Assembly: GCF_000003815.2 (NCBI RefSeq)
Contig: NC_049995.1
Span: forward strand, 13,978,262 to 14,042,261
Direction: 5' to 3'
Length of the DNA: 64,000 nucleotides
From: Branchiostoma floridae
Taxonomy: Eukaryota > Chordata > Leptocardii > Amphioxiformes > Branchiostomatidae
The notes beneath the pieces are model-generated. The model had not been told where the DNA came from and searched no databases. It worked only from the letters and a program-made list of their open reading frames with translations. This document shows positions 1 to 64,000 of the stretch, piece after piece. Positions within the stretch are counted from its first letter, which is position 1. Every line of letters starts with the position of its first letter. The translations under genes and the position numbers were made by a program.

Positions 1-2
1 AC

Positions 3-434
3 AACAGAGCCCAGATTCTGCAGGGTGTAATGCTGGACATTCCACATTACACATTCAAAGGAGTCCGAAACTTCTATCGCACCATGTTACGTCGTGCAGA
101 ACACGCATTGCTGGACCTCGATTCTCCACATACAGTAGCACTGGTGAGAGATCTCAAGCGTGACTACCTGCGCCGCCCGACGGACGACGACGACGTCTCG
201 CCCACAGTCAAGGTCAAGGGCAAGGCGATCAGCAGTGGGGCACCCTGTGCAGGTTACCAGCGGGGAACGTGCACGTATGCATCTGACCATCTTGGCCCGT
301 CCGGCGCCAACGCAAAGCACGTGTGCAAGTACTGCCACAAGTTTCGACCCGACGTTCCTCTGCAACACACACCTAAAGATTGCCCCTACGCCGACAAGGC
401 CACACGCGACGCCTACGTGGCAGCTAGGGCATGA
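3..434 (+). CDS. Ngaro gag-like protein, C-terminal part (open at window edge)
   Basis: The frame is open from base 3 to a TGA at 432-434, so the start lies upstream of the window. The C-terminal half has a Cys/His-rich cluster (CAGYQRGTC, then HVCKYCHKF, then HTPKDC), fitting the nucleic-acid-binding finger of Ngaro/DIRS gag proteins. It is in the same frame as the RT ORF, and only the single UGA, in the context UGA-CUA-G, separates them. Gag identity is inferred from position and the finger; little else is recognisable. Confidence 0.7.
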   Translation, partial: NRAQILQGVMLDIPHYTFKGVRNFYRTMLRRAEHALLDLDSPHTVALVRDLKRDYLRRPTDDDDVSPTVKVKGKAISSGAPCAGYQRGTCTYASDHLGPSGANAKHVCKYCHKFRPDVPLQHTPKDCPYADKATRDAYVAARA

Positions 435-2639
435 CTAGCTTTCGGGTCGTCTACTACAGACTTGAACGCTGAGTTAGGTGATGCATCAGACGTTCTTCAC
501 TTCGACAATCACTCTAGCGTTACCTTTAGTCCCCAATCAGAATTTGACAATGATTCCACTATTACATTAGGTTCCCAATCAGACTTAAGCAGTAGAACCG
601 GCCCTGTTTTGGGACACACTACTCTCACGGAGACTCACGGTCAGGAGCCCGTCACCCTCGTCATGAACCCGCCGCAGAGCGGGGAGGCCACGGAGTGCAG
701 CAAGGCATCGCTGGCAACGTCCCAAGACAGACCACACTCTGCATCTTCAGTCGGTAGCCTCACGCAGCACACCAGTAATGCCACCGCGGAGTCTCGGCGT
801 TCATGCCCCGCACATACCGGACTGCGCATACAGCCAACACGACTTCCCGGCATCTCTTCGTGCTCAGGCCCGCACAGCTTTGCAGCTGGTTCAGTCGGTC
901 TCGTCACAGCGGACATGTGGTCAGCAAATACCGTCACGACCCTTGACGTGCCTTCGCCTAAACCGATTCCTCCTCGCTCTGCCATTGAACTTCATGAGCT
1001 AGTGTACGACTCCGGGACACTCAACTTCCAGGGTTTACGTCTCCCCGTCAGTTCCAACTTGAAGATACCAGTGTGGAGGGCCACCTTGTCCCAGTACCAC
1101 GACAGTAAGGTCGCAGACTTCTTAGAATTCGGCTGGCCCGTAGGTTACACCGCAGCGACACTGCCTCGGTCCACGGCACGCAACCACACGTCGGCGACAC
1201 AGTACGGCGCTGATGTTGACGCGTATATAGCCAAGGAAACGAGACTCGGCGCTACCCATGGCCCCTTCGACGCTCCTCCCTTCGAGCGACTCACATGTTC
1301 GCCATTACAAACAGTGCCAAAGCGAGATTCTGACAAACGCCGAGTAGTTCTAGACTTGAGCTTTCCACCCGGGAATTCCGTCAACAGTGGTATACCCGGG
1401 CACGAATATCTGGGAGAGCAATTCAACCTTATACTCCCTAGTTACGACGCCTTCGAGGATCTACTCCGAAGCAAGGGTCAAGGCTGCTACATGTTTAAAC
1501 GGGACCTTAGTCGCGCATACCGGCAGATACCAGTAGACCCGCACGATCACCATCTCCTGGGCTACTGCTGGCGAGGCAAATACTACTTTGATTCATCGTT
1601 CCCGTTTGGCCTTCGGTCGGCCGCCATGGCCTGTCAGCGGACCACCAACGCGGTGTCCTTCATCTATTCCCTCCAGGGTTTCTCCTGCGTCAATTACATT
1701 GATGACTTTGGCGGCGCAGACACCCCAAGCAGAGCGGACGCAGCATATCTCGCCCTGGGTCAAACGTTTGACGATCTCGGCTTGGCCGAGTCTATAGAGA
1801 AGGCCACTCCGCCCTCTACCGAGATGACCTTCCTTGGCGTCGGCTACAATTCCAGCGTGATGTCCAAGGTGGTGACACAAGACAGACTCACTGACACCCT
1901 GAGCGAACTCGCGCTGTGGACAGACAAGAAGAGAGCAACGAAGCGAGAAGTTCAAGCCCTTCTCGGCAAGCTCTCCTTTATCTCGGCCTGCGTCACACCC
2001 GGCCGCGTCTTCTTATCGCGTATCATCACGACCTTGAGGGGCTTACGCAGCAACCATCACAGGGTCCGCATCAGTACTGAATTCCGCAAGGACATCAACT
2101 GGTGGCTCCACTTCCTGGTGGAATACAACGGCGTCTCACTCTTGCCAGACATAGCGGGTCGCAGGGCCCCTGACGTCCCAACTACAGATGCATGCCTTTC
2201 CGGCTGTGGAGGTACCTTCAACAAAGAATTCTTTCACGCCGAGTTCCCGCCGGAAATCGCCGAGTCCAATCATCCAATACACCGTCTAGAGATGCTAGCA
2301 GTCATCGCAGCCTGCAAAGCCTGGGGCGCTGCCTGGACCGGATGCACGATAGACATCGCCTGCGATAACTCTGTGACAGTACACGTTATCAACTCGGGAC
2401 GCTCGATCGACGCCTTCCTGCAGTCGTGCGCCAGGGAGCTCGTCTACCTGCAGGCCAGGCACGATTTCCACCTCTCGGCGCACCACATTCCTGGGGTCGA
2501 CAATAGATTGGCTGACTTTCTGAGCAGGTGGCACATCGACGCCAAATACCAGACCTTGTTCCGCGAAGCCACGGTCAGCGAAGCATGGACAGAAGTCTCC
2601 GCAAACCACAACTGGTTTCACTTCTCCCATTCCTGGTAG
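435..2639 (+). CDS. Ngaro-like reverse transcriptase / RNase H
   Basis: The frame is open from the base after the gag UGA to a TAG at 2637-2639. The first in-frame ATG comes only at about 663, so the usual start is unclear and readthrough from gag is plausible. After a low-complexity N-terminal region of about 200 residues come RT motifs: FKRDLSRAYRQ (motif A), FGLRSAAMACQ (motif B) and YIDD in VNYIDDFGG (motif C, catalytic Asp pair). Next is the thumb segment LLGKLSFISACVTPGR, typical of DIRS/Ngaro RTs. An RNase H domain follows, with TTDACLSG, HRLEML (Glu) and ACDNS (Asp). No protease or integrase is present. The frame is intact for about 730 codons, so the copy is not badly decayed here. 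Confidence 0.85.
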   Translation, partial: LAFGSSTTDLNAELGDASDVLHFDNHSSVTFSPQSEFDNDSTITLGSQSDLSSRTGPVLGHTTLTETHGQEPVTLVMNPPQSGEATECSKASLATSQDRPHSASSVGSLTQHTSNATAESRRSCPAHTGLRIQPTRLPGISSCSGPHSFAAGSVGLVTADMWSANTVTTLDVPSPKPIPPRSAIELHELVYDSGTLNFQGLRLPVSSNLKIPVWRATLSQYHDSKVADFLEFGWPVGYTAATLPRSTARNHTSATQYGADVDAYIAKETRLGATHGPFDAPPFERLTCSPLQTVPKRDSDKRRVVLDLSFPPGNSVNSGIPGHEYLGEQFNLILPSYDAFEDLLRSKGQGCYMFKRDLSRAYRQIPVDPHDHHLLGYCWRGKYYFDSSFPFGLRSAAMACQRTTNAVSFIYSLQGFSCVNYIDDFGGADTPSRADAAYLALGQTFDDLGLAESIEKATPPSTEMTFLGVGYNSSVMSKVVTQDRLTDTLSELALWTDKKRATKREVQALLGKLSFISACVTPGRVFLSRIITTLRGLRSNHHRVRISTEFRKDINWWLHFLVEYNGVSLLPDIAGRRAPDVPTTDACLSGCGGTFNKEFFHAEFPPEIAESNHPIHRLEMLAVIAACKAWGAAWTGCTIDIACDNSVTVHVINSGRSIDAFLQSCARELVYLQARHDFHLSAHHIPGVDNRLADFLSRWHIDAKYQTLFREATVSEAWTEVSANHNWFHFSHSW

Positions 2640-2716
2640 AAACTCCTCTCGCTGCTCCTAGTGCAGAACGCTAGGCCAGCAAACACCACCCCTCCCCAAC
2701 AACAGACTCCAGCTGA

Positions 2717-3733
2717 CCTTTCACCTTCCCTCCCGTTACAGCTACCGCCTGGCGGCTCCTACAACAGGACACCAGAGACACCCAACGGTCCGCCTTCGCA
2801 GCTTCCACACAGGCTAACCACCGGACTCACTTCGCCGCTTACCTGGGCTTCTGCGAGTATTTCCATCAACAGCCTTTCCCAGCCACCCCGCACCTCCTGT
2901 CCTGCTACGCGCAGTTTCTCAGCCGAACACTCAACTCGCCAGCCTCCATCTCTCATTACCTCTCCTCCGTGAAGCTCCTACATCACTTACAGGGTTTCCA
3001 CGACCTACACCTGAAACACTTTGAACTGCAGCAAACGCTCAAAGGACTGAAGCGCAACTTACAACACCGCCCAAGAGTCCCTCATCCCGTCACCCCAGAA
3101 TTCCTCTTCCAGGCCCACCTATCTCTAGACCATTCAAAACCAAAAGACGCCACCATCTGGGCTATCTTACTCGTGGGCTTCTTCGCCTACTTCAGGAAGT
3201 CTAATCTCGTCCCCCCCACAGCACGCGCATTCAAGCCAGACCACCATCTCTGCCGTCGTGACATCCTAGTTGCTCCAGAGGGCCTTCTCATCCGCACGAG
3301 TTGGTCTAAGACAATCCAGCCGAACGAAAGAGAGGTGTTGACACCAGTCCTGGCCATCCCAGGCTCTCCTCTCTGCCCAGTCGCCGCCTACAGACGCATG
3401 CTACACATCGTCCCTGCCTCACCAGACTCACCCGCCTTTCTACTCCCGTCCACGCCTCGCCGACCATGCAGACCGGTCACCAGCTCCATCCTGGAGAAGG
3501 CCTTCGCCCAACTGGTCGCCTCCGCCGGTAGGCCTCCGGGCTTTCACACCCTGCATGACCTTCGGCGCGGAGGTTACACGCTCGCCTTTGAAGCAGGCGT
3601 CCCCAGGGAACTCCGACAGCGGCACGGTGACTGGCGTTCCGACGCAGACCTGTTCTACCTGCAGCCCTCCATGGCACAGCGACTTCGGCTTCCAGCGGCC
3701 ATGAGGACACTGATCCTCCAACGCACCACCTAG
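2717..3733 (+). CDS. Ngaro-like tyrosine recombinase
   Basis: The frame is open from just after a TGA at 2714-2716 to a TAG at 3731-3733. It has no ATG near its start, and a TAG at 2672 and the TGA at 2714 separate it from the RT ORF, so its translation start is unresolved. The N-terminal part (FAAYLGFCEYF, then FLSRTL, then HYLSSVKLLHH) is a core-binding domain. The catalytic part contains the first Arg in AYFRKSNL, the HxxR box in LHDLRRGG, HGDWRSDA, and a Tyr in LFYLQPS. All the tetrad positions I look for are present. It would resolve and insert the circular DNA intermediate. A GTG at 2969 is a poor start because it would remove the core-binding domain. Confidence 0.8.
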   Translation, partial: PFTFPPVTATAWRLLQQDTRDTQRSAFAASTQANHRTHFAAYLGFCEYFHQQPFPATPHLLSCYAQFLSRTLNSPASISHYLSSVKLLHHLQGFHDLHLKHFELQQTLKGLKRNLQHRPRVPHPVTPEFLFQAHLSLDHSKPKDATIWAILLVGFFAYFRKSNLVPPTARAFKPDHHLCRRDILVAPEGLLIRTSWSKTIQPNEREVLTPVLAIPGSPLCPVAAYRRMLHIVPASPDSPAFLLPSTPRRPCRPVTSSILEKAFAQLVASAGRPPGFHTLHDLRRGGYTLAFEAGVPRELRQRHGDWRSDADLFYLQPSMAQRLRLPAAMRTLILQRTT

Positions 3734-3843
3734 CCACGCGACAACATCGCCGGGACGACCAACTTCTCTTCCAACCCCAGAGAACTCTTACTCACCAACT
3801 CACACTCTCATCTCCTTCTTGGCACACCTCACTCTGTTCGGCC

Positions 3844-3937
3844 TGGCCTTTGACATACAGAAATGTACAGACTCTGGACTACCATTAAAAATGTCATGCG
3901 CCAAGCTGTCTGTTCGTGATCATGAGTTGGTGTAATT
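3844..3937 (+). repeat. Split direct repeat B1 of the Ngaro element
   Basis: This 94-bp sequence, starting TGGCCTTTGACATACAG and ending GAGTTGGTGTAATT, is repeated without a mismatch at 4596-4689. It lies 110 bp past the recombinase stop codon. In Ngaro elements the order A1-ORFs-B1-A2-B2 is standard, and this is the B1 position. Confidence 0.85.
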
Positions 3938-4595
3938 ATGGTGGTACCGCGCCATCTGGCGAGGTAGCGGGGAATTTCACCACGGGCCGGTCACATGACT
4001 CTCCCTGGCCAATCGCAGCAGTCTCAGATGAGAAGCTCTTCCGTCAAGTCAGACATCCCCCGTCCACCCCGGCAACACAGACTCTCCCGAAGACTCTCTG
4101 CGAGGCACGCTCACAACCACCCAGCTCAGCAGAGTCAGCGCACTCTCCCCTCCCGTGACCGGGCTTCATAGACTTCAAGCAGTAGCAGAACTCACATTAC
4201 GAGCAGACTCCTATTATTGCATCACAGGACAACTGACTCTAACTCTGTTCATAACCAGTCCGTTTTAGTTTAGCAGTAGCCAACTTTCGCTTAGTTTATC
4301 AAGGTTCGTAGATCAGTTAGGTTAGCAGTTTGTTATATAAGACTCGTGAGCAGAAAGGCTCACACCAAGCGCTCAAGCATCCGGCCGATGCCACGTTCTC
4401 CACAAACGGAAACTTCTAGTTAGCTTAACGACTTGTTCCGTCGGTTAGGTCGCTCGACTCCTATTATATCAAGTTTACGTACCTCGTGTTACTTAACTCT
4501 TTCACCTGTTAACGCATGCCTTCGACGTTATTCGCACAAGCCTAGTTCTCGATCATAATGTTAAAGCATACGCTTGATGCCTGGGTCGATACCCA
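3938..4595 (+). repeat. Putative A2 block of the Ngaro element
   Basis: These 658 bp lie between the two B copies and contain no convincing ORF. By the split-repeat rule they should copy the element's left end, which is outside the window, so this cannot be tested here. Their first 240 bp are C-rich and the rest is TTAG-rich. Confidence 0.55.
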
Positions 4596-4689
4596 TGGCC
4601 TTTGACATACAGAAATGTACAGACTCTGGACTACCATTAAAAATGTCATGCGCCAAGCTGTCTGTTCGTGATCATGAGTTGGTGTAATT
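4596..4689 (+). repeat. Split direct repeat B2, right terminus of the Ngaro element
   Basis: This is an exact second copy of 3844-3937. Sequence identity stops at 4689, which marks the probable right end. No target duplication is expected for a recombinase-integrated element. Confidence 0.85.
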
Positions 4690-4739
4690 GTTTAGTTATA
4701 CCTCAAATTAAGATCACATTGCCTGTCAGGCAAGAATTG

Positions 4740-4771
4740 GACAAGCTTGCACATAAATGTGGAAGCTTGTC
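4740..4771. repeat. 32-bp near-perfect palindrome
   Basis: GACAAGCTTGCACAT is followed after two bases by ATGTGGAAGCTTGTC, its reverse complement with one mismatch. It lies 50 bp past the Ngaro end, in intronic or flanking DNA. It may be a remnant of a small foldback element; no function is evident. Confidence 0.5.
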
Positions 4772-4892
4772 GGCCACCAGCTCAAATAGGCTAGCAGCCT
4801 CTATTTTAAGGGTTGACATTGTATAGGAGCTGATGAGGAGATGACAAAATATCCTTATGTTGTCAGCTCATTTTTCTTTAAAAACTTTTCAG

Positions 4893-7800
4893 GTGTAAGG
4901 TGACACAACATGATGGCAATGATCCAGTGTATGACTGGGAGGGAGAGGGTGAGAGGATCATACTGTCTGTTACAGGTAAGCAGACTCAAGTATTAATTAA
5001 ACAAGTTCTCTTCGTCCCTGTAGACACATGAGGCCAGGATTTTTTCTTTCTCCTATCTGTCTGTCCTGTGCCACAGTTTGTGTTGATCCTTATGGATGCC
5101 AGTTAGTCTGATACTGTTATCCTCCACATGGTTTTAGGTCTTTCTTGTTATCTTCTCCCATCTTTGACTGGTTTCCTCTTAAGGGCTGATTTTTAGTTTG
5201 TCACCCTCAGTAAATGGCCATCTTAACCCTTTGCTGTTGATTTTTGGTTGAAAGGTCCAAAAACTATGGTGAGTTTCTTTCTTCCTAAAATGCACATAAC
5301 AATGTAACAGAGACATGTACTGCAGTACAGTATTGTATACAAAATGAACATTAATTAATTTTGATGTTATTTCTAACCAAACAGATGATGAGCCAGGTGA
5401 TGACACCACAGTTGGAGGACCAGGGAACGGAGTCGATGTTGGACTTGCTGTAGGCCTGTCTGTGGCTGCTGTAGCTGTACTAGTGATCATCGCACTGCTT
5501 GTTGTGCTTATCAAGAAGATAAGAAATAGACCATCACCAACACCAGGTAAGACAAGGGTACTAGATACACATGCATGTAAGTCAGTTACATGAACTAGAG
5601 TAACTGTTGATTATTATGCCAGGTATAAGGAGGCAGGCTCGCACAAGAGGTAAGAACAGCCTCCAACCTTGACTTGAGGATGAGAATAGATACATTACCG
5701 GTACCACCATTTTATGGTTTTTCCTGTATTTGAGAATGTAGTTGGATAGCAATGTCTTTTTGTAATAGTCCTTATCTAACTTTGAATAACGTCCAGTTAA
5801 GGTATCTTTTCGATTTTTCCATGTTTTTTATTTTATTTTATTGAACTTCTTTGGACTTTTTGACCACATAGTACATATAAGTATTTCTGTAATGATTTTT
5901 GGTACTATGTGATTTTAATTTCAACAGACCACTCTGATTATATTAATTTTATTACATTGCAGTATCTGGAGAGGATGGCCATGGTAGCCCAGGAAATGGA
6001 GGAATACAAATGGTAATGAAACATCTTTTTCAGCTAAGTCTTTCATCCAATCAGCAATATTACTAATCAGCTGTAGAATATGAAGTTCAACATAATGTTT
6101 ACTCATATGTATTACACATCATAATACATTTTACCAATACCCAGTAATTATAAGATTATGAGGCATAAGGAAACATTGCCTTGTTTTTCATTAGATCCAA
6201 CAGGTAGACTAATCCTTAACTTACGTCGATGTAGGTTAGACATCCAGGTAATAAGATACACCAAAAAGTAGTTACTCAAGCAAATGGATATGGTTTTGGA
6301 AACGATCAGACGTTTCGGATAGAATCCACTATGATCCTTCGTCAGTGACACTGAAGTGATCTGGAAGAAACAGGTCTTTAATACTCTAACTATGAATGAA
6401 GACAATTTCAGATGTCCAATAGGAAACATTGTTAGACAATTCAGACAGAAGACAATTTGGATTCCAAGGAAAACAAATTTAAGGTAAGGCAATATCAAGC
6501 TGAAGACAATTTGGATTTCAAAGGATAGCAAGGCTAAGACACAGTTAATGCAAATGGCTCAATTAGCTCCTGTTGTTTTAGTTGCAGGAGTTGTTTCAGT
6601 TGCAATCCTTAACTTTATATATTGCAATACATGATGGTATTAAATATTGATCTGATATGTTCATGACTGTAATAATACTATGAAATAGGTAGTCACTGTG
6701 GTGCTGATGCCCGATATTTCTATGTGAAACCCTAAACCTAGAAATCTACTTGTTTTGCACCAAGCGAAGTTCTAGGGTTCGAATTTGGCTCTGTATAACG
6801 TTAAATCCTAGGCCTGTAAGTGCTAATTTTGTACTGTATTTAAGTTTAAGATACTAAATGTTTTGTTCTTTTCACATCCAGAGCCAGCTTCCCCCTAGTC
6901 ATCAAAATGGCACAATCACTTCTGGAGCCCAAGATGAAATTGTAGACTCAGAGGATGGTCCAAGTGGTCCTGCCACGGGAGAGTTTGGAATTGAACATGA
7001 GGGACCACCCACCTCACCTGGAGATCATGCAGAACCAGGTATGTGTGTAATTAGGTATTTAAGTTCCCTTTAGAATATTTTCTGGTTTAGCAAAACAACT
7101 TAAAGTTAGTGAAAGGTTTACTTAATGCTAGAATAAATGTGTTTAAGACGGCCAGAGACATTATACCCTAAAATAGAGATTGGTTGTTAATGATATGTCC
7201 TCCAGCAACACAGCAACACCAAGGATGCATGAATTTTAATGCATTTGTACATATGCATGCATAGAAGCATACATTCCTTTGAGGTTAATCAATCAATTAA
7301 TTTTATCAAAGATCACTTGTAATAGTGGTGCTCAAGATCAGCTAAATTAAATTATTCCTTTCCCCACAGAAGAGCCTTCAGGAGGACCAGTAACAGAAGA
7401 GTCATCTCAGGATGGTACGTCAGAACAACCACATACACAGCCGACTCAGCCGTCAAATGGGGCAGACGGGGGGTCGCTACCTTATCTTGTCATAGAATCA
7501 ACAGGGGCAGGTATGGTTTTCAGAAATCCTTTCCTACACTATACAATCTGACTTTACATTTACAACAAAAATCCAGACTGATGCACAAGTGGTTTTGCGT
7601 CCATGTCCTGCTAATGTATTCTTTTCACTAGTGTGTGGCTTTATCAAGTTTTGTAACATCAACGATGTTTGACGAGTAATTCTGCAATGTTGATTGAATA
7701 AATAAAGAAAAGAGGAAAAGCAATTAAGGTTATGACTCTTACCTGAGTCTACTTTTGGTTATCTTTTGCAGGCCGACCCACCCAGCCAGAAAGCACCAGT

Positions 7801-8094
7801 GGTGCCCCTAGCACAATTTGGCCTGATATCTACGACATAGTCGAAAGTAATCTGCGCTCAAAGTACCGCTCTAGTTTGGCACGAGCACTGGGACTTGGCG
7901 AAACTGATATCAGCAATATTGAAGAGGACTATCATCTACGCGCACGTGAGAAGCTGCACCAAGTTCTGCTTCTCTGGAGAGAACGGAATCCAACTGCTAC
8001 CCCCGAAACCCTTGCTATAGCTCTTCGCAGCTGTAGGTGTAACGCAGTTGCTAACTTGGTGGAAGAGCTTTGGCTAGGTCATAATAGGAGATAG
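4893..8094 (+). CDS. Single-pass membrane protein with C-terminal death domain (3' exons)
   Basis: Seven exons join in phase with AG/GT borders: 4893-4975, 5385-5546, 5623-5649, 5963-6012, 6882-7038, 7370-7510 and 7772-8094 (TAG stop). Together they give about 313 residues. The second exon encodes one transmembrane helix (VGLAVGLSVAAVAVLVIIAL) followed by KKIRNR, a stop-transfer signal. The middle exons encode an acidic Pro/Ser/Gly-rich cytoplasmic linker. The last exon encodes a death domain (IYDIVESNL, LARALGLGETDISNIE, YHLREKL-like helix, LLLWRERNP, LAIALRSC). Such domains form oligomers in apoptotic or NF-kB signalling. The extracellular exons lie further 5', so whether it is TNFR-like or another receptor type cannot be said. 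It is on the same strand as the upstream Ngaro insertion. Confidence 0.8.
6278..6362 (+). repeat. Dispersed repeat, copy 1
   Basis: The segment ATGGATATGGTTTTGGAAAC...CAGTGACACTGAAGTGATCT recurs in degraded form at about 18085-18152 within the GHMP-kinase gene. It lies in a death-domain-gene intron. It is likely an old interspersed element; the full boundaries are not visible. Confidence 0.45.
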
Positions 8095-10411
8095 AAATAT
8101 CACGTGCTAAACTGTCCCTCCAATTGTGGAAATTGTATAACTGCATTCCATACAATATCGTCTCAAAAGAAAATGTGACAATTCTAGCCATAAATTTTAA
8201 TGAATGTTAAAAATCAAAAACATTATTTCATAATGTTGCAATTAAAAGTCGTCATGTTTTACATGTAAGTACATTAATTTTTGTACTTACTTTGCCATGA
8301 TGGCCAACTGCCATTTTGAATGTCACATATTGATTTAAAATTTTAGACATAGAGTAATCTGAAGAAGAAAAAGGGAAAAACTTATTGCAGCATTGTAATT
8401 TACGTTATACCTAGCCATGAATTGTTGACCGATGTACTTCCACAGGTAACTTAAACTTTCACAAATAATTTTGAATAAGTTTGAAAACCAAGCTACCTCC
8501 TGGCAGGCCACGCTGCAAGTTTCTTGTACATTTGTACATTAAAAAATATGTACATGTGTATTTTCCAACTAAGGTCACACCACACATTGAATATCTTGGT
8601 TCTCAAATTTGATATGATAAATTCTAAACCTGGAAAATCAACATGAAAGCTGAGAGGCTAATCTGTACCTTGCAATGAGTGAAGTTTTTACTTTTCAATA
8701 TCTATATGTAACGCTTGTTCACCTCTATCCACAGGATAACCTTAAAATTAGTCGTTCACTTCTCACTGAACCTTTGCTTTAAAATTGTCAGAGAACCTGG
8801 GTCCAAGAAAATAAATTAGTGTGGCCTATTAAACTGGGAATAAAAGCAGTTTTCACTGCCAATCTGGTAATTTTTAAAAGTTTGAAATAAGAATTAATCC
8901 TAATGTAATGTACGGAGTTGTAAGCAATGTACTGTAGCTGGTTGTGAAAACATTTTTAGAGGCTGTTTTAATAATAGTGGGTATAATGTATTAGACTGAG
9001 GCTCACAGAAGTTTTAAAACAGAATATATGACATTTGAAACATTTTCATAAAACAACAATGTATTGTATATTTTGGGGCATTCAAGTACATGCACTACTT
9101 TATTATTGGTTTTGTACAATGCAAAGATTGACTGATTGAAATGAAATATTGTGAAAAATAGACCACTGTTGTAAAGATAAGATCCAAGGCTTTGAAACTT
9201 ATAGAAAAAAAAGATAGTGAAAAATTGATGAATTGTTATGGTAAGCTTTTATTGGTGGTGTTGGTCAATTGTTTGCACCTGTACATAGGAAATTCTGTTT
9301 GTAATAATCAGCGTATTACTCAGACTAAGGAAAATCATTTTAAAAAATACTTTTACAAAAAATATAAATACAATAGATGCAGTATAATGTTGACAGTTGC
9401 ATGCATCAAGCAGTACAATCCATTTTAATGAACTGTAACCTTTTGACAGGCCTGGGGTGATTTTAGCAAATTGAAGACTTTGTAATTCAAGTAAGACTGT
9501 TCATTGTATTTTTCAACAACCAAGTCTGAGAAAAAAGTTTGTGAAAATTTAAGAGAATCTAATGTAAGATATTGTCATTTTATATTTCAATGATCATTGT
9601 ACAGTAACTGTGATACTTTTGTAGGAACAATTACAAGATTGTGCAACAGTGTGTATTATATTTTACAAAGTATACCTAATCTACACTTGTATTAAAAAAG
9701 AATTACCGCAATTTGCTACAAAATCTCACTGTAGATAGCATAATAAGGTTACCAGTATATATACATTCATGTCAGCGAGACTGAGTGCATTCATGAAAAG
9801 TTTTGATAATTTTGTAAATATCAATGACATGATTTCAATATCCAACCTATGTATACAAAATGAAGACTGCAATTAATGCCATTTTGGAGAGTAATATCAC
9901 AATGTGAAAAAAATAAAAATCCTTGAAACTCCCTGTATAAAAATATACTTTGCAGACTTACGAAGGAGCTAAGAGGTTTTCTGGTAAAAGCAGTGGTCCT
10001 TATGTACGGGTACCTGTACATATATTTTGCACCTGTTCTTGCAATATCTTTCTACTAACTGTTAGTGTATCTCTTTCTCACATCGTGTACTAATTTAAAA
10101 ATGTACTAAACAACGGAAAAGAGAGTTTGAGCCAGATCCTTGTAACTTCTCCTTTCTCTACATTCAACATGAATATTCACTGTACATATATAATGTGTCT
10201 GTTTTTGTATGTTCAATGGTAACGTGGCTTCATCAAATCTCAATTTATTACATATATCCCTCATTTTGCTGGACACAGTATTTCTAGTTGTATAAATAAG
10301 AGTTAATTCATTCATATACAAAGGCATTCAAGTCAATGACAAGTTGTTTCCTGAAAACCATCATTGCAGAAAAGGAAGTCAATGTTATTTTGTAATCATT
10401 TCCTGACTCTT
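8095..10411. other. Convergent intergenic region with 3' UTRs
   Basis: This AT-rich DNA separates the stop of the death-domain gene from the stop of the oppositely oriented kinase gene. On the plus strand AATAAA occurs at 8810 and 8839, plausible poly(A) signals. On the minus strand AATAAA (TTTATT at 10244-10249) lies about 165 nt after the kinase stop. I see no exon, RNA gene or clear repeat. Confidence 0.5.
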
Positions 10412-13400
10412 TTAACCACTGTCAAAAAGGTCCTCCAAGAATGCTGGGTTGCCGGGCAACAGGCCTGTACCATTATTGCCATTAGGGGTGCTGCCATAAG
10501 GAATGATGTCACAGACTACGAAACCCTCCTCCTGAAGCTGCCTCTTCATCTGGACCTGAAATGGAAAAAAAGTCTACTATAAATATTGAAACATTCATGG
10601 TTTTATATTCACAGTATATGAGCTGACCACTCAACTTCCAAACTGAAACACTGAATAATACCTGGTCCAGGTGTGCAAAAGACGTTTTGTTTGTTTAAAC
10701 CTTTCTTCATTTATGAAAATCTTGTATGAGTGATAGTCTTCTTTATATTGAGGTCATAAGAGAAGAGGTAAGAGTGAAACAGAACATAACATACAATGAA
10801 TAACACATGCTTATAAAAGAAGAATAGTCCTACATGTACATGTAGGCTAGTTATAATTGTGTGAACCTGTGTTCTTGCTGCAGCACCATCCAACAAGTGG
10901 CAAAAGGACTACAGATTCTAAAACAGCATCCATGAATCAATCATCCAACATCTCTCATACTCCATTCACTACTGACTTCATGATGTAACAGTTACATACC
11001 AGGTTGTTTTGGTCAGGGCACAAGCCTACCACAGCCCCTCCACTGCCACAGAACTTCACAGCTGAACCATGCTGGAACAAATACAAAACAGGGAGATTTA
11101 ATTCATGACCTTATAGTACTAGGAGACTGTACTTGGAGATGGGTGCCACTCCTAAGCAACTGTTACAGATGCACGCCGGGCAACTTCAACTTAAAAGTAC
11201 TAATTAAAATGTTTCACTTGCATTTATAGGATGTTGCAGGATGCTGGTCAAAGACTTACTTTTGTTTTTGTTTTGCAGATAAAAGATTCTAAAGAAAAAC
11301 AACAGAAATGGAAAGTTTTTTTTTCCTTTAGAAATAAGGCTCAACAGTCAACTTTCAGCAGCTCCCCACTCTTCCTCCATCCCTCACTCCTTCCCCCTTT
11401 CTCCATCCCTCCATCCCTCCCTAGATCCCTCGCTCCCTCCCGTACCTGTCTAGCTATCTCCACCATCTGCAGGTTTTTCTGCCCCACAGCTGCATCACCA
11501 TAGATTCTTCTGCAAAAGGATAAATCAAGTGTTGATATTGCCAGACCCAACAACACAATGGTATGACTAGTACTGATTTACAGCAGGGTCTTGTGTAACA
11601 ACTAACACACAGATTAAGTAGCGTACAAGCATGCATAGTTACACACAGGCAGACAAATAGAAGATGTGACAAAATAACAAAAGGGGCAACTTAATTTTTT
11701 TCCGATACAATTCCATGATCGACCTAATGAGTTAAAAGATTGTCAGCATGACGTTTCACCTTTCCTAAAAATAATATTTGACTTTCTGATTCTTATGACC
11801 CCTGACTAATAGAGCATGTTATGACCTTTTTTTTATCTCTGCAGATGAAAAGGGGTGGTTATTTATTACCTTCTTAGGTCAAAGTTCATGTTCATGAGCT
11901 CAGCCAGTTTCACAGCATCCCCTGCTTCTAGTGAAACCCTGAAAATTAAAGTATAGTTATAAACATAACTCTTTTCTTGTCAGAGAAGACAAAAATTATA
12001 TGTGTAGTATCAATCCATATTTTTGGGGTCATTCCAGCATATGCAGAATGTGGACTTGGCTTAGTATGACAAGTTGCTTCATGTGTTTTGATCTAAGCCT
12101 TAACAGTTTGTCGGTCAAAATGGTGTCTTTATGCTAAAGTTATATTGTACATCTTAAGCCAGTTACACCATGATTGATACAATATCATTTATTCATTTGT
12201 TTCTTCATTCATCCACTTTAAGAAACTAATGATGACAACACACCTGGCCTGGTCTGTGTAGTCAGCAAAGGTCTTCATAGCCTCTAAAACTTCCTTGTCA
12301 CCTGTAAGATAATTTAGTACCTTAAATCTAAAAACAACATTGAGAGGGAAAATCTGAGATAAAAAAGTAGTTCATGCAGTAAAAACAAATAATCACAAGT
12401 TTGAACGTTAGTATGACATACATACCATTATTAAACCTTTGTCTGACATTGCTATGGAAACGACCTGAGTCGCTGGGGTCACTGAGGTAAGCCAACCATA
12501 GGGGCGGAGCTCGGGACAGGTCAAGCCACTCATATCGGCCTGTAAATTATGAGAGAACACGTCATCACACTATTTAAAGTAAAAAGCTAGTTTAATTTTA
12601 TCTGCGATTCTGCAATGAAACCTATTTCGATTCCATAGTTTTCAAAGCAAGTAGATGGTTTAAAACTATAATATTTTGAAAATATTGCAATTTCAAGCTG
12701 CTGTCCATCAACTTGATATCCCTAAATACCTCGCTTTTAGAAACAACGGATAACAAGGTGAACAAGCATCAATGTTTAAAAATGACTATAGTTTTTCAAT
12801 AGCTGATATTGCAGTGTGGTTTCACTGCATTTCGTGTTTCAGCAAACCATTTAAAGAAGTCACTGTGATATTCTGCCTTGAATTACACTTGACCTCTGAT
12901 TCAGATAACTGTGACCTTTGCCCTTACCATGACCTTCAGCCTCCATGATGTCCTTGCTGAAGTCCATGTACACCAGACCTTCATAAACCTGGAATATGAG
13001 CAGTAGAAACAGGTTAGATCCATGTCCACATTCACACACTGAGATAGTGAGTCCTGTCCCTGGTGCTGGTAACTAACATTGCTGAAGCCCATGTACACCA
13101 AACCTTCATAAACCTGGAGTAAGAGAGGTAGGAACAGGTTAGAACAATGTTTTCACTCACACAGATACGGATAAGCCCTGTCCTTGGTGCTGATAACCAA
13201 CATTGCTGAAGTCCATGTACACCAGAACCCTTCGTAAACCTGAAAAATGAGATGTTAAGGAACAGGTTAGAACCATGTTCACATTCACACGGATACTGAT
13301 TAGTCCTGTCCCTGGTGATGATAGCTAACATTGCTGAAGTCCTATACACCAGACCTTCATAAACCTGCAATATGAGAGGTGGGAATATGTTAGAAACATG

Positions 13401-16400
13401 TTCACATTCACACAGATACTGATAAGTCCTGTCGTTGGTGCTGATAACTAACATTGACTGTAACAATTGAACATTGACAGGAACTTTTGCGCTGGTTTTA
13501 TGTTTGCAGTATTTGCTGTGGCCACTTCACCACAAACTTGTGGCCACCGCAAACATCTATTTATCCCTTGTGGCTTGTAGTATGTGACTATAGTCTATGA
13601 TGCTACCGCAAACTTTAAACAACCGCGAACACTCAATTTTCCCGCTACTACGAAAGTAAATCCCCGCAAACTTAAATACAATTACAGTATTATTAGTGGC
13701 TCCTGTCCTTGGTGCTGATACTTAACATTGGTAAGTGATGTCTGTGGTATGATAGCCTACTCTGACACCTGTGGTTCCTGCCCTCGGTGCTGAATAACAC
13801 TGCAGCTGCCACAATTGGAGAACCACATAGAGAGGCACTAGGCTGATATAGCATAGCATACATGAGTTCTTTCTGTGGTGTTAAGCCTACATTAAGGCTG
13901 GTAGTTCCTGTTCTTGGTGCTGAATAACACTCACACTGGCACATGCACTGTTCTTTTTTGTATAACTTTGTATAGTTTGTTTGTTTGTTAAAACATTCCC
14001 ACCTGCACCAGTCTTTCCTGTTTGTTTGTTTATTTGTTTGTTTGTTTAGTAAACATGACCCCACCTGCACAACTCTGTCCTGCAGTCCTGCAGTGATGAA
14101 CAGTTCCTCCTGTTCCACATCCAGGATGAACTGGGGCTGGATCGGCTTTGGTAGATCCTGGGGAAACAAACAAATAAATAATAAGATACAAGGGAAAATA
14201 GACTATGTGCCCTTGTAGTATTTCTAAGCTTATCTTAGATTATCTTTTGTTATCAAAATACCACTGTGACCAGATGGAAAGAAAAGATTAAAATGCTTCT
14301 AAAAAAGGCTTCAAGCCCAAGGTTTAAGTTAAAAGTTTAAGATACCCATCGATCTATAACCTGAATGTTGCCCTTGCCCATCTCCATAATAAACCTTTTG
14401 ACTACATATTTGTGTTAGACACTATAGCATGGAGCTCACTGGTAGTTAAGTGTATTTAAGTGCAATGCTCTTCCTAGCTTTTGCATATCAAAAGTTCTGG
14501 TTTGTTTTTGTGGCACCTCAGGGGTGGAAGCATTATAATCACACCATCTGACCTTGTCTGTGAGGTTGAAGAACTGCATCAGGCACTTAAGCGTTGCCGT
14601 GACGATAGCACTGCTGCCCGCCAGGCCGACCTGCCGTGGAATGTTGGTGTCGTATTTCAGCGTGAAGTTCCGCTTGGCGAGCGCGATGCCTCGTGTCGAG
14701 CAGTACTGATAGAACTTCTTACATGTGGCCTGGATTAGACGCAAACCACCGAGATAGCTGAAAAATATAATGGCCAACAAGTTTATAAGTTAGCAATTTG
14801 GCAAGTCTTCTTTACAAGTCGATAAGTTTAAAAAGTGGAACTTTTAACACATGGCATGGTGCAGGCCCAGCCATGGACAGTTAAACAGTAAAAAATTTAG
14901 ATGAGTTAAATTCTTCTGCTAGACGTAACGGTTCAACATTGATTCAGGATGATTTCTAACAACAAAGATGAACTTTCAAACTTGGTAACATCCAACTGTG
15001 ATATGATTAATCCATGGGGGTAGGTTACAGGTCATACAGGGATTAGAGGTCACACAGAGGTTAGAGGTCAGGACTGCATAGCTCACCCCTCCTTCCTACT
15101 CTGACAGTGGAGGTCGCTGAGACTTCCAAACTGTGTGGGGTCACACAAGGGGTTAGGGGTCAGCACAACGCGCTCGCTCTCCGAGATCGTCACCTCCGCC
15201 CAGAAGTTTGCTATCGTCATGGAGATCGTCTTGCCGTAGAAACCATCAGATGGGTTGCCAATCAGACCGATCCTAATAGAAGGCAAAACAAGAAAGTGGA
15301 ATTGGCTTTGAGCTAAAGTCTTGGCATATGCAGGTGTCAAAAAAAAGCCTTCCGATAGATGTAGCATCTAGTACAATGTTGATGTCTAATTTCATAAAAA
15401 ATATTTTCTGCCTTTAACATTGGAGATCAGGTTTTGTCTGTCTTGCCAATATGCTACTTGCTGGTGCCAATAAATTGTGCCATCCTATTTAAACGACTAA
15501 ACTATAAATCTTTGCTATACTTGTCAATGATCACTTTTACAGCAAACAGTCCCCTACCTAGCGTACGCCCTTGCAGTGATGGCCTTCCGTGCTGCCTGAT
15601 CGTACTGCTTACTGGAGAAGAAGCTCAGCCACTTCTCATAGTCGGCCAGTCCAACTTGACCAATCAGCTGGAAGCCTGTCGGCAGCTTCATACCGTAGAC
15701 TGGGACTTCGTTTCATTCACAAGCCAGCTCTGGAAGTAGATCCAAAACATTTCATTCATATAGACTTAGTCAAAACTTTTGGTGTTCAAAAAAATTTTAG
15801 CTCTGCATTCCATTTGTATTGTCTTTTGCTTTTGTCAGCAGGGCCACAGCCACAGGCTACAATGTAGTTGGGCAGCCCTGGCCGTGCATGCTGAACAGCC
15901 CAACCAATAAAGAATGGATGAAAGAAATACATTGGTATTATGTTGACAAAAAAGGCATAAATCTTGGTATAGTGACTGCTTAAGAGACTTAAAAAAAGAC
16001 AGCTATAGAGACATTAATACACAATTTTAAACACAGTTATTGGACAGATATTTAAAATGTGTCAGACCACATCAGCTAGCTTTTGTCCAATATTGACAAG
16101 ATACACTGGTAAATGGGAAAATAGGTGTCCCCAAGAAGTGGCCACTATGACCAGGCAATCATTATGCCGAGGAGCAATCCAGTATAGCTTTGATTGTACT
16201 AGTACTCAATGAAATGATTTAATGTTGTATACAATTAACAAGTATGCCCTCTAGCAGTTTGACTGGGTACTGCAGGCACTTATTTACCATGTACTGCCCA
16301 AACACTCGACTGTTGACATCTGGGTGTTGTTCAAGAAACTGTGGGATAGTTTCCAGGGTTTTCCTTCTGAAGCAGTAGAAGACGACGCTGGCAAGACGGG

Positions 16401-19400
16401 AAGATGTCTGATCAGCCGCGGGCTTCTCAAGAAACTTGGAGATTCTGCAGGAGGGAAAAAGAAGTTAGAAGATTAATACATGACATATGTTAAGGAATGA
16501 AAGAATGACAGAACCAGTAGAAGACGACGCTGGCAAGACGTAAAGACGTCTGAACTGCTGCTGGCTTCTCAAGGAACCTGGAGATTCTGCAGGACGAAAA
16601 GAAGTTAGAAGATTAATACATGACATTATTAAGGAATGAATGACAGAATGATTGAAGCAGTAGAAGACGACGCTGGCAAGACGGGAAGACGTCTGATCTG
16701 CTGCAGGCTTCTCAAGGAACCTGGAGATTCTGCAGGAGGAAAAACGAAGTTAGGAGATTAATAAATGACAATATTATGTTCAGGAATGAAATAATGACAG
16801 AAGCAGTAGAATACGACGCTGGCATGGCGTAAAGACGTCTGATCTGCTGCTGGCTTCTCAAGGAACCTGGAAATTCTGTAGAAAGGAAGTAAGAAGGAAG
16901 GAGATGAGTACATGTCAATATGTATGACAATAGTGGTAACAGAGGAAGATATATGGTCAGTAGCTGGATTCTCAAGTAGTCCAGAGATTCTGGAAGAAAA
17001 CAATAAGGAAGCACAAAGGACAGAATAGAAGTATGCATGAAAGGAAACATCTGTTGTCAGACTGTTTCTGCTTACAGGTTTATCAAGGCTAAAGCAAATT
17101 CCAACCATGATGATTAAAATGTGGTTTGCACTAAACAGGATCTAGGTTTGTTACTGTAGTCTATTACCAATTAGACTGGAAAGACTTACCTGTTGGTTGT
17201 TTTCTCCACCTCTACAATCCCTCTTGACTCTGTTCTCTCTGATGGTTCCATTTCATAGTAGATCGCCAGTTCTCCTTCCTGTAACAGATTCAATCACAAC
17301 AAACGTGGACAACAATGCAGTTGTACATGATTTTTAAGTTTAAAGTTCTTAATATTAAGTTTTTTTTAATGGGAAATCATTGATTCAGACCAATTATCAA
17401 CAAATAAAACAAAGACACACAATCGTACTCTAAACTTTAACCTATGCTTACCTTCAGTTTGAAGTAGTCTAAAACTTGAGAGAGGTCAAACTTCTGATCT
17501 TGGAACAGCATGTCTCCTGCTACCTTTGAAGGGGAAATGAATGTTAAGAAAAATTTTTGTAACACTTCGCTACAATGTTAGCTACTACAGTAACTGTATC
17601 TACTGAATATGAATATTCATTGTTTAAGCCTGTTTAAAGGAGTTACTTACTACTCTTTGTAACTTAATGTGAATCCTGGCCTGGCCTGGCGCTATTGGTA
17701 TTTTCAACGAATACAAAATAGGGAATGATAAAACAATTGCAACCCAGATGTGTCGTATCTTATGATACAGCCTAACAAACAAACAAACAAGACACATCTA
17801 CATACCACCATGACATCATCATTGACACGTTTGTTGCGTAGGACAAGCTCGAAGTCTGCCACAGAGCCAAGTCGCGTCTCAAATGTTGTCGAGCCGTCGT
17901 TGACGATATTTTCCACTGGGAAGTCATGAGCTGTCGCCCAACGCTCAAAATGCTTGTACCTGAAGGAAGTGTCAGAATAGATTATCTGCCGTTTTACTCA
18001 TCTGTCTGTCTGCAAATTATTATTTCCTTTATTCGTCATTAAAGGTTACCGCAGTAATATGTGTAGAATAATAGTTACGTACTCAACTGGATATGATTTT
18101 AGAAATCATTGAGTCATTTCAGATAGCATTAACTACCTTACATCAGTGACAATTACTTTTTGTCATTCATGCATTTTTTCATCCATGTAATTTTCATCCA
18201 TTAATACATTCATTCAGTTCCCTTTCCTACAAGAAAACAGAAAAGTTTCTTTAATTTGTTCCTTCCTTCATTCATTCATTTATTCAGATATTTGTCAACA
18301 CCTAGCCAGAGGGGAATACTCTGTTGATAATCTATTAACATCGATATCCCAGCAATGCATTACTTTAATACTGTTCATTGCACAAAAGCATGATCAACTT
18401 ACTTGTCTGCATTTGTCACCAGGTACACATCACTGAACAGCTGCCTCCTGCAAAACAAACACAAAGACATAAAAATTAGGTCAGGGTTGTATCCCCCTAA
18501 ACTTTCTATTGGTGTCGTAAGAAATGTAAAAAAGTTTATTCTAATTCAGATGCAGATGCAGAGTCCTTCCGAGGGAACATTGTAGCCTGAGGATATTCGA
18601 CTGATCTGCAAGGGCTGTGCAATGGCTTAAAGACCTATATAGACTTTAATTGACATCATTATAATTACAGTAAGTATAATCTTAATCCCCTATGTGCATT
18701 TTGGCGGGTAACATAGGATCAAGCTATGGCATCTTTGTGTGCATTATGGTTGTACACTGTAATCCAACATGGCAAATGAAAAGCCCAGCTTTAAAGTTCC
18801 CTGCACAACTTGGTTTATTCAATCTACGTATAGGAGACATGGTAGGGCATGTGAAAGTTTACTCACGTGTTGAGCGCATCCCACCAGAACGTCAGGATCT
18901 TCTTGCCCCCCACCCCGGGGAGCAGGGCCTTTGGGACCCCCTGGAGGTTTGTGTATCGGTTTGATGAGTCTTTCTGCAATGAATGTACAATGTATATGGT
19001 TAAACACTTTAGAGTAGAGTAGAGTAGAGCAGAGACCAAGCTGCGAAGAGCAGATCAAAGTCAGAGTCGAGTAGAGTAGAGTAGACAGTATAGCAGAGCA
19101 GGGTTGGTGTAGAGCAGAGCAGAGTAGAGTAGAGTAGACAGTAGAGCAAAGTCAGAGTAGAGTAGAGTAGAGTAGAGTAGAGTAGAGTAGAGTAGAGTAG
19201 AGTAGAGTAGAGTAGAGTAGAGTAGAGTAGAGTATACGTAAGAGTAGAGTAGAGAAGAGTAGAGTAGAGTAGAGTAGAGTTGTGAGCAGAGTAGAGTCAG
19301 AGAAGAGTTAAGAATAGGGTAGAGTAGAGTAGAGCAAAGTCAGAGTAGAGTAGTCTGAGTAGAGTTGTGTAGAGCAGAGTAGAGTAGAATGGAGTAGGGC

Positions 19401-19871
19401 ATAGTAGAGTAGAGTCGATTTAGCCAGATAGGATTTACAGTAACCCTAACTCACATGGCAAGAGCTCACAGTTGATAACACAAACACACATACAACCATG
19501 AAAGGATAGCGCAAACAAAGGAATTTTAAACACCTTGAATTATAACCTTTCTACCCAAGGAGGTAATAAGGTAATAACCTACCTTGCAGTTTATGTCTGG
19601 TACTTTCAAGTATCTATGGTCGGCCACTAGTACAATACAAATCATTTTACGCAGGAAACCTGACGATTTCAGTCAACCATATGGAACGTATTTGCCGTGG
19701 GCAAGACAGAAACAAACTTTAAGTTCAAACATTCAAGTTAAAAAAATGATATCCCAACGTCCAACCCAAATATTGACAGTCGGAAAACGGTTGCGTAAAA
19801 GTCCAGGGAATTACCTTAATTTCTTTTTCCAGGAGAATTCCGTGTCCCGCAACAAGTATGATGCAGATCAT
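10412..19871 (-). CDS. Bifunctional sugar-1-phosphate nucleotidyltransferase / GHMP (glucuronokinase-like) kinase
   Basis: Eighteen exons join in phase (high to low): 19815-19871, 18867-18973, 18403-18447, 17806-17959, 17452-17523, 17190-17278, 16288-16444, 15558-15729, 15087-15272, 14553-14757, 14065-14157, 12928-12988, 12426-12539, 12244-12301, 11870-11938, 11446-11509, 11000-11071, 10412-10555. The total is 1,919 bases; one base missing in exon 8 would give 639 residues. Residues 1-285 look like a nucleotidyltransferase (IILVAGHG near the N terminus, GVPKALLPG, YLVTNADK, VVAGDML). From residue 285 there is a GHMP kinase: RIGLIGNPSDGFYGKT, the phosphate loop PRQVGLAGSSAIV (about 388-400) and KFCGSGGAVVGL near 575. 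The kinase most resembles glucuronokinases. The expected role is phosphorylating a sugar (perhaps glucuronate) at C1 and activating it to a nucleotide sugar in the cytosol. The substrate is inferred, not shown. It starts head-to-head with SDHD. Confidence 0.8.
13077..13470 (-). repeat. Tandem copies of kinase-gene exon 12 edge (about 125-bp unit)
   Basis: Three degenerate copies of exon 12 (parent 12928-12988), each with the acceptor and much of the exon, occur at spacings of about 125 bp in the intron upstream of the exon. The marker TTCATAAACCTG falls at about 12980, 13105, 13231 and 13356. A partial fourth copy ends near 13455. Some copies keep GT/AG-like borders. Confidence 0.8.
13690..13945. 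repeat. Degenerate repeats sharing 'CTGTCCTTGGTGCTGA'
   Basis: The phrase GTTCCTGTCCTTGGTGCTGA and close variants recur at about 13700, 13775 and 13905, and also inside the exon-12 array at 13052, 13175 and 13430. This suggests an extension of that array. A related segment in inverse orientation is at 22141-22156. It is followed by (GTTT)n tracts near 13976-14046. Confidence 0.5.
15709..15711 (-). other. Probable single-base deletion in kinase-gene exon 8
   Basis: Reading exon 8 from its acceptor gives SWLVNET in phase with exon 7, then a stop a few codons on. Adding one base after AAT GAA AC restores a frame giving EVPVYGMKLPTGFQLIGQ, which continues in phase to exon 9. The whole CDS then becomes exactly 640 codons. 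This is a sequencing/assembly error, a polymorphism or a real lesion. Confidence 0.75.
16500..17000 (-). repeat. Tandem copies of kinase-gene exon 7 acceptor edge (about 143-bp unit)
   Basis: Exon 7's acceptor and first 80 or so coding bases (parent at 16444) reappear four times upstream in the intron. The marker GATTCTGCAG is at 16441, 16582, 16726, about 16872 and 16986, with the last two degraded. The three nearer copies also retain AGAAGACGACGCTGGCAAGA or a variant of it. Confidence 0.85.
18085..18152 (+). repeat. Dispersed repeat, copy 2
   Basis: This is a degraded relative of 6278-6362: ACTGGATATGATTTTAGAAA, then TTTCAGATAGCATTAACTAC, then CATCAGTGAC. It lies in an intron of the kinase gene. 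Confidence 0.4.
19010..19425. repeat. (AGAGT)n pentanucleotide satellite
   Basis: Long runs of AGAGT/GTAGA with interruptions (AGCAGAGTC, TATACGTAAG) fill most of this interval, inside intron 1 of the kinase gene. A short run of the same pentamer occurs at 38932-38951. Confidence 0.95.
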
Positions 19872-20223
19872 GTCTAGATAATTAGACAGAATGTAATAAA
19901 AGTGGCCGAAAAACTCAGTATAGATTTGTGATCATCTCCCGCGAAATTCTGACCTCTAACCTTAATAGTGTAATCGTCCAATAGTATTTTATGAAGTCTT
20001 AATATCATTGTATCCATTTCTAAAGGTCTTTTTATAAAGTGTTTTCCAATTGTTTTAAATATTTTAATTGCTTTTTTCTTATATGACAACGATTATATAC
20101 TTATTTTGTAACGTTAGTATCTTTAAAAGTACAAAGAATAAAACACCCCCTTGATACAAGTGGACGACACTACCTCGCATGGTCTCGCGAGAGTTGAGGA
20201 CACGGAAGGGCAAAAATACGAAG
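19872..20223. promoter_or_regulatory. Bidirectional promoter between the kinase gene and SDHD
   Basis: Only 352 bp separate the start codons of two divergent genes. A perfect TCTCGCGAGA palindrome lies at 20183-20192, 31 bp before the SDHD ATG. This is a core element of TATA-less housekeeping promoters in animals (bound by BANP in mammals). The SDHD start AAGATGGCGGCC (20221-20232) fits the YY1 initiator-type motif. No TATA box stands out. Confidence 0.65.
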
Positions 20224-22262
20224 ATGGCGGCCACTTTTGGGATTCTCCGCCTTGCGAACCGCAGTAAGTCTCTTTTCTCCTTAAAAAAGTTCGACTGAGA
20301 TGTAGAATCGGGGCATAAGAAAGCTGAAAGTATCAAGGAAAAGTACAAATAGCTAAACATTGCATGCCACGTCATATCTTTATCTGGTAGCCATATCACA
20401 TCGTCATGTTTCGTGACCTTTCGTCATACGTAACTAACTCAAAGTCAGAGTTTCATAATTTCTGGACGAGAACTATTCGATAGAAAACAATAAAGAAAGG
20501 GCGTGGCATTCAGTTGACTCGTAAGCAGTGTGTTTAACATCAAATTTCCATCCAGGGTAGTATACTGGCATCCATGTATAAATATAATTGTTTAAAAAAA
20601 AAACTGTCGACAGAATCTTGTACTATGTAAAGAAAAATACCAATCATTATCATTGCTGTTCCACAGTGAATATATGAATCATTTGATCCCTGAGTCTGAC
20701 ATATGATCTGTTTACTTTCCCACCAATATTTGTTTGTTATGTCAATGAAATTTAGACCACCAGTTAATAAGAAGTGCAGTCAATTTACAAAAGTCTGCAG
20801 ATCCTGTCTGAAATATCCAACCGTTTTCATATTTTATCCAGTTGCTTGAGTAACTTATATTGCGTATGATGTTGTCAAGATGTCCAACCAAATTTTGTCC
20901 AGTTGCTGGAGTATCTGTTATATTGATATCTTTGATACCATCATTAGGATGAAGGCAGATCCATTGCCTGTTAGCTCCCGATCTTCACTCTTGCTGTTTG
21001 TACATTTCTCTCTCCCACAGTTTATCTAACCTGGTTAAAAAATTTGATGATGTGTAAAATGTGTTTGTGTTGCAGACATGTTGCTGAGCCCCCAGCTGAT
21101 GACGCGGCCCTTCGTGGCATCTGGTCTCGTCCACCGCAACCGGTTACAGCCAGCTCCTACTACCCAGTTTCACACATCGCCTCGGAGTCTGGGTTAGTCC
21201 TCATCTAACTTTATACTCATTCATTCACTCACTCCTACTGCCCTGTTCCTGACCATAGATAACAAGACTGGCCTCCAAGGAGATTCGAAAACAACTTTTC
21301 AGGTTACAGAAAAGAATGTAAACCCTCGCAAGCAAAATGAACTGTAAATACAACTTAATGTTACGTCCAAAGGACTGCAACTCTTTCCAGTAACTTGCAT
21401 GTCAGGTGAGCAACAACAGCCAAATTTGAGCTCCCAAACACTAATTCAAAAGGACTATTCATCACTGGACTAAGCACCAGGCTTTTAGCCAGACATGCGT
21501 CCACGCGTCTTTTGGACGTGCTGTTTTAAAAATGATAGGAAATTGGACACACCAGATGCTGACCCTTACACTGGGGAGCAGATCCTTTGACAAGCATAGA
21601 ATTCTGATTGACCAGGGATGCTAATTAGGCCACTTGTGGTCAGTCTTCTACTGTGACCTCTCTGACAGTAATTTTGGCCCTCAGGATACCTTAGAATGTA
21701 CCATTTTACCTTAGAATCCTGCACCATGTAAGGGTGATACCCCCTTATCCCCCTACAATACTCACACCTATATTACTAGCCTAACATGAAAAAATTGCTA
21801 AGCACACACTGATGTCTTCTTATTCTCTTCCTCTCCTGTAGCTGCCATGGCATCATCTCACTGGAACGCTGAGCGTGTGCTGGTGCTAGGCATGCTGGGA
21901 ATCTTCCCGCTGGCCTATTTTGTTCACAACCCCGCCATGGACTACTGTCTGGCAACTGCAGTGGTCCTGCACGGGCACTGGTACGCTCGTTTTTTTGTTT
22001 GTTTGTGACACATAGTTTGATCCACATAGCAGTGCTCAAAATACCACCTGCGTATGCAGGTTAGTGCAGGCAAAAGTTGGGATGTGCAGGTATTTCTGAT
22101 GTCTACTTGCACCTAACCTGCATGTGTGAGTGTCATTCAGCACCAAGGACAGGACCTACCAGTTAGGTGTTTGTACCACAGAATACAGAGAACTGGTCAA
22201 TATTTAGCAGTTATTCACCACCAATGTACTCCTCACTAGTGCTCACTTGTACAGTGTTTGTT

Positions 22263-22301
<39 letters not shown>

Positions 22302-23428
22302 AGGCTTTACACTGCAAAAAGGACTGTTGAATATACTTCTTATACTACAGGGCCCAATCAGTATGCAACAAGAGATGTGTAACATAGTCAACGTTAGTTT
22401 AAAGATAATTGGTGTTTATAACTAGCATACATTAGACTTGTAGACATGTGGTTGCATGTAATAAGATACCATGTTCTTACTACACTTACTGATAGGCTAA
22501 TACTAGAACTACTTAGAGAACTTTACCATCCTGACCTTACCATCATTATTTTCAGAGTTTTGACAGACTATCGACAATCAGTCTGTAACTGTGAGATATT
22601 GTATAACACAAGCTATATCAAAGATAACATGCTGTTCATAATTTCCAGATGTTTTGACAGACTGTAGACAATCAATCAGTAGCACTAAGAGACTTTATAA
22701 CACAAGCTATGTTAAAGATCGCTGTTGTTTATTATCTCCAACTGTTGACAGGTGTTTTGACAGACTTTTGACTGTCTGTAACTGTGAGATATTGTATAAC
22801 ACAAGCTATATCAAAGATAACATGCTGTTTATAATTTCCAGGAGTTTTGACAGATTGTAGACAATCGATCAGTAGCAATAAGAGACTTTATAACACAAGC
22901 TATGTTAAAGATAACTGTTATTTGTCATCCCCAGCAAATCGTGACAGACTATAGGGCCCAATAAGTCTGTAACAGCGAAAAAAGAACTTTATTGCGCAAC
23001 GATCGCACACGGTACAATGTATGGCAAAAAAAAGAAGAAACAAACTTATCATCCTAATTACTAAAACAAGTATTAAACATAGCACATATGCAGATTATGA
23101 ATATAGAATGAAATTTGACATTCTAATTTCTAGAACAATAAGAGCTAGCCTAAATCATTGATATTGTACTACAATCGAGTGGGGCTAATTATGAGTTTGA
23201 GCATTTTTCATTATACAACACAAGCTATATTAAAGATCACTGTTGTTTATTATCTCCAGGGGTTTTGAGCAAATCGTGACAGACTACATCCATGGCCCCC
23301 TCCTGCCCCGCCTCTCCAAGATGGCGCTGTACGGAGCGTCAATCCTCGCCTTTGCTGGGCTGTGCTACTTCAACTACAACGATGTCGGCATCACCAAGGC
23401 CTTGTCTATGATCTGGCACGACTTGTAG
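20224..23428 (+). CDS. SDHD: Succinate dehydrogenase cytochrome b small subunit, mitochondrial
   Basis: Four exons join in phase: 20224-20263, 21076-21192, 21842-21980 and 23260-23428 (TAG), giving 154 residues against about 159 in vertebrates. The N terminus (ATFGILRLANR) and the Arg-rich next segment look like a mitochondrial presequence. The core has three hydrophobic helices. It contains HWNAERVLVLGMLG, then MDYCLATAVVLHGHW (the His for haem b), then VTDYIHG (Asp-Tyr of the quinone pocket), and ends FAGLCYFNYNDVGITKAL. It anchors complex II in the inner membrane and helps pass electrons from succinate to ubiquinone. A poly(A) signal AATAAA is at 23473. All key residues I look for are present. 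Confidence 0.97.
22026..22135 (+). repeat. Dispersed CAGxGCTCAAAATACC repeat, copy 1
   Basis: CAGTGCTCAAAATACCACCT and the following GCAGGTTAGTGCAGG closely match 42946-43030, where the element has hAT-like inverted ends. No matching right end is seen here, so this is probably a truncated copy. It lies in SDHD intron 3. Confidence 0.55.
22257..22298 (+). repeat. (TG)n microsatellite
   Basis: A run of GTTTGTTTG followed by about 16 TG repeats lies in SDHD intron 3. Confidence 0.9.
22540..22960 (+). repeat. Tandem copies of SDHD exon 4 acceptor edge (about 95-bp unit)
   Basis: Units carry a TTCCAG-like acceptor followed by a degraded GGGTTTTGAGCAAATCGTGACAGACTA, the first bases of exon 4 (parent at 23260). 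Copies of GTTTTGACAGACT or AAATCGTGACAGACTA occur near 22557, 22649, 22752, 22843 and 22937. The linker GATATTGTATAACACAAGC and its variants is shared between units and also lies just before the real exon. Confidence 0.8.
22978..23085. repeat. Interspersed repeat containing CGGTACAATGTA, copy 1
   Basis: TTTATTG..., then CGGTACAATGTATGGCAAAA, resembles 26160-26270 (TTTATTGACATGTGATAC..., then GCGGTACAATGTAAGCATGA). This suggests two copies of one family inserted in SDHD intron 3 and downstream. The family type is unknown. Confidence 0.4.
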
Positions 23429-23460
23429 TGTGGTAGACTGGTGTGAGAGTATGTCTGTGT

Positions 23461-24040
23461 TGCTGTATATCAAATAAACATTACAAAAGAGTCTGAATAA
23501 GCTGAATAAACACTTTGGAGCAGAAGAGCTTGTACAACTGATCTTCAAGCACTTATAGGGGGAGGTATTATCTAAAAAACATGTAAAAACAGCTCTATTG
23601 TAGAAGCTTTGTTGCTGTATATCAATTAAACATTACAAAAGAGTGTGAATAAGCTTATTGTCAACACTTTGGAGCAGGTGAGCTTATAGACCAGTATGTC
23701 AGACTACTTGGTGCTTTGCTTTGCTATTGATTGTCTTACATAAAATGTCTGTATATCAATTAAACAGCACAAAATTCTGATGTCTTTATTAGCATATTGT
23801 CAACACTTTGGAGCAAATAAGCTTATACAAATGGATGGCAGGCTACATGGTGCTTTGCTTTGCTATTGAATGTCTTACATAAAATGTCATTAAAGAAAAG
23901 AATCTTAAAACTTCTGACATTGTCTTCTTGAAGAAAAATGATTTTTTTCAAAACATGTGACCTTTAAGCACCAGTAGGGAGGGATTATCTCAAAGACATG
24001 TAAAAATCGCTCAACTGTAGAGGCTATACGCCCTTTCTTC
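23461..24040 (+). repeat. Tandem duplications of the SDHD 3' end
   Basis: The segment beginning CTGTATATCAAATAAACA with its poly(A) signal recurs at about 23612 (CTGTATATCAATTAAACA) and 23750. Each copy is followed by CAACACTTTGGAGCA-like sequence. AAGCACTTATAGGGGGAGG (23549) recurs as AAGCACCAGTAGGGAGG at about 23968. The copies have AATTAAA in place of AATAAA. Confidence 0.75.
23473..23478 (+). terminator. SDHD poly(A) signal
   Basis: AATAAA lies 45 nt after the SDHD stop codon, the first signal in the 3' UTR. Confidence 0.7.
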
Positions 24041-24628
24041 GTTACAATGGAAAATTGCTGTCACACGCTAGCAACGGGCTGACATGTACAAAATGATGAC
24101 ATATTTTACTGTTTCCCCTTACAGGAGGACCTAGATTGTCATTTCTACATCACAATCGAAATTGATCAATATATGAATATTTCCTTAACTTGTAGTCAGT
24201 GCAAAGTGCGCAATATAGGACGGGGGTCATTGAAATATTCAAAAGCTACAGCCAATACTTTAGAAGCAACCAGAAAATGCTGAAGAAATATGTTCTGACT
24301 TGTGACTGCTGCCTACCCCTGCGTCAGGGAACCCAGCAGCAGTATAATCTAACCATGGATAGTGAGTGTGTGTGTGAGTGTGTGCAGTGATGAAATTATG
24401 TTGTGATTATTTGTGCACAACATGTAGTTTCTGCAAACAGCTTAGGAAAACAAAAATAAAAGCACTTTTAAAAAGTCACAAATTGTGTTGGTCATCAATT
24501 GTTCATTTCACTTGACTGACTCCACATTTGAAGCATGATAAACATAAGTTTCCGGTAGCCAGTGTTTACACAATCTCTCGCTGACTGGGGTTAATGACCC
24601 CGGCACCTGTAGGGTCGGCAGGTAGGAG

Positions 24629-24880
24629 CTACTCTCTAAGCAGATGTTAGGCTCCGGCTTTTGTTTTTTAGCCAGGCTTTCTATTTTATTTTGTATTGTC
24701 AAAACCTAACTGGCCATGGCTGGCGAACTTAAAGCTATGCTACGCAACATTTGGACAATACAAAAAGTAGATTTTCCTGCCATTTCTTTACATAGTAAGC
24801 CAAGCCTACAATGCAAAATAGAACGCCCGATAAAAATAACTAAAAAAACAGCTTGAGCCTAACCTCTGCTTGGAGAGTAG
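24629..24880. mobile_element. 252-bp TIR element (family 'CTACTCTCC')
   Basis: The left end CTACTCTCTAAGCAGATGTT pairs with the right end, whose reverse complement begins CTACTCTCCAAGCAGAGGTT. Homology runs about 28 bp with a few mismatches. GTAGGAG flanks it on both sides (24622-24628 and 24881-24887), a 7-bp target duplication, or 8 bp if the C at each end is counted. There is no ORF, so it is non-autonomous. The same termini bound the assembly gap at 35590-36094. Confidence 0.8.
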
Positions 24881-26159
24881 GTAGGAGCGCGATTTTAGTC
24901 AGGCTAACGTTTCCGGTATTCTTCTGTTGTTGTTTTTTTATTAAATTCGGAACCAACAATGGTTTTTGGCCGGCCTAAAACAAAAGGCCAGGCTGTCCCC
25001 AGGAGCAATTACGCAGTATCATACACCGGGTGTATCCCTGTTAAAAGGCAGATGGTTCCCAGCCGAATATTACCCTCCCCAGGTGCAGATACATCATACA
25101 AAATTGGCACATGCCACATGGTGGGAGAGAGGTGTAATATACCAGATGTGTCGGCTTGATCTCCAAACATTTATTTATTTCTGGCTTTTTCCTCGATATC
25201 CGTCTCTGGAAGGCTGTTTGTGACAGAAACTTATACCTAGAAAAGGGTGGCTATTTCTCTTAACTTTAATTCTCCCTCGTCAGAGTTTTGTTTTCTACTC
25301 ACCGCTCTACTGCTTTCGGATTGACCTCTTGGCACATTATTTAGCTTCTATTTCTGTAAATCCAGCTATTTGGTTGTACTTGATATCCAACCTTCGCTGC
25401 GTGGGTATCATTGAGAACATATCAGAATCAATGTTACTTATCCGTTGCCATGGAGACGAATTATCAAAAGGGAACAGAAAGAACTAAGTCATCCCAAACC
25501 AATTATGTTGTTTCATTAACTCGACTCAAAAAGTGGTGTCTGTCCTTTTCCCATCCGATTTGCCCTAAAGGTAAATTCCGTTGCCATAGCGACGCTGTAT
25601 CGAATGTCTTTGGGTCAAACTTTTAGGGGTTACTTAGGGTCGTTATGATAGATAAGGCCATATGTTTGTTGTGCTTGGCAAAAACAGTGGGAGGGTCGCA
25701 CCATACACTGAACCTGTATATAATGTACTTAAAAACAAGTGAAAAAAAGATATGTCACTGCCACAATCACTAGAAAATTGTTTGTTGCTTTTTTTTGTAT
25801 TAGCTGTCCCTGGATCGGTTGAAACTTGATTATTTTTGCAGGGCAACCACTCATCATTAAACGTCGCCTGTACTAGTCTCCAAGCAGACGTGTTAGCTGG
25901 ATGAAGAAAGAGTGTGGCAAAATTGGGACAAATAAGCTGCCATGCGATCTTGGTCAGTCTTTTGCAGTCTATCCAGCTATCCACCGGCAGGTCAGTTCAC
26001 CCCTACGCCCCTATTGGGCTTGTATTCCTTCGGTGGCCAAAGTTCCTTATTACTATTAGGCCAGGAGTCTGCTAGAGACTAGCCAGTAGAGTGAATAACA
26101 TTAATTGCACATAGTATCTGCTAACGCTCTTTGGCTAATAACAGGTCAAAAATGAATGA

Positions 26160-26275
26160 ATTAATGGTTTATTGACATGTGATACTTCGCAGCCAGGATC
26201 TGAATGACGTACATGTGTACGCGGTACAATGTAAGCATGACAAAAAAGGAGAAAAAATACTACAAATGAGCATAC
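26160..26275. repeat. Interspersed repeat containing CGGTACAATGTA, copy 2
   Basis: This matches 22978-23085 at TTTATTG and at CGGTACAATGTA followed by an A-rich GACAAAAAAGGAGAAAAA. The boundaries are approximate. Confidence 0.4.
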
Positions 26276-26342
26276 ATTTTGGAACATTGTTATGAAAGTA
26301 CGCTTTATAAAATCAAACGTTATATAGAAACGACAATTGATT

Positions 26343-26545
26343 AAAAGAGGTCTAATGCTACTTCACCTTTATCTTGAGGTAACCTATATCCGTTGCTTAA
26401 AAAAAACAGTGTATTGGGATAATAAGTCGCAATACATGTATAGTGAAAATATTGCAGTTTAAAACCACCGCCGGTCTCTCCCTGAATACCGTGTTTTTAT
26501 AACAGATATAGGTTATCTCAGGAATAAAGGTGAACTAGCGTTAAC
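26343..26545. repeat. Foldback (inverted-repeat) element
   Basis: CTTCACCTTTATCTTGAGGT followed by AACCTATATC at about 26360-26390 pairs with GATATAGGTTATCTCAGGAA followed by TAAAGGTGAA at about 26505-26535. The two arms are about 35 bp with a few mismatches, around a loop of about 115 bp. No ORF is present. Confidence 0.6.
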
Positions 26546-26739
26546 AGGAGGCTTGAAATGATGAGGATACAATTTCCGTTTTTCACATAGTGTCTGCTAG
26601 CGCTCTTTGGCTAATAACAGGTTGAAAAGGGGTCTTACAGCAGGCTCAGAATGATGAGGATAGAATTTCCGTTTTTCAAGAATGCTTGACCCACTCTATA
26701 TCGACCTGCCTCCGGCTGAAATTCTGTCCGCTTGACTTG

Positions 26740-27249
26740 CCGCTAATAATTGGCTGGCGGGAAAGCCCACTTCTGCGTGAAACGCGAGAAAAAGTCGTCT
26801 GCAGTTGGACGCCCCCTCATGACGTCACAGGTCAGCTCTCTCATAGGTAACACCACAGCGGAGAGACCGGTTAAAGCGAACAGGGGTTGCGCTTTAACCC
26901 ATCCTATTGTTTATTATTTTCACCCCACTTTCTCTCCATTTTCGTTCCAAGCTGGCACACTTTGGATAAGAATCGTCGAATTGAATCGGTTTCGGGAACG
27001 GAAAATTTTCGCGGCGGCTTGGAACGTGTGCTACATGGCATAACCGGCGGCGGCAGTCAAAATAATAGGTGTGCGGTTTTCATACGTGTCACTATAGGGA
27101 AGACTGCCTGAATACAGCACTGACGGTGATCATATGCTATCGGCTGCAAGTATACGGCGTTTACAGCTGTGAATGGGAAAAGGATTTGCCCTCGAAGCGG
27201 TTCTACAAGAAAGGACTGCACCTTGCATTCGGAGACACATCTAATCCAG
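26740..27249 (+). promoter_or_regulatory. Promoter-like block with possible non-coding first exon
   Basis: An inverted CCAAT box (ATTGGCTGGCGG, 26748-26759), a perfect CRE palindrome TGACGTCA (26820-26827) and CpG-rich sequence near 27000-27060 precede a strong splice donor, CCAG/GTAAGACC, at 27249/27250. The next plus-strand gene is the TLCD4-like gene, whose first coding exon at 32137 starts with an acceptor and so needs an upstream leader exon. The link between them is inference. Confidence 0.35.
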
Positions 27250-28990
27250 GTAAGACCTAGAACCGTGTAAGGCTTATTTTCTCGAGCTCTCTCCTATGCA
27301 TTTGAGACGCCGCAAAACGGCACAGGCGTCGTGAAACCTGCAATTGTTGCGTTTTATTAAAACGTGACAGGTGATTTGGGAGGTGGGCTCACCGCAGATG
27401 TGTCAACTTGCATGTTCTAATACAGCAGGTGAAATCATTGTGAGGGAAATATCACTACAATATGATTTGCTACCACACCATTTATGAGAAGATTGATGTA
27501 TTCTATACATAACATAAGGAACCTTAGGGGCTCTTTTGCCTTTGCATCATAGACGGGACGTACAGTATATCTCTCCGTGGTTTTAAGATGAGGTCTGTTC
27601 CATGTGAATGACTGTTCTGGTTGGATGTTCCCATTATTTTTTTTTACCCATTGACGCCCGGGTGCACAAAGCCACGTTTAAAGAGCATGACGTAATCATC
27701 ACAACCGGATTTGCAAAAACGACCGGCGGGCGATACCATTGGAAAACATCAGGGGGTGGTGGGTTATGCATACAGTCATCACGGGGGTGGTAACCAAACG
27801 TTACTAACATCATAGAAATTTACCTCTAGCAGAATACCAACTTTTGGATTTATTATGTTGAATATTTATCCGGGTCCCTTCAAATGACAATCGTTCCCAA
27901 AACTTGAGGGGGTGCCTTTTCGAAGTCCTTTATTCTGCTTTTAAAATAATTTACTATTATTGAATTACCATTGTCATTTGTATGTCACGAGTATGTTACG
28001 GTATTGATCTTAGTAGTAGGTTGTGCGAAGAATGGTCATTTTGTATTGTATATCAGATCTTATTATACAGTACTTGATATGCCATCAAAAAGCACGTGAT
28101 TAACCCCCTAAAAATCCTACTCGTAGAGCCTAATCTTTATTTATGAGACATGTTCGGATTGAAAGAAGGATGTAGAAAGAGATGGTATCTGACTGAACTG
28201 ATGATTGCCCTGGCTTCTAAGCACCGACGACTGCTAAAAGACGGGTCACACGAGCATTAAATATTTAAGTTAAGACATTAGAGTGTAGAGATTATAGATC
28301 CCACAGCCTTTAAGTTACAGGTACAGGTACCACCGTTAATCAATTTTGACAGGAAAGCGCTGTTCGTAAGATTTTAAATCCTACTTATGCGCGAACAAGG
28401 AAACAGTAACAGCAGATCTAGACTCTACCAGGTCCACTTATCGCTGGAAAAGAGAAGTTGGCCAAATAGATAGCACATCAGCCGGCTACAAAAACTACAA
28501 GTTACGACATCCCCTTGTCGCCAACTGCAGTTTTATACATACATAGGGGTATCGCAAAATGTAGTTTTGGGCCGGCTTTTTGTGTGCTATCTGTGTATTT
28601 GGCCAACTTTTCGCAGTGACATATGGAGCCTGATAGAGGCTATAACCTTATAGAAAAAAACGTTTGTCGGGGATGGTAGTTTGCCGTGGAAGGGAGTTTT
28701 ACCCCACCAACAAAAATGTTTCCATGGCAAACTTCCTTCCACGGCAAACTCCCTTTCCCGGCATAAGACGCGAAGGCACAAGTCAAAAACAATCCCCAAC
28801 TCCATTGAGCTGAAGTGATGATCAATGCGTACAGAGGTCAGCGCCACCATTTCCTTTGTGCTTTTAAGTAATTATATTTGGTCCGATGCCATGGAGTCCC
28901 GCCAAGTTCCCTTCCATCACTTTGTTTTGTCGCCCTGTTTTCAACGCTAGACATTGCCGTGGGCTAATCACTAAGCCAGCTGGTCCTGTC
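27250..28990. other. No gene seen
   Basis: The sequence is AT-rich with no ORF of interest and no paired splice sites with coding bias. A short imperfect hairpin lies at 28675-28752: TTTGCCGTGGAAGGGAG pairs with CTTCCTTCCACGGCAAA. Confidence 0.45.
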
Positions 28991-29009
28991 TAGCTTTAAA
29001 TGCAGGCTC

Positions 29010-29214
29010 ACTCTAGCCTCAATCGGGCCTTCCTACGGGGGTTCGGGATCGTAGAATTCGGCACAAAAAAATCGGGAAATTGGCCATGGGAGTCAGTCCA
29101 CACTTATGTTTCCTAGCCTCCACTAGGCCTTCCAACGGGTCCAACGGGGGTACAGGGGTCGTAGTATTCGGTAAAAAAATCGGAAAATTGGCCAGGGGAG
29201 TTAGTCTACCCTTC
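29010..29214. repeat. Two tandem copies of an about 100-bp unit
   Basis: TAGCCTCAATCGGGCCTTCC...AAAATCGGGAAATTGGCCA is followed by TAGCCTCCACTAGGCCTTCC...AAAATCGGAAAATTGGCCA. The repeats abut the complex element starting at 29211. Confidence 0.7.
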
Positions 29215-30279
29215 AGGAGGGTCTGCATGGGGGGTCCTGACAACGCTTTACGCTAAATTCAGGACGGTCGACTACGTTTTACGTTAAATTCCGAAGGCTG
29301 GCAACGCTTTACGCTAAATTCAGAAAGGCCGGCAGCGGTTTACGCTAAATTTCGAAAGACTGGCAACACTCGGCAAGGGCGGGGGCATGCTCCGCCGGGG
29401 AGATTTTTAAATTTTGACTCTCTGAAACACCATTTCCTGCATTTTGAGGGGAAATTTTCGCTGGTAGACAAAGCAAAGTTAAATGGCATATCTAATCAAA
29501 GATTCCCAGGGGTTCAGTGTAAGCCACCCAACAGATATTTTACCATGTCAAGCGCCGAAGGGGCGAGGCGTCGCAAGGGTAGTCTGGGGAAATTGTGAAA
29601 TCCTGACACCCTGAAACGCGATTTCCTACGTTTTTCTGGCTATTATATAAAGCTGAGTTAAATGACATTTCTATCAGCAAAAAGGGTGTTTGAGTTTGAC
29701 ACGTCACATCCCCCAACATCATTTTCAGAATTTCAAGCACCGAAGGCGCGAAGCGGCGCAAGGGAGGACCTTGAAAATTTTGAAACCTTGACCCTCTAGA
29801 ATGATATTTCCTGCATTTTATTTGATGGGCAAATTTTGCTGGCAGACTAAGCTAATTAATAACTTCAATGACATTCCTATTAGCAAAAAGGTTTTCGAGG
29901 GCGAGGCCACCGATACAATTTTTACTATGTCGATGACCGAATAGTCGCAAGGGAGGTCCGGCAAAATTTTGAAATCTTGATCCTTTGAAACGCAATTTCC
30001 TTTGTTTTGAGGGCTAAAATTTACTGGTAGACTACGCTTCGATTTACGAAATTTGGGAGGCCAGACTACGATTTACGGGTAATTTTTAGGCTAGATTACG
30101 TTTTACGTAAAATTTTTGGGCTAGATTACGCTTTACGTGAAATGCACTGGCTACGCTTTACGGTAAATTTTCCATCCTCACTACGATTTACGTGAAATAA
30201 AATAGCCTCCCTACGAATAACGGGAAATTAAAAGGCATGCCTACGCCCTACGGAAAAGAGCATGCAGACCCTCCTTCAG
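29211..30279. mobile_element. Complex non-autonomous element with palindromic terminal arrays and internal 190-bp repeats
   Basis: The ends are inverted: AGGAGGGTCTGCATG at 29215-29229 and CATGCAGACCCTCCT at 30260-30275. Inside each end is an array of about 30-bp units built on ACGCTTTACGCTAAATT or TACGTTTTACGTAAAATTTT, with a TTTACGTAAA palindromic core (left 29245-29365, right 30020-30255). Between them lie about four units of about 190 bp. Each begins near GCGCAAGGGAGG/TCGCAAGGG and contains TTTGAAA-CCTTGA-CCCT and ATTTCCTGCATTTT. No ORF is seen, so a transposase would have to come from elsewhere. Confidence 0.6.
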
Positions 30280-31190
30280 GGGTTCATGATTCCTCTCCGG
30301 AACCAGCTCCTTTGGTTGCCCAACCCCCCTGACAAATTATTCTCCCGAAAATAGCCAGCGTTGTCTGTCTGGTAGAGAACAAAGAGTCAACTGGTCCGAA
30401 GCTTCAAATGCAGGATCAAGCGCAGACGCATTAATTATGTTGATTTTTTTTTCTACCAGATGGAGCACGTCAAAAATTAGATTTGCATGACTGATGACTT
30501 AATAATTGGGATTTGATCCATGATCTTAACGCATGATTTAAAAGACGACAAAACACACACTGAAAAGTACAAAATACACACTAAAAGTACAGAACACACT
30601 TTTTAAAATCAAGGAAATCTGTTTGAGGTATACTTAGTCTAGTAGAAATTTGGGTCGCCCTATGGTTGGTGGGCATTTAAAAAACGTACTGTTTTCTGGC
30701 CTGGCCGCTGATGGCTGCGGTTTTACATATTAGCCCCATTCCGAGAACTTTACATAATCAGCATAGATTCACAATAGCCTATATAAGTACCACCAGTGTG
30801 ACCACCTGCACTTTTTGGTGGTTGTCCCTTTTCCCAATTGACACAAAGATAAAGAATCATTTCTATAGTGACCACCTGTCCACAGAGACCGGATTTTATC
30901 AGTTCACTGACCGGTCTTCTTAGGTAGTTTAGTCCGTACAAAAAGGCCCAATGTGTAGCCTGCTTTCAAGGCTAAAGTATGACTTGAAGAGGGCTTGGGT
31001 CATCATAAAAAGTGGGTGAAGGTCAGTTAACAATTTCCTATAGGCTCCGCCCGGGCATTAGAATTACTAGCATATTGAACATATTGGATTGAAGACCTTT
31101 CATTGCACCCTATCCCAGAGGGCCAAATCCAGGTCATCTCTATGTTTTAATGATTGACAATAATTGCATCGCCATAATTCAGCGAGGCTG
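30280..31190. other. No gene seen
   Basis: This is AT-rich sequence without coding signal. A block of AAAGTACA/ACACACT repeats occurs at 30550-30605. Confidence 0.4.
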
Positions 31191-31202
31191 TTCGATCTAG
31201 TC

Positions 31203-31236
31203 GTTGCTAGGCAACCTGAACCCGTTGCTTGGCAAC
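31203..31236. promoter_or_regulatory. Tandem RFX X-box motifs
   Basis: GTTGCTAGGCAAC (31203-31215) and GTTGCTTGGCAAC (31224-31236) are near-perfect inverted-repeat X-boxes, 21 bp apart centre to centre. They lie about 0.9 kb upstream of the first coding exon of the TLCD4-like gene. RFX factors bind such sites at promoters of ciliary and other genes. A further good match, GTTGTCATGGCAAC, lies at 32870-32883 in the first coding intron. Confidence 0.5.
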
Positions 31237-31384
31237 CGTAATCAGTCTCCTGCTGTTCAAGCTGTCGTCTGTCTCTTGCTCGGGCGAACAGGCAGGGTCA
31301 AAGGGCGGGTCGATAATTTCGTAAATTGATTTCCCGGGAGTTTAGCACGATTACCGGAGAGCTGTTCAGAAGGTGTTTAACACC

Positions 31385-31690
31385 CTATGCAGCACGTACC
31401 GTGGCCGATAGCAACAATGGACAACACACCTATTTTTTTCTGATCAACACACCTTTTTTTCTGATCGACACACCTCCTGTATTTTTTTATCAGCACACCC
31501 ATTGTTCCTGATCAACACACCTATTTTCTGCGCAACACACTTACTTATTTTGCGCTGCACACTTACTTTTATCCGTGTTATTATAGGTGTGTTGCACAGA
31601 ACACTGAGGTGTGTTGACCCAAGGGGTCAAGGTTGACCAGAAAAATTGTTGCCTTTTGTTGCTGTCGGCCACAGTAGGCACGGCATTTTG
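31385..31690. repeat. Foldback element with ACACACCT minisatellite
   Basis: Arms CGTGGCCGATAGCAACAA (about 31399) and TTGTTGCTGTCGGCCAC (about 31656) are inverted. Between them are about seven copies of a 20-25 bp unit, CTGATCAACACACCTATTTT with variants. Near the right arm the unit is inverted (AGGTGTGTTG at about 31586 and 31610). Confidence 0.6.
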
Positions 31691-31739
31691 CTGAATTATC
31701 CGGCTATCGGATCAAAGGGTTGGTTATTGATCGATCGAT

Positions 31740-32136
31740 TGATTGATTGATTGATTGATTCATGTATTGATTGGCAGAAAATATGACCCTGGAAGTGACG
31801 CACCTCCTGACGGCGACAGGAGGGTTCCTGGGATGTTGACGATTGTTTTTTTTTTGTATATTTGTTTGTTTGCCAGTAACGATGACCCCGGAACTGTCCC
31901 ACCTCCTAATCGCAACTGGAGGTTTTCTCAGGATGTTGATGACTGATTGTTTGTTTGTTTGTTTGTTTGTTTGTTTGTTTACAGTAACCATGACTCTGGA
32001 GGCAACACACCTCCTGGCCGCTGCGAGCGGGTTCCTCGGCATGCTGATGATCTACAAGTTCATCAGTCCTCGGGTTGATGATTTATTGATTGATTGTTTG
32101 TTTGTTTTTGTGTTTGTTTGTTTGTTTGTTCTACAG
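31740..32136 (+). repeat. Three upstream copies of TLCD4-like exon 1, separated by (GTTT)n/(GATT)n
   Basis: The first coding exon (ATG at 32142) is preceded by copies with an aligned ATG at 31990, 31882 and 31783. They become more degraded with distance. The nearest differs from the real exon by four bases over about 85, and all four are synonymous third positions. Each of the nearer two copies is preceded by an acceptor-like AG after a (GTTT)n tract. Confidence 0.85.
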
Positions 32137-32141
32137 TAACC

Positions 32142-35100
32142 ATGACCCTGGAAGCAACACACCTCCTGGCCGCTGCGAGCGGGTTCCTCGGCATGCTGAT
32201 GATCTACAAGTTCATCAGTCCCCGGGTGGTGCCGCTCTGGTTCCCGGCATACCATGCGCTGCCCTGGGAGAAGCAGATACAGGTCAACGAGATGTACGGA
32301 ACTTTCTTATTTTGTATCTTTAAAAAACTCCATGGTATTGTATTGTTTTCTTTTTTTTATGTCGATAGTGATGAAAATTAAGGAAATTAGCTACAGGTCA
32401 ACGAGATGTAAGGAGGGGTTTTGGATTGTTGTTTTTTTGTTAATGATGATGGAAATGGAGAAGTGACTTTAATTTAGTATTGACGACAAGTGGATTATCG
32501 CTACAGCTAAAGAGTAAAGAAAAGATTAGCTAGCTAGTCAATGCAGCCAATCTTCATGTAATCAAGATGTAATCAATATGATCATAGATACAAGAGATAT
32601 TTAGAGCTTTTGCAGATTTCATGAAAATGGCTATTTTGCCATTTTTGTACTGATCATGCAACCCGGTTCCTCATTTGCGTGTTTGGTATCTATTTATGTT
32701 CCATCTGCCATGAATAACTATTGTGTTACATTTATTGAAGACTTTGCCCAGTTATGAAAATGATGGAATTACAGAATTTCCTATCATATATTTTTGAGTG
32801 TTTCTGTAGGCCACAGATAGTGTATGGTGGGCGAGATTACATGTAAACATTCATAGATAAAAAATGACCGTTGTCATGGCAACCGGTGACACCAGTTGAC
32901 CCCAAATGTACCTTTTTTGTATGATTATATAAAGGCATCACACTTTTGGGAAAGGTCGATGTTTTGACTTTGACCACTTTTTTTCTACAGACAGCGTCTT
33001 AATGTCACCCATGATGCATTGCAATACCAGGGTGATTGATAAAACGCCCGCCGGGGTGTAATTCTTAAAATACTTATAACTCCTGATTGAATTGGCGGAT
33101 TTTCTTGATTTAAAGTCCAAAATGCGGGGAATAATGTGGCTAATCAATATAATTTATCATAAAAGACCCCATAGGTAGTCCAAAAAAATGCCTGATGTTG
33201 GAAAGTAAACAATGCATTTTCTACACAGAAATTACCCCCAAAATTGGAGTTTAAAGACTCATAACTTCCTAAAAATGCAGAATATTTACAAAATATTGCT
33301 TATTTCGTGTTTCCCAAGGCATGTTTTATCTATAAACCAATTTTCACAGAAAATTGTTGATGTTTGATAATTTGTCCTGGCCTTTTGTACTTAGCCCCCC
33401 AAAGCGATGTTCATTCCAATGACGTCATTTGGTCACGTGATTACAATAAGAAAGCTGTACATAAAAGCTTGCTATTTTACATAAGAATAAACTTTGGTTA
33501 ATGCAGATTAAAAAAATCCATAGTAGCTCTGGTCCCTCTCGGTGGTACAAAAAATCGTCCTGGCCCATGGACTAAACGGGTTAACTAGATATCGTTGTAT
33601 TTTATCTTAGTATTGAAGATACAAGTCATTGAGATGAAAGTACATTTTTGTCATGGTTACGGCGAAAAAAATTTCAACGGCTTTACTGTTTATATACAAA
33701 AATCTAAAAGAATAAAAGCTGAGATAAAAAAATGCATAAGATTCAAGGTACTTAACGGGCTACTGTCGCGCCGCGTGCCTACGATGCTGGTGTATGTGTG
33801 TATAGATACGCCGAAGGGCGGTTATACCGGCTATACGGATACAGATACTTTGTTGTTGGTATGTTTTGTGTTTTATTTGCTTTCTACTGCACCACATATT
33901 TCGGGTGAGCATTCTGTAGCTAGAAGTCTGGAAATCATCATTCAATACTAATGATCCACCTTTACATGTTGCTGCAATGGGTTTTTTTTCCAGCTTCATG
34001 GCGGGAAGTCACTCCGTGGTCGTCTGCATCTCCTCCTGGGTGGCGTACTTCACTGTGGAGGAGCTCAAGCCTACTACACTATGGTCGGTAGATGGTGATG
34101 ATGATAACTTTATACCTGATGATGATAACATTATACCTGATGATGATAAATTTATACCTCCTGATGATGATAACTTTTCACCTGATGATGATAACTTTCT
34201 ACCTGAAGACGATAAATTTAAACCTGATGATGATTAATTTATAACTTATGATGGTAAGTTTATACCTGCTGATGATAACTTTTTGCCTGATGATGAAAAC
34301 TTTATACCTGATGATGAAATCTTTATACCTGATGATGATAACAAAATACCTGATGATGATCACTTTCTACCTGATGATGATAACATTATAACTGATGATG
34401 ATAATTTTATACCTGATGATGATAACTTTATACCGAATAATGACAACTTTCTACCTGATGATGATAACTTTCTACCTGATGATGATAACTTTATACCTGA
34501 TGATGATAAATTTATAACTGATGATGGTAAGTTTATACCTGATAATGATAGCTTAAAGTTTATATCTGATGATGATAACTTTATACCTGATGATGATAAC
34601 TTTATACCGAATAATGACAACTTTCTACCTGATGATGATAACTTTCTACCTGATGATGATAACTTTATACCTGATGATGATAAATTTATAACTGATGATG
34701 GTAAGTTTATACCTGATGATGATAGCTTAAAGTTTATATCTGATGATGATAACTTTCTACCTGATGATGATAATTTTCTGCCTGATGATGATAACTCTAT
34801 ACCTGATGATGATAACATTATACCTGATGATGATAACCTTATAGCTATTATAGAAAATATATCATTGGCTACATACAGTCCGATTGAGTTTTTCATGAAT
34901 ACATAAAGGTTCAAACAAGCATCTCTATGACCTGATATACTTCTCCTGCCAACTCAGGTATGACTGTGCGTTAACCAGACACACCAGCGCCTTTTTCTGG
35001 GGGTACAGTATCGCAGGTAAGATTTTATACCTGGTTGATTGATTGATTTCTTGGTTAATTGATTGAATGATTTATTGATTGTATTTCTTAACACATTGCT

Positions 35101-38100
35101 AATTGAGTGCTATTGGTCACATCTACAAATAAATCATTACATTGAAAGAAGTGCCAAAATGTTACCTTAGCAAAGAGACAACAGACCATCCTACTACGGA
35201 CATATAAAAGTAGATTAAATATGTACAAGTTTGCCTGTACGTTTCTCTAAAATGTTATTTACTTGTTTGTTTATTTGTTTGTTTGTCTCAGACCTGTTGT
35301 TGATGATCTGCCACCCACATTTCGGAGACGTGTATTTCCTGATGCACCACGTGGTGTCTCTCATCGCCGGGTACCTGGGAATGGTGAGTAGAAGCCTCTA
35401 CCAGGCTCGGCGCAACCCTGGTCAAACAGTAGCAATCGGACAAAAAGAGGGAATAGCAGCCTCCATAGCAGGCTCTCGGGGGCTTTTTTGTGCTCATGAT
35501 ACACTTTTGTTGGCCATTTCTTTTTGTACTGGGTCGCTGAATGCTGGTGTCGCTGATTACTGGCCCCGTCTGGGTAAGGTCGCGTAATACTACTCTCCAA
35601 GCAGAGGTCGAATNNNNNNNNNNNNNNNNNNNNNNNNNNNNNNNNNNNNNNNNNNNNNNNNNNNNNNNNNNNNNNNNNNNNNNNNNNNNNNNNNNNNNNN
35701 NNNNNNNNNNNNNNNNNNNNNNNNNNNNNNNNNNNNNNNNNNNNNNNNNNNNNNNNNNNNNNNNNNNNNNNNNNNNNNNNNNNNNNNNNNNNNNNNNNNN
35801 NNNNNNNNNNNNNNNNNNNNNNNNNNNNNNNNNNNNNNNNNNNNNNNNNNNNNNNNNNNNNNNNNNNNNNNNNNNNNNNNNNNNNNNNNNNNNNNNNNNN
35901 NNNNNNNNNNNNNNNNNNNNNNNNNNNNNNNNNNNNNNNNNNNNNNNNNNNNNNNNNNNNNNNNNNNNNNNNNNNNNNNNNNNNNNNNNNNNNNNNNNNN
36001 NNNNNNNNNNNNNNNNNNNNNNNNNNNNNNNNNNNNNNNNNNNNNNNNNNNNNNNNNNNNNNNNNNNNNNNNNCGACCTCTGCTTGGAGAGTAGCGTAAT
36101 ACCCCTGTCACATTATCCACGATCTTCGGGCGTATCGATGGAAGATATGCCATATTTAAGATCGACTGAGGGTTGCGCGTATTTTTTTTACATGAAAATG
36201 GTCCATATCACATATAAGCCTTACTTTGTACCTTGTACAATTGTTGTGCAATAACGTTATTGTTATAAGCGAGGCTCGTGACAGGGGTAAACTTACTCCT
36301 CTGGCCGACCGACTTCCCCAGCACACTAGTACTATTCCCTTGATCTAAATTGAAACCACTGTCCGTCGACTTGATATCTTAGATACCCTTCTTTTATAAA
36401 CAATGGTCCCTGACCCTCAGGCATGAGGATTGGACTAGGTAAAGGTAATAAACAGTTGATAATGGTTATCGTAGGACAAAGGAGAACTGGGGTGAGCTTC
36501 TAAATGGACCATTCGAAAAGAAATGCACAGTAACATATTTTGGTTTTCTCTGTCTCATGTTTACTACGTTCCCATTCCATGTCTGCAGGCCAGCATTTCC
36601 ATACCGTACTACGTGAATGTGTTCCTAATGATGGAGTTAACCAACCCGTTTGTGAACTTCAGGTGAGTTGGATCTCTCTTTCTATTTCTTTCTATCTATT
36701 TCTCCTCCCCCACTCTGTCTTACATCAGGTACATTCGGAACTTCTGACAGATAATGTTGAAAAGGTTACGTTCATGCCTTGCAAATCAATGAAGACTAAG
36801 CCTATATAAATCGTAATCTTTCGTGTAGTTTTGCTAGGGCAACGTGATGCAGCGGAGCATAGAAATAGATATCAGGAGACCGAAAGTTGTCGTACGGTAA
36901 TTCTGATGGCGCTAGCTAAAGGGCAACTAGACATACAACAATTAGCCTGGGTACCATCCGGATAGTAGTTCGCTCCTATGTTCACTTCTGCTATCCGTCT
37001 GGAGACGTGCACATTCAAACCGTTTGGTGCTAACGTCAGTTAATGAGCGAATCAAGGAATGGGTTCTAAAGCGCTCGTTCAACAGGCCCTCTCGCAAGCA
37101 GACGGAGAGCTTGTCCGGTGTTGGAACGCCTGTTCGGACGATCGCTTGAACCCATTCCATAATTTGCTCATATGTGGGGACCAATCAGCGCCTGCGTCCA
37201 AAATTTGGACGATTCCAGACGTTAAGATGGTCCGCGTTCCCAGACGGAAACACAGAGAAGCGATTGTATATAGTGTATAATGAATGTCAGAGCTAGAAGC
37301 GACTGTATATAGTATATATTGAACGCCGGAGCGAACTACTTTCCGGATGGTACCCAGGCTATACAACAATACCATCGAAATGCCAATTGACTTGTGCATC
37401 AAAAGGCAAATTGACTTGCATAGTCCCTGCAGATTCCGGAGAGTTGGTGTGCTTTACATCTTCATTTAATGCCATGGGCGGTAGTATAACCATGTCCATA
37501 GAAATTAAAGCATGAAAATGAAAATGGAAAGACCGTCTTCTATGTACCTTGATTTATGATTTATGGTTTATGAGAATTCTCCATATACGATGACAATGGA
37601 GGGTAGACACCTTCCCGCAGATTCGTGCTTAAGGCGCTAACGATTACTCGGAGAAAACCCCTCTGTTCCCCTCTTCCACTGTAATGCCGAATGCGCTAGC
37701 GTAACCATGATTTGTACATAAAATTCCTGCACATACATGCCGAATTCGCTAGCTTTATACCTAAAGAAAAGCCTTCTTTTCTCCTCCACTATATCATCAT
37801 CTAATGCGGAAGGTGCATAAGCACATAGACATGGAAAGACTTTTATGTACTTCTCTCCGTCAGATTCATTCTGAAGGCTCTAGCTATAGGTTACTTGAAG
37901 AACGAATGTTTTTTCCATCTTCCATATCTTCAAATATTGAAGGCGCAAGCACAACCATATCTTTACAAAGATACCATGGAAATAGATATGGAAAGACATT
38001 CATCTATGAATTTTTCTCTAGATTCATGCTGAAGGCGCTAGGTTACCCTGAGAAGAGCCTGCTGTTCTCCTGCACCGGTGTGCTCATCTTCGTCACGTGG

Positions 38101-38912
38101 TGGATGGGCTTCATCTGATGGAGATGATAATGAAAATACCGTCTTCTATGTGTACGTTCCCACAGATTCATGCTGAAGGCGCTAGGTTACCCAGAGAAGA
38201 GCCTGCTGTTCTCCTGTACCGGCGTGCTCATCTTCATCACGTGGTGGATCGCTCGCCTCGGTCCCATCCCGATCTACGCCTACCACATGGCACAGCTCAT
38301 GAGCACAGGGGGCTTCTTCAAGGTGAAAAAAATTGCCACAAGATACCTGGGAATTCTTTTACAAAATCGGTAGCTTTTGCCTAGTTACGTTTCGATCCAT
38401 ACCCTTTAGACATCTTTCTCGGATCTTTTCACTGGAGTGCTACTTTTGCGGTGAGGAAGCACTCCGAAGCGTGGTTGACTTTTTTTGACTGACCAGTGTC
38501 GTTGGGTACACGTTTTTCAACGCCTTGGGTCGAATATGGTTTTGCGTCATGAAACGTCATGTAACTAATAGTTTGCATGGTTTTGTGATTTCCATGTAGC
38601 TGGAGTTGTCTATGCAGCTGACTATCGCCATGGTTTATTTGTTTTTTACCGCCCTGAACCGAATATGGTTTCGGGCCATAAAACTAAACTCGCGTCATAA
38701 TAATTTGCCATGGTTTTGTATTTTCCAAACAGATCGAGTTGTCCATGCAGCTGACCAGTGTCCTAGGATACGCGTTTTTCACGGTCCTGAACCTAGCATG
38801 GTTCCGTGTGATCATCAAGCTCTTCCAGCGTGAAATCCGGGGACTGATCCAACAGGGGCATTCCATGGCTAAGAGAGTACAGCAGGAAACCAACAGCAAA
38901 AAGGGTGGTTAA
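32142..38912 (+). CDS. TLCD4: TLC domain-containing protein 4-like (TMEM56 family)
   Basis: Seven exons join in phase: 32137-32293 (ATG 32142), 33994-34083, 34958-35016, 35292-35383, 36589-36662, 38166-38322 and 38733-38912 (TAA). They give 267 residues, close to the 263 of vertebrate TLCD4. Conserved family landmarks are VNEI-FMAGSHSVVVC, FWGYSIAD, then YFLMHHVVSLIAGYLG (the His pair of the TLC domain), MELTNPFVNFRFMLKALGYP and the last helix before FRVIIKLFQREIRG. At least six hydrophobic helices are evident, so it is a multi-pass membrane protein. TLC-domain proteins handle membrane lipids; a specific activity for this subgroup is not established. Exon 1 starts after an acceptor, so a 5' non-coding exon exists upstream. 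Introns carry copies of exons 1, 6 and 7, a 21-bp satellite and an assembly gap. Confidence 0.9.
34094..34845 (+). repeat. 21-bp in-frame minisatellite (CCTGATGATGATAACTTTATA)n
   Basis: About 35 copies of a 21-bp unit lie in intron 2 of the TLCD4-like gene, starting 10 bp after the exon 2 donor. There is a higher-order period of about 174 bp (the marker TACCGAATAATGACAACTTT at 34431 and 34605). The array is open in frame with exon 2 up to 34237, and again from 34283 to 34906, encoding a seven-residue unit PDDDNFI. Several units mutate to GATGGTAAGTTTATA, a consensus-like splice donor. Confidence 0.95.
35590..36094. mobile_element. TIR element of the CTACTCTCC family spanning the assembly gap
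   Basis: The left end CTACTCTCCAAGCAGAGG (35590) and the right end CCTCTGCTTGGAGAGTAG (to 36094) are perfectly inverted over 21 bp. They are flanked by CGTAATA on both sides (35583-35589 and 36095-36101). The interior is almost all N. The termini match 24629-24880. It lies in intron 4 of the TLCD4-like gene. Confidence 0.8.
35614..36073. other. Assembly gap (460 N)
   Basis: A run of N; its size is as given in the assembly and may be an estimate. It coincides with the inside of the TIR element at 35590-36094. Confidence 1.
36944..37362. mobile_element. 419-bp MITE with long TIRs and TA target site
   Basis: The left end GCCTGGGTACCATCCGGATA and the right end (reverse complement GCCTGGGTACCATCCGGAAA) are inverted over about 31 bp. 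TA lies on both sides. An inner inverted pair, GGAATGGGTTCTAAAGCG and CGCTTGAACCCATTCC, forms a second stem. A short tandem repeat, GCGA(T/C)TGTATATAGT, lies at 37259-37320. There is no transposase ORF. It sits in intron 5 of the TLCD4-like gene. Confidence 0.8.
37610..38120 (+). repeat. Tandem copies of TLCD4-like exon 6 acceptor edge
   Basis: Units start with an acceptor and ATTCATGCTGAAGGCGCTAG, the first bases of exon 6 (parent 38166). The best copy is at 38026-38117, and degraded copies are near 37620, 37685, 37738, 37865 and 37935. The best copy matches the parent for about 85 bases with four changes: three are synonymous and one is Val/Ile. Confidence 0.8.
38490..38732 (+). repeat. Tandem copies of TLCD4-like exon 7 acceptor edge
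   Basis: Two degraded copies of exon 7 precede the real exon. GAGTTGTCTATGCAGCTGAC...CCTGAACCGAATATGGTTTC starts at about 38603. CTGACCAGTGTCGTTGGGTA...GGGTCGAATATGGTTTTG starts at about 38493. The linker CATGGTTTTGTGATTTCCA / CATGGTTTTGTATTTTCCA is shared. Confidence 0.8.
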
Positions 38913-38952
38913 AACGGTAGAATTCTACTCTAGAGTAGAGTAGAGTAGAGTA

Positions 38953-39264
38953 CAGTCAAACCTGTGTGCGGTGATCATCCAAAGAGTCACAATAGATGAT
39001 TATAAACTCTCCAAGCGGAGGTTTAATAGGCTCGTTTTATGTCATTTTAGGCTTTTTGTCGACCTTAAATGGTACACAACAAAGCCTGGAAAATACTTTG
39101 AAACAAGTCACTAAGACTAAACTCTGTTTGAAGAGTAAACATAGACAGGTGGCCACTATATGGACAATATTCTTATGCCCTGAGCCAATTGGAAAGATAA
39201 TCTACATGTAAGGAACTACCAAAAAGTGGCCATAAACTAGCGATCACTACTACAGGTTTGACTG
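38953..39264. mobile_element. 312-bp MITE with CAGTCAAACCTGT ends
   Basis: CAGTCAAACCTGT at 38953 and ACAGGTTTGACTG ending at 39264 are perfectly inverted and flanked by TA on both sides. Inside, ACTCTCCAAGCGGAGGTTTA (39006) and AAACTCTGTTTGAAGAGT (about 39118-39136) look like a degraded copy of the CTACTCTCC family nested within it. It lies just past the TLCD4-like stop codon. Confidence 0.75.
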
Positions 39265-39266
39265 TA

Positions 39267-41790
39267 TGTATCGTTTCCCCTTCTTTGCTGTAAAATTCTG
39301 TACGTAACTCTGAGAAGGTGCTCTGTAGGGACGACCAAAATCTCCAGCTGTTTTGGAGCTGAAACTTTCAACAAATTGAGGAAGTCGCATTAGATATATG
39401 TATATGTATGCATATGTATCTGTAGGCATGGTTGTACTTTTCACGTGGGTTATGGCTAATGTATTGTTGCATTTGGTACATGTGGTTCTCTAGTACAGAA
39501 TGTCAGAGATGTTGCGTCCAAAGCCTAAGGATATAGACTGCGATGATGCGCGATTTAACATGTACCATCATGTTAACGTTGTCTAATGCTGGTGAAGATT
39601 TGCCTAGAGGCACAGAAACGATCTTCTTGGCATTAGAAAATTTGGCCCATATTGCATCGCGAATCATTGCTACGTATACCCTCCAAAATAAATGCCATCG
39701 GTCCTAGAAGTGTATGAAGGAAGTTAGCCAAACAGTGCGTCGTACCAGAGAAAAGCACACACTGACTTTCAAACTACCACTTTCTACTATGAAGGTGCTG
39801 GGTTTTCGAATTCAGACATATGGATTTTCATGTAGTGATATAAAAACTTTTTCTAAACTTCTCAATAGGATTCAGTGAACTGTCAGTAGAGCTATTTTAA
39901 CTGTTGTCGGTGACACGCTTTTCGTGTACGTTGTGACTAGTGATGTGAAGGTATATTCATCATTGACATTTAATATACTGTACTTGATTAATCATGATCA
40001 AGCACATTACAATTCAGCCCTTACAGAAATTACAAAAGCTATCCAATTTAACTATCTGGAAATGTAAAATATAGTTATTTATTACAGATTTTTGGAATAT
40101 AATATTTGTAATTGGGTTATTCATTATCACTCTATAATTGAGGAGGAAAACCCAAGCCATATTTGCATCTGCTACTAGTGTAAGGGAATGCTCCTTACTT
40201 AGATCATTGCTTCTCAAACATGTAAGGAAAATGTCTTGAAGGTATCTTCAGATTTGAACTTTAGAACTCTTTGCCATATTAGTGAGTTCTTTTAAATGGT
40301 CAGTAGTGTGGAATGTGTATGTAAAATGATATGTCGCATTTATGAAAATAACTATATTTAGGAATATGCTGTGTGGCAATATGAAGGGTATTACAATGTA
40401 TATGTAGCAAGATTTCAGATGCAGGTCAACTTTTGAATGGATTAACTCTAGCCCTATGTGGGGTATGGTTTACGAAACAAACAGTATTATTATCTTTTTT
40501 ATTTTCTCCTCCCTTTCTTTGAATGCATAGATTTATATGCTGCTACTGATAGGTGCATTCATATATTTGGTATCATGTTGGAAAAAAAATCGAAAATTTT
40601 GAAGGATACTAGGAAACCCTACCACTACAAGAGTGTTAATTTTAAATTTCAAATGCTTCACTTCAAAAATCTTACAATCCAACTTGACACTAACTGATAT
40701 TAACTTTAAGTTTCAAATGTCATTAGAAACATTCTTCCCATTTCAATACTACCATTTCAAAGTGTCATAGTATTGAAAATTGGTAAAGATATTCTTTAGA
40801 TTTTTGAAATCAAACTTTTGGGTCTTACAATGGTTTTGTGTCCATGATATTTTTACTAATTAAGAAAGGTGCAACGGAAGAAACGTTATCAGTGTTATAA
40901 AAATGTGACTTTTTCCACTATTTATGGTGACGCGGGAATAGACGGAACATGCTTTCTTGCCATCAATGTGGTAGATGCATTCCTGTCATGAACTCTGTAC
41001 TTTAAGTACTAGACATATAGCTGCAGCATTTACCTGTGTTTGTAGAAGTATCAATAAAAAAATTGAACCAAATATACAATAGACAAATTCTGCATAACAC
41101 AACTTCACAGGAGCAGTGGATTGACTGGTAAGCATAAAATTTGTGTCTGTTCACTTTCTTGTGTTGTAGTACTTGTAGGTTACAATTCAACTTTGACTCA
41201 AAGAATTGTATTACAAATATTTGTACTTGGAAATGGTTTAAAATTCTAGGGTCTCTGAAGAGCTGAAATAAGAACTTCTATCACAGCTATTGTATCTTAA
41301 TACATATTTATTATCATTAATGGCTATCGGTAAATGTGACATGAAAAAAGTCTCTACAGGGTTTGCTCTTGCGGAACAGAAGCATCTGAAGCCAGTCTGT
41401 GGTATTTGAGCAGTACACAATGTCTGTATTGGTATGAGGGATGTCATTGGTGTGCTTATCAATAAACAGTTGTTAAAAAAAACTTGAACAGGTGGTCTCT
41501 TTGAACTGCAGCTTGGTTAGAATCAGTATAGCAGGAAATTGTGTCACGACAATGCAGGAAATGAAATCCTTATGCAATTTATCTCAAAGAATGTATGAAG
41601 ATATTTTATCTTAATGTACACATGCTTTACAGAATGCTTAACATTGGATTTTGTGAAGGGCTCCTTTAACAAATTGCTAAGGACGTTAATACTGTTCAGA
41701 AGATAACATTTTGGCCAGGCAGCAAAGAGATCTCCCCCCCCCCAATAAAATATATACCCCCCTCCTTCCGTTTTTGAGGCTACCAACTTC
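39267..41790. other. Convergent intergenic region, no gene seen
   Basis: AT-rich DNA between the 3' ends of the TLCD4-like gene and DCAF13. It contains short ORFs without homology that I recognise and no clear repeat. It probably includes both 3' UTRs. Confidence 0.45.
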
Positions 41791-41799
41791 AATTTGCTG

Positions 41800-41914
41800 A
41801 AGACTTTTGTAGCCTATATAGGAAAGTCGTGTAAAGTGCCTTTCACGTCGGGGTTTGAACTCAGGACCTTCTGGACCTGAGTCAAACGTGCTGACGATTG
41901 CGCCACGCGGTCCC
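41800..41914 (-). mobile_element. tRNA-derived SINE in the DCAF13 3' UTR
   Basis: Read on the minus strand, 41914-41845 is tRNA-like: GGGACCGCGTGGCGCAATCG, with an A box TGGCGCAATCG (41905-41895) and a B box GAGTTCAAACCCC (41862-41850). The anticodon arm is degraded. The tail GTGAAAGGCACTTTACACGA is not tRNA, so this is a SINE head rather than a functional tRNA. It begins 38 nt after the DCAF13 stop, on the same strand. The 3' end is uncertain. Confidence 0.65.
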
Positions 41915-41951
41915 AAACCACACACATAACTGCAATAACCCCCTCCTATCA

Positions 41952-44900
41952 TCATTCCTGCTCTGCCACCACGACTTTTTCTCTCTCCCGTTTCTTCTTG
42001 ATGCTGCCAGGTTTGCTGTGCCGTATTCTGTTCTGCTCCCTGGGGGAAACACAAAAATGTAAATAATGTTTTAATCAAAACCAAAACCCTTGTGATAATA
42101 CAGCTGACGGAATGCTATTATCAGGGTTCTCAAGAGGATTTTTCACAGCATAAGGGGCAAAGCCACATGGCAAGCCACACAGGGGTATGTATTGTAGGGG
42201 GGGAGGGGAATTTGGGGGATATTTCCCCATGGATTTCTATATTTGTAAACCTAAGAAACACTAAATTTTATCAAATTGAGCCAACATTTCAATTACAACA
42301 GTAAACTCAATACACACAGGGTAGGAGCCCGCTATGCTCAACTGCTCTAGCAAGAACCCTCTAAACATTACGATTTCTAGGGTAAAGGAATGAAAACTGT
42401 CTGTTTTGCACTGAGCTTGAAATGCCAACCTGCAATCAACAAAAGTTTTTGAGATAACAGTGAAAAAGAATTTACAGGGCAAATAAAACAGAAAAGGAGT
42501 ACTTGTACTACAACAAGCCCTGCTGGTGTAAGTTAATACTACATAATTGCAGAGGTAAAGCCAAGGCACGTACTTTCTCCTGCGCGAATCCTTCATAATT
42601 CTTGTCTGTCGTGTTAGATGGTGCACCTCCTTCGGCACATGGCGGTGGCGCGCGATTCGTCGCACCTGTGGGTGGTGCTGAAACTTCTCCTTCAGTTTGT
42701 CGTTGTACGACAACGCTGATTCTTCCCGCGGTGTCAACTGGGAGGGTGTAACAATATAAAGAATATGTGACATAGTCTTCTCATTGCTGGGACTCTACAT
42801 GTACATCTGTTATAATGACGATTAAAGTAGATTGTTAATAGAACTGACAATTGATGTACTGGTTTGTTACTTGCATGTTTCCTATTTTTTTTTAGAAACC
42901 CTGGCTTTCAACATGGATGAAAATGTAGAACCTTGTAAGGCCTTGCAGGGCTCAAAATACCACCTGCATATATGCAGGTTAGTGCAGGTAAAATTGGAGC
43001 TGTGCAGGTATTTCTGGTGTCTAGCTGCACCTAACCTAAATTCAGGTAGGAAGTGTGGTACAGGTAAAATTTATCTGGTGCAGGTAATTTTCAATGTTAC
43101 CTGCATCAGTGCAGGTATGTAGAAAAAATCATTTCGAGCCCTGCCTTGTAAGCTCCTCACAATTAAGCCTCTGGCTGAGTAGTTGGCCCATCTAATAACC
43201 AATATTTTAGCCAAACCCTCTGCTTATTTCACAAGAGACCAACAATGAAAGATGTCATATTTCTTCACCTTGCCTATCTTCTCAGCAGCCTTTGCCTTCC
43301 AGATTCGCACATTTGTCTCATCAGAACCGGAGAGGATGTACTTATTGTCCAGCGACCACTTGATACAGAACACTCTCTGCATACGCTTTGTGTGGTACAC
43401 CTCTCTGTAACAACAAGATTTAATGATAAATAAACAAAAAACAAGGTAATCTGAAACATGTTGATCAGTCTCTTCTGACAGGACCTGAAATGCACTGCAG
43501 AGCACAAATTCATACACACAGACAGACACACACACACACTCATTCTGGTTCATTGTCTTTTAATGCATAGAAACACAATACTTAACTCCTGAAGAACAGA
43601 AACAAATACTACATGTACACATAGACTCACACACAGACAGACACATAGAAACACAACATTCCAATGGGGTTTAACTAACCAAAAGATATAGGTTACTTCC
43701 CAAACTTAGAACAAGTTAGAAGGCTAGGAGGAAAACATGGATCTGACTAAATCATATTTCATTCCTCAAAATGGTGAGCCAAGGTTCAAAACTGTGAGCC
43801 AAAAACTTCTTCTAAGATTATATTTTCTTCTTGGTCCAACTTCAAAGCAACCAGGTTTCCTGGACATCAAAATTCAGGGCTCGAACTTAACTATGTCCCG
43901 ATGTCCCGGGGCCACTAAAAATTAGGCCGGGACAACTGAAAAATCTTTTTGGGACACTTTTGGGACAATAGGAAAATAATCAACGAATCAACATCAGAAT
44001 GTCCGATCTCCCCGCGCCCCGCGGTTGTCAGGCGTGCGAACTCTGACTTACAGTTGTTGTAATACATAATTTCTGAAAATAGGGTTGGGACAGTCCATCC
44101 TCACTTCGGGACAGTTGAAATTTATTTTTGGGACAATGCTGGGACAGTAGGGAAAAAAGTTAATTTTGAGGCCTGAAAATAAACAAACAAACAAACAAAT
44201 AGCCCTACCTGCTGCGTCCCTTGTCCAGCGGGAAGATGCGGATAGTTTTGTCGAAGCTGCCAGAAACAAACTCGCGACCAGTGGGAGAGTAGTCTAGATC
44301 CAACACTGCGTTCACATGGTCCATGTGGATGTTAAATGGGGAGGTCAGGCGTCGGATGTCAAAACTGTACAGACTGGGAAGAACATGTGGGTGAATCCAA
44401 AAGCTCTTAGCCTCATCAAGAAGGAAGGGGCAGATGTAAACGATGGTTGCAGACGAGCTGGCCACCGGTTGTCGTGCACCGAAGGAAGGCAAATGGCAAG
44501 GAAATGTCCAATTCAAAGTCTTTATTCCATTCCTGTAAAGTCTCACAATGGGTTCCAGGTAGCGGCAGCACTACTCTCAAACTATAGCAAAGTGTCCGGT
44601 CTAAAGTCTCTGCTACTGCTCACTTCTGCTCGGCTGTCTGAGAGTGGTCCCGGAGTCAGGCTTCCCGCCTCCTGACTGAAGAAATTTCCTAAGTTTCAGC
44701 TTTTATTTCCTTAACTTGTAGGATCCTCCCCCTGGCCAAATCTGAATAACAAATGTGAATTCCCCGATTTTGGTTGGTTAGAAATATGCAGAGCAGAAGT
44801 GACAGTTCATCAGAAACGGATCTTTTCCAGTTACAATTTGACTGACATTTTGCTGCGAAATAGTGTCAAAACCCCCATTTTCCCATTTATGTTCATTAAA

Positions 44901-47900
44901 GTGCTGATACCGTCAGGTCAGAGGTCTGGTTCACGAACTCACTGACCAGGTCACTACACACCCTGTTACCCCCTGCAATACTGTAATCGTGAAACCCGGA
45001 TCAATTTCTAACACTCAACAGTCATGTCATACATCGATCACCTAGGACCCGTCCATACGAAAGTAGGGAGGGTTTACAAAGGGTAGCTAATGGTTGCTGC
45101 CATACCTGGTAGGAATACAAGACTTTTCACTCAGTAAAATTAGTCATACAAGAAAAGAATAAGTACATAAAATAATTGTCTCGCACATGTCAGTCTTTCA
45201 CATCGTTCCGATCTAACACTGGGTTGTTTACTGATGTTTCAAAGTCTATTTTGCTAGATCGTGGCTTCTGAGTAGACTATGGTGACGTCGGGCGTCTCAA
45301 GTATCTATCTCTTAATTGGATGTGACCCCTGCTTTGGTTGGGGTCACTGTTGGCCCGGGACTAGGTTTGTCCAGCCCTCCCTGTCAATCACTGAAGACCA
45401 CCGGAGGAAGTCTCCTAGGTTACAACTGGTATCCTTACTTGTCAAAAGATAACATTCGGTAGGAAAGTATAGCACACATTCAGTGATTACTGTACTTATA
45501 ACACTTACAAGATATTACATTTCTTCTAGATTTCATCAACAACTTTAAGAATGGGCGACTTTTAACATATGTCTGTCCTAAGTCTTAGGCGATCTTAGGA
45601 ACCTGTGCTGTATGCCCCCATTCTGTCTTCAACAAAGATGTCAACTTCCTACCCTCGGGTTTGTGCAGTCAACGACCTGTTAACGTACCATAACTAATTA
45701 TTATTTCTAGAACTACCGAGCATCAGACTAGAGCCACAGCCTGGGAATGGTGGCAGTGAAAAAGTTCAAATGAACTGGCTTTCCCTCCGCGGGTTCTCAA
45801 ACCCAGCAGAGTCTTTATCTGTCAAAGGATCGTTTTAGAAGACGTACGTCGGCCCAGCTCTAGTCATCTGCGTGTTGGCTTATCAGCTATCACTAATCGG
45901 TCATTTGAGATAACACCCTCGCCCACAATCTGGTGTAAATGGATGGGCCGAAGTAAGGAAATACATAGGAAAACGGGGGCCGAAGTAAGTAAATACTTTG
46001 GGAGACAGCTATCATTACATCAAGCAGGCTAGGGGCCTGCTTACACCCCCTTGCTGGAATCTTGCATCGTCCCTGATGCAAAATACGTTCTTATGACTAC
46101 AGAGTACTGAGACACACTAACACCATCGAGTATAAAGAGTATATACGAATACATAAGGTTACGTTTGGTTATACATAATAATATACGATTACATACTGTC
46201 TCCTTCATCACCATCATTACCATCACTACCACCACTAGAAACGTGGCGATCAAAAAACCGAATCGTGCCTGCCCAACGGCATTAACATTGTCGTGCACTT
46301 GTCTCTTGAAAACACTAATATAGAGATAAGACTGAGGTGTCAAACTCAAACGAGACTCACAGAGTTCACGCTTGATGATAACCTACTAGGTAGAGACCTT
46401 AACTGTTACTAAATATTACGTCACCGTCGCTCACACATTCTCTTGTACTACCTCATCAGCCTACTAACGTGGCATGCTTATTGCTCAGAGAATAAATTAC
46501 ATTCTGGTCCCTTTTCCGTCAGTCACATTCACAGTCATAGTCACAGTATGGCCCAACGGCCGTCATACGACAACACATTGTACAACTATAGAGTTATAAC
46601 TGGGCTCTCATGCACTTCCTACGGGAACATGGACTTGAGTACTATTCCCGTACTTCCTTCTAATCGATACGATGGCGGAAGGAGAAGGAAAACAAGGCGA
46701 TAGAGAATTAAAAATACTTAGAGCCGCCTCAACTCGAGCGGAGGGACTTGTCCCTTGGGGACCAAAGGACGGCCTGGTGTTTGTCTTCCCAGGTCCTTCC
46801 ACGGCATTTGAGCACACCTTAGCCCACTCGGGCGTACTTCAACGATTAAAATATAACTAGTCTAGGGAAGATTCCCTTGTTCTCCATATACTGTACACTA
46901 TTCCATTCGGAACACACACTTTGAAATCAGAGGATTACTGTAAGAACCACCTGTCTTACTAGAAGAGAAGGAAGCCAGTGGACTTCATGTATAATCAAAG
47001 TTCGGCATTACTTTGTTGGGGTGGACATTCCTACCGGACCGAACAGTCATGCTGCTGGCCTGGAAAACCTGTCCGAGACGGACCAAGAGGCCTTCCAGTG
47101 CAACTTTTGGAGAACAAATAGGTACCGATTATCAAGGAACATACGTCGTCTCTAACTAACCCATCCCGAACACCATTGGCAGAGATGGAGGATTCAGAGA
47201 CACCACTGAACACACCTTTAACAGAGATGCAGGATGCAGAGACACCACTGACGGAGAATCAGAGGGCTGCGATAATAAACTATGGAGGCTGTCGTTTTCC
47301 CAGACAGAAAAGGAATTCTTCAATGGGCTGCTGAACCCGGCGGGGATAATCCCGTGGGACTTTCTCAAGAAGGGCGGTACACCAGACTGGTGACACAAGG
47401 AAAATAAGACGTCCAAGGTGTCTCCTGGCATAGCGACCACAGCTAAAGTCTCCTCAGCAGTCCACGTCAAGAGAATGGGATGCCATACAGGCGGTACACG
47501 GAAAATATGACAACAGAGAATAATAGCAGTAGCGGCCGTCCACGAAATTTCTGAGTGACCGAATACCAAGTGTAACAGCGCTACGGAACACGGGCTCGAC
47601 TACTACTTCCGCAATTTCCGGGCAACAATATTTGCCCTGCGTTTTTTCTTTCTTTTCCTTCTTTCACGGCCACGTGTAAAGTTGAAGTTGAAGTGATCGA
47701 TATAACGTACCACTTCCAATGAAACGTAACACAGAGTAACCCCTTCCTTATTCACCCCCATTGTCTACCGTGTTCAGCACTCGACTACGACTCCTGTCGA
47801 GATGGAAAGGTCTGGGGACGATGACCCCCATACAGCGAAACCTGAGCTGTCATATCTACAACGATGCCAAGGCACAGAACCCTCGCATGAGACAGACACT

Positions 47901-50900
47901 TTGCCTGTCAATCTCTAATACTAACCATTAAAACTATATGCCTAAGTCTCTTTCCGTATTCCTTCCATGTGCCCCAATTGGCTACTTTTGTGGACTCTCA
48001 CGGGAAAATCCACACTTCAATTACAGACTCATCCGACCATGCAACGGACGGAGCTCACCACACGATCATATGTTCTTAAGGTCAATCCCGTGTAACCCGA
48101 CGGCTACCGGAAAGCCAAACAAAGCCTCGAGGGCCCTCATTTACTCAATCAAACATTAGTATCTATCCCGTCCAGACAGTGGAACGGCCGTGGGTGAGCT
48201 GCAAGATTTCACACAGACAAACTACATAGCTCCCCATACTGGGCAGAGGAGTTGCTGTGGACACCAGGAGGAACACACCCTTGTTACACAAATCACAAAT
48301 GGGTCACCCAACTTCCCTAAAGGACACTCCCCCTTCCCACAATGGGCATTTACCCTCACTGCCTCGTCTTCTAAGGGCAGGGACGCTACCCCCTGGGTCA
48401 CCCATCATGACCTGACTACCCCGGTATCGTTGACTGCACCTTCCCGATTGTTTACATCACCATCTTCTTAACTAACTTATGCTAATACAGTGTAGTACCC
48501 TAATCTTATCCATAAGCTAACTTACACATAGCCTACCCTACTACGTCGGAATCTTGCTTGCATCTTGCCGTCGAGACAGGAACAGCGTTCGTGATTGTCA
48601 GGAACAGCGTTCATTTCAGGCTCAGCGTTCATACGGTCAGGAACAGTGTTCATTCCATCATTTGTTGCCATAGAAGTTGGTGGTGTCTCCACCCTTGCAC
48701 TGCCCGAAGTCGCCGTTTGATTTCCTTCTGCTTAGTTTCCATCTGATCGCGCAAGGAGTCCACCTCCCGTTGCAGTTTGCGGACGGCGACCAGCAATTCC
48801 AGCGATGACCTGACAGGTACGTGTATCACCGGGAACCTCATGCCGACAAGTCGTCGTTCAATGTCCAGGGTATGATGGTCGGGTGGCCAGAGAAGTCGGC
48901 TGGCTAGGGCATTCACGTCTTCTCGCCCTGACGTTGATCGTCTGCTACCCGACTGTCGCGCATCAAAGTTCGCAGCGTTCTGTCGAGTAGCGTACTCGCT
49001 CCATAGTAAAGCGTGCAGTTCAGGACAAGGGCGACATCCCTCTTCCTCCAAGGTCAACCGTTGAATTACCCGCTGTTGTCCCCGCAGTGTAGATTCCAGG
49101 TGCACTTTAGTGTCTCTCAACTTCTCTGCGGTCGCCACCAACTGGGGGAGAGTTTGTCTCGCGGGCGGAAGAAGACACGGGATGTATGGACGCGACGAGT
49201 CCATAGAGCTGGTCTGCCGGGAAGGGTCTGTTGGTCGAGCGTCTGCGGGTGCCTCCGGCCAGTACATGGTCGCGGAATCGTCCATCGAAGTCGCCACTCC
49301 AACTCTTCAGGGATCTGTTATAGGAGGAAGACAGAGCATACACGACAAGTCGCCCCCTTGCTTAATCCTAGTGTTAACATCAATCACAATTATCTAACTC
49401 GTACAAAAATAAAGATAAGTAGATAAATATAGATACATAGGTATATTAGGTAGAAATATAGATGTATAGATAGATACTTGATTATATAGGCTCGATAACT
49501 CGGGCCGCCTTCATTGCTTCCACTTCTAGTGTGGAGTAATCCTAATTGTGCGTCAACCCGCTATCTACCTGACTGCAATCTTTGTCCCGCCCTATTTTAT
49601 CAATACATATCCTTAACCTATAGCCTGTCTTCACGTATCCGGCAAAGACACTTGCGGACTTTATAAGATCCCGTACGCGTCTCAAAAGAACTTAACGCGT
49701 CGTTTTCTTCACTCTTATATTGCTAGTACATTTCTACCCGATCGTTCCTGTCACCACAATAGGCTCCCCGCTTGTCATCCGCCCGTTTGGGTGATGGATC
49801 ACATAACTGGATCCGGCGGACGGGATCCGATTTGGAAACCCGCCCCTGAGCAACAGGTCGATCGATTCTCTACATCCATACTGCACCATTGGAATTATCT
49901 TTGCTATTAGATTCCATCTCTTACTTTAACGTCACCAATTATCTCTCCGGCACACCTTGAACACCAGCCTTCCTCCCTATGATCTCCTGTGACTGTCCCT
50001 GCCAATATACGCCCGCCCATTTGGGTGCCCGCACGTAAAACTATCCAAGGCGATCACAATGAGGTCGAGGGTTGGCCTTGGAAGGACCAGCGCCTTAGTT
50101 TGCCTATAATCTCTGTTTCCCAACTCACGTACAACCTGCCTGTTCATCTCAACATTTCCTGCCATACTGTCTTCACCTTGCCGCACGTAGCTCCACCCAC
50201 CAATTTACGCGAGCCCAGTTTGGGTACCTACACGCAACACCGACGGGGTCGGCCCGCTGTGAACAAGGTTGCGCAAAAGACAGTACCGGTAACTAAATCT
50301 ACCACAACATCGATAACCCGTGCGGAACAATTCTCTCTAGTCATCACTTATAACATCTTCTGTGACAGAACTCCTCACAGAATCGCCATCGCCACCTCGA
50401 CACAGCCTGCCTGTCTCCCACTCGTTTGAGCCCTGAAAACACAACAAACCACTACGGGCGAAACCAGTTTTGGTATTACCACCCACTGAGCAGCGACAAC
50501 CGATCCTGTGCCTAGGACGGAGGATTGCCACGAACCAATAAATCTTCTACCAGTCTCTTCAGTTAAAATGGAACCACTGAATCGCTATTCTTCTTTAATT
50601 TAAGGACATTACGACTTCAGCACCCTAAACTACTTCAACTCACTACCAGCTAACGTTCATCAATCAGAATCCGTTACTCGTCATCCCTATATTTCGTCAG
50701 CCCGCCCAGGTGCGGACATCAGGTAATCATATAGGGTCGAAATAGCCCTTACGCCCAACAAGATTGGGTTTCCAAACCAATTAGGGGGTACTCCTCTATT
50801 CGCACGTATTGGATACCTTGGCTGCCCTTCCCTAGTCGGATCGTTGACCTGCGCCGGAGATGGTTCGTCATCTCCATCGCTAACCATAGAACCAGTAGGA

Positions 50901-53900
50901 CTTGCAACCGAAACGGCCTTCGGGCTCGTCGCACCCTCAGAATTTGGGGAAACGTATTCTTCCACCGGCCTAGGTTCCTCGTTATCACTAGGGTCACTAG
51001 AACCTTCTCCTACCGTATCAAAGAGGTAACGGGGGATAGCGTATACGTCAAAATACGCAGAGTCCTCATCATCTGGGTCGTCTGGCAACGGGTCAGCTAC
51101 CTTAGCGCTATCTACCCGGCGCCCCGACTCACGCCTTGACCTGTCTGCGGCCCGGGTCTTCTGTTCCGGATCGAAGAAACAAGGTATGATCATATTCCTA
51201 TGCAACTTCCGGGCAGGCCCCTTACCCTTTTCTGGCTCAACCACATAAACGGGGACATTGGCATCTGGCTGTTCTTTTACAATATATGGACCTCGTTCCC
51301 ACCGAAATTGGATCTTCTTCCTGCCCTTGCACTTTTTGTCCTTAACCAACACGCGTTCGCCAGGGAGGAGCGGCGCTTCTTTTGCGGTCTTATCGTAGAT
51401 TCGTTTCCGTGTCGCAGCCGCTCCGGCCAGGTGCTTCTGCGCTTGGGCGTAGACGTACTGATAGCGTTCGTGGTGTTCCCGGACCCAGTCATCGGGACTA
51501 GGTTCCCCCCCTTCGTCTTCTGGGTCAGTCCCTAACGTTAAATCTATGGGCAACCTCGCGTGTCTCCCGAACATCATATAGTACGGGCTGTAGCCAGAAC
51601 TGCTGTGCGGGGCGTTATTGTATGCATGCACTAGTTCACCAATGTATTCAGGCCAGCGTCGTTTCTTATCTACCTCAAGGGTTCCCAGGAGATCCAACAA
51701 GGTGCGGTTGAATCTTTCGCACTGCCCATTTCCCTCGGGATGATAGGGCGTGGTCGAGACTTTTGCCGCCCCATATAATTTGCATAATTCTCGAATGGTC
51801 TCAGATTGGAAATTAGCGCCCTGATCCGAATGGAGTTTACGAGGGAAGCCGTAGGGAAGGATAAAATGCCGCCAAAGAGCCTTAGCAGTAGTCAGTGCGG
51901 TCTGATCTCTCGTCGGGACAGCCACTGAGTACTTAGTGAAATGGTCGGTTATTACCAAGACGTTCTCAATTCCACTCGACGACTTTTCCAACTTCAAGTA
52001 ATCCATAGCGACTAGTTCTAACGGGGCCGACGTCTTTATGACCACGAGAGGTGGTTTGACATGCGGGACCGGGGTTTTACGCAGCCCACAGTTCATGCAG
52101 GACCTAACCCAAGAAGTCAAGTCGGCGGCCATGGTGGGCCAGTAAAACCTTTGCCTGGCCAACCCAATAGTCTTAGGAGCGCCCATGTGACCATGACGCG
52201 TATGTATCTCATCAAAAGCCTCTCGACGTAGTGCGGCCGGAAGTATCACCTGTCTAGCGCTGCTCACATGCCCGGGTCCCCAAACTAACCGATACAGGAC
52301 CCCCTCGCTCAAATGGAGTCGTCTCCATTGACTCAAAAGCCGACTAACTTCCTGCATTTCCCCAGCCAACTCCCGATGGGTGGGTTGTTTCCCCTTGCGG
52401 AGGTAATGTAGGACCCGCTCTAGCCCCGGGTCCTCCTGCTGCAACTTACTTATCCCCTCCTTATCATGACCTAACCAAGCTGTTTTTAATTTCTTATTCT
52501 TCTTCTTGGGCCTAGCCTTACGTGTCTCCCCGGTCGAACTTGACGGATCGGAACTAGCCCCTTCGTCTTCTTGGACAGTGAGCATAGCAACCGAGGTTTC
52601 CTGAGAAGGTAATCGCGACAGGGCATCGGCGTTAGCGTTCGATTTCCCCGGGCGGTACTTTATATCAAGCATGAAATTCTCCAACCTGGCAACCCATCTT
52701 TGCTCGGTCGCTCCTAGGACAGCCGTCTTTAGATGGGCCAAAGGGTTATTATCAGTATACACAGTTACTTTGTTACCCAGTAAATGTTCCTTGAACTTCT
52801 CCGTCACTGCCCACTTAAGCGCTAGAAGTTCTAATTTGAACGAGCTGTAGTTGTCCCAATTACGTTCCGCCGCCCGAAGACCTCTACTGGCGTACGCTAT
52901 GACGCGTTCTCTCCCGTCCTGCTCCTGCGACAGGACTGCACCTAGACCATCATTACTAGCGTCTGTGTACAAAATGAAGGGTTTAGAGTAGTCAGGGTAC
53001 GCCAACAACGGAGTGGACGTCAGTTTGTCACGCAGGGTGTCAAAAGCTCCCTGACACTCAGTGGTCCAAACGAATGGGACATCCTTTCTAACAAGTTCGT
53101 GTAACGGCTTGGCGATCTTACTGAACGACTCGATAAACCTCCTGTAGTAAGAAGCAAACCCTAAGAACTGTCTAACCTGTTTGACGGTCGCGGGGACCGG
53201 CCAATCCCTGAGGGCCGCGGTTTTGTCGGAATCAGTGGATACTCCTCCCTCACTAACCACGTGACCCAGATACTTAACTGCCGTACGAAACAAGTGACAC
53301 TTATCTGGACGCAATTTCAACCCATACTGATGCAGGCGGGAGAAGACCACGTCTAGTCGGGCCAATTGCTCATCAAACGTCTTAGAAAACACTATGATAT
53401 CATCTAGGTAAATTAACAGGATTTCTAGGTTCTCATCACCTAGGCAACGCTGCATTAATCGTTGAAACGTACTGGGTGCCCCGGTCAACCCAAACGGCAT
53501 TCGAGTGAACTCGAACAAGCCCATGGGACTTGTAAAAGCGGTCTTCTCCCGATCAGCTTCATCAACTTCGACCTGCCAATAACCTGCGGCTAAGTCCAAT
53601 GTGGAAAACAGTCGAGCCCCTCCTAAAGCGTCCAGACTCTCGTCTATTCGCGGCAATGGAAAAGCATCCCGATGTGTACGCGCGTTCAATTTCCTGTAAT
53701 CAACACAGAATCTAAGAGTTCCATCTTTCTTCCGTACAAGGACTACTGGAGAAGCCCACGGGCTACTACTTGGCCTTATCACGTCTTGATCTAACATAAG
53801 CTGAACGTGGGACTTAACCTCCTGGTATAGGGCCGGGGGTATTCTGCGGTAAGCCTCGCGGGACGGGGGGGAGTCACCCGTCGGTATCCTGTGCGTTACT

Positions 53901-56900
53901 ACGTTCGTATGACCAAAATCGTGCTTGTGTTTCGAAAAGACATCCTTGTGCCGAGCTAACAGGTCTTTTAGCTTGGCGGTCTGATCCTCGGTTAAACCGC
54001 TAAGGTCTACGTCCACGTCTACCGGAAGCGAACTGTCCACTTCACTAACTCCCTCTGTTCGATCCACGCTAACTGCCCTTACCTCGGCCTCCGAATCACC
54101 AGTCTGTTCTACCTGTACGTCCTGTTCCGGCACTCGCTCGACGACAAAAATCTCGCCCAACTTAGCCCTAGGGCCTAAGGTTATGTCACCGTCAGAGACA
54201 TTAGCCAGTCTAACAGGGAGCCGACCGTGCCGTACCTCGGCATAAGTCCTTGCTACTGCGATTCCTTTATGAAGGGTCCCTGTCTCAGGAGGTTCGACTA
54301 GAACAGTATACGGAGCCCCGTTAGGTCCAGGGCGCGCCTTACAGAAAAGGATCATCTCATGCCCGGCGGGAATTACCAACTTCTCTCGTTGCGGTGCCCA
54401 AACAAACCCTACTCTACCATTCTCTCCCATAGTGAAACGTGACAACTTGCCCTCGGCCTTAAGTACCCGCGTCCAAACTTCTCCCTCCGAGGTTCGCTCA
54501 GGGCCTGGGTTTTCCAGCGCCTCCTGAACCACCGATCTACAAGAACCTATAACGTTCATACCGAGGATGGCTGGCAATTTCCAGCTAGGTTGATCCTCCA
54601 CAATTAAAACTCCTACTTTCGGCATGATTCGTCCCATAATTTGGATATCCATCTCGGCACACCCTACCAAGTGGACGGGAAGGCCATTCATCGCAGTCAG
54701 CTTTACCCATGATGCATCTGTAGTCAATTGTTCCCCCCTAGCTCCGAAATTAGACTCAAAACAACTAGCTGTCATCAAAGTTACCTGGGACCCCGTATCC
54801 AACAAACAAGGTATCTCTTTCCCCTCAAATACAACATTAACCTTTAAATCCCCACCTATAGTACGCTGCGACAAACTATGTAAACTCTCAGAGCGCGAAC
54901 CTCTAAGATCCCCCCTTGCTGCGTCCTGTGAACTACCTACAGTGCGTCTAACTTGGGGGCTACTTTCACTTAAACTCTCTACCGGGCCCCCCTCCCCAGT
55001 AGAGCCTCTTAGTTTGACCGTTGGTTGTACGCCGGACCCTCGAAGATCGGGGGCAGCCCCCGCGAAGCATTAGGGCCCGCCGCCGAAAAAGGCATAAAGC
55101 GAGGTGCCGGCGACCCTGGCCTAACGGCAGAGCATTGGCGCTGCATGTGGCCAACCTCCTGACAAGAAGAACAAATAGGTCGGCCGTCCGGAGTGAACCG
55201 GTGCTGCCATGCACGATCACCCGGCCGCCCGTTATTGCTGCCATTCCGCCTGTCACTCTCACCCCAGGATGAGCGTCCCCCGTCGGTCGGACGGGGCCCC
55301 ACGGCGGCCCGGTATCGCTCTGCGTCGTCGTACAGGTGCTGGTAGGCGCGATCCGTCTGCTGACCCCTCCTCAATTGTTCCCCTAACTCTCGGTACTGCT
55401 GACGTAGCTCGTTAAGTTGCTGCTGGACGGCATCAGGTGCAGGGCGTCTCGGCTCGGTTGACCCGGCGTTGTCTCTCTCTTCAGACGTCCTTCCGCCTCG
55501 CACCCGGGCGTCTCTTGCTGAGCTACGGACAACCCCATCTGCCTCTGCCATCTCCAAGGCCTCCCTCCGTACGTCCTGGAAAGTAAGGTTAGGGTCCCTC
55601 CGGATCAACTGGCGAAGAGCCGGCCGTAAAGCTACGTCACGGAGCCCCTCTATGAATTGATCACGCAGGACCTTGTCTGGTTCTGCAATGCTTTCTGGGT
55701 CCCTGCGGAGAATCTTGCGCAGGAGGTCTTGTAATTCTAAACTAAAGGTGCGGATATTCTCGTCTCGTTCCTGCCGGCGGGCGAACAAGTTCGATCGCAT
55801 AACGGCACTAGGGGTCGTGTCTCGAAAAGCCTCACGCAGGGCGACCTCTATCGAGTGTATGTCCTCCCGATCCCGTGGGGGAAGGACGGCAATCTCCCTC
55901 CGGGCGTCACCCTCCAGATGACGCCAGATGGCGTGAGCTTGCTGGTCTCGGGGCGTTCCCCACGTATGAAACGCCCCAAACACCTCTTCTAACCAGTCTT
56001 CGACAGAAACGGCCGGGTCCGTCCCGGAGAACTTAGGCAGTCTCCGGTCCATCGGCACCACAACATGAGACGGGGCACCGGTCAGGCAGGAGGGACACGA
56101 ACGGCGCCTATCCTCTTCCGGGTCTCGCTCGGACAGCACACGGCGTCGGGGAAAGGAATAAGGCGGACGCTCCCGACCGTCATATCGAGGCAGAGAATCT
56201 CTCTGTACGGTGCGCGGTGAGCGTCCATGGATACCATTCCTCACTGAAGGGGTGTAGGTGACCCGTTCTCCATCAAACCTAAGCTGTGGATCTACTTCCT
56301 CTGTCTCCTCTATGTCGTCCATGTCGACCAAGTTCACCAAGCAGATAACGGAGTAAAAGGGAGTTTAAAACGGCCCACTTGAAACCAACGGCGGTGAATC
56401 AATAGCGACAATTCTCTCACTACACCAAAACAAAGTTCACCTACGTGGCATAGAATTTAGAACACACCCCGTACGAAAGGCAAGATAAAAGATCGTAACA
56501 ACAGCCGTCTCGTCTCGTATGGAATGACACAAGAATTGAAGAAAGAGGATAACCGAGGGGCAACTTGAAAAGGAGCAAAATCAGACAGCCTATAAATCAC
56601 CGCTCAAGGAAAACTGTGGCAATCCAATCGATGCTGAAACAACATATACTAGGCAAAATAGCAGGGTCCAGATATAGCCTCGAGGAAAACAACAATCAAC
56701 AAGAGAACCCAACAGAACTCACCATTCCTCGCCGTGGATAGTACATAAACAAAACAACCACAAAAATAACAACAATAGAGGACTAAAATAAAATAGAACA
56801 AGGACAAATCAAACAACCCTTACAAAAGAAAAAAATCCAGATCAAAAGCGAACTGTGTACGCATTCAATACTCACTGAGCACAACTGTTCAACTAAAAGT

Positions 56901-59900
56901 AAACCATAATGAAATAAAGCAAGACGCGAAACAGAGATTACAGCGCACTGGCCCTTAGCGACGCATGTCTAGATGGGATTCCCCCCTTGTCCAGGACTGT
57001 CAAGATTACTTCTATATATCACCGGAAAGAACAAGGTGCGCCAGAACTGCCGGCCGTGACGTTAAGGTCATTTAGATGAACTCCAGTCGGGCCACCACGG
57101 AACAATATGGATGCAGAGGTCATTTAAACTAACTCGCGTGTTACAAACAACAATAAAAAGTTTCCCGTTCGTGGCGGGGAATCCGCAAAAGTCCGCTTTA
57201 CTGTCTCACACTGTCTTACCGGATACCCGAAGAGCGGTCCGTTTAACCAGTCGTGGTATTGTTATTGATCACTGAATGTCTAAGGATGCAGTTAGTGAAC
57301 GATGGGGCTATCTCTAAACAGACGTCCCTGACAAACTTCTTGTCTTTTACCTCATAAAACCCCGTCTCTGGGTTGAGAATCAACCAAATATACTCCTGTA
57401 GCGTGTCAAGCCAGTTTATGAGTACCATACAGTTGCACGATGCTGGTGGGAGGCCGTATCTCGCCCAGTGTTGACAAAGATTATCAAAAAGGTCAGAGAC
57501 ACACGCTTCGTAACTGGAGTAATCTGCGAATGTTCTAGATCTAACGTCCGTACACGTTTGCGATAAAACGATCATGCGAAACCCGGGATTCCCGGACGGT
57601 CCCCCCTCTGCCATCAATACCTAACTTCTAAAACATCTATGGTAAGATATAACAACATCGGCTATTATGAAAGGCGACTGTCGTGCATCTCCATCAAACC
57701 CCCACAACAGATTCCCTTACCTTAAGATGTTCTTCGATGTTGCCTGCCGCAGTCTCGTGTCACGGTCCTGTCGTAGCTTGCTTGGTGTTGTTACAGTTCT
57801 GCTGTTCCGTTGATTTTCCTTGTTTCCACGTCGATCCTGCCGACAACGCCAAGATGTAAACGATGGTTGCAGACGAGCTGGCCACCGGTTGTCGTGCACC
57901 GAAGGAAGGCAAATGGCAAGGAAATGTCCAATTCAAAGTCTTTATTCCATTCCTGTAAAGTCTCACAATGGGTTCCAGGTAGCGGCAGCACTACTCTCAA
58001 ACTATAGCAAAGTGTCCGGTCTAAAGTCTCTGCTACTGCTCACTTCTGCTCGGCTGTCTGAGAGTGGTCCCGGAGTCAGGCTTCCCGCCTCCTGACTGAA
58101 GAAATTTCCTAAGTTTCAGCTTTTATTTCCTTAACTTGTAGGATCCTCCCCCTGGCCAAATCTGAATAACAAATGTGAATTCCCCGATTTTGGTTGGTTA
58201 GAAATATGCAGAGCAGAAGTGACAGTTCATCAGAAACGGATCTTTTCCAGTTACAATTTGACTGACATTTTGCTGCGAAATAGTGTCAAAACCCCCATTT
58301 TCCCATTTATGTTCATTAAAGTGCTGATACCGTCAGGTCAGAGGTCTGGTTCACGAACTCACTGACCAGGTCACTACACACCCTGTTACCCCCTGCAATA
58401 CTGTAATCGTGAAACCCGGATCAATTTCTAACACTCAACAGTCATGTCATACATCGATCACCTAGGACCCGTCCATACGAAAGTAGGGAGGGTTTACAAA
58501 GGGTAGCTAATGGTTGCTGCCATACCTGGTAGGAATACAAGACTTTTCACTCAGTAAAATTAGTCATACAAGAAAAGAATAAGTACATAAAATAATTGTC
58601 TCGCACATGTCAGTCTTTCACATCGTTCCGATCTAACACTGGGTTGTCTACTGATGTTTCAAAGTCTATTTTGCTAGATCGTGGCTTCTGAGTAGACTAT
58701 GGTGACGTCGGGCGTCTCAAGTATCTATCTCTTAATTGGATGTGACCCCTGCTTTGGTTGGGGTCACTGTTGGCCCGGGACTAGGTTTGTCCAGCCCTCC
58801 CTGTCAATCACTGAAGACCACCGGAGGAAGTCTCCTAGGTTACAACTGGTATCCTTACTTGTCAAAAGATAACATTCGGTAGGAAAGTATAGCACACATT
58901 CAGTGATTACTGTACTTATAACACTTACAAGATATTACATTTCTTCTAGATTTCATCAACAACTTTAAGAATGGGCGACTTTTAACATATGTCTGTCCTA
59001 AGTCTTAGGCGATCTTAGGAACCTGTGCTGTATGCCCCCATTCTGTCTTCAACAAAGATGTCAACTTCCTACCCTCGGGTTTGTGCAGTCAACGACCTGT
59101 TAACGTACCATAACTAATTATTATTTCTAGAACTACCGAGCATCAGACTAGAGCCACAGCCTGGGAATGGTGGCAGTGAAAAAGTTCAAATGAACTGGCT
59201 TTCCCTCCGCGGGTTCTCAAACCCAGCAGAGTCTTTATCTGTCAAAGGATCGTTTTAGAAGACGTACGTCGGCCCAGCTCTAGTCATCTGCGTGTTGGCT
59301 TATCAGCTATCACTAATCGGTCATTTGAGATAACACCCTCGCCCACAATCTGGTGTAAATGGATGGGCCGAAGTAAGGAAATACATAGGAAAACGGGGGC
59401 CGAAGTAAGTAAATACTTTGGGAGACAGCTATCATTACATCAAGCAGGCTAGGGGCCTGCTTACACATAGGTACTGATCCTCAAAACAGCAACACAAAAA
59501 ATTGACCAAATATGAATACAGTAGTCTTTGTAACACAAACTCTGCTGTCCAGGGCTGTAACTGGCCCCTCCCTGCTTATTGGACAGCCTGCTATAAGCGA
59601 GATTAAATCAGGCTACGAATACTAGTATGGAATAGTCTACTAAAACACCTAGCCTGTTCTGTAAAGCAGTTCAACACTTAAGTAGCCAAACATTACAGCT
59701 ACCCCAGCTCTGCCCAGCTGTAAGTTTAATGTCAGGCCCTAGCATGCTAATATGTGCATAGAACTCCACTTCTTTTCAGATGTTTTGTTTTTATGTGCAA
59801 GTCTTTGTGTCAATAACCACCAATGGCCATACTAGGGTAAAAACCTCCCTGAGTGATATGCTCGATATGTTACTTGCTCAATACTCAATATATGTACATG

Positions 59901-62900
59901 AAGAATTAGATGTATACAGACTATTGGCAGACATCAATAGTCATTCTTGACTCTAGAACCAATCCTTAATACCTTCTTACCCTTGGTACCAAGTTCTATG
60001 TCTACCGTGAAACTTACTTATGGTCCTCGTTGGCCACAGTGAAGACGAAAGCCTCCATGGGGTTCCAGGCGATCACGTTGGAGCGCATGTTGAGGATGAC
60101 CTTCCTCAGGGGGCTCGACCCCCGCGTGTCATACAGGATGATACTTCTGTCTGCTGCACAGCTGGCCAGGTAGTGTTTCTGTAAGGTTAAAGGTTAAAGG
60201 TTAGGTCATACAGGGTGATACTTCTGTCTGTTGCACAGCTGGCCAGGTAGTGTTCCTGTAAGGTTAAAGGTCAGGTCAGGTCATACAGGATGATACTTCT
60301 GTCCGCTGCACAGCTGGCCAGGTAGTGTTTCTGTAAGGTTAAAGGTTAGGTTAGGTTAGGTCAGGTCATACAGGATGATACTTCTGTCTGCTGCACAGCT
60401 GGCCAGGTAGTGTTTCTATACCGTAAGGTTAAAGGTTATGTCAAGTCATACAGGTCAGGTCATACATGATGATACTTCTGTCAGCTGCACAGCTGGTCAG
60501 GTAGTGTTTCTGTAAGGTTAAAGGTTAGGTCAGGTCATACTGACGAGGTAGTGTTTCTGTAAGGTTAAAGGTCAGGTCAGCTAGTGTTTCTATACATCAG
60601 GTCAGGTCAATTCCTACACTTATGATGCCAACTACTGTAAATTCCTTCACTTTGAAGGGTTTGGTTTTGCCATACAGGTGAAAAGGAGTTTTTCACAGTC
60701 TGATTATAAGTTCTCAGTTGAAACAATACTGTAGCACCAAAAACACAAATTTTCAGTGTCATAATTTTGCAAAAATAGCAAAAATGATATCACAGTGGAT
60801 ATGTCCAGATTTCGCAGTAAATATCTTTAGCATTTCTGTAGTTTCTCTACAGTCCGAACAAATACAGTGCCTCTCCAGGGTAATTCAGATCAAACCCTAC
60901 AGTGTTTATGCCTAGACTGAGTTCCTCTTTTAGGCATTCTTGTTCAACAGACAGCTCATAACAGCAAACAGCTCACCTCAATGGGGTTGAACCTGACACA
61001 GTTGAGGCTGTCCACCCCCCATGAGAAGGAGCGGAGTGGTTCGGCCCGGGCGTGGTCCCAGATGTCTACAGTCTGCCCACAGGTGGCAAAGGTCGTGTCC
61101 TTCCAGTGGTGGTCAATTCCGGTGAAAATATTCTGGGGGAGGAAAACACAGATAGCAGTGAGTGTAGTAGCAAAAAAAGTGTAATTTCTTCCACTGATCC
61201 CTCTTGAAATATTATCTAGGAGGAAAACAATTTCTATATTTGAGCAAAGTTTCCTGCATGCAGCAATCATTGAGAAACAAGTACACAAATCAAGTACATG
61301 TACAGTGTAACATATTTGATCAGACACAAACAAAATGAATGCAAGCTCATACACGTATACTATTGGGTTAGATGAAAGTTTAATGGGTCAGATTAAAGTT
61401 TACAACTTTGATCAAATTGAAACAAATTATTGAGTCATTGATACAAATTATCTTTCCAGCTTGTTGTACTGATGAAGAAAGAATGCTTAGGACCAAGCTA
61501 TGATACAGTCCTTTTGAGACAAACATGAATCCTGACCTTCCCCAGAATTGTATGGACCGGCTCCTCCTCCTCCCCAGCATCCGGGGATGTCAGGCTCCAC
61601 ATCTTTATGGTCTTGTCATCTCCGATCTGGGAAATAAACATGGCATGTCAACATTGATCAGCCTCCTTAATCTTCTATCTTATTACTCTGGGCTTATGAT
61701 CTTATAGCACTGTACTGAAAAATAGACAAGAAAAAAACAGAGTGCCTGAGGATGCCAGGCTCCACATGCATCTTTGTGGTTTTGTCATCTCCTATCGGAG
61801 AAAAGAAAATGGTATGTCAACATCAGTCTTCTTCTTACAGTATTGCTTTGGCCCAGTGATCTTAGGTCAGTTGAATACTTTTGCATAAAGAAAATAGAAT
61901 CTGAGGGAGAGTCTGTACCTTGGTATATACAGTTTCAGGGAGTGAATTTAGTCGATTTTAAGTTGTTTTTTATCTCCATCTACCGTTTTAACCTTGTCCT
62001 CTTGATGAATCTTTACTAAAAATGTCCTTCTATGAAGACACATAGTATACATTGTACCTCTAATAAGTACACTGTACGCCTGTTGTCAGGATGGATGACC
62101 TAAAAAGTTTGCCCATGTGAAGGGTCAAAGGTGAAAGGTTATGCCCTTACCGACAGAAAGTTGCTGTGATCCGGGGTGACGCACAGCCCGCGAACAAACC
62201 CAGAGTGCGCCTGGATCGTTCTTCTGCAGTCTCGACTGGCCAGATTCCAGATCTTGATCTGAAGATGGGAGGCAATCAAAACTTTTATATTGATGTTTAT
62301 GGAGAAAAAGTGTCTTTCGTATATCTTTATTCAGGTTGAACGAAACAATACACTGTGGACACTAGGGAGCAAGGCTGGTATTGTGGCCACAGACATATAA
62401 ATATACAATACAAAATGAACATACATTTGAATAAAAAAGGGGCCGTGCAGCCACACATACATGTAGTATGTTGTAAATTGTACCAAAGAATTCACACTAG
62501 TTTTAAGATGTTCTGACTGCAAACGTGTACAAGTTTGCAAAGCTTGTGTCTGACTTTCTCTTGATTCTCAACTTAAGAAAAAGAGTGATATGATTTGGGA
62601 CACTGATCCCTATGAGTATGAAGAAAATTTTAAAATCTAAATCATTCTATTTCTTTATTCATCCCAAAATGGCTGGGTGGTCCTTACAACTATTATCATG
62701 TAAGTCTACTTTGACAGCTTGATTACTTTTGAATTGTAACACCTCCACCTAAAAAAATCTTTTCTTCTAAAAAATAATTTCTAACTATTGACTGCAACCC
62801 CACATATTTTCAACACTTTTGAATGGTTTAAGTAAATACTCATCTAACCTCCCCATCACATGCCCCAGTCAGCAGTGTTGACAGCGACCCCGGGTGTTTC

Positions 62901-63548
62901 GCCATGCAGTTCACTCCATCACGATGTCCGTCCAGAGCACCGACGAACGGTTTGGCGAAGACCCGCTCCAGTTTGGTGGCGTTGAGCGCTCGTGTGTATT
63001 CCCGCGCCGCCTCGAAGGGATGGAGGGACGGGTCATAGTTCCTGGGTACTGTGGGGGAAAAGTCATTCATTTATTCCTGATCAAGTAACGTTACTTTGTT
63101 GGGTTGTTCAACTTTTTGAGAAAAACACCCCAGTACACAGGTACTGAAATTATTGGACTTTTGATGTATTGTTGAGCGAAAAATACATCATCCCTCTCCT
63201 GTCAAAATCTCTCTATATATAATACTTTACTTAGTTCCAAAGCAAGACTTTGATGAAAAAATAATTGTTTGCAACAGCATAGTTTTTATTTTCTGCATTT
63301 ATTTCTGCAGTGGTTGGCTCATTCTTCAAAAATCATTGACCGCTTGATCTATTTAAATACGTTATACTGGCCAGAAACGTTGGTCCATGATTTGAAGACT
63401 TTGAAGTAAACTTAAACCAGTCAGCATGCACATGCACGAACAGCTGTACAAAGGGGGAGGGGGGCGATAGGTACTCACATCTCTGGATGTCCCGCTTGGT
63501 TTCCCGCCCGTAGTCGTCCGGGTTCCGACTCAACATCTTGATCTTCAT
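41952..63548 (-). CDS. DCAF13: DDB1- and CUL4-associated factor 13 (WD40 protein, Sof1 orthologue)
   Basis: Ten exons join in phase: 63479-63548, 62849-63048, 62151-62258, 61537-61626, 60977-61132, 60018-60178, 44209-44373, 43269-43404, 42574-42737 and 41952-42039. They total 446 codons, giving 445 residues, the same length as human DCAF13. The N terminus MKIKMLSRNPDDY, then LHPFEAAREY, repeated WD40 blades (DGHRDGVNCMA, QAHSGFVRGL, GIDHHWKD, MDHVNAVLDLDYSPTG) and the basic C-terminal Sof1 tail (RIARHRH, RIRHSKPGS) are all present. The protein works in the nucleolar SSU processome for 18S rRNA maturation and is a CUL4-DDB1 substrate receptor. Intron 6 is about 15.6 kb because a gypsy element lies in it; the other introns are short. 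No lesion is seen in the coding exons. Confidence 0.96.
42946..43143. mobile_element. 198-bp MITE with CAGGGCTCAAAAT ends
   Basis: The left end CAGGGCTCAAAAT and the right end ATTTCGAGCCCTG are inverted with one mismatch, and CCTTG lies directly on each side. Inside, CAGGT/GTGCAGGT motifs recur. The ends look like those of hAT-type MITEs. It sits in a DCAF13 intron; a relative is at 22026. Confidence 0.65.
43875..44175. mobile_element. 301-bp MITE with CAGGGCTCGAACTTAAC ends
   Basis: The left end CAGGGCTCGAACTTAAC and the right end GTTAATTTTGAGGCCTG are imperfectly inverted. The interior has repeated GGGACA(A/G) motifs. No clear target duplication is seen. It lies in the DCAF13 intron just after exon 7. 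Confidence 0.6.
44435..46045 (-). repeat. 3' LTR of the gypsy element
   Basis: 1,611 bp; it reads TGTAAGCAGGCCCC...TTTACA on the minus strand. An AATAAA (TTTATT at 44521-44526) lies about 90 nt from its downstream end, a likely poly(A) signal. The edge at 44435 is 61 bp before the acceptor of DCAF13 exon 7. A short stem, GCAGGC/GCCTGC, lies at its upstream end (46026-46040). Confidence 0.93.
46046..46052 (-). promoter_or_regulatory. Polypurine tract of the gypsy element
   Basis: On the minus strand AAGGGGG directly precedes the 3' LTR, as expected for the plus-strand primer of reverse transcription. It is short. Confidence 0.55.
46053..48649. other. Gypsy element, post-pol region without recognised gene
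   Basis: 2.6 kb between the coiled-coil ORF and the 3' LTR. ORFs of up to about 137 codons occur on the minus strand (47156-47569) but show no domain I recognise. No envelope-like signal peptide plus transmembrane pair is seen. Confidence 0.5.
48650..49285 (-). CDS. Unknown coiled-coil protein encoded by the gypsy element after pol
   Basis: An ORF of 211 codons starts from ATG at 49285; an in-frame stop lies just upstream at about 49309-49307. The N-terminal 45 residues are Pro/Ser-rich. Two heptad-like helical segments follow: LPQLVATAEKLRDTKVHLES and neighbours (about residues 47-80), and LLVAVRKLQREVDSLRDQME through KEIKRRLRAV near the C terminus. It has no signal peptide or membrane helix, so it is not an envelope protein. 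It occupies the place env takes in errantiviruses. I do not recognise a family. A spliced or longer product cannot be excluded. Confidence 0.45.
   Translation of the reverse strand: MDDSATMYWPEAPADARPTDPSRQTSSMDSSRPYIPCLLPPARQTLPQLVATAEKLRDTKVHLESTLRGQQRVIQRLTLEEEGCRPCPELHALLWSEYATRQNAANFDARQSGSRRSTSGREDVNALASRLLWPPDHHTLDIERRLVGMRFPVIHVPVRSSLELLVAVRKLQREVDSLRDQMETKQKEIKRRLRAVQGWRHHQLLWQQMME
49310..50686. other. Gypsy element, spacer between coiled-coil ORF and pol
   Basis: About 1.4 kb lacking long ORFs on the minus strand. The degenerate tandem sequences CCCGTTTGGGTG (49783), CGCCCATTTGGGTGCCCGCACG (about 50011) and CGAGCCCAGTTTGGGTACCT (about 50209) recur at about 200-bp spacing. They may be regulatory or transcript-processing repeats. 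Confidence 0.4.
50687..55069 (-). CDS. pol: Gypsy Pol polyprotein (protease, RT, RNase H, integrase)
   Basis: The open frame runs from just after a stop at 55070-55072 to 50687. It overlaps the gag end by 61 nt in the -1 frame and has no ATG at its head, so it is probably made as Gag-Pol. Domains, numbered from 54874: retropepsin CLLDTGSQVT (about 25); RT with RFCVDYRKLN and IYLDDIIVFS (about 488); RNase H with LYTDASNDGLGAVL (about 634); integrase zinc module HTRHGHMG...CMNC (about 890-928); catalytic Asp in VAMDYLKLE, Asp in HSDQGANF and Glu in GQCERFNRTL (about 957-1050); GPY/F-type module GPYIVKE (about 1190). The frame is intact, all catalytic residues are seen, and the copy may be active. 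The C-terminal 150 residues are acidic and Ser/Pro-rich. Confidence 0.95.
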   Translation of the reverse strand, partial: CFAGAAPDLRGSGVQPTVKLRGSTGEGGPVESLSESSPQVRRTVGSSQDAARGDLRGSRSESLHSLSQRTIGGDLKVNVVFEGKEIPCLLDTGSQVTLMTASCFESNFGARGEQLTTDASWVKLTAMNGLPVHLVGCAEMDIQIMGRIMPKVGVLIVEDQPSWKLPAILGMNVIGSCRSVVQEALENPGPERTSEGEVWTRVLKAEGKLSRFTMGENGRVGFVWAPQREKLVIPAGHEMILFCKARPGPNGAPYTVLVEPPETGTLHKGIAVARTYAEVRHGRLPVRLANVSDGDITLGPRAKLGEIFVVERVPEQDVQVEQTGDSEAEVRAVSVDRTEGVSEVDSSLPVDVDVDLSGLTEDQTAKLKDLLARHKDVFSKHKHDFGHTNVVTHRIPTGDSPPSREAYRRIPPALYQEVKSHVQLMLDQDVIRPSSSPWASPVVLVRKKDGTLRFCVDYRKLNARTHRDAFPLPRIDESLDALGGARLFSTLDLAAGYWQVEVDEADREKTAFTSPMGLFEFTRMPFGLTGAPSTFQRLMQRCLGDENLEILLIYLDDIIVFSKTFDEQLARLDVVFSRLHQYGLKLRPDKCHLFRTAVKYLGHVVSEGGVSTDSDKTAALRDWPVPATVKQVRQFLGFASYYRRFIESFSKIAKPLHELVRKDVPFVWTTECQGAFDTLRDKLTSTPLLAYPDYSKPFILYTDASNDGLGAVLSQEQDGRERVIAYASRGLRAAERNWDNYSSFKLELLALKWAVTEKFKEHLLGNKVTVYTDNNPLAHLKTAVLGATEQRWVARLENFMLDIKYRPGKSNANADALSRLPSQETSVAMLTVQEDEGASSDPSSSTGETRKARPKKKNKKLKTAWLGHDKEGISKLQQEDPGLERVLHYLRKGKQPTHRELAGEMQEVSRLLSQWRRLHLSEGVLYRLVWGPGHVSSARQVILPAALRREAFDEIHTRHGHMGAPKTIGLARQRFYWPTMAADLTSWVRSCMNCGLRKTPVPHVKPPLVVIKTSAPLELVAMDYLKLEKSSSGIENVLVITDHFTKYSVAVPTRDQTALTTAKALWRHFILPYGFPRKLHSDQGANFQSETIRELCKLYGAAKVSTTPYHPEGNGQCERFNRTLLDLLGTLEVDKKRRWPEYIGELVHAYNNAPHSSSGYSPYYMMFGRHARLPIDLTLGTDPEDEGGEPSPDDWVREHHERYQYVYAQAQKHLAGAAATRKRIYDKTAKEAPLLPGERVLVKDKKCKGRKKIQFRWERGPYIVKEQPDANVPVYVVEPEKGKGPARKLHRNMIIPCFFDPEQKTRAADRSRRESGRRVDSAKVADPLPDDPDDEDSAYFDVYAIPRYLFDTVGEGSSDPSDNEEPRPVEEYVSPNSEGATSPKAVSVASPTGSMVSDGDDEPSPAQVNDPTREGQPRYPIRANRGVPPNWFGNPILLGVRAISTLYDYLMSAPGRADEI
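55009..56322 (-). CDS. gag: Gypsy Gag polyprotein
   Basis: ATG at 56322 is the first in frame after an upstream stop at 56367-56365; the protein has 437 residues. After a charged N-terminal region comes a capsid-like helical domain (LPKFSGTDPAVSVEDWLEEV, IWRHLEGDARREI, LRDQFIEGL), as in gypsy/PNMA/Arc gags. A helical Gln/Arg-rich stretch follows, and then one CCHC zinc knuckle, CSSCQEVGHMQRQC (Cx2Cx4Hx4C), for RNA packaging. It ends at a TAA at 55009, inside the pol overlap. Confidence 0.9.
   Translation of the reverse strand: MDDIEETEEVDPQLRFDGERVTYTPSVRNGIHGRSPRTVQRDSLPRYDGRERPPYSFPRRRVLSERDPEEDRRRSCPSCLTGAPSHVVVPMDRRLPKFSGTDPAVSVEDWLEEVFGAFHTWGTPRDQQAHAIWRHLEGDARREIAVLPPRDREDIHSIEVALREAFRDTTPSAVMRSNLFARRQERDENIRTFSLELQDLLRKILRRDPESIAEPDKVLRDQFIEGLRDVALRPALRQLIRRDPNLTFQDVRREALEMAEADGVVRSSARDARVRGGRTSEERDNAGSTEPRRPAPDAVQQQLNELRQQYRELGEQLRRGQQTDRAYQHLYDDAERYRAAVGPRPTDGGRSSWGESDRRNGSNNGRPGDRAWQHRFTPDGRPICSSCQEVGHMQRQCSAVRPGSPAPRFMPFSAAGPNASRGLPPIFEGPAYNQRSN
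56323..57242 (-). other. Gypsy leader between ERH-like ORF and gag
   Basis: 920 nt without a long ORF on the sense strand, T-rich in sense (A-rich on plus at 56690-56840). It could hold splice signals or an internal ribosome entry site for gag; nothing specific is recognisable. Confidence 0.4.
57243..57614 (-). CDS. ERH-like (enhancer of rudimentary homologue) protein encoded by the gypsy element
   Basis: An ORF of 123 residues from ATG 57614 to TAA 57243, the first sizeable ORF after the primer site. From residue 14 it aligns, gap-free over about the first 37 positions, with the animal ERH family (about 104 residues). Both have an I-x-L-x-Q strand followed by 7 residues, then RTFADY here (27-32) against RTYADY, then a helix with a Cys at the same place. 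Further on, INWLDTLQEYIWLIL, ETGFYEVKDKKFVRDV matches the FDFIDDL, TQTYQPYNKDWIKEK region. The order of strands and helices is kept. ERH is a small nuclear dimer that acts with RNA-binding partners in RNA processing, decay and small-RNA pathways. A role in the element is unknown. The homology is by eye and needs a profile search. Confidence 0.72.
   Translation of the reverse strand: MAEGGPSGNPGFRMIVLSQTCTDVRSRTFADYSSYEACVSDLFDNLCQHWARYGLPPASCNCMVLINWLDTLQEYIWLILNPETGFYEVKDKKFVRDVCLEIAPSFTNCILRHSVINNNTTTG
57832..57851 (-). promoter_or_regulatory. Primer-binding site, tRNA-Ser type
   Basis: Three bases (TCT) after the 5' LTR, the minus strand reads TGGCGTTGTCGGCAGGAT. This complements the 3' end of animal tRNA-Ser (..ATCCTGCCGACTACGCCA) with one mismatch. 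Confidence 0.8.
57855..59465 (-). repeat. 5' LTR of the gypsy element
   Basis: 1,611 bp, matching 44435-46045 at an offset of 13,420 with one difference seen (C at 58648). It should carry the promoter. TTTATT at 57941-57946 is the reverse of the poly(A) signal. Confidence 0.93.
60180..60610 (-). repeat. Tandem copies of DCAF13 exon 6 acceptor edge
   Basis: About five copies of the exon-6 start with its acceptor (plus-strand CTGGCCAGGTAGTGTTTCTG and TACAGGATGATACTTCTGTC) lie upstream of the exon, at spacings of 50-90 bp, together with AAGGTTAAAGGTTAGGTCA motifs. Confidence 0.85.
61735..61825 (-). repeat. Duplicate of DCAF13 exon 4 acceptor edge
   Basis: GGATGCCAGGCTCCACATGC...TTTGTCATCTCCTATCGGAG copies the start of exon 4 and its intron flank (parent 61575-61650), 168 bp upstream of the exon's acceptor. 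Confidence 0.75.
62318..62470. repeat. Possible interspersed repeat
   Basis: ATATCTTTATTCAGGTTGAA..., then CATATAAATATACAATACAA resembles the T-rich 3' tails of other elements in this window (22978, 26160) in starting with TTTATT and ending A-rich. It lies in a DCAF13 intron. Weak. Confidence 0.3.
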
Positions 63549-64000
63549 CCTTAAGGAGTTTTTTGTCTTATCTGATCTCAATTAAGTCGTTTGCTTCGAC
63601 CTAAAAGTTAAAATCTGTGCTAAGCTTTTCTTCTGTCCATTTGGTGGGCACGCTTTGGGGGCCTCGTTAGCAACTTTAAAAAGTAGGCTGTCTACTGGAA
63701 TTATTGTACTGCCTGATTAATTTCCAACAACGTTTTAGAAACCTACAAATTAAAGTGTAAATTCCATATTTTGAAAGATTCCATACAAACTGAAGGCTCT
63801 AATAAGTTTTTGAGAGTTTTATTTTAGCGAACGTATAACTTTTTCAGGCGCAAAATATATTCATTTTGGTGACCTGTTAGGTCCTCACGATCTTGTGACG
63901 GGGGAGGAAAACCAGAAAAAGTGTCGTCTAAAATTCGACATAAATGAGCCATTTTTGACCGTAAAACATGAGTTTCTTCGGGTTTGGGACGACAGCAGAC
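63549..64000. other. 5' flank of DCAF13
   Basis: Upstream sequence of DCAF13 to the window edge. No neighbouring gene, TATA box or palindromic core motif is clear. Confidence 0.4.

Follow-up and report, generated by a model that had tools for sequence, protein, structure and literature searches.

An ERH-like open reading frame between the primer-binding site and gag of a Ty3/gypsy-type element in the amphioxus Branchiostoma floridae

Background

Captured genes in LTR retrotransposons are already known. In Phalaenopsis orchids, Ty3/gypsy elements carry an open reading frame (ORF) for an AlkB-type m6A RNA demethylase which is active in vitro and has been proposed to counter epitranscriptomic control by the host (PMC9289625). 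In bdelloid rotifers, LTR retrotransposons harbour ORF3s coding for a GDSL esterase, a DEDDy exonuclease or env (PMC5408684), and in the amphioxus Branchiostoma floridae itself LTR elements of the Troyka type occur, which were once assigned to Gypsy (PMC12440569). As a cargo of such elements, ERH is apparently new: no paper on an ERH-carrying transposable element was found in the literature searched, outside subscription journals and Repbase. ERH is usually encoded in single copy; its fold comprises a four-stranded sheet with three helices on one face, and its dimers scaffold RNA-processing complexes.

Structure and genomic setting of the element

The window, i.e., the whole stretch of 64,000 nucleotides of B. 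floridae DNA that was analysed, contains on its minus strand a Ty3/gypsy-type element of 15,031 bp (44435-59465). Read in the sense of the element, its features are as follows, where C6 and C18 denote other contigs of the genome.

57855..59465, minus strand: 5' LTR, 1611 bp, TGTAAG...TTTACA; part of a 1615-bp repeat with 1 mismatch, ends set by eye
57834..57851, minus strand: primer-binding site TGGCGTTGTCGGCAGGAT, 3 bases past the 5' LTR; a near-identical site lies at the same junction in the C18 copies
57720..57722, minus strand: putative donor-like site AAG/GTAAGG in the leader, 106 bases upstream of the ERH start codon; 11.3 bits with a hand-entered matrix, the best score in the stretch from leader to gag
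57243..57614, minus strand: ERH-like ORF, 123 codons; PF01133 at E 1.4e-7; dN/dS 0.11-0.12 against three C6 copies
56323..57242, minus strand: stretch of 920 bp from the ERH stop to gag; its first 479 bp align at 73% with C6:25785240
55009..56322, minus strand: gag, 437 aa; PNMA 24.7 bits (cut-off 25), CCHC knuckle 19.3 bits (cut-off 20.8)
50687..55069, minus strand: pol, open frame of 1460 codons with protease-like, RT, RNase H, H2C2 and integrase core domains; in the -1 frame relative to gag
48650..49285, minus strand: ORF3, about 210 aa, between pol and the 3' LTR; no family over cut-off
46046..46054, minus strand: polypurine tract GCAAGGGGG adjoining the 3' LTR, identified by reading
44435..46045, minus strand: 3' LTR, 1611 bp, from the same 1615-bp repeat

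The limits of the LTRs were obtained by trimming the 1615-bp direct repeat (44432-46046 and 57852-59466, 1 mismatch) by eye to TGT...ACA, giving 1611 bp. Since the two LTRs are near-identical, differing at one base, the element must be young. Its primer-binding site appears to resemble the 3' end of tRNA-Ser. The element thus has the LTR pair, the primer site and the polypurine tract of an LTR retrotransposon, and its pol domains follow the Ty3/gypsy-type order of protease, RT, RNase H and integrase, with RT (116.6 bits), RNase H (108.1 bits) and integrase core (47.6 bits) all over their cut-offs and the protease falling short of its own (22.3 bits, cut-off 28.2). A first-pass annotation made from the letters of the window had placed an ERH-like ORF between the primer site and gag of such an element, and the LTR pair, primer site and pol domains confirm this order (LTR, primer site, ERH ORF, gag, pol, ORF3, LTR), the ERH ORF starting 240 bases from the 5' LTR.

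With respect to the other genes of the element, both the PNMA and the CCHC knuckle scores of gag lie slightly below the curated cut-offs, a search of gag against solved structures gave no match, and the gag/pol overlap holds no slippery site of the form XXXYYYZ. ORF3 is nearly unique, as a search of the genome retrieved, besides its own copy, one match of 45 residues (44%). The bases flanking the element, TATG before and TCTG after, are alike at three of four positions, and at an LTR-only copy on contig C191 the LTR is bounded on both sides by TAAG, a 4-bp duplication. Identity with Troyka is ruled out by the termini: Troyka elements end in CG...CG and generate target duplications of 3 bp (PMC12440569), in contrast to TGT...ACA and the 4-bp duplication at the one LTR-only copy.

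A DCAF13-like gene of B. floridae harbours the element, in sense orientation, in one of its introns. An exon at 44208-44378 matches human DCAF13 with residues 2-57 of 57 (84.7 bits); better E-values were obtained for two multi-repeat WD40 chains. A further DCAF13-like exon was recognised by reading beyond 60000. Also by reading, the element lies about 60 bases ahead of the next DCAF13-like exon, and because of its in-sense position so close to that exon it may disturb the splicing of the gene. Elsewhere in the window there is another piece of a retroelement at 435-3733, with a weak RVT_1 match (31.2 bits, cut-off 29.6) and a second open frame without family, and at 34096-34846 a region densely filled with internal direct repeats, where each strand has long open frames.

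Identity of the ERH-like reading frame

The frame at 57243-57614 runs uninterrupted from ATG to stop over 123 codons and contains the motif RTFADY. In a hmmscan search up to E 10, PF01133 (ER, Enhancer of rudimentary) was the sole Pfam family reported for it (E 1.4e-7; 32 bits, the curated cut-off being 25), with residues 14-98 of the ORF covering profile positions 3-89, that is, 87 of the 98 positions, and with E up to 1 admitted the same family was matched by all four element copies scanned (best E 3.1e-10). By sequence comparison with the solved structures in the PDB, the single protein found C. elegans ERH-2 as its best match (E 1.8e-4), followed by mouse and human ERH, and a profile built from four sequences lifted the ERH-2 match to E 4.4e-6. 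Hence the significant matches of the ORF in Pfam and among PDB sequences are to ERH only. The homology that the first-pass annotation had read directly from the sequence, the RTFADY motif included, is thereby borne out by a family profile over its curated cut-off and is, as far as sequence comparison can tell, real.

The element protein is, however, a strongly diverged and retrotransposon-borne member of the ERH family (PF01133), being 21-26% identical to 28 aligned ERHs. At 123 aa it exceeds the 100-110 aa given for the family (PMC10605862); the N terminus is about 10 residues longer, and the C-terminal part is longer as well. A protein search of 5.8 billion sequences (two runs with 3 and 31 candidates) yielded no relatives of the ORF, nor did a scan of viral contigs.

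Two ERH genes, both with introns and with intact exons, are present in B. floridae on contig C1 (at about 17.846 Mb and 9.674 Mb), contrary to the single-copy status assumed for ERH in the first-pass annotation, and the element protein might have their products as partners or as targets. The element ORF is intronless. There is no signal that it was taken from amphioxus, as its description as host-derived would have it, since its identity to amphioxus ERH (23%) falls within the 21-26% seen for the 27 other ERHs.

Conservation of the dimer face

The dimer interface of human ERH comprises the residues H3, I5, L7, Q9, R17, Y19, D21, D66, L70 and Y79 (PMC10605862), and the corresponding positions of the window copy read R, I, L, Q, R, F, D, E, L and Y. 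Based on one mouse ERH record in human numbering, seven of these 10 residues are identical, compared to 23 of 102 aligned residues overall (P 0.001), and within the columns conserved in the family the numbers are 7/9 for the interface and 18/63 (P 0.0014). The changes are H3 to R, Y19 to F and D66 to E, and at the position of H3 three C6 copies have the H. In S. pombe Erh1, the same face forms both the dimer and a pocket for Trp112 of Mmi1, with His9, Val70, Ile11, Leu13, Trp25 and Asp27 (PMC6335422), and in C. elegans it is the site bound by TOST-1 (PMC8458385). In view of the excess of identity at the interface, it seems that the element has preserved the face used for dimerisation and docking and has allowed the rest of the protein to diverge.

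Structure prediction with AlphaFold2 gave poor models. From the single sequence (pLDDT 49.5), no ERH was among the best 50 of 106 Foldseek matches; with the 28 ERHs aligned, an input that steers the model (pLDDT 49.7), ERH chains took ranks 1-20 at E 0.15 or worse.

Related copies in the genome

A protein search of the genome returned 11 matches. One of them is the window copy, nine rows belong to seven places on contig C6, and the last, on C10, was left out of the counts at E 0.58. The corresponding Pfam search gave nine: besides the window copy, it recovered two copies on C6 and, on C1, six exons belonging to the two host genes. All seven other places with relatives or fragments of the ERH-like element are thus on C6, and the window copy is the only full-length ERH-bearing copy found by these searches. 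At four of the seven places ERH is immediately preceded by the leader and, before it, by the LTR's 3' part, with identities to the window copy of 82-84% in the leader and 76-83% in the LTR end, and at two places the stretch after ERH runs, via a deletion, into a pol like that of the window copy. That the elements are nested, or that a host gene lies inside by chance, is ruled out by the joint recurrence of ERH, leader and LTR end at 4/7 C6 places.

The C6 cluster spans 19.6-27.9 Mb, and some of its members are segmental duplicates. Two copies are 96.8% alike over 5 kb including tandem repeats beyond the element, and since this identity extends outside the element, the C6 set is in part the product of segmental duplication. 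The C6 copies might use another gag, since three C6 loci contain gag-like matches of 33-37%, but these matches may equally belong to other insertions. The ORF is decayed in the dead C6 copies: one (A) is without ATG, another (B) carries an insertion, and others contain stops.

Copies lacking the ORF, which the first-pass annotation had named as evidence against its proposal, were found, among the LTR matches examined, only as copies on C18 in which gag and pol were likewise not found and as LTR-only matches. At two places on C18 (4.925-4.935 Mb) the LTR (96.4%) is followed by the first 55-74 bases of the leader and accompanied by parts of the 3' region, and neither the flanks nor the intervening 9610 bases (2065 of which are N) yielded ERH, gag or pol; the LTR-flanked stretch looks like a non-autonomous derivative. 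A 19-residue ERH-like match on C18 (E 0.037) was taken as chance, and two LTR-only loci gave similar chance-level matches (E 0.02-0.08). Of the 26 LTR matches in the genome 20 were examined, among them seven LTR-only loci on C191, C5 (two), C7, C1, C2 and C12, with identities of 87-97% over the stretch examined, and three more on C6 at 70-85%.

Selection on the reading frame

For the estimation of dN/dS (Nei-Gojobori, with bootstrap ranges), the window copy was compared with the copies at three of the seven C6 places, each over its open stretch only (123, 113 and 90 codons), the four remaining places being broken or short. The ratios between the window copy and the C6 copies are 0.12 (0.06-0.23), 0.12 (0.06-0.23) and 0.11 (0.04-0.21), at dS values near saturation (1.01, 1.10 and 1.32). 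In line with this, the differences at the first, second and third codon positions number 16/15/47, 16/15/44 and 13/13/37, a threefold excess at third positions (P 3e-6 to 1e-4, the comparisons being not independent as the window sequence is common to all three). Among the C6 copies, by contrast, dN/dS is 1.10, 0.77 and 0.27, and every range includes 1.

The frame has accordingly been under purifying selection between the lineages, and the other copies display constraint at this level rather than the decay that would have counted against the first-pass annotation. Since the ratio is low between lineages and compatible with 1 among the C6 copies, the frame was held by selection during replication of the element; such a pattern fits a gene that is required during multiplication of the element and may decay thereafter. 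As no relatives turned up in the primary search databases, the estimate compares one young copy with one C6 lineage that consists in part of segmental duplicates. In addition, the identity of leader and LTR end (76-84%) is higher than the synonymous divergence would suggest, for which either constraint on the leader or a mosaic history with mixing of modules may be invoked as the only explanations offered here.

Possible roles of the element-borne ERH

With modest confidence, the ORF is regarded as a functional, fast-diverged member of the ERH family which is kept by selection as an accessory gene and probably enters, or competes with, host ERH complexes, sparing the element RNA. If expressed, the protein would keep the dimer and peptide-docking face of ERH and would form homodimers, or heterodimers with the host ERHs. 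These might draw off or block partners that belong to the machinery for RNA decay and silencing in the nucleus, and full-length element RNA, with its strong donor-like site unused, might in this way escape nuclear retention, decay or ERH-dependent heterochromatin. Reviews tie ERH to piRNA biogenesis, microRNA processing, the decay of meiotic RNAs and the repression of endogenous retroviruses (PMC10605862), and when ERH is silenced in human cells, endogenous retroviruses and SINEs become derepressed (PMC10605862, citing McCarthy 2021 for endogenous retroviruses). The stability of transposable-element RNAs is also regulated by ERH, and an m6A/YTH/PAXT route retains in the nucleus those unspliced RNAs whose donor motifs are intact (PMC11629677). 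On this background it may tentatively be proposed that, by dimerising with host ERH or by filling its docking face, the element protein disarms ERH-dependent RNA decay and heterochromatin; the branches affected would be YTH/PAXT-like, small-RNA or H3K9me3.

The main rival explanation, in itself rather unlikely, assumes that the protein leaves silencing untouched and helps in the element's own cycle as a dimeric scaffold for RNA processing, splicing choice, nuclear export or packaging, on the model of those ERH partners that link to splicing and TREX export. The dN/dS and interface evidence fits this explanation equally, and one protein bound by human ERH is PDIP46/SKAR, which belongs to the export machinery (PMC10605862). 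Moreover, a position right behind the leader, together with the donor-like site at 57720 and a second one (CCG/GTAAGA) at 57219 between the ERH stop and gag, would suit a splicing regulator of element RNA, although the donor scores come from the hand-entered matrix and the sites are putative. Four short upstream ATGs lie between the donor-like site at 57720 and the ERH ATG, and the position of ERH as the first ORF raises the question of how gag is translated, for which splicing from 57720 or reinitiation are candidates.

Improbable is a history of two independent captures, or of an exchange of a module made up of LTR end, leader and ERH, in which case the codon signal would be partly older than the element. 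Such a history would account for a synonymous divergence (around 1) that exceeds the divergence of leader and LTR end. However, C6 copies can be aligned both in the leader 5' of ERH and in the stretch 3' of it, and at two C6 places the sequence goes on into pol like that of the window copy, which argues that ERH occupies the same place of a related element. Finally, that an ERH retrocopy landed in one element's leader and has been carried along without function would agree with the lack of introns relative to the host genes and with the decay of the dead C6 copies, but is very improbable and strongly disfavoured as the main reading by the dN/dS of 0.11-0.12 with its upper bounds of 0.21-0.23, by the threefold third-position excess, by the open frame in the one copy with near-identical LTRs and by the presence of the ORF in two lineages that are separated by roughly one synonymous substitution per site.

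Comparison with known systems

If the preferred reading of a selected accessory ERH holds, an element-borne ERH under selection would suggest that transposons and their hosts are in conflict over ERH, and its copies would constitute a natural set of ERH changes in which the dimer face is kept and the rest varied. Should the protein indeed disarm ERH-dependent silencing, it would be the transposon analogue of a viral mimic of a host factor. Within the ERH family, C. elegans ERH-2 and S. pombe Erh1 are specialised members, and the element protein would, like ERH-2, represent a diverged paralogue.

Amongst mobile elements, the AlkB-carrying gypsy elements of orchids (PMC9289625) are nearest in spirit, for they likewise have an extra ORF for a host-type protein of RNA regulation; they are, however, plant elements coding for an enzyme with activity in vitro, whereas the amphioxus element is an animal one with a putative non-enzymatic, dimeric adaptor. 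The bdelloid elements (PMC5408684) are also animal LTR elements with captured extra ORFs, but there the additional frame is an ORF3 besides gag and pol, whereas in the amphioxus element it precedes gag and would code for an adaptor of RNA biology.
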